Positions 1 to 39,022 of a DNA stretch of 39,022 nucleotides are shown piece after piece (the first letter of the stretch is position 1; the number at the start of each line of letters is the position of its first letter). This stretch comes from Candidatus Eisenbacteria bacterium (GTDB lineage Bacteria > Eisenbacteria > RBG-16-71-46 > SZUA-252), in NCBI GenBank assembly GCA_005893305.1, contig VBOZ01000035.1, positions 59,567-98,588 on the forward strand, read 5' to 3'. The position numbers and the translations under genes are program-made. The notes beneath the pieces were generated by a model. The model did not search any database, was not told the origin of the DNA, and saw nothing but the letters and a program-made list of their open reading frames with translations.

Positions 1-12
1 GCGGTAGCCCAG

Positions 13-873
13 CTAAGGAATCAAATCGCCCTTCGGAGCGGTTGCCTCGGCGATCTTGAGGGCGGCATTATAGTGATCCAGCGCCTGCCGGAATTCCTTC
101 TGCAAGAGATGACAATCGCCCATGTACTCAAGGCAGATCGCCTCTTCTCGAGAGAATCGTTGCTCACGCGTCGTGGCAAGGATCGGCGTTAGGATTTCGA
201 GGGCCTGGGCGGGGTGGTGGGTCAACACGAGGTAGCGGGCGCGGAGGAGGTGGACGAGGGCAGACCACAAGCTGTTGCCGGCGCGTGCGACAAGCGCTTG
301 AGCCTCATCGAGCAACGCAGGGATCTTGGAAAGAGGGCCTGATTTTAGAAGCGTGACAATCAGGTTAATTCGGAGTCCTCCCGATTCCTTATCACACCCA
401 ATCTCGTCGGCCGTAATTATCGCGCTCTCGGCTTCAAATCGCGCCAGCGCCCATAGACCTCGATTCTTGAACAAAACTACTAATTGCCGCTGGTGTCGGA
501 GGGCTTCCTCGCGGTCGGCGAGATCCCAGATCGAGACGTGGATGGCAGCGCGGATGTGCTCCTCAGCTCTACGGAGGTTACCGAGGCGAAGCTGCGCCAC
601 GCCTAATACCGCGTGTGCAGTGCACAGGGATCTCGACAAGCGATCACGTGACAGTCGTGGGATTAGAGCGGAGCCGAGCGAAGTCAACTCCTCCCATCGC
701 CCGGTATCGTGGAGACAATTCAATCTCAGCGCGAGGGCTTCCTCCACCAATGACGGCTCACCAGAATCCGACCACAATTGTGTGCTGCAAAGAATGTGGA
801 GTGCGTCTTCTTGCCGCCCAACTGAGATAAGAGCTACGGCCGAGTCGATAAGTTCACGGCTGAGGCTGCTCAT
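13..873 (-). CDS. TPR-repeat protein, function unknown
   Basis: This is a soluble protein of about 286 aa made almost wholly of paired amphipathic helices. Motifs such as LGNLRRAEEHIRAAI and EYMGDCHLLQKEFRQALDHY are typical of tetratricopeptide repeats, which serve as protein-interaction scaffolds. No catalytic motif or signal peptide is visible. The start is uncertain. An ATG at 873 begins the first clear helix (SSLSRELIDSAVAL). An in-frame TTG at 924 lies only 4 nt after the stop of the preceding gene but has no ribosome-binding site. It is the last gene of a leftward trio with 929-1246 and 1243-1419. Its helices resemble those in the C-terminal part of the divergent kinase-ATPase-TPR protein, so the two may share a partner; that link is inference. 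The TPR call is firm and the role is unknown. Confidence 0.75.
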   Translation of the reverse strand: MSSLSRELIDSAVALISVGRQEDALHILCSTQLWSDSGEPSLVEEALALRLNCLHDTGRWEELTSLGSALIPRLSRDRLSRSLCTAHAVLGVAQLRLGNLRRAEEHIRAAIHVSIWDLADREEALRHQRQLVVLFKNRGLWALARFEAESAIITADEIGCDKESGGLRINLIVTLLKSGPLSKIPALLDEAQALVARAGNSLWSALVHLLRARYLVLTHHPAQALEILTPILATTREQRFSREEAICLEYMGDCHLLQKEFRQALDHYNAALKIAEATAPKGDLIP

Positions 874-928
874 GATCAGGCCGGAATTGCCCGCTCCATA
901 AGGCGATGAGCTAGCGAGGGGCAAAATC

Positions 929-1246
929 TCACAACAAGCCCCGGAACCAGAATGAGAGGTAGCGGCGGACAGTCAACCCGACCAAGGTTAATCCAACGCT
1001 CTTTGGCGCTCGAATGTAGCTAGAGACAATGACACTCATTGACGGTTTAGTAGCCGCGATGCTGGTGGGTGGCCCGGGGACGGTGGCCTGATTCCCTGTG
1101 GCGTCTGGATCTCCCATTTCGATTGGCGGCCTTGTCTTCGCGACCGACCAACGAGGAGAAGCAAAAGCCAGCACGCAACTGAAGCTCGCGGTAATGAGAA
1201 TGGCGAAGCCGAGGCGCCGAATACGGATTGCGATCAATGCCTTCAT
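929..1246 (-). CDS. small exported or membrane-anchored protein, unknown
   Basis: This 105-aa protein has a basic N-terminus (MKALIAIRIRRLG) followed by a hydrophobic stretch (FAILITASFSCVLAFA). It looks like a signal peptide or signal anchor. The middle is low in complexity and rich in Gly, Pro, Thr and Asp. A second weakly hydrophobic stretch (SVGLTLVGLTV) and an aromatic end (SFWFRGLL) follow. The start is supported by a GGAG box 5 nt upstream of the ATG. That ATG overlaps the stop of the 58-aa gene by ATGA, so translation is probably coupled. I do not recognise the family. Its position between a peptide gene and a TPR gene suggests one three-gene transcript. Confidence 0.55.
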   Translation of the reverse strand: MKALIAIRIRRLGFAILITASFSCVLAFASPRWSVAKTRPPIEMGDPDATGNQATVPGPPTSIAATKPSMSVIVSSYIRAPKSVGLTLVGLTVRRYLSFWFRGLL

Positions 1247-1419
1247 GGCACTCCAACCTCTGCGTCTGAACCGGCGATTCCTCCGGCCGGGGGGACGGCC
1301 GCTGTGGACTTTCCCGTCCGCACAGTATGATTCCGATCACGAACATCCTGGAGCGTAACGACAATAAAGCGCTTGGGAGGATGGGAGAGCTGGATGTCTT
1401 TGCGACGTAGTAGACTCAT
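1243..1419 (-). CDS. 58-aa small protein, unknown
   Basis: This short ORF starts at an ATG preceded by AAGGA with 3-4 nt spacing. A plausible sigma-70 promoter lies about 40 nt further upstream. The protein begins MSLLRRKDIQLSHPPKRF, is basic in its first half, and ends in a Gly/Ala/Pro-rich tail (PPAGGIAGSDAEVGVP). It has no signal peptide and no motif I recognise. It overlaps the next gene by ATGA. The frame extends upstream to 1545 without a stop, but only the start at 1419 has a ribosome-binding site. It could be a real small protein, a peptide precursor or merely a leader ORF. The promoter, ribosome-binding site and coupled overlap argue for translation. Confidence 0.4.
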   Translation of the reverse strand: MSLLRRKDIQLSHPPKRFIVVTLQDVRDRNHTVRTGKSTAAVPPAGGIAGSDAEVGVP

Positions 1420-1465
1420 GGTCCTTGCACCCCCGAGCAGCGTCAAGGGAGAGGAAACCCCCAAG

Positions 1466-1495
1466 ACTATACAGTATTTACGGATACCGTGGCAA
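1466..1495 (-). promoter_or_regulatory. candidate sigma-70 promoter of the small leftward operon
   Basis: On the minus strand, TTGCCA (1495-1490) and TATAGT (1471-1466) are separated by 18 bp. The predicted start of transcription would be near 1459, about 40 nt before the ATG at 1419. It lies in the gap divergent from the kinase gene, the most AT-rich stretch locally. Confidence 0.4.
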
Positions 1496-1611
1496 GCGAA
1501 ATCTCCCACAGCCGGAACCCCTCTTCCTAGTCGGGCTCTCGGCATCCTGACACGTCGATGTTGGATGAACCAGTTCTACAACCTGATCCCCCGCCGTAAT
1601 ATCCGGGCGTG

Positions 1612-4600
1612 ATGGGGACGCGCGGCAAGTCGATGAAGACTCCTAGCCTTTCGCCCCGTTACACCGTTCGCTCCCTGCTGGGTGCGGGCGGGTCCGGGCG
1701 CGTCTATCGCGTCCACGATTCAATCCGCGATCTCGAGCTTGCCCTGAAGCTCGTTAGTCCCGTCGAGTCGACCTGGCTGCGCCGCGAGTTCGACACCCTC
1801 CGTCAAATCCGTCACGAGAACCTGATCCACGTCTTCGACTGGGGCACTATCCCCTCGGGAGACGCCTACTACACGATGGAATTGATCGAGGGAGGAGATT
1901 GGGGTAGTCGCATGGGCGCGCCTCAATCGGCCGAAGAGGTGCGGCGAATCCTGGCCGGAGTCCTGCGCGCCATCGCCCATCTTCACTCCCACAGGGAGAT
2001 CCATGGGGACTTGAAGCCCGGAAACATCCTCCTAGGTCGAGGTGAGGTCGTCAAGGTTGTCGACGTGGGTATGGGCGGGAACATGGGCGAGGGCGTTGGG
2101 TCTGCTGGAACACCTGGTTATGTCGCGCCGGAAGTCTGGCAGGGCTCGAACGCAGACGAGAAGAGCGATCTCTACTCGGTCGCTGTCCTCGCGTACGAAG
2201 CGCTTGTCGGCGAGCACCCGTTTGCTGGGCGCACGGTACGAGACGTCGTTTCGGGTCAACTCGAGGGTTGGGTGCCGTCCCCAGGCGTGCATGGAATCCG
2301 GGTCCCTCCGGATATTGAGCGCGCTGTGATGCGAGCAATTGATCGGAGTCCCGCGCTGAGACACAAGTACGCCGACGAGATGATGGATGATCTCGGGATC
2401 ACCGATCGCGCCGGCGAGATCCTGGGTGGGAAGATTGTTGCGAGAGACCAGGAGCTTGCGACGCTCGAAGCAATGCTCCGGACGGGTTCGGCGGACGCCC
2501 CCACACTCGTCCACGCGTCCGGCCCTCCTGGGGTCGGCAAGTCAGCCCTCCTAGAGGAATTTTCTCAACATGTTCTGGGGTACGGAGGAAGGGTTGCGAT
2601 CGTTCCCAACCCACCACAGGTAGGCGTGGAGAGGGTTCTTTCGTCGCTGACGGATGGGGGAGCGCGCATGGAGGACGGTTTCCGATCAGGAAGCATTTCG
2701 TCGCTTGCGCCGAAGCTCTTGGAGACGTCTGAGCATGGGCCCGTGTTACTCCTCTTCGAGACTCACGTTGGCGACGCACCGCACTCGATCGACTTCGTCA
2801 GGAATCTCGCCAGGTATTTGTGGGCTCTTCGCATTGAGCACCAGAGCCCATGCAATCTTCTGCTCGCAATCGAAACACACGCGCCGGCTTCCGATGGTGA
2901 GGAATTCGAGCGATGCATGGCGATCACCCCTTTGCTCCCAGACCAAATCGAGGACTTCATCGAGGGCACATTGGGCCAGTCAGCCCTTCAGCCGGAGGTC
3001 CGTGAAAGAATCAGCTCAATCACGGGCGGGGCACCGAGGGCACTCCGAGCCTTACTGGCGGATCTCGTTGATCGTCGCGTTCTCCAGCGTAGCGCGGGAA
3101 AGTGGCGATTCAGGGAGACCGAGCAGCTCCGCAGCCTCGCTGATTTCGGTGCGGCCAGCAGATGGACCCTCGCTTGGTCGCATCTCGGGGAGAATCAACA
3201 AACCCTGCTCGCCCTCCTCTGTCAATTTCCCAATGGTCTGGCGGAAGAGTGCATTGAGGCTGTTCTCCCAGGCTCTGGCGACAGACTGTCGGACCTTGCT
3301 TCGAGAGGTTGGATCAAGACGAACACCGCGACGGTCAGCGAGCTCACGGATCATCGGCAGGTAAATGCGGTACTCGAGAAGCTGGTGTCGCTCTGCCCTG
3401 GCGCGCTCTCGAGGGAAGAGCGGGCAACTGTTCTCCTGACGATCGGATCGGGGGGAGAGACGCTCGACGAGGGATTGTGGGCCGCAGAGCAAAGCATGGC
3501 GCGAGGCGACTTCCGACAGGCACGTGAACGCGCGGAGCGCTGCCTCAGCATCGCTGAGGGGAGGAAGGACGTAGCGGCATCTCGACGCGGCGCCCTGATC
3601 ATCGCTGAGGCGCTGCACCAGTCGGCGGATGACGAAGGAGCCAGTCAGGTCTTGGAAAGTCCCGGCCTTTGGAATTCTGATCGTGGCGCGATACCGGAGT
3701 TCGCGAGGCGGGCTCATCTCTTGGGTACGATACGAACGTCTCAAGGCCAAATGACCGAAGCGAGAACCTATTTATCGCGCGCCGTCGAACTGGCGGAGGA
3801 GGCTGGCGACCTCTCCGCTTCGCTCCGCGCCCACGCTGACCTTGCGGAGATCGATTGGCGGCACGGGGACGAGGCCGCGAGGTCCGCAGCAATTAGCCGG
3901 CTTCGCGCGGTACTCGCTCGAGACTTTGGTGGGCTGACCATGAACGACGAGCGAGCCGCCCTCTCATATCCATTGGGCTCGGCGCTAATCCTCTCGGGTG
4001 ATCGTGCAGGTGCCCGTCAACTTCTGACGAGGGCGCTAGAGCTTCAACCCGGCGACTTTTGGCGAATGAGATTGGCCAACGCGCTCGCGACAGCAACGTA
4101 CTACCTGGGCGAGTTCCAGGAGGCCCTAAGTTGGATTGATGAGGCTTGGCGATGCGCAGAGAGGGGCGGAATCGACGCATTCAAGGCCCGAACCCTCTCG
4201 AATCGCGCCGGAATACTTTACGGACTCGGCCGATTTCGGGAGGCGGTCGACCAGCACGAGCTCTCTGCTCAATGGGGTCGTCGAACGGGAAACGTGTTTG
4301 AGGCCCTCAGTGCGTGCGCAGGGGCATCAGTGAATCTGACTTTGCTAGGTCGGTATGAGGAGGCAATCGAGCGGGCGCGCGAGGCATATCGCGCCGCAGA
4401 GAAGATCGGAAACCTCCACGAAATCGCCAAATGTCAGGAGCTGGAGGCCCTCGCTCACTTCTACATCGGAGCCTATGAGGACGCGGACCGGCTCGCTCTT
4501 TCGGCGATAGAGCGTATTCGAGACCAGGGGTTTGATGACGTAAGACCGAGACTGGACTGGCTTCAAGCTCGCGTCTGCATGGCGAAGGGAGGCTTTGAGA

Positions 4601-5091
4601 AGGCCGAGGTGTTGCTTATTCGAGCGCGGGAGGTGCTTCTACGTACCCAGGATTGGGAGGATCTACCGGGGGTCCAAATCGAAATGCAGGACCTCCACTT
4701 CCGAAAGCAGGATCCGCGATTCAGCCTGATGGACGTGACGCGCATTACGGTCGAAGCCGACCGCGCCCATGCTCTGGTTGTCTACCTTCACGGTGCCGTC
4801 GTTATTGCAGAGGTCATCCTGGCAAACGGGACTGATGATCGGGAACACCGGGATCTGCTCCTCAACGCGCTTGGTAAGGCGGAGGAGTCTGGAGCTGTTG
4901 AATTCAGTTGGCAGTTGAGCTACGTCCTTGGCGAACTCGCAAGATTGGACGCTGACACCCGGGGAGCGTCGGCGCGATACGCTCATGCCCTGAGGAGGCT
5001 TAGAGAAGTCGCAGACCGCCTCAGCCCTGAACATCGCCGTAGCTACCTTCAGACCGCCCATGCTCGCCGCCTCCTCGAACGCGCATCGTAA
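1612..5091 (+). CDS. serine/threonine protein kinase fused to ATPase and TPR domains
   Basis: This is a large cytoplasmic signalling protein of about 1159 aa. The kinase domain covers residues about 17-265: Gly-rich loop GAGGSGRVY, ATP-binding Lys46 in ALKLV, catalytic loop HGDLKPGN (131-138), metal-binding motif DVG at 151-153 instead of DFG, and APE at 172-174. A STAND-like ATPase module follows, with Walker A GPPGVGKS at 304-311. Its Walker B is poor: LLLFET where DD is usual. The C-terminal half (about 610-1130) is a run of TPR helices. This architecture matches PknK-like kinase-ATPase-TPR regulators. No transmembrane segment is seen, so the signal is probably sensed by the TPR part. The start could also be the adjacent GTG at 1609 or ATG at 1633; no ribosome-binding site decides. 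It is divergent from the small operon and convergent with the PAGNDLK lipoprotein. Confidence 0.92.
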   Translation: MGTRGKSMKTPSLSPRYTVRSLLGAGGSGRVYRVHDSIRDLELALKLVSPVESTWLRREFDTLRQIRHENLIHVFDWGTIPSGDAYYTMELIEGGDWGSRMGAPQSAEEVRRILAGVLRAIAHLHSHREIHGDLKPGNILLGRGEVVKVVDVGMGGNMGEGVGSAGTPGYVAPEVWQGSNADEKSDLYSVAVLAYEALVGEHPFAGRTVRDVVSGQLEGWVPSPGVHGIRVPPDIERAVMRAIDRSPALRHKYADEMMDDLGITDRAGEILGGKIVARDQELATLEAMLRTGSADAPTLVHASGPPGVGKSALLEEFSQHVLGYGGRVAIVPNPPQVGVERVLSSLTDGGARMEDGFRSGSISSLAPKLLETSEHGPVLLLFETHVGDAPHSIDFVRNLARYLWALRIEHQSPCNLLLAIETHAPASDGEEFERCMAITPLLPDQIEDFIEGTLGQSALQPEVRERISSITGGAPRALRALLADLVDRRVLQRSAGKWRFRETEQLRSLADFGAASRWTLAWSHLGENQQTLLALLCQFPNGLAEECIEAVLPGSGDRLSDLASRGWIKTNTATVSELTDHRQVNAVLEKLVSLCPGALSREERATVLLTIGSGGETLDEGLWAAEQSMARGDFRQARERAERCLSIAEGRKDVAASRRGALIIAEALHQSADDEGASQVLESPGLWNSDRGAIPEFARRAHLLGTIRTSQGQMTEARTYLSRAVELAEEAGDLSASLRAHADLAEIDWRHGDEAARSAAISRLRAVLARDFGGLTMNDERAALSYPLGSALILSGDRAGARQLLTRALELQPGDFWRMRLANALATATYYLGEFQEALSWIDEAWRCAERGGIDAFKARTLSNRAGILYGLGRFREAVDQHELSAQWGRRTGNVFEALSACAGASVNLTLLGRYEEAIERAREAYRAAEKIGNLHEIAKCQELEALAHFYIGAYEDADRLALSAIERIRDQGFDDVRPRLDWLQARVCMAKGGFEKAEVLLIRAREVLLRTQDWEDLPGVQIEMQDLHFRKQDPRFSLMDVTRITVEADRAHALVVYLHGAVVIAEVILANGTDDREHRDLLLNALGKAEESGAVEFSWQLSYVLGELARLDADTRGASARYAHALRRLREVADRLSPEHRRSYLQTAHARRLLERAS

Positions 5092-5101
5092 GTAGCTCGA
5101 G

Positions 5102-5320
5102 TTACGGCTTGAGGTCGTTACCGGCAGGCTTCAGATCGTTGCCAGCAGGCTTCAGATCGTTACCCGCGGGACTGGCGATCGTGGTTCCACTCTGCGCGCT
5201 ATCCGGCAAAGGGTTCATAAGAGCGTTCTGGCCGCAGCCGGTTGAGAGCAGCGCCGCGAACAAGAAGAAGCTCACCGCCGCCAGCCTGAGTCCCTTTTTC
5301 ATTCCCCTCGTGCGTTCCAT
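5102..5320 (-). CDS. short lipoprotein ending in three PAGNDLK heptads
   Basis: This is a 72-aa exported lipoprotein. The start at 5320 is fixed by a strong AGGAGG box 6 nt upstream; a second in-frame ATG at 5302 is internal. A basic n-region (MERTRGMKKGLRL), a hydrophobic core (AAVSFFLFAALL) and the lipobox LSTGC give a cleavage and lipidation site at Cys30. The mature part is only about 43 residues. Its end is three tandem PAGNDLK heptads plus a final Pro. All base differences among the three repeats are synonymous, so the peptide sequence is under selection. It converges on the kinase gene with an 11-bp gap. I do not know the family. It could be a surface peptide or a processed signal; both are inference. 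Confidence 0.72.
   Translation of the reverse strand: MERTRGMKKGLRLAAVSFFLFAALLSTGCGQNALMNPLPDSAQSGTTIASPAGNDLKPAGNDLKPAGNDLKP
5108..5170 (-). repeat. 3 x 21-bp tandem repeat encoding PAGNDLK
   Basis: Three contiguous 21-bp units lie at 5150-5170, 5129-5149 and 5108-5128. Each encodes Pro-Ala-Gly-Asn-Asp-Leu-Lys. The units differ from one another at 3 to 4 positions, all third codon positions. Confidence 0.95.
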
Positions 5321-5675
5321 CTGAACCTCCTTGCGTCGTTCCGTCCAAGAACCAGCCCCACTTCTGGCCAGTGAGTAGGGCAACCCAAGGGCCAGGGGCC
5401 AGTCGTTGGGGAACAGTGGTCCGGATCCGAGCCGCGGCGGTAAGGCGCTGAAAAGGAGAGACTTAGTGGCCAGAGCGAGTGGCTATTTTTTAGCCACTTC
5501 TTGCGGGTGGGACGGGGAGCGGAGGATTGAGGGTCAGATCGAGGGGCGAAGCGGTGTTTTGATTCTGGAAATTGGACTAAGCCTTGTCGGGGGAATGCCT
5601 TAACTCGTTGGTTTATATGAACCAGCCTTGGAGGAAAATTCCGCAGGCGCCGCGGAGGGCTCAAAAGACTACAAC
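5321..5675. other. intergenic region with two inverted repeats, no gene seen
   Basis: This 355-bp gap separates the zinc peptidase stop from the lipoprotein start. A weak open frame at 5406-5603 has no ribosome-binding site or protein-like composition and was not accepted. Two inverted repeats are visible: AGTGGCTA/TAGCCACT at 5478-5498, and TGGTT/AACCA around TATATG near 5610-5625. No convincing -35/-10 pair for the lipoprotein gene was found. Confidence 0.5.
5478..5498. repeat. 8-bp perfect inverted repeat with T5 spacer
   Basis: AGTGGCTA, five T residues, then TAGCCACT. The arms match perfectly. The T run is in the loop rather than after the stem, so it is not a standard intrinsic terminator. 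It might be an operator or an RNA hairpin in the lipoprotein leader. Confidence 0.5.
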
Positions 5676-6869
5676 CTACTGCAGCGTAATTAACTCGACA
5701 GGAATTCCGCTCAACCCCGGGTTTCGACGGGCGACCTGGCGGTAGGTCTTCAGAAACTCGTCCGGCCCGGCCTCGATGGCCTGCCTGAGCACCTTTTTCC
5801 CCAGCGCCACCTCGATCCGGTGCGCCGCGAACATGCCGCTGATCGCACCATATTTGCTCCAGAGGGGTCCGCTTCCGGCGAGCTGAAGGATCTCGATTAG
5901 ATCGCCGCGCGCCGCGCCGGGCTGCCTCAGCCTCCTGCACGCGGTTGCCAACTGAGAGAACGCGAAGGTCTCCCGCGAGCTGGGTTTCCATGTGAACAAT
6001 GTGTCGGCTCCCGGGCGCTCGCGCCAGTCGATGTAGTGCGCGATGCCCTCGTCCAGCATCACCCTGCGGACGTATGCGAAATCGGACAGAGAGTTGTCGC
6101 GATAGTCGTCCCACCCGGGAAGCGTTACCTCGGCCTGGTGAAGTCCGGCATGAAACACCTCGTGAGCGAGAACGTGCTCCAAAGTTTCCAGGCGCTCCGC
6201 GGTCGTGTTTCCGTAAGACAAGACATCGGTCAGGTTGATCAGGATCGTGGGGACGGAATCGCCGTCCGCGCTCGCGCGAAGCGACACCGCGTCGAACATG
6301 GTCTGGCTTGCGATCACGAACCAGACCCTGACTTTCTTCCACGAACGCGCTTCGGGGAGATATCGGGCGGCGTCGCCGGCGATTTGCGAGGCTAGAGTTG
6401 CTCTCCGCGAGGAGACCGCTCCCGCGACCGCGGCGATCGAATCGCGGCTCTTGTAGGCGGGATCCATCCCAAAGCCGCAGATTCCCGAATCGGGAAGCTC
6501 GATCGCGCGGGCAACTTCCTCTTCAGAGGGAGCGCACCTGAATTGCTCTCGCAGGAAGACGCGAAGGGTTTGATACGGAAGGGTCCGAGCAATCTTATGC
6601 GCTTCGGCGCGCGTGACGCCGCCAGGGCGCCCTTTGCGCCCGCCGAGTTTCCAGAGCGAGAGCACCCGCGTCGCGGGAGAAACGTCCAGAACCACGTCGG
6701 TGGCGGTGAGGGGGCGCTCCGTCGCTGGGCGACGCTCCACCGTTGTCGCTCCCGGGCTACGCCTTGGTGCGGTCGGCGCGGTGGTGCGCTCGCCCGCGGT
6801 GACGAGTGCGGTCGCTCCAGAAACGCCGACGAGAGAGAGGATGAGCAGCGCGATCGCGGCGCGACTCAG
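5676..6869 (-). CDS. exported zinc metallopeptidase, DUF5700-like
   Basis: This protein has a gluzincin-like zinc site: HEVFH (about residues 236-240) followed some 30 residues later by LDEGIAHY, where the Glu would be the third ligand. This HExxH plus EGxAH arrangement resembles the DUF5700 putative zinc peptidases. The first ordinary start codon in frame is the GTG at 6740. The frame stays open upstream of it and encodes a clear signal peptide (SRAAIALLILSLVGVSGATA) with no ATG, GTG or TTG. I therefore propose a CTG start at 6869, 4 nt after the stop of the acyl-CoA synthetase gene. A GAGGGGG box lies about 11 nt upstream. This gives about 397 aa. It is probably co-transcribed with that gene. 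The substrate is unknown. Confidence 0.75.
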   Translation of the reverse strand: MSRAAIALLILSLVGVSGATALVTAGERTTAPTAPRRSPGATTVERRPATERPLTATDVVLDVSPATRVLSLWKLGGRKGRPGGVTRAEAHKIARTLPYQTLRVFLREQFRCAPSEEEVARAIELPDSGICGFGMDPAYKSRDSIAAVAGAVSSRRATLASQIAGDAARYLPEARSWKKVRVWFVIASQTMFDAVSLRASADGDSVPTILINLTDVLSYGNTTAERLETLEHVLAHEVFHAGLHQAEVTLPGWDDYRDNSLSDFAYVRRVMLDEGIAHYIDWRERPGADTLFTWKPSSRETFAFSQLATACRRLRQPGAARGDLIEILQLAGSGPLWSKYGAISGMFAAHRIEVALGKKVLRQAIEAGPDEFLKTYRQVARRNPGLSGIPVELITLQ

Positions 6870-6873
6870 AACG

Positions 6874-8544
6874 TCACGCCCCCTCGAAAAGGCGCGCGAT
6901 GAGATCGTGATGACGCTCGGCCACCGCCTTGCGCTTCAGTTTTAGTGAGGGCGTGAGGAAGCCGTTCTCGATCGTCAGATCATCGGGGATCAGCTCGAAC
7001 CGCTTGATCCTCTCGAACGAGGCGTGCGTGCTGTTCACCTGCTCCACCTCGGCCGCGATCTCCTCGCGCTTCACGCCTGGGGCGGGCACGATGAGCGCGG
7101 CGATGAACTTCTTCCCGTCGCCCAGCACGAGCGCTTCGCGAATCTTCGGCGAGCTCCTGAGCGCGTTCTCGATCGGCTGGGGCGCGACCTTCTTGCCGCC
7201 CGACGTGACGATGAGGTCTTTCTTGCGATCGGTAATGCGAAGGTGCCCGTCCGGGTCCATCGTGCCTATGTCACCCGTATAGAACCACCCCTCGCGGATC
7301 GCCTCGGCTGTTTCGGCGGGCCGGTTCCAGTACGCTTTCATCACGACGGGGCCGCTCACCAATATCTCGCCATCCTCCGCGATCTTGATCTCGATCCTGT
7401 CGAACAACGGACCCACAGTACCGATCCGGAATCGGCCGAAGCGGTTCACGCTGATCGCGGACGAAGTCTCGGTGAGTCCATAACCCTCGAAGATCGGTTG
7501 GCCCGCGCCATAGAAGAAGAGGGCAACGTCGCGATGGAGCGCGGCTCCTCCGGAGACGCGGAGGCGAAGACGACCGCCCAAGCGTTTGGCGATCACGGAG
7601 TAGACGAGCACGTTCGCGATCGAATGCGCGAGCGCGAGCGGTCCGGGAATCTGCTGGCGCGCGTCGGTCCGTTCCGCCCATTCGATCCCGACCTTGCGGC
7701 CCCACCGCGCGATGTTCGCGCGCGGGAACCCTGCCGCCTCGGCAACTTCGAACACGCGCGCGGCGAGCTTCTCGTAGAAGCGCGGGACCGCCATCACGAT
7801 GGTCGGCCGCACTTCCAGGAGATTCGCCGGCACCTTGTCCAGCGATTCGGAGTACGCGATGGTCGCGCCTCCGAGAATCATCGTGTAAAGGCCCGAGCAG
7901 CGCTCGAAGACGTGGCTCAGCGGGAGAAGGGAAAGGTAGACATCCGTCGTGAGGATCGTCATGGCCTTGAGCGCCAGCACGGCTTCGGTCGCCATGTTCC
8001 CGTGCGTGAGCATGACGCCCTTCGGTACGCCGGTCGTGCCCGAGGTGTAGATGATCGTCGCCACGACGTTGGGCCCGACCGGCGCGTCCGGCAGCTCTTC
8101 GCCCGAGCCGCTCGCCTCGGGGAGCGCCTCCTCGTCGAAGCACCAGACCCACTTGAGGGAGGGGAGCTGTCCTTTAACCGACTCGACCTTCGCCTTCTGG
8201 TCGCGCGTCGAGACGAAGATCCCCACGCATGCGGAATCGAGGAGAAGCGGCGCGACTTGGTTCGAGGGAAGCGAGTGATAGACCGGAACCGTCACCGCCG
8301 CGAGCCAGAGAACGGCCATGTCGGCGATCGCCCACTCCAGGCGACTCTCGGCCAAGATCGCGACCCGATCGCCCGCCGCGATTCCCCGAGCGCGAAGCGC
8401 GGAGGACAGCGACGCGACCTGCCCGATCACCGAAGCCATGGGAACCGGCTCCCAACGGCCGCCCCGCTTTATCAAGAACGCGTCCGTCTTGCGATGCGTC
8501 TTGAGCGCGTGCTGGAGCAGCTCGGGAATTGTTCGGACGTCCAT
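6874..8544 (-). CDS. fadD: long-chain fatty acid--CoA ligase (AMP-forming)
   Basis: This enzyme activates fatty acids to acyl-CoA with ATP, the entry step of beta-oxidation. It has about 556 aa. The AMP-binding signature IIYTSGTTGVPKG lies near residues 164-176. The core motif YGLTET, the YTGDIG motif and the hinge/catalytic region DRKKDLIVTSGGKKVAPQ are all present in the expected order. It resembles FadD15-type long-chain ligases. The start at 8544 is chosen because an AGGAGG box precedes it; the frame is open to 8580 without a second ribosome-binding site. It is divergent from the thiolase and FadB-like genes, with a palindromic element between them, so the two units may be co-regulated. 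Confidence 0.93.
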   Translation of the reverse strand: MDVRTIPELLQHALKTHRKTDAFLIKRGGRWEPVPMASVIGQVASLSSALRARGIAAGDRVAILAESRLEWAIADMAVLWLAAVTVPVYHSLPSNQVAPLLLDSACVGIFVSTRDQKAKVESVKGQLPSLKWVWCFDEEALPEASGSGEELPDAPVGPNVVATIIYTSGTTGVPKGVMLTHGNMATEAVLALKAMTILTTDVYLSLLPLSHVFERCSGLYTMILGGATIAYSESLDKVPANLLEVRPTIVMAVPRFYEKLAARVFEVAEAAGFPRANIARWGRKVGIEWAERTDARQQIPGPLALAHSIANVLVYSVIAKRLGGRLRLRVSGGAALHRDVALFFYGAGQPIFEGYGLTETSSAISVNRFGRFRIGTVGPLFDRIEIKIAEDGEILVSGPVVMKAYWNRPAETAEAIREGWFYTGDIGTMDPDGHLRITDRKKDLIVTSGGKKVAPQPIENALRSSPKIREALVLGDGKKFIAALIVPAPGVKREEIAAEVEQVNSTHASFERIKRFELIPDDLTIENGFLTPSLKLKRKAVAERHHDLIARLFEGA

Positions 8545-8586
8545 CCGTTGACCTCCTACGCTCACTGTGACACACTCCATTAACTG

Positions 8587-8614
8587 GTGACTACCTACTA
8601 TAGTAGCCCGCCAC
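8587..8614. promoter_or_regulatory. palindromic operator candidate between the divergent fad units
   Basis: CTACTATAGTAG at 8595-8606 is a perfect 12-bp palindrome. Its flanks continue with partial symmetry (GTGACTAC on the left against CCCGCCAC on the right; 4 of 8 positions match). The core holds a TATAGT -10-like hexamer readable on both strands. It lies in the 89-bp gap between the acyl-CoA synthetase and thiolase starts, where a FadR- or TetR-type repressor could block both promoters. The identity of the regulator is inference. Confidence 0.45.
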
Positions 8615-8633
8615 TCTGCTGAGCGTGTAGATC

Positions 8634-9920
8634 ATGCGGGACGTGGTGCTCATGGATGGGTTCCGGACGCCGTTCGCCAAGGCTGGGACGGCGCTCGCAT
8701 CGACGCCGGCTCGAGAGCTGGGCCGGGTTGCCGTCGCCGAGCTTCTCGCGCGGCACGGCGTCGACCCGAACGAAGTCGACGAGGTCATCTTCGGCAACGT
8801 CGCTCAGCCTGCCGACTCCACAAACATCTCCCGCGTCGTTGCATTGCTCGCCGGAATCCCCGAACGCGTCCCCGCCGTAACGGTTCAGCGAAATTGTGCC
8901 TCGGGCATGGAGGCGATCGCGGACGCCCACGAGCGGATCGCGTCCGGAGCCGCCGAGCTGATCGTCGCGGGCGGCACGGAATCGATGAGCCAGATCCCGC
9001 TCTATCTGAGCGAGGGCATGACGCGCACCTTCGAGCGCCTCGCGCGCGCCAAATCGATCGGCGAGAAGGTCGCGGCGATCGCCTCCGTGCGGCCGAAGGA
9101 TTTGAAGCCTCGCATAGCGCTCCTGGAAGGGCTCACCGATCCGGTCTCGGGCCTCAACATGGGAGAGACGGCGGAGCTGCTCGCCCGCGAGTACGGCATC
9201 AGCCGCGAAGCCCAGGACGACTTCGCCCTCCAGAGCCACCGTCGCGCGGTCGCGGCGATGGATGCGGGCCGGATGGCGGAGGAGATCGTTCCGGTCTTCG
9301 CCCCGCCTTACAAGCAAGCCGTGCTCGAAGACGTCGGTCCGCGGCGGAATCAGTCGCTCGAGGCGCTCGCGAAGCTCAAGCCGTACTTCGATCGCCGAAA
9401 CGGGACGGTCACCGCGGGGAATTCCTGCGGCATCACGGACGGCGCTGCGGCGATCCTCGTGGCCTCGGAGGAGAAGGCGCGCGCGCTGGGTTTGAAGCCG
9501 GTCGGTCGCATCCGCGGCTCCGCGTTCGTCGGGCTCGACCCCGCGCGGATGGGGCTCGGGCCGACGCACGCCACGCCGATCGCGCTCCGGCGCGCGGGGG
9601 TTCGATTCTCGGAGATCGGCCTGATCGAGATCAACGAGGCGTTCGCGGCGCAGGTGATCGCGGTCGAGATCACGATGGCGTCCGCGAAATATTGCCGCGA
9701 AAAGCTCGGACTCGACGGCCCGATCGGCGAAATTGATCGCGCGCTACTCAACGTCAATGGCGGCGCGATCGCGATCGGGCATCCGGTCGGGGTGTCGGGG
9801 ACGCGTCTCGTTCTGACGCTCCTGCGCGAGATGCGGCATCGGAACATCCCGCTGGGACTCGCGGCGCTCTGCGTCGGGGGCGGCCAGGGTGGGGCGCTCG
9901 TCTTGGAGCGCGTCGCGTGA
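8634..9920 (+). CDS. fadI: acetyl-CoA C-acyltransferase (thiolase), FadI/FadA type
   Basis: This enzyme carries out the thiolytic cleavage that ends each beta-oxidation cycle. It has 428 aa, close to the FadI length. The acyl-accepting Cys88 lies in QRNCASGMEA. The base His383 is in NGGAIAIGHPVG and the second catalytic Cys413 is in CVGGGQGGAL. The middle region GETAELLAREYGISREAQD is typical of thiolases. The ribosome-binding site is weak. The last four bases (GTGA) are shared with the start of the next gene, so thiolase and the multifunctional enzyme are probably translated together as the beta-oxidation complex. FadA versus FadI cannot be decided with certainty from sequence reading. Confidence 0.92.
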   Translation: MRDVVLMDGFRTPFAKAGTALASTPARELGRVAVAELLARHGVDPNEVDEVIFGNVAQPADSTNISRVVALLAGIPERVPAVTVQRNCASGMEAIADAHERIASGAAELIVAGGTESMSQIPLYLSEGMTRTFERLARAKSIGEKVAAIASVRPKDLKPRIALLEGLTDPVSGLNMGETAELLAREYGISREAQDDFALQSHRRAVAAMDAGRMAEEIVPVFAPPYKQAVLEDVGPRRNQSLEALAKLKPYFDRRNGTVTAGNSCGITDGAAAILVASEEKARALGLKPVGRIRGSAFVGLDPARMGLGPTHATPIALRRAGVRFSEIGLIEINEAFAAQVIAVEITMASAKYCREKLGLDGPIGEIDRALLNVNGGAIAIGHPVGVSGTRLVLTLLREMRHRNIPLGLAALCVGGGQGGALVLERVA

Positions 9921-12088
9921 GCGAGCCCAGCGTGAACATGACCCTCTTCGAGGAGGAGCACACCACCGCGCCCTGGGAGCCGCCGTTTCGGCTGGAGGCG
10001 CTCCAGTCGGGGATCGCCATCCTCTGGTTCGACGACCCGGCGCGGAAGGTAAACCTGCTCGATTCCGCGAGCCTCGACGTCCTCCGTGAGGCGCTCGCCT
10101 CCCTCAAGGCCCGGACCACCGTCCCACGGGCGCTCATTCTCGCGTCCAGGAAGGATGGCCAGTTCATCGCGGGCGCGGACGTCGCCGAGTTCGACCGGCT
10201 CGAGGGTCCGGCAGAGGCGGAAGCCAAGGCGCGAGACGCCCAGCAGCTCTTCGAGGAAATCGCGCAGCTTCCGTATCCCACCGTCGCCGCGATCGACGGG
10301 CCCTGCCTCGGTGGAGGGACGGAGCTGGCGCTCGCGTTCCGCTACCGGATCGCCTCCGACAATCGCTCGACCTCGATCGGTCTCCCCGAGGTCAAGCTGG
10401 GAATCATGCCGGGGTTCGGAGGAACCCAGAGGCTTCCGCGCCTCGTCGGTTTTGTACAGGCGCTGACCCTGATCCTCTCGGGCCGCGCGCTCGATCCGTA
10501 TCGCGCCCGCAAGATCGGCCTGGTCGACGAGGTGCTCCCAAAGGAGCGGTTCGCCCATCGGGCGCTCGCCTGGACAGAATCGCTCCTCGCGAACCCTCGC
10601 TCGCTCAAGCGGCGGGGGCCGCCTTTCGTCCACCGCGTGCTCCAGAGCATCCCGCCGTTCCGCGCTTTCGCGCTCGACCAGGCGCGAAAGAGCGTCGAGC
10701 GGCAGACTCACGGGCACTACCCCGCGCCCTTCGAGATCATCCGCGTTTTGGGTGCGACGTATGGCATGCGCCTCACGGACGGCCTTCGGATCGAGCGAAA
10801 GGCGGTCGCGCGGCTCCTCTTCACCGCGGAGTCGATCAACCTGAGGCGCCTCTTCATGCTGGGGGAAGAGGCGAAGCGCGTCCCGCCGGCATCCGATGCA
10901 CACCGGGTCGAATCGGCGGCGGTGCTCGGCGCGGGCGTCATGGGCGGCGAGATCGCGTATCTGCTGAGCCAGAGCGACGTGCACGTCCGGCTCCGCGATG
11001 TGAAGCCCGAGCCGATCCTCCACTCGCTCGCGCACGCGCGCTCCCTGTTCGAGCGCGAGGTCTCGCGCCGCCGGTTGACGCCGGCCGAAGTGCGGCGCGG
11101 CATGGCGCGGATCGAGCCCGCGCTCGATCTGAGCGGGCTCAAGCGCATCGACTTCGTGCTGGAAGCCGTCGTCGAGGACCTCTCGGTGAAGCAGGCCCTC
11201 CTCAAAGAAGTCGAGGCGCAGGTACCCGAGACCTGCGTGCTGGCCACGAACACCTCGTCGCTCTCCGTCCGCGCGATGGCGCGCGGCCTCAAGCGCCCGG
11301 GCCGCGTCGTCGGAATGCACTTTTTCAATCCCGCCACCCGGATGCCGCTAGTCGAGGTCATTCTCGGCGACGGGACCGAGAGGGACGCGCTCGACACGGT
11401 CTTAGCGCTCGCGCGGCGGCTCAAGAAGACCCCCGTTCTCGTCAACGACGCGCCTGGGTTCCTCGTGAACCGGGTGCTCATGCCGTACTTGAGCGAGGCC
11501 GTGGGTCTTGTCGAGCGCGGCAACGCGATCCGGACTATCGACGCCGAGCTTCGCCGCTTCGGAATGCCGCTTGGGCCGCTCGAGCTTCTCGACGAGATCG
11601 GGCTGGATGTCGCTCGGAAGGTGGCACACGTGCTGGAGGAGGCGTTCGGGGGCCGCATGGCGAGCATCGGCCTGATCGAGCGTCTCGTCGCAGCCGGATC
11701 GCTTGGGAAGAAGTCAGGGCTCGGCTTTTACCGATACGAGAAGGGGCAGCGCAAGGACGTCAATCCGGCGCTCCAGGCGGTTGCGACTTCTACAACCCCG
11801 ACGCCGTCCCAGGAGATCAGCGACCGGCTGATCGACGCCATGGTGAATGAAGCCGCGATCGCGCTCGATGAGGGCGTGGTGGCGCGCGCCGAAGACGTCG
11901 ATCTGGCGATGGTCTTTGGAACCGGGTTCCCGCCGTTTCGCGGCGGGCTTCTCCGGCACGGGGATACGGTCGGGATCTCGACGATCGTCGATCGCTTGGC
12001 GAGACGACAGCAGGAGGGCGCGACCGCCGGCCCCTGCGGAAGACTTCAGCGCATGGCGCTGGGCAACGAACGATTTTATGAACGGTGA
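9917..12088 (+). CDS. fadJ: enoyl-CoA hydratase / 3-hydroxyacyl-CoA dehydrogenase
   Basis: This multifunctional beta-oxidation enzyme of 723 aa hydrates enoyl-CoA and oxidises the 3-hydroxyacyl-CoA. The N-terminal crotonase domain shows the oxyanion-hole segment GQFIAGADVAEF, AAIDGPCLGGGTELALA, and the EVKLGIMPGFGGTQRLPR motif. From about residue 332 the NAD-binding domain begins with AAVLGAGVMGGEIA. NTSSLSV, GMHFFNPATRMPLVEVI and the C-terminal dimer motif GFLVNRVLMPY follow. The order matches FadB/FadJ. The start is a GTG overlapping the thiolase stop. An internal ATG at residue 8 is possible but would lose the overlap. The symbol is given by analogy with the FadI-like partner. Confidence 0.93.
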   Translation: MSEPSVNMTLFEEEHTTAPWEPPFRLEALQSGIAILWFDDPARKVNLLDSASLDVLREALASLKARTTVPRALILASRKDGQFIAGADVAEFDRLEGPAEAEAKARDAQQLFEEIAQLPYPTVAAIDGPCLGGGTELALAFRYRIASDNRSTSIGLPEVKLGIMPGFGGTQRLPRLVGFVQALTLILSGRALDPYRARKIGLVDEVLPKERFAHRALAWTESLLANPRSLKRRGPPFVHRVLQSIPPFRAFALDQARKSVERQTHGHYPAPFEIIRVLGATYGMRLTDGLRIERKAVARLLFTAESINLRRLFMLGEEAKRVPPASDAHRVESAAVLGAGVMGGEIAYLLSQSDVHVRLRDVKPEPILHSLAHARSLFEREVSRRRLTPAEVRRGMARIEPALDLSGLKRIDFVLEAVVEDLSVKQALLKEVEAQVPETCVLATNTSSLSVRAMARGLKRPGRVVGMHFFNPATRMPLVEVILGDGTERDALDTVLALARRLKKTPVLVNDAPGFLVNRVLMPYLSEAVGLVERGNAIRTIDAELRRFGMPLGPLELLDEIGLDVARKVAHVLEEAFGGRMASIGLIERLVAAGSLGKKSGLGFYRYEKGQRKDVNPALQAVATSTTPTPSQEISDRLIDAMVNEAAIALDEGVVARAEDVDLAMVFGTGFPPFRGGLLRHGDTVGISTIVDRLARRQQEGATAGPCGRLQRMALGNERFYER

Positions 12089-12126
12089 GATCCGCCGAAG
12101 TTTGACCCGACCGTGAGGAGGACAGC

Positions 12127-12759
12127 ATGCCGAATGTGATGGGGGTACTGCGCGCGGAGATTCGCCGTCTGGCGCGGAAAGAGACGAGGCAGGAGATCGC
12201 CGCGCTCAGGAAGCACGTCAATTCAATGCGGCGTCGCGTCGCGGAGTCGCGCCGCCGCATTCGGGAGCTGGAGTCCCGGACGAAGCAGGCCGGGAAGCGC
12301 GGCCAAGGCGCACCCGCCGGGTCGGACGAAGAGTCCGCCAAGCAGGTTCGCTTCTCGCCCGCGTGGGTGAAGCGGCACCGGAGTAAGCTCGGCATGAGCC
12401 GGCGGATCTACGCGAAGCTCTTGAGCGTCTCGCCGCAGACGATCATGGGCTGGGAGTCGGGGAGGACCAGGCCGCGGCGGAGTGCGCTCAAGACGTGGCG
12501 CGAGATCCGCGGAAAGGGCGTTCGCGAGCTGAGGGCTCTGGTGACGGGCGAAGGGCGGAAGAAGCGGCGGGGCGTGAGCGCGAAGAAGGCGCGGCGCAAG
12601 CTCCGCGTTCTCGCTCGTCGCGTTGCCCGCGGCGCCGCGGCGAGGCGTGCCACCGGGAAACGTGGGGTCGCGCGACGGGCGCGCGGGAAGGCGACCAGTC
12701 GGGCGCGCGCCAAGGTGACCCGCCGCGCCGGCGGCCGACCACGGGCCAAGAAGAAGTAG
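12127..12759 (+). CDS. HTH DNA-binding protein with coiled coil and histone-H1-like tail
   Basis: This is a very basic 210-aa protein in three parts. Residues 1-55 are Arg/Glu-rich heptads likely to form a coiled coil (IRRLARKETRQEIAALRKHV). Residues about 75-125 contain an XRE-like helix-turn-helix (GMSRRIYAKLLSVSPQTIMG, then WESGRTRPR). Residues about 143-210 are nearly only Lys, Arg, Ala and Gly, as in bacterial histone-H1-like tails. GAGGAGG stands 6 nt before the ATG. It lies 39 bp after the FadB-like gene and 10 bp before a methyltransferase. A nucleoid-associated or promoter-bridging role is inferred. Proteins with an XRE-like region and a K/R/A tail are known in high-GC bacteria, but the function of this one is not apparent. 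Confidence 0.8.
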   Translation: MPNVMGVLRAEIRRLARKETRQEIAALRKHVNSMRRRVAESRRRIRELESRTKQAGKRGQGAPAGSDEESAKQVRFSPAWVKRHRSKLGMSRRIYAKLLSVSPQTIMGWESGRTRPRRSALKTWREIRGKGVRELRALVTGEGRKKRRGVSAKKARRKLRVLARRVARGAAARRATGKRGVARRARGKATSRARAKVTRRAGGRPRAKKK

Positions 12760-12769
12760 CGTCACGCTG

Positions 12770-13540
12770 GTGACCGACAATCGCGACATCGCGAAGCGCC
12801 AATTCGGCGCCCACGCCGAGGAATACGTCAAGAGCGTCCACCACGCGAAGGGCGAGAGCCTGGACCGGCTCATCTCCCTTACGGCGCCGCGGCCGGAGTG
12901 GCGCGTTCTGGACGTCGCGACGGGAGGCGGGCACACCGCGCTCGCCCTGTCGCCCTACGTCCGGGAAGTCATCGCGACCGATCTCACCCCGCAGATGCTG
13001 GAGGCGGCCCGCGCCTTTCTCCAATCGAAGGGCGCGAAGAACGTCGAATTCCGCGAGGCGGACGCGACCGCGCTCCCGTTCACGGATTCGGAATTCGATC
13101 TCGCTACGTGCCGCATCGCGCCGCACCACTTCCCGGACGTCGGGCTGTTCGTGCGGGAGCTATTCCGCGTGGTCCGCCCCGGCGGCTTGGCGGTCGTGAT
13201 CGACAACATGGTGCCCGAGGACCGGACCGCCGCCGAATTCATCAACAATTTCGAGAAAACTCGCGATCCCAGCCACAATTGGTCCTATGCCGAATCGGAC
13301 TGGCTTCGGTTCTTTCAGCAGGCGGGCTTCACCACGCTCCACGTCGAGTTCTTCCGGAAGGCGCGCGATTTCGACGTGTGGACCGGGATGATGTCGGTGG
13401 ACGCGAAGACGAAGGAGCACCTTCGGGCGATGCTGGCCGACGCGCCGAACCGCGCTCGCTTCGCGCTATGCCCTGAGGAGAAGCACGGCGCGCTTCGCTT
13501 CTACCTCGACGAGCTGCTCATCCGGGGAACGAAGCCTTAG
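12770..13540 (+). CDS. class I SAM-dependent methyltransferase, UbiE-like
   Basis: This cytoplasmic methyltransferase has 256 aa. The SAM-binding motif VLDVATGGGHTAL is near residues 45-57. Motif II follows as VIATDLTPQML, and motif III/IV as EADATALPFTDSEFDLATCR. RPGGLAVVID is the post-motif strand. The pattern is that of the UbiE/Methyltransf_11 group, but the substrate cannot be read from sequence. The start is a GTG without a clear ribosome-binding site, 10 bp after the HTH gene, so translation may depend on coupling. The 3' end runs into a short tandem repeat shared with the convergent cytochrome gene. Confidence 0.85.
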   Translation: MTDNRDIAKRQFGAHAEEYVKSVHHAKGESLDRLISLTAPRPEWRVLDVATGGGHTALALSPYVREVIATDLTPQMLEAARAFLQSKGAKNVEFREADATALPFTDSEFDLATCRIAPHHFPDVGLFVRELFRVVRPGGLAVVIDNMVPEDRTAAEFINNFEKTRDPSHNWSYAESDWLRFFQQAGFTTLHVEFFRKARDFDVWTGMMSVDAKTKEHLRAMLADAPNRARFALCPEEKHGALRFYLDELLIRGTKP

Positions 13541-13580
13541 CGGGGGGAACAAGCCGTAGCGCGGGGAACGAAGCCTTAGC
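13524..13580. repeat. three imperfect copies of a ~19-bp unit at a convergent gene junction
   Basis: GGGGAACGAAGCCTTAGCG occurs at about 13524-13542 and again at 13563-13581. A variant copy (GGGGAACAAGCCGTAGCG) lies between them. The first copy carries the methyltransferase stop (TAG) and the third carries the cytochrome stop on the other strand. The pattern suggests local duplication of a gene end. Confidence 0.8.
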
Positions 13581-14109
13581 GGGGATTGGCTCCGCCGGCG
13601 CGAAGCCACGTCACGTAGGCCCAGAGCGCGTCGATGTCCCCTGCTTCCAGATGGTCGCGGTACGCCGGCATGTGGAGCGGCGGCACGCTCAGGAAAAACT
13701 TCGCGATCCGATCTTCCCGGAACCGGCGCGCCACTCCCTCTTCCACCCACTCCTTGAACTCCGCCTTGTCCCGCGCCAGCTCGGGAAAATCAGCGGTCTG
13801 CCACGATGCCACATAGCCCTTGAGCGAGCCCGGATTGGGGCGGGCGAAGCGGCCGCCCGCGCCGTGGCACCCGAAGCAGCCGAGCGCCTCCGCCCGATCG
13901 CGGCCGTATAGCGCGAGCGAATCTTCCGGCGCGGGCATGCCGGCCCTCGCCATCACGAAGGCCACGAGGTCCTCGATCTCGCCCTTCGAAAGACGCTCGC
14001 CAAAGGCGGGCATTCGGAGGACGCCGTGCTTGCGGTCGGCGAGCCACGAAGAGCTCTGGAACCTGGACTTGGTGCCGCCGTCCTCAATCCAGTCGCGGAT
14101 CTCCTCAGC
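13576..14109 (-). CDS. C-terminal half of a frameshifted diheme cytochrome c
   Basis: This frame encodes the second heme domain of a split c-type cytochrome. It has the heme-binding CFGCH motif and a likely axial Met in PLHMPAY. A first-domain end segment (MPAFGERLSKGEIEDLVAFV) also lies in this frame, including a probable axial Met for the first heme. The frame is open up to 14109, where a TGA stops it, and has no start of its own before an ATG at 14013 inside the domain. Deleting one copy of the CTGAG duplication at 14104-14113 joins it in frame to the upstream half. The gene end lies inside a tandem repeat. Confidence 0.75.
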   Translation of the reverse strand, partial: AEEIRDWIEDGGTKSRFQSSSWLADRKHGVLRMPAFGERLSKGEIEDLVAFVMARAGMPAPEDSLALYGRDRAEALGCFGCHGAGGRFARPNPGSLKGYVASWQTADFPELARDKAEFKEWVEEGVARRFREDRIAKFFLSVPPLHMPAYRDHLEAGDIDALWAYVTWLRAGGANPR

Positions 14110-14387
14110 TCAGCAGTCTCAGCGTACATCATGAGGGAGCCCTCGTAATTTGGCACCTTTCCCTCGGAGCGGCCGGGGTTGGGAGCGCCTCGGATTCCCT
14201 CGGGGCCGTGGCAGGCGAAGCAACCGTTCGCCTCGGCGATCCGGCGCCCGCGCTCGGCGGCGGTGAGCCGCGGGCGGGTCACGAAGAACGCAACACCGAT
14301 GCCCGCGGCCAGGGCCACGAGCACGGTGATGAGGAAGAGTCTGGATTTCACAAGGAAGAACGCGTGGAACGCCTCGCGGCGCTCCAC
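13953..14387 (-). CDS. N-terminal half of a frameshifted diheme cytochrome c
   Basis: This frame has a GTG start 13 bp after the upstream gene's stop. An N-terminal membrane anchor or signal (FLITVLVALAAGIGVAFFV) is followed by a first heme-binding motif, CFACH, in RIAEANGCFACHGPEGIRG. The sequence is cytochrome-like until about codon 94 (YEGSLMMYAETAE). It then turns into Arg/Ser-rich out-of-frame residues and ends at 13953. The rest of the protein is in another frame. An alternative start is the GTG at 14351. The intact protein would be about 268 aa, an exported electron carrier fitting the neighbouring NADH dehydrogenase. Either a pseudogene or an assembly error would give this picture. 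Confidence 0.75.
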   Translation of the reverse strand: MERREAFHAFFLVKSRLFLITVLVALAAGIGVAFFVTRPRLTAAERGRRIAEANGCFACHGPEGIRGAPNPGRSEGKVPNYEGSLMMYAETAELRRSATGLRTAAPSPGSRALRGSPTASTASSECPPLASVFRRARSRTSWPS

Positions 14388-14400
14388 GCGCGATCTTCGG

Positions 14401-14835
14401 TTATTTCGAGGAAGTAGCTGCTGGGGCTGCCATCGGCTTGACGGACGCGACCTCGATCGCCTTCGTTCCGTTCCGCGTGGACGGCATCCCGGTAATCTCG
14501 ACCTTGTCGCCCGCCAATTCCTTCGCCTTGTTGTAGCCGTCCTTGTTCTCGTGCGGCGGGAGGAGGACGTAGAGCACGCCCTTGTCGGTCAGGAGCCCCA
14601 TCGGCGAGCCGGCCGCGACGCAGGTCACGGCGCACTCCTTGTGCTTCTCGCCCATCGCGCCGTGGCCCATATAGCAGGCCATGTCGACGATCTCGCCCGA
14701 CACCGTCACGGACTTGGCGGCTGCCTCGGCGGCCTTCTTCTCCGGCGCTGCCTTCGTTTCCTCCGCGCTGGCGATCGTGAATACGACAAGAGCGAGCCCT
14801 GCCGCAAGCGACAGCAGACCTAAGAACCGTTTCAT
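14401..14835 (-). CDS. exported Cys/His-rich small protein
   Basis: This is a 144-aa protein with a signal peptide (MKRFLGLLSLAAGLALVVF, then TIASA). An AAGGAGG box 7 nt before the ATG at 14835 fixes the start. The mature part has an Ala/Lys/Glu linker and then a compact domain, SGEIVDMACYMGHGAMG, KHKECAVTCVAAGSP and GLLTDKGVLYVLLPPHE. Cys54, His58, His65, Cys68 and Cys72 are closely spaced and look like a metal or heme-copper related site. The beta-rich remainder resembles an OB-like fold. I recall similar proteins near cytochromes but know no function. It is the third gene of the leftward respiratory cluster and precedes the cytochrome gene by 13 bp. Confidence 0.72.
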   Translation of the reverse strand: MKRFLGLLSLAAGLALVVFTIASAEETKAAPEKKAAEAAAKSVTVSGEIVDMACYMGHGAMGEKHKECAVTCVAAGSPMGLLTDKGVLYVLLPPHENKDGYNKAKELAGDKVEITGMPSTRNGTKAIEVASVKPMAAPAATSSK

Positions 14836-14942
14836 TGAGACCCTCCTTGGATTTCGCCCCGGCCTGGGGTCGCGCGATTGCGCGAATCCCCGAATGTAGT
14901 CGGACCCATCGAGGGTACTCAGCCCGCCTGGCCAGTGCAACC

Positions 14943-16298
14943 TCATGATACTACCCGTTCCTGGCTCCTCGGTTCCTCTCCCTCTCGGGCGGCGAGGGAG
15001 AGGTTTAGCTCTTCGTCCGTAAGGACTTGGCGCCGATTCAAGATCTGGGAGGTGTCGTGCTCGAAGAGCATGTGGGTCAGGTGGTCGATCCCGACCTCAA
15101 TCTGCTTTCGGATTCCCACCATCTTGATGAGATACGCGCCGGCCCAGACCAACCACGCGAGCTTGCCCGAGAGGGGAATGCCGAAGAGCTCGAGCACGGA
15201 GCTGTGCTGTCCCAAGGAGATGATGTATCCGCTCTCCTTCGAGCGGTACGGCGCGATCGATTTTCCCTCCGCTTCCCGCGCGAGCGACCCTCCCACGTAG
15301 CTCCCCATGTCGATGGCGGTCTGCGCGAGGGCGGCCTGGTACTTGCCGTCGGGGCGCAGGGCCGCGGCGCAGTCGCCCAAAACGTAGGCGGATTCCACGG
15401 GCTGTTCGCTCGCATCGAGCGGGTGAAGATATTTATCGACGCGGATGCGCCCGCCCGATGCCTTGAGGAGCGGGAGGTCCCGCACGAGCGCGGGCGGGTG
15501 GACTCCGGCCGTCCAGATGATCGTGAACGCGTCGCTCGAGCGCCCGCCGACGAGATGGAGACGCTTCGGCTCCACGCGCTCCACCATGGCGCGGAGCTGG
15601 ACGCCCACGCCGCGCCGCTCGAGGAAGCGCTGCACGTAGGCCGAATGCTCCGGCCGCGCGGTCGGGACGACACGATCTCCTCCCTCGAAGATGGTGACCG
15701 AGATGTCGTCGGCGCGAATGCTGGGATAACGCGGGAGAAGCGTTTCGCGGGCCATCTCGATCAGCTCGGCGGCGACCTCCACGCCGGTGACGCCGCCGCC
15801 CACGATCGCGATCGTGAGGAGCCTCCGGCGTTGGGCATCCGTCTCGGCCTGCTCCGCCATCTCGAACAGCTCGACCACGCGCGCGCGGAGCGTCATCGCG
15901 TCGACGATGGTCTTGAACGGGCGCGTGTTCTCCTCGGCTCCCGGGACGTCGTAGTAATTCGTGACGCTCCCCATCGCGATGACCAGCGTGTCGAACGGCT
16001 CGACGATGTTGTTGTGGAGGTGGACTTCGCGCCTCGCGAGGTCGATCCGCGTCGCCTTGTTCTTGTGGAACCGGATGCGCCGATGCCGGGCCATTTCGCG
16101 GAGCGGATAGACGATGTGCCTCGTCTCCACCGACCCCACGGCCACGGCCGGAAGGAGCGGATTGAATTGGAAGAAGTTCTCCTTGTCGACGACGAGGGCG
16201 TCCCAGTAGTCGCGCGCCGCCCGGGAGCGGCCGACCGCGCGGGCCACGTCGAGCCCCGCGAACCCGCCGCCCAGGATGAGGAGCCGCTTCTTCGCCAT
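14943..16298 (-). CDS. ndh: type II NADH dehydrogenase (NAD(P)/FAD oxidoreductase)
   Basis: This 451-aa flavoprotein resembles NDH-2, which oxidises NADH and reduces membrane quinone without pumping protons. The FAD-binding motif LLILGGGFAGLDVA is at the N-terminus, and the NAD-binding motif AIVGGGVTGVEVAAEL is near residue 165. The second FAD segment YVLGDCAA and the AALAQTA region are also present. The C-terminal part (LAWLVWAGAYLIKMVG) could be the amphipathic membrane-binding helix. The start at 16298 lies 13 bp after the TIGR01777 gene, so the two are probably in one operon with the Cys/His-rich protein and the cytochrome. Confidence 0.9.
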   Translation of the reverse strand: MAKKRLLILGGGFAGLDVARAVGRSRAARDYWDALVVDKENFFQFNPLLPAVAVGSVETRHIVYPLREMARHRRIRFHKNKATRIDLARREVHLHNNIVEPFDTLVIAMGSVTNYYDVPGAEENTRPFKTIVDAMTLRARVVELFEMAEQAETDAQRRRLLTIAIVGGGVTGVEVAAELIEMARETLLPRYPSIRADDISVTIFEGGDRVVPTARPEHSAYVQRFLERRGVGVQLRAMVERVEPKRLHLVGGRSSDAFTIIWTAGVHPPALVRDLPLLKASGGRIRVDKYLHPLDASEQPVESAYVLGDCAAALRPDGKYQAALAQTAIDMGSYVGGSLAREAEGKSIAPYRSKESGYIISLGQHSSVLELFGIPLSGKLAWLVWAGAYLIKMVGIRKQIEVGIDHLTHMLFEHDTSQILNRRQVLTDEELNLSLAAREGEEPRSQERVVS

Positions 16299-16311
16299 CG
16301 GCCCCAGAATA

Positions 16312-17238
16312 TCACCCGTACCGTGACGCCGGTAGCGGGGCCGCTCCCACGGCGCTCCGGAGCGCGCCCTCCAGCGTCGGAAACCGGAACTGGAATCCCG
16401 ATGCCTGCAAGCGCGCGGGCTCGACGCGCTGGCTCGCGAGGAGCAGGGCGTCCGCCATCTCCCCGAGCACGAGGCGCGCCGCGAACGCCGGGAGCGGCAG
16501 GAGCGTCGGGCGGTTCAACACGCGCCCGACGGTCTTCGTGAACTCGGCGTTCGTGGAGGGCGACGGGGCGACCGCGTTCAAAGGACCGCTCCAATCCTCG
16601 CGGGCGATCGCCTGGTCGAGGATCTCGACAAGGTCCTCCAGCGCGATCCAGCTCACGTATTGGCGACCGCTTCCGATCGTGCCGCCCAGTCCGAGGCGGA
16701 ACGGGATGAGGAGCGGGCCGAGCGCGCCGCCCGTGCCGCTCAGAACCATCCCGATTCGCGGCGCCACGACGCGGATGCCCGCGTTTCGCGCCGAGGCCGC
16801 GGCCGCCTCCCACGCGACGCAGGCCCTGGCGAGAAAATCGTGCCCTGGCGCCGCGTCCTCGCGGAGGACCTCATCGCCGCGGTCCCCGTAAAACCCGACC
16901 GCGGACGCAGAGACGAACGCGCGCGGGGCCGGGTTGAGCTCCGAGATCGCACGGGAGAGCAGCGCGGCCGAGCGAACCCGGCTCTCGAGGACGCGCCGTT
17001 TGTGCGCCGCGGTCCAGGGCCATCGCGCGATCGTCGCGCCCGCGAGGTTCACCACGGCGTCGATCCCGTGAAGGCGTGCGGAGTCGATGGAGCCGGCATC
17101 GGGATCCCACGCGACCTCGGCGTCGCCGCGCGCGGGCCGTCCGCGGACGAGACGGACCGCGTGATGCCCCTGCGAGACGAGGTGGGGAAGCAGGGCCGAG
17201 CCGACCAGCCCGCTCGAGCCCGCTACGAGAATCTTCAT
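16312..17238 (-). CDS. TIGR01777 family SDR / epimerase-like protein
   Basis: This 308-aa protein of the extended short-chain dehydrogenase superfamily resembles YfcH. It begins with the nucleotide-binding motif MKILVAGSSGLVGSALL. It continues with VVNLAGATIARWPWT, FVSASAVGFYGDRGDE and the C-terminal DUF1731-like segment. The substrate of this family is not established. The start at 17238 is where the Rossmann strand begins; the open frame upstream to 17355 is not protein-like. It is the first gene of a leftward cluster with ndh and is divergent from apt, with a gap of 44 bp. Confidence 0.88.
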   Translation of the reverse strand: MKILVAGSSGLVGSALLPHLVSQGHHAVRLVRGRPARGDAEVAWDPDAGSIDSARLHGIDAVVNLAGATIARWPWTAAHKRRVLESRVRSAALLSRAISELNPAPRAFVSASAVGFYGDRGDEVLREDAAPGHDFLARACVAWEAAAASARNAGIRVVAPRIGMVLSGTGGALGPLLIPFRLGLGGTIGSGRQYVSWIALEDLVEILDQAIAREDWSGPLNAVAPSPSTNAEFTKTVGRVLNRPTLLPLPAFAARLVLGEMADALLLASQRVEPARLQASGFQFRFPTLEGALRSAVGAAPLPASRYG

Positions 17239-17282
17239 CGGCGGGATTGTAGCGGAAGCGTTCGGTTGGTAGGGTGGCGGCC

Positions 17283-17858
17283 GTGGAATGGAAACCGCCT
17301 GAATCGACGTCGGCCGCACTGGCGGACTGGGTCCGCCCGGTTCCCGACTGGCCACAGCCGGGCGTCCTCTTCCGAGACCTGACGCCGCTTTGGGCCGATG
17401 GGCCCGCGTGGTCGCGCACCGTGGCCGCGCTCGCGAGACCGTTCGACGCGAAGCCGCCGGATTTGGTTCTCGGGATCGAAGCGCGCGGATTTCTCGTGGC
17501 TGCCGCGCTGGCGGCGCGGTGGGGCGTCGGGATCGTCCTCGCGCGAAAGCCGGGAAAGCTGCCCGCCTCGGCGCACCGCGAGGACTACGAGCTGGAGTAC
17601 GGCCGCGCGTCGCTCGAGTCGCACCGCGACCTCCTGCGGCCGGGAACGCGCGTCCTGATCGCCGATGACGTCATCGCGACGGGCGGGACCGCGCTTGCGG
17701 CCCTCGCGATGGTTCGCGCGCTCGGCTGCGTGCCCGTCGGCTTCGCGTTCATCGTCGAGATCGCGTTCCTGGGGGGCCGCGCGAAGCTAGGCGGCGCGGT
17801 CCCGGTCCACAGCGTGATCGTCTACGATAAAGACGGGAAGACGACCGTTCGGGAGTAG
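17283..17858 (+). CDS. apt: adenine phosphoribosyltransferase
   Basis: This enzyme converts adenine and PRPP to AMP in purine salvage. It has 191 aa. The type I PRPP-binding motif VLIADDVIATGGTA lies at about 124-137. The N-terminal VPDWPQPGVLFRDLTPLW and the GIEARGFLVAAALA segment are characteristic of Apt. A GTG start at 17283 is preferred because AGGGTGG precedes it by 5 nt; the GTG at 17274 would add three residues. It stands alone, with divergent promoter sharing upstream and a long gene-free stretch downstream. Confidence 0.93.
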   Translation: MEWKPPESTSAALADWVRPVPDWPQPGVLFRDLTPLWADGPAWSRTVAALARPFDAKPPDLVLGIEARGFLVAAALAARWGVGIVLARKPGKLPASAHREDYELEYGRASLESHRDLLRPGTRVLIADDVIATGGTALAALAMVRALGCVPVGFAFIVEIAFLGGRAKLGGAVPVHSVIVYDKDGKTTVRE

Positions 17859-18471
17859 CGGGGGAGCCTAAGAGCCCCCTTGGAAATCAGCCTCGCTCCC
17901 CGGAACCCAGCTTCCCCAGGAGCGCACCCCACCTCGGATCCCCGTGGAGGGAACGTAGGCGTGGGTTGGTCTTCGTGTCGGTAAGCCCGTCGTACCGCCG
18001 CGTTTTGATTGCCGCGGTCTCGCGCATTTTGCGACGTGTCGCGGCGTTGTGGGCACCCCACGAGCGCCGCGACGGGCCGATCTGAACTCCGCGCGATGCA
18101 CGTGGCCTTCAACGCGTTGGCGCGAAGGTCGGCCCTCTTCCAACTCTGGCTCTCTGCAATCGACGAGAATGGGGAGTGCGCTCTTTAAGACGAAAGACGC
18201 AAATGTGAGGCGCCAGCGAGACGTTTGCGGTCCGACATTTAATCTTGACTAGGGACCAGAGAAGGAGCAGCGTGGCCATGTTGCCTCACTGGGTACCTGG
18301 CTCGTCGCCGAGCTGGGAGACAAGAGAGGCAGCCGATCCCCGCCTTCCGCATCGTAGGTCCGCCCATTAATTACTTGATCTGTAGCCGGCCAGACGGAGC
18401 CCCTTCCCTAATGGTTCGGCCACAGCAGGGGCCTTTGTCCCGTCGGAAGAGCTATTCGAAAGAAGGAATCC
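17859..18471. other. gene-free region, no clear content
   Basis: About 610 bp without a convincing gene. A 32-codon ORF at 18272-18370 has a GAAGGAG box before its GTG, but its sequence shows no protein-like features. Weak hairpins exist just after apt (GGGGG/CCCCC near 17860-17879, no T run) and near 18403-18434. No tRNA-like cloverleaf or terminator is evident. The base composition becomes less GC-rich from about 18150 onward, marking the left edge of the secreted-protein island. Confidence 0.4.
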
Positions 18472-20232
18472 GTGCTACCCGGAAACTCGAGCGAGTTGGC
18501 AAAGGGGCGGTGGAGGATCGGAGTCCGTTTAGGTTCGCTTCTCCTTGTCCTCCTGGACCTCGCAGGAGCAACCTCCAAGCCGCATGCTCAGATGCTGTGC
18601 GGTAGTGATCTCTCCAATACAACCACGTTGACGGTAGGAACCAATCCATTCTCGATGGCAGTGAGCGATTTGGATGGCGACGGAGACCTTGACATCGTCA
18701 CCGCGAACGCCACGTCGCTCGATATATCGATTCTACGCAATGACGGAGGGGGCCAATTCCAGCGGGCCGAGCGTTACGTGGGAGCAAGAGTGATTGGAAT
18801 TGACGCTGGCGATATCGATGGGGATGGTCGCACCGACGTGGTCGTAGGCTGCACAGAACTTGCTCTTTTGGCCGTGTTCTGGGGGCAGCCCGGAGACACG
18901 CTGGGGGAGCCAACTTTTGTACCCGCGCCACAGAACCCATTCGAAATAAGAATCCGTGACCTCGATCAAGACGGGCAAATGGACGTGCTTTTCCTCACTG
19001 ATTTCGAGGATTCCGTGTCGGTCATTTGGGGCGACGGCACGCGCGCGATGCAGAGCCGTTCGGCGATCGCAACCCCTGTTCGTCCGAAGAGTCTCGCTGT
19101 CGGCGACGTCAATGGAGACGGCCACCAGGACATCGCCGTCGCGTCCTGCGGCGACAGCACGACTTTTCTACTTCGTGGCATGGGTGGTCGCAGTTTTGCC
19201 CCAGCCATTCAGGCGCTCAACGTATACGGGACCAACGCGTGCCGGATGGCGCTCGACGATCTGAATGGTGATCGCCGTGCAGACTTGGCGGTCCTGAACT
19301 CACTCGCAACATCGGGGGTGTCACTTGGGCTCGGGCAGAGCGACGGCACGTTCGACTTAACGATGACGACTGCAGCCGGAAACTATCAGGCTGACGTGAC
19401 CATTGCCGATCTGAACGGCGACTTCTGGAATGATTTGATTGTCGTCGATGGGTCCTCGAATGATGTCACCGTGATGGGAGGTACTGGGAGCGGCTACATT
19501 CAGAGCTACACTACCTTGCCCGCGGGGGCCTCCCCGAGCGGCGTAGCTGCGGCAGACCTTGACGGCGATCAAACACTCGATATCATTGTAGTCAATACGA
19601 ATAGCAGCACAGTGAGCATCACATGGAACCGGACCTCCTTCCATGCAGCCACCGTGGGGTTCCGGCCGTCAGTCGTTCAGCTGGGGAGCGGACCGGCGAT
19701 TCTTTTCGCCGAGGTTTCCCTCCCGGCAGAAGTCGACGTACGGATTGACCTGAGGAACGTCCGCCTACTGTGGGGTAATCAGCTACTCGGCCGAGCGCTA
19801 GATGTAACCGTTCTTGACAGCCTCGCCGGCGAAATCGAAGTTAGGTTCAATAGGGAGGTACTCAACTCCCTCGGGCCTGGGTATCAAATGCTGACCATAG
19901 CAGGCTGTGACAGCGCTGGTGATGCCTTCCGGGCAGAGTCTGTCGTAAATGTGCTGCCACCCAGGAATCAATCTATCTGGCAGGAATCTCCGATCGGAAG
20001 AGTACCGGTAATCATCCGCGTTTCACCCGCAGTCGCATCCACCAGCAATGTCGGAATCTATGACTGTTTAGGAGCGCTCGTCCGGGAACAGAAGGGTTGG
20101 GTCGGGTCCGATCGAACAATCCTCTGGGATGGCAACCGGAGAGGGGGCTCGCCCGCTTCTTCGGGGGTTTACTTCGTCCAGGTTCAGACCGGTGCTGGGC
20201 GCCTGGTCGGTAAGGTGGTCCTGCTCCGGTAG
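18472..20232 (+). CDS. secreted FG-GAP/VCBS beta-propeller protein with FlgD-like tail
   Basis: This is a 586-aa exported protein. An AAGGA box 5-6 nt before the GTG supports the start. The signal peptide core is LGSLLLVLLDLAGA, with cleavage likely after PHA. Seven calcium-binding FG-GAP motifs follow at regular spacing: DLDGDGDLDI, DIDGDGRTDV, DLDQDGQMDV, DVNGDGHQDI, DLNGDRRADL, DLNGDFWNDL and DLDGDQTLDI. The number fits a seven-bladed propeller. A beta-rich region comes next, and the last about 70 residues form the FlgD/Ig-like module (IYDCLGALVRE, WDGNRRG, SSGVYFVQV, KVVLLR). Such tails serve as surface-sorting signals in related phyla. The ligand is unknown. Confidence 0.85.
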   Translation: MLPGNSSELAKGRWRIGVRLGSLLLVLLDLAGATSKPHAQMLCGSDLSNTTTLTVGTNPFSMAVSDLDGDGDLDIVTANATSLDISILRNDGGGQFQRAERYVGARVIGIDAGDIDGDGRTDVVVGCTELALLAVFWGQPGDTLGEPTFVPAPQNPFEIRIRDLDQDGQMDVLFLTDFEDSVSVIWGDGTRAMQSRSAIATPVRPKSLAVGDVNGDGHQDIAVASCGDSTTFLLRGMGGRSFAPAIQALNVYGTNACRMALDDLNGDRRADLAVLNSLATSGVSLGLGQSDGTFDLTMTTAAGNYQADVTIADLNGDFWNDLIVVDGSSNDVTVMGGTGSGYIQSYTTLPAGASPSGVAAADLDGDQTLDIIVVNTNSSTVSITWNRTSFHAATVGFRPSVVQLGSGPAILFAEVSLPAEVDVRIDLRNVRLLWGNQLLGRALDVTVLDSLAGEIEVRFNREVLNSLGPGYQMLTIAGCDSAGDAFRAESVVNVLPPRNQSIWQESPIGRVPVIIRVSPAVASTSNVGIYDCLGALVREQKGWVGSDRTILWDGNRRGGSPASSGVYFVQVQTGAGRLVGKVVLLR

Positions 20233-20323
20233 CTTCCATTTGCGGGGCGCCCGATGAGGGCGGACTCACGCGTTTGGCTGTGTTGTTTAGAAGCACTGCG
20301 ATCCTCCATGGAGGACATCCCGC

Positions 20324-22798
20324 ATGTTCAAGTTCGCGCCACTATTCCGAATCAGCATCGTCGCCGCCTCCGTCCTGACCTTGACTTACGCCACCAAGGC
20401 GAAGGGGCAGCCCCCACCCCTCGGGGAACGTCAAGTACTCGCTACATTCGCCGAAGGTTCCACAATTCTACCTGATTCGGTCGATTCGGGGACCGTCTCG
20501 GATGCAATCAATCCGTCGCTCGATCTCGAGGACATCATGGAGTCGTTCGGGGTTGAAGAGGTCGCCAGGGCGTTTCCGGAATTCAACCAAGCGGACACGC
20601 TCGGCACTGCCTTCACTGGCGAACCGATCCGTCTGATGGACTGGTCGAAGGTGTGGGTCTTGACCATGCCAGTAGGTACTAACATCGACGCCTTCTTGAC
20701 AAGCCTGCGCAGCAGCACTTCGACGTTACTGGCGGGACCAAATGGAATGGGTCAGTCGTTTGCGGCTCCGATCTATCCGAATGATCCTGAGTTCAAGAAT
20801 GGCGCCGAGTGGCCTCTCTGGAGCACAGCACCAGGAACTCCAGAGCAAGACATTAATGCGGCCTGGGCGTGGGGAACGACGACGGGATCCCCCGTCGTCA
20901 GAACCGCGATTATCGATGAGGGGTTCACTAGCAGCCACCCCGATCTGACCGGGCGGGTCTTCAGCACGAATGGGTCCACTGCTGACTCGGCGCATGCCTA
21001 CGCGATTGCCGGAATAATCGGAGCTGCGACGAACAACGGAATCGGCATTGCTGGCGTGGACTGGCTTGGCGGGCTGGTGTCGCGGATCGGCGGGGGAAGT
21101 ACATCCTTTTCCACGACCAAGAGCGCGATTGACTTCGTGTCCCTAACGGCAGGTGCCAGAGTGATTAACGCAAGCTGGGGCCTGCGCGTCAATGGTGTGC
21201 CCACACCGGATCCGTTCGTGAAAGCCGCCCTTGCAGAGCATCACGGTCGAAACGGCGTAACAGTCTGTGCAATGGGGAATACGGGCACCAATCAGGTCGA
21301 ATTCCCCGCCGGCTATGGAAACGGCATAATAGCGGTCGGAGCCGTCAATCGTTCTGGGCAGAGATGGGTTGATGGTTCCACAGGCGAAGGATCGTCAACG
21401 GGAAACCACATCGATGTTGTGGCGCCCGGGGTGGGTGTTCTCACAACGACATCAGGCGGTGGGTACGCAGCCGTTACCGGGACGTCGTTCGCAGCCCCCT
21501 TCGTCTCAGGCGTTGCGGCGCTCCTGCTCGCGGCGGACGCGAGCCTCAACGCAGACGACGTGGAGAACCTCATCCGCCTCTCGGCGGACGACCTCGGCAC
21601 GAGCGGATTTGATCCGGAGTACGGTATGGGAAAGGTCAATGCGTCGCGAGCACTCGCACTGCTCCGGCCTCCGAATCAGCTCATTCACGGGAGCGTGACA
21701 ACCGGTAGTGCAACCGTCGTGGGCGATTTCTTCTACAACAGCGTGACTGTGATGGGACTACCTTCGAGGCCTGGCGTCCCCGCGGTCCAGCCCGGCGTCT
21801 ACAATATTCACCAGAGGCGACTGTCCATAAACATTGGCTACGGACCGAACGTATGGGGCCGCGGTGGCGCGCAACTCACGACCGGCTACGAACGATTCGA
21901 CAACCCGTATCGCATTCTCACCGACCTCAGGTGGTGTGGTCCAACGGCTGTCGGTACCAACTTTGCCACGTTGGAGACAGCCGTGTACGAGGTTCCGGAT
22001 GGCAGCGGCCGCTGGTATCCGGTCCACCCGGACAGCTCTATCACCTTTGCTTGGTCTGCACTCGAGGTCGCGCCTGTTCCCGACGTAGGGAACTCATTCT
22101 ACGTCCCCCAAAGAGGATCCGTGGGCACGCCAGTTGAGGGCACACCAGCATTGACGTACTTCCGTGTGTGTCCGAACAACGATACTTTCCAAGCGGGTAC
22201 TCTTGGTCAGAATACCCGGATCAAAGTTGTAGTAAAAAACGCCCTTGGGGCCGGCATTCCAGGGATACAAGCAGCGGACATATTCATCCTGTTGAATGGA
22301 GGTACGCCCGCGCAGGGATTCATTGGAGACGGTGCGGACTCTGTTATCGCGAACACCACATATGCGTATAGCCAATGCCCGGACCTTCGATCAATCGAGG
22401 CTGACGCACCGACTGATGCCCAAGGAGTGACCTATATCACGTTCGCTGGAAAGACCCCTGGAAGCCCGGGCGTAGGTACCAGGGATCCGGCACGAAAGTG
22501 GGGCCACTACGACACAGACCTCCAAGTGTTCGTCCTTGGCCAGAGTCTTTCGGGGCGACTCACCAGCGGCGCTGCGAACGGCAGCTATGTCCTTCGTATT
22601 AGGAACTTTGATCTTGGCGGGGGGCTTGGCACTCAGCTTGGTAAAGGCGAGATAGTAGACCTTGTCGACGCGAACGCTGCGGCCACTGGCACTTGGTGGG
22701 CTGATTTCGACAATAATGGAATCATCGGAGGCAAGGGTGACGCCGACCTATTCGCCGCCCACTATGGCCACGCTTGCGAGAACCCAAACAATCCATAG
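20324..22798 (+). CDS. secreted subtilisin-like serine protease (S8) with dockerin-like end
   Basis: This is an 824-aa exported protease. GGAGG lies 9 nt before the ATG. A signal peptide of about 28 residues is followed by a propeptide-like region (about 35-145). The catalytic triad is complete: Asp198 in AIIDEGF, His224 in HAYAIAGIIGA and Ser388 in TGTSFAAPFVSG. The oxyanion Asn319 is in AMGNTG. The usual HGTHVAG box is altered to HAYAIAG, keeping only the catalytic His. The long C-terminal part is beta-rich. It ends in a single EF-hand/dockerin-like motif (DFDNNGIIGGKGDADLFAAH) rather than the FlgD-like tail of its neighbours. The next gene may encode a cohesin-like partner. Confidence 0.9.
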   Translation: MFKFAPLFRISIVAASVLTLTYATKAKGQPPPLGERQVLATFAEGSTILPDSVDSGTVSDAINPSLDLEDIMESFGVEEVARAFPEFNQADTLGTAFTGEPIRLMDWSKVWVLTMPVGTNIDAFLTSLRSSTSTLLAGPNGMGQSFAAPIYPNDPEFKNGAEWPLWSTAPGTPEQDINAAWAWGTTTGSPVVRTAIIDEGFTSSHPDLTGRVFSTNGSTADSAHAYAIAGIIGAATNNGIGIAGVDWLGGLVSRIGGGSTSFSTTKSAIDFVSLTAGARVINASWGLRVNGVPTPDPFVKAALAEHHGRNGVTVCAMGNTGTNQVEFPAGYGNGIIAVGAVNRSGQRWVDGSTGEGSSTGNHIDVVAPGVGVLTTTSGGGYAAVTGTSFAAPFVSGVAALLLAADASLNADDVENLIRLSADDLGTSGFDPEYGMGKVNASRALALLRPPNQLIHGSVTTGSATVVGDFFYNSVTVMGLPSRPGVPAVQPGVYNIHQRRLSINIGYGPNVWGRGGAQLTTGYERFDNPYRILTDLRWCGPTAVGTNFATLETAVYEVPDGSGRWYPVHPDSSITFAWSALEVAPVPDVGNSFYVPQRGSVGTPVEGTPALTYFRVCPNNDTFQAGTLGQNTRIKVVVKNALGAGIPGIQAADIFILLNGGTPAQGFIGDGADSVIANTTYAYSQCPDLRSIEADAPTDAQGVTYITFAGKTPGSPGVGTRDPARKWGHYDTDLQVFVLGQSLSGRLTSGAANGSYVLRIRNFDLGGGLGTQLGKGEIVDLVDANAAATGTWWADFDNNGIIGGKGDADLFAAHYGHACENPNNP

Positions 22799-22847
22799 AT
22801 ACCGCCCCGCGGGCTTTTCCGCGATTCTCGGAAGGAAGGTGGACCTA

Positions 22848-23780
22848 ATGAGGATGTTCTCACTCATACTCGCCGCAATCTGGGTGTTGTCGGTCGCTGT
22901 TCCGGCAGGATTCGCACAGTTTCTCTTCCTCGACGCAAATGGAGACGGTAGGAACGACCAGGCGGACCGAATAGCCGCCACAGGAACCGCATCGATCGAT
23001 GTCTGGCTCCAAACGGACAGGAATGGGGACGGTTCCCTAGCCCAATGTCGAGGGCGCGCGACCCTCCCTTTCGGTATCAATTCCTACGAGTTTATTCTGC
23101 GGTGCTCGGGTGGGACCGTTGAGTGGGGCGAGTACACGAATTTCCTCCCGGCGATGTTTCTCCACATTGGCCCTTTAGAGAATGCAACTGACTACTATCA
23201 GAACTTCGCGAGCCTTGGCTACCTTCCTCCGGGCAAATACAAACTTGGTAGGCTCACCTTGAAAGCGACGAGCGGAAATCCGAGAATCGCATTTGCCTCA
23301 TCGAGCTCAGTCTGGCGGGGAGCCGGCACGTCCTTCGGTTCTCAATGTGATGGCAAGGACGGGGACCACACCCTCCGATTCACTGAGGATCCTACAAAGC
23401 TTGGTTCCCCCATAGTCGAGCAACCAGGCGACTGGGCCGATGCCAGGGGGCTCCAATCACCCCATGATGCGGTCGAATCGGCGCAAGCCTTGGCGACAGC
23501 CACACCTTCCTTCGCTGTGTCGATATCCCCTAACCCAGCGAACCCCAACGCAACGATCGAAGTCCGTACCACGAAGGCAGGACCGTTGCGAGTACAATTG
23601 TTCAGTATCTCGGGTAGGCTAGTGCGCACCTTAATCAACGCTCGCGCAGCTGACGCAGGTCTGTATTCGGTTAGAATTCCGGGCCGATTCGACAAAGAGG
23701 CACTACCGAGCGGAGTCTATGTCTACCGAGTGGAGGCGATCGAACGGACCGTCACGGGCAAGTTGGTTCTTCTGAAGTGA
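22848..23780 (+). CDS. secreted protein with EF-hand, cohesin-like region and FlgD-like tail
   Basis: This 310-aa exported protein starts at 22848. The start is supported by an AAGGTGG box and a signal peptide (MRMFSLILAAIWVLSVAVPA). The mature N-terminus carries two calcium-loop motifs, DANGDGRNDQAD and DRNGDG. A beta-sandwich-like stretch follows (VDVW-like strand, YEFILRCSGGTVEWGEYTN, GKYKLGRLTLKATSG). Its pattern recalls cohesin-type domains, but this is a weak resemblance. The last about 80 residues are a FlgD/Ig-like tail (LFSISGRLVRTL, SGVYVYRVE, KLVLLK). It is 49 bp downstream of the subtilase gene and probably co-transcribed. The function is unknown. Confidence 0.8.
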   Translation: MRMFSLILAAIWVLSVAVPAGFAQFLFLDANGDGRNDQADRIAATGTASIDVWLQTDRNGDGSLAQCRGRATLPFGINSYEFILRCSGGTVEWGEYTNFLPAMFLHIGPLENATDYYQNFASLGYLPPGKYKLGRLTLKATSGNPRIAFASSSSVWRGAGTSFGSQCDGKDGDHTLRFTEDPTKLGSPIVEQPGDWADARGLQSPHDAVESAQALATATPSFAVSISPNPANPNATIEVRTTKAGPLRVQLFSISGRLVRTLINARAADAGLYSVRIPGRFDKEALPSGVYVYRVEAIERTVTGKLVLLK

Positions 23781-23858
23781 CGGCGCGTTAGGGTACGGGC
23801 CCACTAAGCGACAGCCCACAGAAGTAGCTCTCGATCGGGCGCTCCGCGCTCCGGCCCG

Positions 23859-24671
23859 CTAGTTCTTCGGTTTTCTCGCCCGCACCTTCACGGATCGCAC
23901 GGCATCCCACGCGCCGGCTTCCGTCACGGCGCCGGGAAGAAGCTCGGTCCCGACGCCGTACGATTTCTCCTCGACGACCTCGACATCCTCGAAGCCCGCG
24001 TCCGCGACGAGCCGCAGGTAGTCCGCCTTGAGCGCGGCGCCGGCGACGCAGCCGACGTAGGCCTCGACCGACTTCCGTACCTCTTCGGGTAGGGCGCGCG
24101 TCAGCACGATGTCGCTCACCACCATTCGCCCTCCCGGCCGGAGCGCCCGCCACGCCTCGCGAAAGACCTGCGGCTTCTCGGGGGAGAGGTTGATGACGCA
24201 GTTCGAGATGATCACGTCGACGGTCGCGTCCGCGACCGGTAGGTGCTCGATCTCGCCGAGGCGAAACTCCACGTTGGCGAAGCCGCCCTTGGCTGCGTTC
24301 TCACGCGCTCGGGAGAGCATCGCCGGGGTCATGTCGACTCCGATCACGCGCCCGCGGGCGCCCACTTCCCGCGCGGCGAGGAACGCGTCGATCCCCGCGC
24401 CCGAGCCGAGGTCGAGAACCGTCTCTCCAAAGCGGATTTGGGCGTGGGCGAGCGGATTGCCGCATCCCAGCCCAAGGTTCGCGCCTTCGGGAATCGCCTT
24501 CGTCTGCTCCTCGGTGTAGCCGAGCGAGGCGAGCGTCTCCGTCGCGCCGCCCTGGCATCCGCATCCGCATCCGCCGCCTTGTCCGCAGCAGCCCGCGCCG
24601 CTCCCGGCGCCTTCGGCCATCGCGCCATACTTCTCTCGTACCACGTCCCGAATGTCCGTCGTCCCGCTCAT
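23859..24671 (-). CDS. arsM: arsenite S-adenosylmethyltransferase
   Basis: This enzyme methylates arsenite with SAM to detoxify it. It has 270 aa. The SAM motif [16 protein letters not shown] is near 85-100. The three arsenic-binding cysteines of the family are present: Cys70 in GLGCGNP, Cys158 in [12 protein letters not shown] and Cys208 in YVGCVAGA. An N-terminal Cys cluster (CC at 28-29; CGCGC at 35-39) adds a metal-binding appendage. The ATG overlaps the arsR stop by ATGA, with GAGAGGAG upstream, so arsR and arsM form an operon. No arsenite pump or reductase gene is seen nearby. Confidence 0.94.
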
Positions 24672-25027
24672 GTCCCGCTCCTCTCTTGGCCGGGGGTAAG
24701 CTCCTTCAACAGCGCCGTGAATTTTCGACCTGCCTCGGGCTGCGCGCAGTAGCAGACGCGCGGCCCGTCGATCTCCCCTTGGATCCAGCCCGCTTCCTTG
24801 AGCACCTTGAGGTGCTGGGAGACCGTCGCCTGCGCCCAGGGCAGGCGGTCGACGATGTCGCCGCAGATGCAGTCGCCCCGGGTGAGCAGCAGGCGAAGGA
24901 TCGCGACACGCGCCGGGTGTGCCAGCGCTTTGGCCAACCTCGCCAGGTCGACGTCCTCCCTGGAGCCTCGCCGCCGGCGCTCCGGTCGTACGTTGAGGCG
25001 GATCGTTCGCGCTTCCTGTGGTGCCAT
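24668..25027 (-). CDS. arsR: ArsR-family metalloregulator
   Basis: This 119-aa winged-helix repressor is expected to release DNA when it binds arsenite. [15 protein letters not shown] begins the DNA-binding domain. The ArsR-type metal site is seen as Cys53-x-Cys55 in [12 protein letters not shown], and the recognition helix is [17 protein letters not shown] further CxC (VCYC) near the wing might add ligands. The start at 25027 follows GGGAGG; the frame is open to 25117 but the extra part crosses the promoter. A promoter and inverted repeat lie just upstream, consistent with autoregulation of the arsRM operon. Confidence 0.93.
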
Positions 25028-25048
25028 GCGGTCCTCCCTGTGATCGTT

Positions 25049-25066
25049 AATCGCAAATATACGATT
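25049..25066. promoter_or_regulatory. candidate ArsR operator
   Basis: AATCG, eight bases, then CGATT: an inverted repeat around an AT-rich centre covering the -10 box of the arsR promoter. ArsR/SmtB operators commonly have this form, so repressor binding would block polymerase. Assignment rests on position and symmetry. Confidence 0.55.
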
Positions 25067-25084
25067 TAGATGTCCCCGTGTCAA
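25056..25084 (-). promoter_or_regulatory. sigma-70 promoter of arsRM
   Basis: On the minus strand TTGACA (25084-25079), a 17-bp spacer and TATATT (25061-25056) make a near-consensus promoter. Transcription would begin near 25049, about 22 nt before the arsR start codon. The -10 box lies within the inverted repeat. Confidence 0.75.
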
Positions 25085-25115
25085 GCACGATTCGGCAAAA
25101 TGATATCCTTGTGGC

Positions 25116-26057
25116 ATGAACGAATCTTCGACAAGTGCGAGAAGAGACGCCGCCGCGGACTACCGCTCGCTGCGGGAGTCGTTCTGCTCGGTCGACCTTT
25201 CCGCCTGGACGGTTCTTCGGCTCCGCGGGCCCGATACGCGCGCGTTCCTTCAAGGCCTCGCGTCCCAGGATCTCGAATCCGCGCGGGCGGGCGCCGCGCT
25301 CCCATCCTTCTTCTTGAACGAGAAGGGACGCCCGGTCGCCCTCGCATGGGTCGAGCTGGGCGAGGAAGGCTCCAGCGCGCTCGTGATCTCCGACGAAGGG
25401 GCGCGGTCCTCGCTTCGCGCCCATTTCGAACGATTCCGCATCATGGAAGACGTGGAGATCGAGGGGCCCGATGGGATGCCACCTCTGATCGGGATCGCCG
25501 GCCCGAGTCGGAGCCAGCTTCTGCGCGAGATCGCCGGACCGATGCCCGGGGCGGTTTCGATCGAATCGGAGGACCTCTCGTTCCTGCTTCCGCCGCCTGG
25601 CCCCGCGGCGGCCCGCCCGCGGGCTGCTTCCCAGCACTTCGCCGACCCCGCTTCCTTCGAGGCGTGGCGGCTCGCGATCGGGATCCCGCGCACGGGAATC
25701 GACATCGACCTCGACCGGATCGCGACCGAGCTGAGCTTCCCCGGCGCGATCTCGCTCACGAAGGGCTGCTACGTGGGGCAGGAGATCGTGGCCAGAACTT
25801 CGAACCGGGGCCAGGTCCGGCGCCACCGCGTCGGGTTCCGCTTCGATTGGGACGGGAGGCCGATCGCGGCGCGCACCGAGCTTCGCGCCGGAGGGGTTGC
25901 GGCGGGCTATGTCACGAGCACCGCGCCCGAGCCGGGCACGGACCAGGGAATCGGGATGGGATATTTGACGGCGGAGGCGCTCGGGAGCTCCGCCGAGGTG
26001 GACGCGATCGAAGGATCCACGACGAGGCGAGTGCGCCCGTCGCCCTGGCCACTCTAG
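25116..26057 (+). CDS. ygfZ: YgfZ/GcvT-like folate-binding protein
   Basis: This 313-aa protein belongs to the aminomethyltransferase-like folate-binding family. The family signature is [20 protein letters not shown] (about 216-235), with the conserved Cys of the YgfZ motif. The N-terminal [20 protein letters not shown] segment is also typical. YgfZ helps iron-sulfur cluster enzymes; that role is known for the family and only inferred here. The ATG at 25116 has no clear ribosome-binding site. It is divergent from arsR and convergent with the histidine kinase gene. It is probably a housekeeping gene beside the ars operon. Confidence 0.88.
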
Positions 26058-26096
26058 GCAACGGCATCGCAGCCCGCGGGCCCGCACCCCCTACCG

Positions 26097-27575
26097 CTAC
26101 GGACCGGCCGCGGGCAGCTCCACGATGATCCTCAATCCGTGCGGAGCGTGCGTCTCGGCGCGGACCGTGCCCCCGTGGCGCTCCACGATCTCGCGCACGA
26201 TCGCGAGCCCGAGCCCGGAGCCGTTTTCATCGCGCGGCCCAGCCTGCTCCGCCGCGCGCGGCGCCCGGTAGAACCGTTCGAACACATGCGGCAGATCCTC
26301 CCGCGAGACGCCGGGCCCGTCGTCCGTGACGCTCAACCGAAAGCGAACAACGGCGCCATCGCCGACCGGAACAAGCTCAAGATCCACCGTTCCGCCTTCC
26401 GGGACGTACCGGAGCGCGTTCCCCAGCAGGTTTTCCAAGACTTGCTCCAGCCGGTGACCGTCGGCCACGACGCGGGCCCGATCCGCAGAGTCGCGCCACT
26501 TCAATGTGAGGCCCGCCGCGCGAAATCGCGGTGCGAATCGGTCGCTGGTGTTCCGGCAGAGCGCCGCCCAGTCGAGCGTCTCGAGGTGGAGGGGTGAGGC
26601 CCCGGCCTCCAGGCGCGCCAGGTCGAAGAGGTCACGGGTTAGCCGGTCGAGCCGGCGCGCCTCCTCGAGCACTCCCCGCACGTAGCCCGTCCGCTCTTGC
26701 TCGGACAGGGAAACCTCGGGATTGAGCATCGTCTCCGCGGTGCCTCGTATCGACGTCAGCGGGGTCGCAAGCTCGTGCGTGATGTCGGCGAAGAGACGGC
26801 GCCGCTGGCGCTCATTCTCCTCGAGCTGCGCCCGCGCCTCCGCGAGGCGTTCGGTCATGCGGTCGAGCCGCGTCGCGATCCGCCCGATCTCATCCCCGCT
26901 CGAATCGCCGATCCGCGCCGAGAGATCGCCTTCGGCCACCAGGGCCGCGAACTTCTCGATGGACCGGAGCCTCCGCGAAAGGAGACGCACGATGACAAGG
27001 CCCGAGATGGCCGACGCGATGACCGAGATCGGGAGGAAGAGAAGCGACGTGGGCGAGTCGAAGCCCCAGGGACGGCCGCGCGGGAACGACAGACGGATGA
27101 CGAATACTTCACCCACGACTCGACCCCCTCGCTGCACGGGGCGCTTCGCGAGGATCTCGAAGCGCGTCGGCGCCCGAGCGAATCCCGTGCGGCCCTGCAC
27201 CTCGATCACGCCGCGGGGCGAAGCAGGAGTCTGGAGCACCTTCGCGATCAGGTCTGATCGGCTCGGTGGGTCGCTCGCCACCATGCCGTCCGACCGCCGG
27301 AACGCGATCCAGTCGGGACGCCCGCCCATGGCGGCGCGCCGCTTCGTCAGAAGCGAGTCCACATCGGCCACGCCAAGGCTATCGTTCGCGCTCGAGACGT
27401 CCGACGCCGTGCTCACCGCGACCAGCTCGGCCCGCGATCGGGCCTCTCGCGCCTCCATCGGCTGAATCACCGTCATCGCGACGAGCCATTGGAGGAGCGT
27501 GCCCAGCGCGGCCGTGAGGAGGAAGACGGCCGCCACGGTCCAGACGAGGCTCCGCTTGCGCGCTCCCGGCGTCAC
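26097..27575 (-). CDS. two-component sensor histidine kinase
   Basis: This membrane sensor kinase has 492 aa. The first membrane segment is about 11-33, an extracytoplasmic sensor region follows, and the second segment is about 177-198. A HAMP domain (about 199-250) leads to the H box FADITHELATPL with His267. The N box is LENLLGNALRYVPEGG, and the G boxes are VTDDGPGVS and GSGLGLAIV. It is of the BaeS/CusS-like type. The start is a GTG overlapping the regulator stop (GTGA). The frame is open far upstream, but that part is the regulator gene read out of frame. The stimulus is unknown; the divergent export operon is the likely target. Confidence 0.93.
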   Translation of the reverse strand: MTPGARKRSLVWTVAAVFLLTAALGTLLQWLVAMTVIQPMEAREARSRAELVAVSTASDVSSANDSLGVADVDSLLTKRRAAMGGRPDWIAFRRSDGMVASDPPSRSDLIAKVLQTPASPRGVIEVQGRTGFARAPTRFEILAKRPVQRGGRVVGEVFVIRLSFPRGRPWGFDSPTSLLFLPISVIASAISGLVIVRLLSRRLRSIEKFAALVAEGDLSARIGDSSGDEIGRIATRLDRMTERLAEARAQLEENERQRRRLFADITHELATPLTSIRGTAETMLNPEVSLSEQERTGYVRGVLEEARRLDRLTRDLFDLARLEAGASPLHLETLDWAALCRNTSDRFAPRFRAAGLTLKWRDSADRARVVADGHRLEQVLENLLGNALRYVPEGGTVDLELVPVGDGAVVRFRLSVTDDGPGVSREDLPHVFERFYRAPRAAEQAGPRDENGSGLGLAIVREIVERHGGTVRAETHAPHGLRIIVELPAAGP

Positions 27576-28261
27576 GGTGCGCCGGGCTCGGAAAACCGGT
27601 ACCCGGCGCCCCAGACCGTCTCCACGTAGCGGGGCTTGGCGGGATCCGGCTCGACCTTTCGCCGCACGCGGCTCACGAGGCTGTCGATCGAGCGGTCGTC
27701 GACGACGCGGCCGCTCCCCCACACGTGCTCGAGCAGTGCCTCGCGGCTGAACACGCGGCCGGGCCGGGACGCCAAGAAGTAGAGGAGATCGAACTCGAGC
27801 GTTGTGAGGGGTACGGGAGTGCCGTTCCGGTCCACGGTCCGGCGCGCCGGATCGATCGTCAACCCGGCCAGGGTCAGGGTTTGCTCGCGGACCGCCCCGG
27901 TCGAGCGCCGGAGGAGCGCGCGGACACGCGCGATCAGCTCGGCCGTGCTGAACGGCTTCGTGATGTAGTCGTCGGCGCCCACCTCGAAGCCCAGCACCTT
28001 GTCGCTCTCGCTGCTCCGCGCGGTCACGATGAGAATCGGAACGTCGCTCTCCTTTCGGATGCGGCGCGTCACCTCCAGCCCGTCTACCCCAGCAAGGCCG
28101 AGGTCGAGCACGACCAGAGCGGGCTTGAGCCGCACGAAGTCCGCGAGCGCGCGGCCGCCGTCGGCGGAGTGGTGGCACGTATACCCGGCGGCTTCGAGAT
28201 TGCGGACGATCAGCTCGGCGATGCGGCCGTCGTCCTCGACGATCAGGACCTGCTGGCTCAT
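27572..28261 (-). CDS. OmpR-family response regulator
   Basis: This 229-aa regulator has an N-terminal receiver domain with acidic residues in VEDDGRIAE, phospho-acceptor Asp53 in VVLDLGLAG, and the conserved Lys in ITKPFSTAEL. The C-terminal winged helix ends SRVRRKVEPDPAKPRYVETV, then WGAGYRF. The start at 28261 is preceded by a CCGGA box and begins the first receiver strand (MSQQVLIVEDD). Two direct-repeat elements with 11-bp period lie upstream and are probable binding sites for this protein. It is co-translated with the histidine kinase. Confidence 0.94.
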   Translation of the reverse strand: MSQQVLIVEDDGRIAELIVRNLEAAGYTCHHSADGGRALADFVRLKPALVVLDLGLAGVDGLEVTRRIRKESDVPILIVTARSSESDKVLGFEVGADDYITKPFSTAELIARVRALLRRSTGAVREQTLTLAGLTIDPARRTVDRNGTPVPLTTLEFDLLYFLASRPGRVFSREALLEHVWGSGRVVDDRSIDSLVSRVRRKVEPDPAKPRYVETVWGAGYRFSEPGAP

Positions 28262-28282
28262 GTCCGGAGAATACCCGGAAAT

Positions 28283-28300
28283 CGTGGCAAAAGTGTGGCG
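28283..28300 (+). promoter_or_regulatory. direct-repeat site 1 for an OmpR-type regulator
   Basis: CGTGGCA-N4-TGTGGCG: two 7-bp half-sites whose starts are 11 bp apart, the spacing used by tandem OmpR/PhoB-type regulators. It lies 22-39 bp before the regulator's own start codon, suggesting autoregulation. Confidence 0.5.
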
Positions 28301-28362
28301 TAGGCAAGGGGAAGGCGTGAACTTTGCGGTAATTCGAGGGCCGCATGACTTTGCCTGGTCCG

Positions 28363-28380
28363 TGTCACAGATTTGCCACA
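28363..28380 (-). promoter_or_regulatory. direct-repeat site 2 for an OmpR-type regulator
   Basis: On the minus strand TGTGGCA-N4-TGTGACA, the same half-site and 11-bp period as site 1. It lies 10 bp upstream of a TCTAAT -10-like hexamer (28391-28396) in front of the export operon. It would thus cover the poor -35 region, as activator sites of this family do. Its orientation is opposite to the operon, a point against a simple PhoB-like model. Confidence 0.5.
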
Positions 28381-28442
28381 CGCGATGAGGTCTAATGGCG
28401 TGAAGCAGGGAGCAACGGGGTCCGATCTATGGAGGAGTGCCA

Positions 28443-28520
28443 ATGATGCCCGTAATCAAGACGGTGGGGCTATCCATAGTTTCGTCCGATGCGCCGACGG
28501 CCCGCGGGGTCACGGTATGA
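28443..28520 (+). CDS. 25-codon leader ORF coupled to the TolC-like gene
   Basis: A short ORF starts at ATG 28443 (a second ATG follows at once) after a very strong GGAGGAG box with 5 nt spacing. It encodes 25 residues beginning MMPVIKTVGLSIV. Its TGA overlaps the ATG of the TolC-like gene, which itself has only a poor ribosome-binding site. The layout fits translational coupling or a regulatory leader peptide. No signal peptide or known motif is seen. Confidence 0.4.
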   Translation: MMPVIKTVGLSIVSSDAPTARGVTV

Positions 28521-29902
28521 AGGCAGCGCGAGTGTTCATCGCCGCGGCGATCGCGATCGCAGCTTGCGCCGCGCTTGCCGGCAGCGCCCGAGCCGCGTCC
28601 CCGGACAGCACGGCCGCCGCGCAGGCGGACGGCCCGTGGGTCGTCGCGTCGGATTCCATGGCGCGCCCCATCTCGCTTTCCGAAGCCCTGGAGCTGGCGC
28701 AGCGGAATTCGCCCCAGGCGGTCCAGGCGCGCGGCCAGACGAGAACCGCCGCGGCCGGATCGCGCTCGGCTGTCGCGGCATTCATACCGAACGTCAGTGT
28801 CTCGGCGGGGGCGACGCGCCAGTACGCCTCCGGGAGCCGGACGCGGGTCGAGAACGGCCAGGTGATCACGCTCCCGGACGAGCCGTGGTCCATGAGCGCG
28901 GGTCTCGGCGCGAACGTCCAGCTCTTCGACGGCGGGAAGCGGCTCTTCGACCTGCAGCAGGCGCGGGCGAACGTGGGGGTCGCGGCGGCCAACGAAACGA
29001 ACCAGCGCTTTCAGGTGGCCCTGGACGTGAAGCAGCAGTACTTCAATGTCTTGGCGGCGCGCGAATCGGAGAGCGCCGCGCGCGCGCAGCTGAGTCAGGC
29101 GGAGGAAGCGCTCCGATTCGCCCTGGCACGGGTCCGGGCCCGCACGGCGACCCGGTCAGACTCGCTCCGAGCCGAGATCCAGATGGGGAACGCGCGCGTC
29201 GCCGTCTTGACCGCGCGGACGACGCTGGAGTCCGCGATCGCCTCCCTCACGCGCGTGGTCGGGAGCCCGTCGCCGGTAACAGCGTTGGGCGAAGACGAGC
29301 CCGCCGCCCTCCAATTGGCGGTCGAGGGAGAGGCGCTTCGATCGATGGCGGAGAACGGCCCCTTGGTGAAGGAGGCAAAGTCCCAGCTGGACGCCGCGCG
29401 AGCGGGAAAGCGGGGCTCTTGGACAAGCTACCTGCCCTCACTGACGGCCAGCTACTCCCGCAGCGGCAACGGAAGCGGGACCGATCTGGCTTTCGACCCG
29501 CAGGGGTACTCGTACTCGGGCTCGCTCCGCCTATCCGCCTCGTTCCCGCTGTTCGATCAACTGGGCCGAGAGGAACAGGTGGTGCGCGCGAGCACGGCGA
29601 TGGACAACGCGGAGGCGTTGCTACGCGACGCCCGATTGGGAGCGCTGGAGAGCCTCTCGCGCTCCATAGGAGCGTTTCGGTCGGCGGGGCAGCGTGTGGC
29701 GGCTCAACAGGCAACCGTCGTCGCGGCCGAGGAGGACCTACGGGTGCAGCAGCAGCGATACGCCGCCGGCAACTCAACGCTCCTCGACGTGTTGACGTCG
29801 CAGACGCAGTTGGACCAGGCGCGGCAGGCGCTGATTCAGGCCCGGTATGACCAGCGGATCGCCAAAGCGGAGCTGGAAGCGCTGGTCGGCAGGGATCTCT
29901 AG
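28517..29902 (+). CDS. TolC-family outer membrane efflux protein
   Basis: This 461-aa outer membrane channel subunit starts at 28517 with a signal peptide (VFIAAAIAIAACAALAGSAR). Two repeated OEP halves follow, rich in long helices: SLSEALELAQRNSPQAV near the N-terminus, and DLRVQQQRYAAGNSTLLDVL near the C-terminus. The motif RYAAGNSTLLDVLTSQTQL is typical of TolC proteins. It is the first full-length gene of an export operon with the adaptor (57 bp downstream) and a MacB-like permease. Together they could form a tripartite system spanning both membranes. Substrate unknown. Confidence 0.92.
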   Translation: MKAARVFIAAAIAIAACAALAGSARAASPDSTAAAQADGPWVVASDSMARPISLSEALELAQRNSPQAVQARGQTRTAAAGSRSAVAAFIPNVSVSAGATRQYASGSRTRVENGQVITLPDEPWSMSAGLGANVQLFDGGKRLFDLQQARANVGVAAANETNQRFQVALDVKQQYFNVLAARESESAARAQLSQAEEALRFALARVRARTATRSDSLRAEIQMGNARVAVLTARTTLESAIASLTRVVGSPSPVTALGEDEPAALQLAVEGEALRSMAENGPLVKEAKSQLDAARAGKRGSWTSYLPSLTASYSRSGNGSGTDLAFDPQGYSYSGSLRLSASFPLFDQLGREEQVVRASTAMDNAEALLRDARLGALESLSRSIGAFRSAGQRVAAQQATVVAAEEDLRVQQQRYAAGNSTLLDVLTSQTQLDQARQALIQARYDQRIAKAELEALVGRDL

Positions 29903-29958
29903 AACTCATCCGGCTCGGAGCGCATCCGCGTCTCGCGAGCGACCGAAGGGAGAATGAA

Positions 29959-31482
29959 GTGAACCAAACGTCGTCCCGTCCGTGGATACGCCGCTGGGCG
30001 TGGCCGCTCGTGGGCGTGATCCTGATCGCGGGGGCCGTCGCCGCGCGCTCGCGTTTGATCCGTTCCGCGCCGAAGATCGCCGTGACCTACGAAACCGTGG
30101 GACGGAGAGACATCACCATGTCGGTGGAATCGAACGGATCGGTCGAGCCGATCGACTTGGTGGAGGTGAAGTCGAAGGCGTCGGGCCAAATCTTGAAGAT
30201 GCCCGTCCAGGTGGGATCGGTGGTCAAGAGCGGCGACCTGTTGGCGCAGATCGACAAGGTGGATGTGCAGAACCAGTACGATCAGGCCGCGGCGGCGCTC
30301 CAGGCGGCCCAGACCAAGGTGACCATTTCGACCGCTCAGAAGAAACGTTCCGACGATCTCTTTGCGAGCCAGGTCATCACGGCCGAGGAGCACGAGGCTG
30401 CCATGCTGGATCTCGCGAACTCGCAATCCCAGCTGGTGAAGGCTCGGACCGACCTCGACATCGCGCGGCAGCGCCTGGCGGATGCCACGGTGCGCGCGCC
30501 GATCGCGGGCACGGTGCTGGCCCAGCCGGTTTCGGTCGGGCAGGTGATCTCCTCGGCGACGTCGTCGGTGAGCGGGGGCACGACGCTGCTCCAGATGGCG
30601 GACCTGAGGCGCGTGCGCATTCGCGCGCTCGTGGCCGAGTCCGACATCGGATCCGTTCATCCGGAGCAAGAGGCGTCGGTCACGGTCGATGCCTACCCCC
30701 AGAGAACGTTTCGCGGCGTCGTCGAGAAGATCGAGCCGCAGGCGGTCGTCCAGCAGTCGGTGACCATGTTCCCGGTGCTCGTCTCCATCTCGAACGAGGA
30801 CGGAGTGCTCCTGCCCGGAATGAACGGCGAGGTAACGGTGGTCGCCGATCAGCGCCAGAACGCGCTCGCGGTGTCGCTCGATGCGCTCCGGACGATGAAG
30901 GAGCTTCCGGTGGTGGCGAAAGCCCTGGGCCTGGATCCGGATTCGTTGCAGCTGGCGCTCCGGGCCCAACGGGCGGCCCGTGCGGGCGGCGCGGCCGGCG
31001 ACAGCACGGGCGGATCTCGAGGCGACCGCCTTGCCGGCGGCGGGCGCGGAACCGGCGGAGGCGGAACGGCCGGCGGCACTCGTGACTGGCGCGCACAGCG
31101 CGCGGCACGCGGCGGTGGTGGCCCCTTGAGAGGAGGCGCCGCCGGTGGTGCGCGCGCCGCGGGCGACTCCGCCCCCTCGAGCGCGCGGAGCAGAGCGCAG
31201 GCCATGATCGCGTTCGCGAGGACGGACAAAGGCTTGGAGCTTCGGATCGTGCGTGTGGGCCTGAGTGACTTCGACTACATGGAGGTCCTCGGCGGCCTCA
31301 AGGAGGGCGATCAGGTCGCGATGTTGAGCGTGGCTCTCCTCGAGGCGCAGCGCGCCGAGAGCATCAACCAGATCCGCCAGCGGGTATCAGGGGGTGTAAC
31401 CGGAGTCGGTGGCGGTGGTGGCGGAGGCGCAGGTGGGCGCGGTGCCGGCGGTGGAAGCGGCGGCCCGCCAGGGGGACGCTAG
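29959..31482 (+). CDS. macA: MacA/HlyD-type periplasmic adaptor with Gly-rich insert
   Basis: This 507-aa membrane fusion protein starts at a GTG after AAGGGAG. A membrane anchor covers about 15-30. The biotinyl-lipoyl-like half-motif VKSKASGQILKMPVQVGSVV is at about 70-90. A helical hairpin follows (about 100-175), and then the second lipoyl half and beta-barrel (RAPIAGTVLAQPVSVGQVI). Residues about 341-412 are an unusual Gly/Arg/Ala-rich insert lying between the barrel and a final domain (KGLELRIVRVGLSDFDYMEV). The last 30 residues are also Gly-rich. Known MacA proteins lack these stretches. It is 1 bp before the permease gene. Confidence 0.9.
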   Translation: MNQTSSRPWIRRWAWPLVGVILIAGAVAARSRLIRSAPKIAVTYETVGRRDITMSVESNGSVEPIDLVEVKSKASGQILKMPVQVGSVVKSGDLLAQIDKVDVQNQYDQAAAALQAAQTKVTISTAQKKRSDDLFASQVITAEEHEAAMLDLANSQSQLVKARTDLDIARQRLADATVRAPIAGTVLAQPVSVGQVISSATSSVSGGTTLLQMADLRRVRIRALVAESDIGSVHPEQEASVTVDAYPQRTFRGVVEKIEPQAVVQQSVTMFPVLVSISNEDGVLLPGMNGEVTVVADQRQNALAVSLDALRTMKELPVVAKALGLDPDSLQLALRAQRAARAGGAAGDSTGGSRGDRLAGGGRGTGGGGTAGGTRDWRAQRAARGGGGPLRGGAAGGARAAGDSAPSSARSRAQAMIAFARTDKGLELRIVRVGLSDFDYMEVLGGLKEGDQVAMLSVALLEAQRAESINQIRQRVSGGVTGVGGGGGGGAGGRGAGGGSGGPPGGR

Positions 31483-31483
31483 C

Positions 31484-32707
31484 ATGCTCGTCGGCGAAAC
31501 GGTGACGGTGGCCCTCGAAGCGCTTCGTGCGAACCGGCTTCGTTCCTTTCTCACGATGCTCGGCATCGTGATCGGCGTCGCGGCCGTCATCGCCATGGTC
31601 GCGCTCGGACGTGGAGCCGAGCAGGCCGTGAACGAGCGCATCGCCGCGCTCGGCACCACCCTTCTCAACGTGACGCCCGGGCAGGCGCGAGGGACCGGAG
31701 GCATCGCATCCGCGACGGATCGCGCGGACCTGACCCTGGCCGACGGGACCGCGATCGAGGATCGCGGCCAGTACGTGCTCGCGGTCCAGCCCGAGATGTC
31801 GCGCCAGCTTCAGATCCAGTACGGAAGCCAGAACGTCAACACGACGGTCGTGGGCACCTCCGCGAATTACCTCGAGGTCCGGCATTTCGACCTCGCGGCG
31901 GGAAGGATGTTCTCGTCTGGCGAGGACGCCGCGAGCCGGCGGGTCCTGGTCATGGGCTCGGAGGTGGCGGACGGCCTCGGAGTCATCTCGCCCGACGCGA
32001 TCGTCGGCGAAACGGTCCGCGTGAACGGCGTGCAGTTCGATGTCATCGGCGTCCTGGTGTCCAAGGGACAGGGCGCCGGATTCGGGAATCCCGACGACCA
32101 GGTCCTGATCCCCGTGCGCACCGCGCAGGACCGCGTCATCGGAGGAGACCGGCTCCGGTCGATCAACCTCCTGGCAACGTCCGAACGCGACCTTCCGCTG
32201 ACCATGGCGGAAGTGCAGAAAATCCTGAGACGGGAGCATCGGCTTCGCCCGGGGCAAGCCGACGACTTTCGAATTCGCAATCAGAGCGATTTCCTGACGA
32301 CCCTCGGCGAGACGAGACAGACGTTCACGCTCCTCCTGGCGGGGATCGCGGCCGTGAGCCTCTTCGTGGGGGGAATCGGCATCATGAACATCATGCTGGT
32401 CTCGGTGACCGAGAGGACACGCGAGATCGGCGTTAGAAAAGCTCTCGGGGCGACCCAGGAGACCATCCTCGCCCAGTTCCTCATCGAGGCGGTCGTCCTC
32501 TGCATGCTGGGCGGGATCGCTGGAATCGCCATCGGTGGAGGCACCGCGGTTCTACTTCGCGTGGCGTTTGGAATGAACACCGCCGTCGATCCCAGCTCGA
32601 TCGTCGTGGCGTTTCTCTTCTCCGCCGCGGTGGGTTTGGGCTTCGGCGTCTGGCCCGCCAAGCGCGCGGCGGCCCTCGACCCGATCGAGGCGTTGCGGTA
32701 CGAGTAG
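31484..32707 (+). CDS. MacB/FtsX-type ABC transporter permease
   Basis: This 407-aa permease starts at 31484. The first membrane helix is in LRSFLTMLGIVIGVAAVIAM. A large MacB-type periplasmic domain follows, and three more helices lie near the C-terminus (LLLAGIAAVSLFVGGIGIMN; EAVVLCMLGGIAGIAIGG; VVAFLFSAAVGLGFGVWPA). The FtsX motif ERTREIGVRKALGAT is present. The ATPase domain that is fused in E. coli MacB is absent, and no separate ATPase gene lies in the operon. The nucleotide-binding partner must be encoded elsewhere. It ends the tolC-like/adaptor/permease operon. Confidence 0.92.
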   Translation: MLVGETVTVALEALRANRLRSFLTMLGIVIGVAAVIAMVALGRGAEQAVNERIAALGTTLLNVTPGQARGTGGIASATDRADLTLADGTAIEDRGQYVLAVQPEMSRQLQIQYGSQNVNTTVVGTSANYLEVRHFDLAAGRMFSSGEDAASRRVLVMGSEVADGLGVISPDAIVGETVRVNGVQFDVIGVLVSKGQGAGFGNPDDQVLIPVRTAQDRVIGGDRLRSINLLATSERDLPLTMAEVQKILRREHRLRPGQADDFRIRNQSDFLTTLGETRQTFTLLLAGIAAVSLFVGGIGIMNIMLVSVTERTREIGVRKALGATQETILAQFLIEAVVLCMLGGIAGIAIGGGTAVLLRVAFGMNTAVDPSSIVVAFLFSAAVGLGFGVWPAKRAAALDPIEALRYE

Positions 32708-32761
32708 ACGGCGTATGTCGTAGAAGTGTAACAACGTACCCCCGGACGCCCGCCTCGCCGG

Positions 32762-32790
32762 TTGACTTAAATCACGCAATTTGATATACT
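32762..32790 (+). promoter_or_regulatory. sigma-70 promoter before the 33-kb secreted-protein operon
   Basis: TTGACT (32762-32767), a 17-bp spacer and TATACT (32785-32790) give a near-consensus promoter. The transcript would begin near 32797, leaving an untranslated leader of about 245 nt before the next start codon. Confidence 0.75.
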
Positions 32791-32796
32791 TCCCGC

Positions 32797-33043
32797 CTCG
32801 CTGGCAATAAAACACATACAACCCGACGGCACCTGCCGTCCCTTGCTCCTCTCTAGCCAGCCGAGATTTCGGCTCACTCATTCAGGCTTCCGCGTGCGGA
32901 ACCGACCAAGGGGGTGATATCCGAAGAGATCTCGTGACCACGCATCTTCGGCCACACACCGTGGAGCATTCCACGCGACGCGCGCGGAGCTTTTAGTTCC
33001 CTCCCCGCCGCCGCACCGACTCAACCAGTCAGGAGAAACGGCG
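32797..33043 (+). promoter_or_regulatory. long hairpin-rich 5' leader, candidate cis-regulatory RNA
   Basis: The leader between the promoter and the ATG at 33044 holds no protein-like frame but five successive perfect inverted repeats. They are GACGGC/GCCGTC (32825-32840), AGCCGA/TCGGCT (32859-32874), TTCCG/CGGAA (32888-32901), CCGAAGA/TCTTCGG (32921-32951, enclosing CGTG/CACG) and CGTGGA/TCCACG (32960-32975). An AGGAGA ribosome-binding site follows near 33030. The fourth element is a long stem with a nested hairpin. I do not recognise a known riboswitch class. Confidence 0.45.
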
Positions 33044-33649
33044 ATGAATCGCGCTAGTGTTTTCGCTTCGGTCGCGTTCGCCGGGATCGCGCTGCTCGGC
33101 GCGAGTCTGGCGGGCGCAACTACCGTCCAGAAGTTTACGATGAAGGAACTGACCGCAAAGTCCGACGCCATCGTCATGGCGAAGGTCGTGGATCAGTCCA
33201 GCCGCCAGGATGCCACCAACAAGGAAATCTACACGTACATCACCATCAGCGTTACCGAGTCGGTCAAGGGCGCGAAGGGCGAGAAGTCGATCACGATCCG
33301 CCAGCTCGGCGGCACCGTGGGCAATCTGATCTCCGTCGTCCCGGGCATGCCCACCTTCAAGACCGGGGAAGAGGTCGTGCTCTTCTTGAGCCCCAAGGAT
33401 CAGGCGGGCTATCCGTGGGTCATGGGCCTCCAGCAAGGGAAATACTCGATCGTCACCGATGACGCCGGCCTGAAGCACGTCCGAAACGACCTGGACGGGC
33501 TCCGGATGCTCTCCCCGAACGGATCGGTGAACGAGAGCAAGGTCTCGAGCGATCAGCCGTTGGGCGCGTTCCTCGATGGAATCAAGACCGATCTGAATAT
33601 TGATGGCAAGGCGAAGGTCGATCCCAGCAATACCACCCCGATCCGGTAA
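33044..33649 (+). CDS. exported protein paired with the metalloprotease, unknown
   Basis: This 201-aa exported protein has a signal peptide (VFASVAFAGIALLGASLAGA). The mature part is beta-rich with alternating hydrophobic and charged residues (SDAIVMAKVVDQSSRQ, YITISVTESVKGAKGEKSI). It also has the segments GMPTFKTGEEVVLFLSP and YPWVMGLQQGKYSI. No catalytic motif is visible. AGGAGA precedes the ATG by 9 nt. It is 15 bp upstream of the matrixin-type protease gene and probably in the same operon. A chaperone, inhibitor or substrate role towards the protease is only a guess from this pairing. I do not recognise the family. Confidence 0.8.
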   Translation: MNRASVFASVAFAGIALLGASLAGATTVQKFTMKELTAKSDAIVMAKVVDQSSRQDATNKEIYTYITISVTESVKGAKGEKSITIRQLGGTVGNLISVVPGMPTFKTGEEVVLFLSPKDQAGYPWVMGLQQGKYSIVTDDAGLKHVRNDLDGLRMLSPNGSVNESKVSSDQPLGAFLDGIKTDLNIDGKAKVDPSNTTPIR

Positions 33650-33664
33650 GGAGGACGAGCAACC

Positions 33665-36400
33665 ATGAACCGCATTCGATTTCGTATCGCCGTCGCCGTC
33701 CTCCTGAGCGGGGCGCTCTCGCTCTCGCTCGCGGGCCCGGCATCGGCATTCATCCGCATCGCGCGCCAGGCAACCCCGACCTCTCCGGTCGTGCAGGCGC
33801 ACTGGAACGACTCCGATCTTCCGCTCCTCAGCGTCATCGATCCCACGAACGCCGATCAGCCGTCTGGGACCGCGCTGTCGGTCGTCCAGGCTTCGGCGAA
33901 GACCTGGGAAGACATCAATACGTCGTACTTCACGGTGAATCCCGTGCCGTACACCGGATCGCCGCAGGTCCAGCCCGCCCTTGCGTTCGACGGCCAGAAC
34001 AGCATGTTCTTCGATACGGCCGGCGTGAACTTCCCCGTCGCCGGCGTCATCGCATTCGTCCGCTCGGTCGTTGACGGCACGGACGGCCACACGCTGGACG
34101 CGGATATGGTTTTCAACGACCGTGACTTCTTCTCGTCCGTGTCGTCGCCGAACCTGACGCCGGCGCCTCCGGGGCAGACCTCGGTCGACCTCCAGGCCGT
34201 GGTCACGCACGAGTACGGCCACTATTTCGGCCTGGATCACACCAGCGTGTTCGGCGCGACGATGATCCCGTTCATCTCGAACGACATCAGCCAGCGTACG
34301 TTGGAGCTGGATGACCGCGCCGGGAATTCCACGATTTATCCCGAGTCCGCGTCGCGTCCGGGCGGCCTCTCGCCGGGCGCAGTGGACTTCGGGGCCACGA
34401 CCGGCACCGTGTCCGGAACCGTGGTGAGCGGGTATAACGGCTCCGCCACGTTCGGCGCGCACGTGGAAGCGTACCTGCTGTCGGACCCCTCGAACGCCAA
34501 CGAGATCAGCGCCATTTCGGGCGAGTTGACGCTGCGAAACGGCCAAGGCGAGTACACGATCCACGGCCTCCCGCCGGGCGACTACGCCATCGCGATCGTC
34601 CCGATGGACGGCATCCATACGACCTGCGCCGACGCGAACGTCGGCGGCCCGTACAACGGCATCGACATCAACTTCGAGCCTGAATTCTGGAACGGCGCGA
34701 ACGAGAGCGGCAACGGGTTCAACGACAACGCGAACGACTACTCCCCGGTCTCCGTGGGCATGGGCGCCAACACGCCCGGCATCAATTTCATCACGAACAC
34801 GTTTCCCGGACGCGTGACGATCGCGCAGTACGGGGCCTTCGAGAACATCGTGACGTTCCGGAACACGGGGTATCTCGCGGTGCGCTTCGATCCTCCGTTC
34901 GCGCCGCCGTATACGATCAACAACGTGGAGTTCCCGTCGTTCACGTTCAACGGGGTACCGGCGCCCTTCGTGAGCGCGCGGCTCTGCGGTCTGGACCAGA
35001 CGACCGGACTCCCGGACCTCGCGAACCCGCTCTACATCCAGACGCCGTTCAACGGGAACCCCAACGGCGTGAATACGGTACCGCTCAATTTGACGGTCAA
35101 CGATGCGAATAAGACGTTCTTCTGGGCGCTCCAGTTCCCGTCGCAGTCGACCCCGGGCTTCCCGAACAACTTCCCGTTCCTGCGCATGGACTTCGTGACG
35201 CTGGAGCGCGGCAATTTCGCGAATTCCTATTCGATGCCCACGAGCGGGACCACGGGCGCGGGCATTCTCGTCGACCGGAACATCGTCGTGAGCATGACGT
35301 GCCAGATGTCCGCTCCGGAGAACACGCCGATCGTCGCCCCGTCGAATCTCGGAGCGAACCGGCGGACCGATTACACCGAGTTCTCCTTTGCAAAGCCGAG
35401 CGACACCCGGGCGGACGGTTTCCCGATGACCGCCGGATCGCTCGATTCGATGAATTTGATCATGCGGTTGGTAGGCGCGCCCGGGACCTACTCCACGGTC
35501 GCGACCGCTGGCGAGGGCTCGAAGAGCATCAAGCTCACCCCAGGTCCCGCGACCACGCCGCTCATGATCTGGTCGAGCCAGGCGTTGGATGACAACCTAC
35601 ACAAGAGCCTGACGTCGAACGCCACGATCACGGGTCTCAACGAGGACGCGGACGAGCCGAACGGCTCCGACAAGAACGCGGCCACCGTTCTGACGCTCCC
35701 CGCCACGAATCGCCCCGAGACCTACTCCCCGGCTGGCGAGTCGGATTTTTACGCCGTCTCGGCGAAGACGGGCGACGTGATCGACGTGGCGGCGACGCAC
35801 ACGGGCGCACTCGACGGCAGGAACGACCCTGACTACGTCATGTTCCTGTACGAAGGGAAAGACATCGTCGCGTTCAACGACGATTTCACGGGCCTCGACC
35901 CTCGGATCACGTTCACCGTTCCGCCTCCGGCCCGCGGCCAGGACAAGGCCAAGCAGCGGCGGTTCGTGGTCCAGGTCCAGGACTTCTACGGGTCGCTGCT
36001 CTTCCCCGGCGGTGCCCCAAGAATCCCGACGCCGCTGACCTACAGGTTGGACGCGACGGTGACGCCGGCGGCGTCGTCCGGCTCGACCACCCTCGCCGGC
36101 GGAATCAATCCGAACGACTTCGCCTTCGCGATGAGCGGGCCAAACCCGGCCAATCCGATCGCGAAATTCCTCTACGTCATCCCGAGGAGCCAAGGTGCCC
36201 AGGACGTCCGGTTGCGGATCTACGACGTGAACGGCCGCCTCGTTCGGACCTTGGTGAACGGCACGAAGGAGCCGGGTCCGTACACGGCGCTCTGGAACGG
36301 CCATGACGATCTCGGCCGCGGTGTCGCGTCCGGGAACTACTACGCCCGGATTCAGATGGGCAGCTTTACGAAGAACACCCAGGTCACAATCCTAAAGTAG
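33665..36400 (+). CDS. secreted matrixin-type metalloprotease with PPC and FlgD-like domains
   Basis: This 911-aa exported protease has AAGGAGG upstream of its ATG. A signal peptide (VAVLLSGALSLSLAGPASA) precedes the catalytic domain. The zinc site is the full metzincin motif HEYGHYFGLDH (His182, Glu183, His186, His192), with a Met-turn candidate Met200 in GATMIPF. A carboxypeptidase-regulatory-like strand region follows (GTVSGTVVSGYNGSATFGAH). A PPC-type domain lies at about 690-800 (ESDFYAVSAKTGDVIDVAA). The last about 80 residues are the FlgD/Ig-like tail (IYDVNGRLVRTLVNG, ALWNGHDDLG, SGNYYARI, VTILK). It is presumably surface-displayed or released. A strong terminator follows within 30 bp. 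Confidence 0.92.
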   Translation: MNRIRFRIAVAVLLSGALSLSLAGPASAFIRIARQATPTSPVVQAHWNDSDLPLLSVIDPTNADQPSGTALSVVQASAKTWEDINTSYFTVNPVPYTGSPQVQPALAFDGQNSMFFDTAGVNFPVAGVIAFVRSVVDGTDGHTLDADMVFNDRDFFSSVSSPNLTPAPPGQTSVDLQAVVTHEYGHYFGLDHTSVFGATMIPFISNDISQRTLELDDRAGNSTIYPESASRPGGLSPGAVDFGATTGTVSGTVVSGYNGSATFGAHVEAYLLSDPSNANEISAISGELTLRNGQGEYTIHGLPPGDYAIAIVPMDGIHTTCADANVGGPYNGIDINFEPEFWNGANESGNGFNDNANDYSPVSVGMGANTPGINFITNTFPGRVTIAQYGAFENIVTFRNTGYLAVRFDPPFAPPYTINNVEFPSFTFNGVPAPFVSARLCGLDQTTGLPDLANPLYIQTPFNGNPNGVNTVPLNLTVNDANKTFFWALQFPSQSTPGFPNNFPFLRMDFVTLERGNFANSYSMPTSGTTGAGILVDRNIVVSMTCQMSAPENTPIVAPSNLGANRRTDYTEFSFAKPSDTRADGFPMTAGSLDSMNLIMRLVGAPGTYSTVATAGEGSKSIKLTPGPATTPLMIWSSQALDDNLHKSLTSNATITGLNEDADEPNGSDKNAATVLTLPATNRPETYSPAGESDFYAVSAKTGDVIDVAATHTGALDGRNDPDYVMFLYEGKDIVAFNDDFTGLDPRITFTVPPPARGQDKAKQRRFVVQVQDFYGSLLFPGGAPRIPTPLTYRLDATVTPAASSGSTTLAGGINPNDFAFAMSGPNPANPIAKFLYVIPRSQGAQDVRLRIYDVNGRLVRTLVNGTKEPGPYTALWNGHDDLGRGVASGNYYARIQMGSFTKNTQVTILK

Positions 36401-36406
36401 AGGCCT

Positions 36407-38881
36407 GTGCGCATTCGGTTCTTGGGGGGGCCGGCGGCTCACGCCGGCCCCCGTTTCTTTCGGGCTTTGGGCGTCGCGCTGACGCTGGCTTTCGCTTTCC
36501 TATCCAAACCGGTGGCGGCCTTCGATTGGATTCCGCCGCGCCCGGTAACCGCCTACCTACCGAACGTCACCCTCGCCCCCGCCTCCACCCACGTGCTCCA
36601 GCTCGTCGTGTTGGCAAGCGGCGCGCCGGCTAACGTCTTCTGGAACGCGTCGTTTTCGGGGGCGTTTCCCGCGAACGTGGCGCCGACCGCCGGATTCCTC
36701 TCCATCCCGGCGGGCGGGTCGCAGACCGTGGACTTGACGGTCACCCTGCCCGATACCGCCGACGGGAGCGGATTTCTCTCGGTTGAGCTGACGCACCAGG
36801 CCGGCGGGGGACGCGCGGCCAAGGCGGTCGGCGGCATCTACGCGGCGACGCTCGGCAAGCCGGAAGTGATGCCTGTTCCCGGATCGTGGCGGGCCACGGC
36901 CGGGACGTCGGGAGCCATGAGCTACCAAGTCCACAGCTTGGCCGGCGTCGCCGAGATCGTCGACATCGGCGTGAGCCGGAGCAACCCCGACGCGAACAAC
37001 TTCGGCGCGATATTCGCCGGGAGCTTTACGGATACGCTCAAGAATCTCCCCGCGGGCGGCACGATCACCGTGACGGTCCCGACGACCCTTGCTGCGAACG
37101 CCTACGCGGGGAACCTGAATTCGATCCAGCTCAACGTCTCGAGTGCTGCTGGTACATCGGTCGGGGACGGGCAAGCGATCGTCTCGGCGCCTCAGCCTGG
37201 CTCGCTCCCGACCGCGCTCGTTCCCGTCGGCCTCGTGCCCTTTGACGCCATGGTCGCGGGTCGCGACGGCTCGGCATCCCTCCCCGCGCGGGCGTACCGG
37301 CTCATCCCCTCGGGGCTCAACGGAGTGCGCGTGATGCGCGAGGTCTCGATCGATTCGATCGGGATGGTGGACACCAACGGGGACGGCGTCGACGACCGCC
37401 TGCTGGGAACGATCCGGATACCGGCATTCGCCGCGGCGCTCGCGGTCATCCCGGGCTTTGTGTCGGCCGCGGGCGATACGCTCGACCTGGGGCTCCTCGC
37501 GGCGGGCCGGGCGGGGCTCCTTCTGCTCGACCTCCGCGTGCTCGAGGATCCGTCGTTTGGCACCTGGGAGGACTTCTTCGACGTCGACGGAAACGGAATC
37601 GACGACCGGATTCTTCGCACGATCCCGCTCTCGGGCTTCGCGACCGACGTGGCCTGGATTCGCGCGCCATCGGGGCGGCCCGTCGCCCTCGTCGCGGACG
37701 CCGACAGCGGATCGGTCCCGGTCTCGCCTGCATACAATCCCGCGCTCACGGTGGCGGGGACCGGGCAGGGTGTCATCGCGATCGATGTCGCGGCGGCGCT
37801 CGATTCGATCGCGAATCCTCCTTTCGCGGCGGGCTCGCTCGCCACGCCGGGAAGCACGCTCGATCTCGAGGTGCGAGGCGGATCGGCGGCGACCGACCTG
37901 GTCATCGCGGACGGCGCGGCGGGCGTCTCCGTCTACCGACTCTCCGTCTCGAGCGGCCCCCCGGCCGCAGTCACCTTCACGCCGCGCGGGGCGATCCCGC
38001 TCTCCACGGCGTGGGGGACGCCGTACGCGCGCGATCTCGCCTGGGTCTCGAACTCGCAGGAAAGCACGTACGTCGCCGTCGCGGCGGCCGCGGGGGGCTT
38101 GCAGATCGTTCGTGTGCCGACCTCGATCGGAACGGCCCCGAGCCTCGTGCTCTCACAGCAGACGCTGGCTTCCGCGATCGGAATCGCGGGGGCATGGACC
38201 GGCACCCTCGGCGTGGCGGAGGGAACGAGCGGCGTCGCGCTGATGCGCTCCCCGGGGGCGGGATTTCTGGACCGCATCGCGCCGGCCGCTGGCCCTCCCT
38301 ATACGGCGCCGATCGTGCTCGGGCGGGGCGTCTCCTGGTCGGCGACGGGCAGCGCGCTCGAGGTCGCGTCACATCAGTCGATCACGAGCAGCGCCTCCGC
38401 GCTCTGCTTCGAGGCGACCTCGGGGCCCATACCCGACTTGCTCGTGAGCGACGGCACCCGTCTTCTCTCGCTCCGGCCGGGCACCGCTCCGATCACGGGC
38501 GTCGACGTGGAGTCGACACCGCCTCGCCCCTACCGCGTCACGCTCCGCGTGGTCCCCAATCCGATGGAGGGCGGCGGAGAATTCCTGGTCCGGTCGGAGT
38601 GGGGCGCGGCCGGGTCTGCCCCGGGGTCGGGAGCTGCGGCGTCGCGGGCCGCGGCGGCGGGGCCGGCGCTGGGAGCGGTGCGGATCGAGATCTACGATGT
38701 GCAGGGGAGGCTCGTCCGCCGTCTGCTCGAGGCGACGCGCGGGGAGGGATCGGTCTCACGGCTTCGTTGGGATGGCCGCGACGAGCAGGGCCGGAAGCTC
38801 TCGTCGGGACGCTACTGGGCCCGGGCTACGAGGCTCTTCGGAACGGCTACGGCGATAACGCCCGTCTTGATGCTTCGCTGA
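36407..38881 (+). CDS. large secreted protein with FlgD-like tail, unknown
   Basis: This is an 824-aa exported protein. The predicted GTG start follows TAGAGG. The signal peptide core is ALGVALTLAFAFLSKPVAA. An Ig-like beta domain (about 50-150) is followed by repeated strand-rich segments that could form a propeller. Two of these carry calcium-loop motifs, DTNGDGVDDRLLGTI and DVDGNGIDDRILRTI. The last about 100 residues contain an Ala/Gly-rich linker and the FlgD/Ig-like tail (IEIYDVQGRLVRRLLE, RWDGRDEQGRKLSSGRYWAR). The start is uncertain because a perfect terminator hairpin lies inside the first codons. A TTG at about 36467 would start after the hairpin. It is 6 bp after the protease gene. 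Confidence 0.82.
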   Translation: MRIRFLGGPAAHAGPRFFRALGVALTLAFAFLSKPVAAFDWIPPRPVTAYLPNVTLAPASTHVLQLVVLASGAPANVFWNASFSGAFPANVAPTAGFLSIPAGGSQTVDLTVTLPDTADGSGFLSVELTHQAGGGRAAKAVGGIYAATLGKPEVMPVPGSWRATAGTSGAMSYQVHSLAGVAEIVDIGVSRSNPDANNFGAIFAGSFTDTLKNLPAGGTITVTVPTTLAANAYAGNLNSIQLNVSSAAGTSVGDGQAIVSAPQPGSLPTALVPVGLVPFDAMVAGRDGSASLPARAYRLIPSGLNGVRVMREVSIDSIGMVDTNGDGVDDRLLGTIRIPAFAAALAVIPGFVSAAGDTLDLGLLAAGRAGLLLLDLRVLEDPSFGTWEDFFDVDGNGIDDRILRTIPLSGFATDVAWIRAPSGRPVALVADADSGSVPVSPAYNPALTVAGTGQGVIAIDVAAALDSIANPPFAAGSLATPGSTLDLEVRGGSAATDLVIADGAAGVSVYRLSVSSGPPAAVTFTPRGAIPLSTAWGTPYARDLAWVSNSQESTYVAVAAAAGGLQIVRVPTSIGTAPSLVLSQQTLASAIGIAGAWTGTLGVAEGTSGVALMRSPGAGFLDRIAPAAGPPYTAPIVLGRGVSWSATGSALEVASHQSITSSASALCFEATSGPIPDLLVSDGTRLLSLRPGTAPITGVDVESTPPRPYRVTLRVVPNPMEGGGEFLVRSEWGAAGSAPGSGAAASRAAAAGPALGAVRIEIYDVQGRLVRRLLEATRGEGSVSRLRWDGRDEQGRKLSSGRYWARATRLFGTATAITPVLMLR
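36426..36460 (+). terminator. intrinsic terminator overlapping the start of the next gene
   Basis: GGGGGCCGGCG, loop GCTCA, then CGCCGGCCCCC: an 11-bp perfect stem followed by GTTTCTTT. It lies 26 bp after the protease stop and codons 7-18 after the annotated GTG of the next gene. Stem strength and T-rich tail fit Rho-independent termination. Confidence 0.7.
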
Positions 38882-38936
38882 TCCGGCTCGGAAGGCGTTG
38901 CGCCCTAGCCCGAGCGAACGCCCCGCGCGGGCCGAG

Positions 38937-39022
38937 CTAGCGCGCTGCGCGCTGCGCGGGCGTGATGTGGGTCCAGGCACCCCGGTCGTTGTAGGTCACT
39001 CCGTATCGCTCGCCCATGTACG
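38937..39022 (-). CDS. C-terminal fragment of a gene entering from the right edge
   Basis: On the minus strand a frame runs in from the window end and stops at TAG 38937-38939. It encodes at least 27 residues: YMGERYGVTYNDRGAWTHI, then TPAQRAAR. The gene continues outside the window, so its nature cannot be told. It converges on the large secreted-protein gene. Confidence 0.4.
   Translation of the reverse strand, partial: YMGERYGVTYNDRGAWTHITPAQRAAR

Follow-up and report, generated by a model that had tools for sequence, protein, structure and literature searches.

Signaling by short peptides that carry no modification and are read by TPR proteins inside the cell has been described for Bacillota, and multi-copy propeptides, with as many as six copies and Sec export via SPI or SPII, are documented for the RRNPPA receptors AimR, NprR, PlcR, and Rap (PMC9765709, PMC11343458). 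In such systems (Phr/Rap, NprX/NprR, PapR/PlcR, and AimP, all from Bacillota), the gene for a TPR receptor adjoins that for a small precursor exported by Sec, and the mature peptides are C-terminal, 5 to 10 residues long, receptor-specific, and in some cases present as multiple identical copies. The locus described here, from a Candidatus Eisenbacteria bacterium, has a comparable layout: a small ORF with predicted Sec export adjoins a gene for a candidate TPR receptor, and the putative peptide lies near the C-terminus of the precursor as a series of heptads. It differs in its phylum, in having a convergent precursor gene and a sigma-54 promoter, and in carrying repeats in every homologue found. 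In place of the N-terminal HTH or Rap-type three-helix bundle of RRNPPA receptors, the candidate receptor has a kinase domain followed by an AAA_16 domain; because these replace the RRNPPA output modules, we regard the locus as one that would work like an RRNPPA system rather than as a member of that group.

Three other kinds of system offer partial parallels. Regulators of the AfsR/MalT/PknK type also combine a STAND-like NTPase with a TPR array behind it; those that are known respond to metabolites or to partner proteins, and we know of none with a linked repeat peptide. The yeast alpha-factor precursor (MFalpha1) contains identical pheromone repeats, with the pheromone differing between species, although it is eukaryotic, is processed by Kex2, acts on a GPCR, and is unrelated to the locus here. 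At pherotype loci, conserved flanks switch sharply to a hypervariable block that holds the peptide signal and the sensor half of a kinase, the catalytic half of which is conserved. Polymorphic pherotype loci as described in two sources are comQXPA of Bacillus and comCDE of Streptococcus (PMC4408185, PMC5629823). Pherotype loci use membrane histidine kinases with modified or plain secreted peptides and vary within one species, whereas the present locus pairs a soluble Ser/Thr kinase with a tandem-heptad lipoprotein and shows its diversity from one species to another.

The stretch of DNA analyzed (the window; 39,022 nucleotides) is part of contig C35 (VBOZ01000035.1) of G000, a 2.75-Mb MAG of an uncultured Candidatus Eisenbacteria bacterium from soil. 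Features at the locus are collected in Table 1.

Table 1. Positions of features in the window, with the evidence or remarks that go with each
Feature	Position	Strand	Evidence or remark
Second small predicted secreted ORF	929..1246	-	Upstream of activator, same strand; counterparts in G001, G003, and G006
TPR sigma-54 activator, N-terminal TPR part	13..924	-	Gene runs past window start over assembly gap (Ns)
Ser/Thr kinase - AAA_16 NTPase - TPR protein, 1160 aa	1609..5091	+	Convergent with lipoprotein, 10 bp apart
Kinase catalytic domain, aa 18-263	1660..2397	+	HGDLKPGN, K in LALKL; conserved part
Kinase NTPase and TPR part, aa 276-1160	2434..5088	+	Hypervariable between homologues
Heptapeptide-repeat lipoprotein CDS, 72 aa	5102..5320	-	ATG 5320-5318, TAA 5104-5102; homologues
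Tandem heptapeptide units AGNDLKP x3, C-terminal extremity	5105..5167	-	Synonymous-only differences between units
Predicted signal peptide and lipobox, aa 1-28, LLSTG/C29	5237..5320	-	Alignment, hydropathy
Ribosome-binding site AAGGAGG	5326..5332	-	5 nt upstream of lipoprotein ATG
Sigma-54 (-24/-12) promoter TGGCCC-N5-TTGC	5380..5394	-	Sequence and position conserved in 5/5 homologues
Palindrome AGTGGCTATTTTTTAGCCACT, candidate sigma-54 activator site	5478..5498		102 bp upstream of -24 element
DUF5700 putative zinc peptidase	5676..6740	-	Upstream of lipoprotein, same strand, genus g1 only

The lipoprotein encoded in the window is MERTRGMKKGLRLAAVSFFLFAALLSTG/CGQNALMNPLPDSAQSGTTIASP-AGNDLKP-AGNDLKP-AGNDLKP, ending there at the stop codon, with the slash standing directly before Cys29. 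Its n-region (MERTRGMKKG..), hydrophobic stretch, and LLSTGC lipobox are those of a bacterial lipoprotein as predicted from sequence, so the protein is predicted to be exported by Sec and, from the LSTGC lipobox, to be lipid-anchored. The mature part is as tiny as originally proposed, with 44 residues from Cys29 on. The T-G-C of the lipobox is invariant in four aligned homologues and was found in the fifth as well. Conservation, the ribosome-binding site, and the promoter support the ORF as a real, conserved gene.

Four homologues were found beyond the window: one in G001, of the same genus (g1), one each in G003 and G006, of a sister genus (g2), and one in L057 (contig QHRS01000329.1). All fall in one family (f1), which with the window makes five loci, every one of them from a MAG. 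The signal peptide, the lipobox, and an NAL[ML]NP motif are conserved in all five proteins, together with an N-terminus beginning MER..., the sequence AALLSTGC, and two to three terminal heptads. Among 47 genomes of the class, none outside family f1 had a homologue, and 38 further genomes were without one; none was found in plasmids, and a search of the window genome for a paralogous lipoprotein family returned none. A weak match in G026 was rejected as a different, longer lipoprotein with similarity confined to the signal-peptide region. G004 (97% complete) and G008 were without the lipoprotein, an orthologue of the kinase, and a close activator. Neither lipoprotein nor kinase was detected in G002 and G005, where the activators (61% identity) are cut by contig ends, and for that reason these two genomes are not countable as losses. 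L057, which was the one further match among genome contigs, is binned as Candidatus Rokuibacteriota AR9, and its kinase is identical over 312 aa (100%, rounded) to that of the Eisenbacteria genome G007. In all likelihood the contig belongs to the species of G007 and was mis-binned, and given this identity it most likely supplies the piece that is missing at the G007 contig end.

Tandem Repeats Finder reports a 21-bp unit in 2.8 copies (5106-5164). Read in the register PAGNDLK, the three units differ pairwise at 3, 4, and 4 bases, every one synonymous (pS, 0.56 to 0.77; pN, 0), exactly as the original prediction had stated. The window repeats require at least 6 changes, with no change of amino acid, an outcome that has a probability of about 5e-5 without selection in simulations. 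The pattern recurs within the homologous genes, with 6 synonymous and 0 replacement changes in G006, 4 and 0 in G003, and 5 and 1 in L057; the units of G001 are under weaker constraint and are not identical, with M/L/V and K/H replacements. Combined, the synonymous and replacement changes give a P of about 1e-10 under a simple point-mutation model. Synonymous sites are near saturation between units in three of the five genes (window, G006, and G003), with L057 slightly looser and G001 the weakest. These results bear out the claim that selection acts on the peptide and not on the DNA. A role for the repeat as a DNA or RNA element was rejected, because the units have diverged at synonymous sites and the predicted RNA fold is no better than that of shuffled sequences (z of -0.01).

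Counted from the C-terminus, the best register is AGNDLKP x3 preceded by S-P. The repeats are C-terminal as first described, with a natural unit that is shifted from the PAGNDLK given at that time. The other tails are AGNELKP x2 in G006, GGQQPNP x2 in G003, [SA]GQPSNP x2 in L057, and AAKHD[ML]N/AAHHDVN x3 plus a P in G001. A period of 7 is the best in all five homologues, each of which has its repeats at the C-terminus and finishes in [KN]P. The original prediction expected variable copy number with a conserved peptide; we found two to three copies, and the heptad itself varies between species while the N-terminus of the lipoprotein is conserved. It also held that a nonconserved tail would refute it. 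The tail sequence does differ, yet its period, its copies, its placement, and the identity of units within a gene are maintained, and since the tail changes along with the sensor part of the linked kinase, as is expected of a signal and its receptor, that test was wrongly framed.

The proposed linkage to the kinase held at all five loci, where the lipoprotein gene lies tail-to-tail with an orthologous kinase gene across a gap of a few bases to a few tens. The lipoprotein occurs only in genomes that have the kinase, and the pair stays linked while activator and peptidase neighbors rearrange, so that it survives rearrangement. About 14 similar kinases are present in the window genome, and no comparable small lipoprotein neighbor was found at other kinases in the twelve regions checked. 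Soluble kinase-TPR proteins are numerous in G000, G001, and G005 (2.7 to 3.5 Mb; 16 to 46 kinase-domain matches), as are sigma-54 activators. The linked kinase matches AAA_16 and TPR_12 in Pfam behind an N-terminal protein kinase domain. Its sensor part was modeled as a TPR superhelix (mean pLDDT of 84), for which the nearest solved folds are of the LGN type, and LGN binds extended peptides. In the model, the first helices of each TPR are more conserved than the second, and the NTPase region varies most; since first helices usually line the groove, it is not clear that the groove forms the variable surface. We therefore do not regard variation in the TPR groove as proving ligand specificity. 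An identity as an anti-phage defense kinase (PD-T4-6, Stk2, or MADS) was rejected, with PADLOC matches confined to the kinase domain and NCBIfam matches below cutoffs.

Between the congeners G003 and G006, DNA homology (75%) extends through the activator, the promoter, and the lipoprotein gene and breaks off at codon 50 of the latter, immediately ahead of the repeats; hardly any can be detected across the TPR region of the kinase. Kinase identity between G003 and L057 is 91% in the catalytic domain, 46% in the NTPase, and 55% in the TPRs. The ratio of noncatalytic to catalytic divergence for this kinase is 5.8 for G003-L057 and 2.3 for pairs with the window, compared to 0.6 to 1.7 for other kinase pairs from the same genomes, taken as orthologous or best-matching pairs. 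The TPR part of the activator also evolves fast between G006 and G003 (59% identity versus 90% for AAA+ and HTH; ratio, 4.0), with other pairs at 1.2 to 2.0 and a paralogous activator at 0.9 to 1.2. G006 and the window have near-identical heptads (AGNELKP and AGNDLKP), and their kinase TPRs are 48% alike, versus 42% between G006 and its congener G003; the AAA+ and HTH parts of the activator behave in the opposite way, G006 being 90% identical to G003 and 71% to the window. Peptide and kinase sensor thus vary together between conserved flanks as at pherotype loci, here between species and through few independent changes. Because the changes are few, and because the four-point pattern of kinase distances also fits the species tree if some lineages evolved faster than others, the evidence that heptad type is coupled to the kinase sensor part is suggestive, not conclusive.

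The first description of the locus recognized the kinase but not the sigma-54 promoter, the palindrome, the sigma-54 activator with its TPRs, or the second small secreted ORF. A TGGC-N7-TTGC sequence lies 70 to 75 bp before the lipoprotein start codon at each of the five loci, with GG at -24 and GC at -12, a conserved upstream site, and rpoN in the window genome; by these motifs the promoter is predicted to depend on sigma-54. Sites of the TTGCCCT type were rejected as markers of a dedicated regulon, as they also precede unrelated genes. TGGC-N7-TTGCCCT sites stand before phage tail sheath-like and pilus-type ATPase-like genes (G001:C236:22587 and G000:C8:81190). In g1, the best fit to TGGCCAA-N3-TTGGCCA stands 102 bp upstream of the -24 element; in g2, the spacing is 91 bp, shorter by about one helical turn. 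The match is perfect in G001. In the window, some bases are changed, yet the palindrome is still perfect. In G006 and L057, the match is weak and each sequence taken singly is within the range of shuffles, so that the argument rests on the shared position. A relaxed genome search turned up a single further occurrence in the window genome and no further one in G001. The palindrome is a candidate binding site for the linked activator, a protein with TPRs, an AAA+ domain, and a Fis-type HTH that adjoins the module at the four loci assembled far enough to show its place. The activator gene is divergent from the kinase gene in g1 (window and G001); in g2 (G003 and G006), it lies upstream of the lipoprotein gene on the same strand, the place that the DUF5700 gene has in g1. 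In the window genome, a 7-N assembly gap beside an in-frame TAG breaks the activator gene (G000 C35:59556-59570) just before window position 1, and as the window begins right beside this gap, the TPR part has the appearance of an ORF of its own; we make no claim of a frameshift.

Counterparts of the second small ORF were found at L055 about 5367-5642, G003 C73:27306-27623, and G006 C38 about 4500-4780. Its signal peptide and an A[KR]T...GD motif are conserved, and the C-terminus is variable and often rich in Trp and Arg. This ORF possibly encodes a second signal peptide, and given its place beside the activator, the locus may hold two exported peptides, each next to a TPR regulator. The association of the DUF5700 peptidase with the lipoprotein is uncertain; it lies upstream of the lipoprotein gene only in g1, and we did not adopt it as the maturation protease.

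The reading that best accommodates these data is that the lipoprotein is the precursor of a secreted tandem heptapeptide signal, with the linked kinase-NTPase-TPR protein, and possibly the activator too, as its specific intracellular receptor; we give it a probability of about 0.48. The activator would bind the palindrome and drive sigma-54 transcription of the precursor, which would be exported by Sec and lipid-modified, as predicted. A protease would free the heptapeptides, neighboring or the same cells would take them up, and binding to the kinase sensor part would alter phosphorylation of downstream targets, which plausibly include the activator and so could close a feedback loop. Copies within a gene would stay identical because each must fit one receptor, and between lineages a change of peptide would come only together with a change of sensor, the behavior of polymorphic pherotype loci. 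Among the functions first suggested for the protein (ligand, anchor, or signal precursor), the signal precursor fits best, and nothing found supports an anchor. Several points count against this function, which we infer: the loci number only five and belong to one family of MAGs, the conserved part of the locus contains neither a dedicated protease nor a peptide importer, the groove helices are the better conserved ones, and the units of G001 are not identical. In addition, the phylum is presumed diderm, so the peptide would have to pass through two membranes before it met a kinase in the cytoplasm.

Release and import over two membranes would be unnecessary if the tail of the unexported precursor bound the TPRs of the kinase or activator in the cytoplasm and the cell thereby sensed production or export of the lipoprotein. 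This would account for the linkage, the constraint at the peptide level, and the joint change of tail and sensor, and the tail is the last part of the precursor to be made. Exact tandem heptads that finish at the C-terminus nonetheless look made for cutting into equal peptides, fast change of a code between species is more typical of intercellular signals, and we know of no precedent for such an arrangement; we consider it unlikely, if less so than the other alternatives. Slightly lower still we rank a multivalent surface ligand or recognition tag, in which the tail would bind an envelope or partner-cell protein and diversify under pressure from phages or rivals while the kinase regulates the lipoprotein for other reasons. 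The lipobox, followed after the Cys by a residue of the outer-membrane type (G or S, by the Lol rule), suits such a role, as do tandem repeats, which are common in surface ligands, and the shift of sequence between species with the architecture kept. The mature part, however, has only about 44 residues, and a surface role leaves unexplained both the co-change of the sensor of a cytoplasmic kinase that is an outlier among kinases and the break in homology at the heptads, with homology strong again at the kinase catalytic domain.

In such kinases, the TPRs and the NTPase can be quick to diverge, the helices of the TPR groove are not the variable ones, and sampling of MAGs is thin; an ordinary sigma-54-controlled small lipoprotein might then simply have as its neighbor a fast-evolving kinase whose ligand is unrelated to it. 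Mere coincidence is hard to reconcile with tail-to-tail placement at five of five loci despite rearrangement of the activator and peptidase genes, with the restriction of the lipoprotein to genomes that have the kinase, and with the lack of hypervariability in other kinases there, and we judge it improbable, more so than a surface ligand. Very much less probable is a RiPP precursor with several cores. A leader with a repeated short core is the layout of a RiPP, but the leader here is a Sec lipoprotein signal peptide, the core in the window is without Cys, Ser, or Thr, and no modifying enzyme was found in the conserved neighborhood.

Extended to the whole locus, the signal-precursor reading becomes a quorum-sensing-type system outside Bacillota, in which a sigma-54-controlled lipoprotein releases heptapeptides that are read by a soluble Ser/Thr kinase-NTPase-TPR protein, a second peptide may pair with the activator, and the locus diversifies as a specificity cassette. 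We put this fuller scenario forward tentatively, as a possibility that stands below the simpler pairing of precursor and receptor. If true, it would mean that multi-copy peptide signaling reaches another part of the tree and extends to Ser/Thr kinases. Many Ser/Thr kinases in such genomes are without a known ligand.
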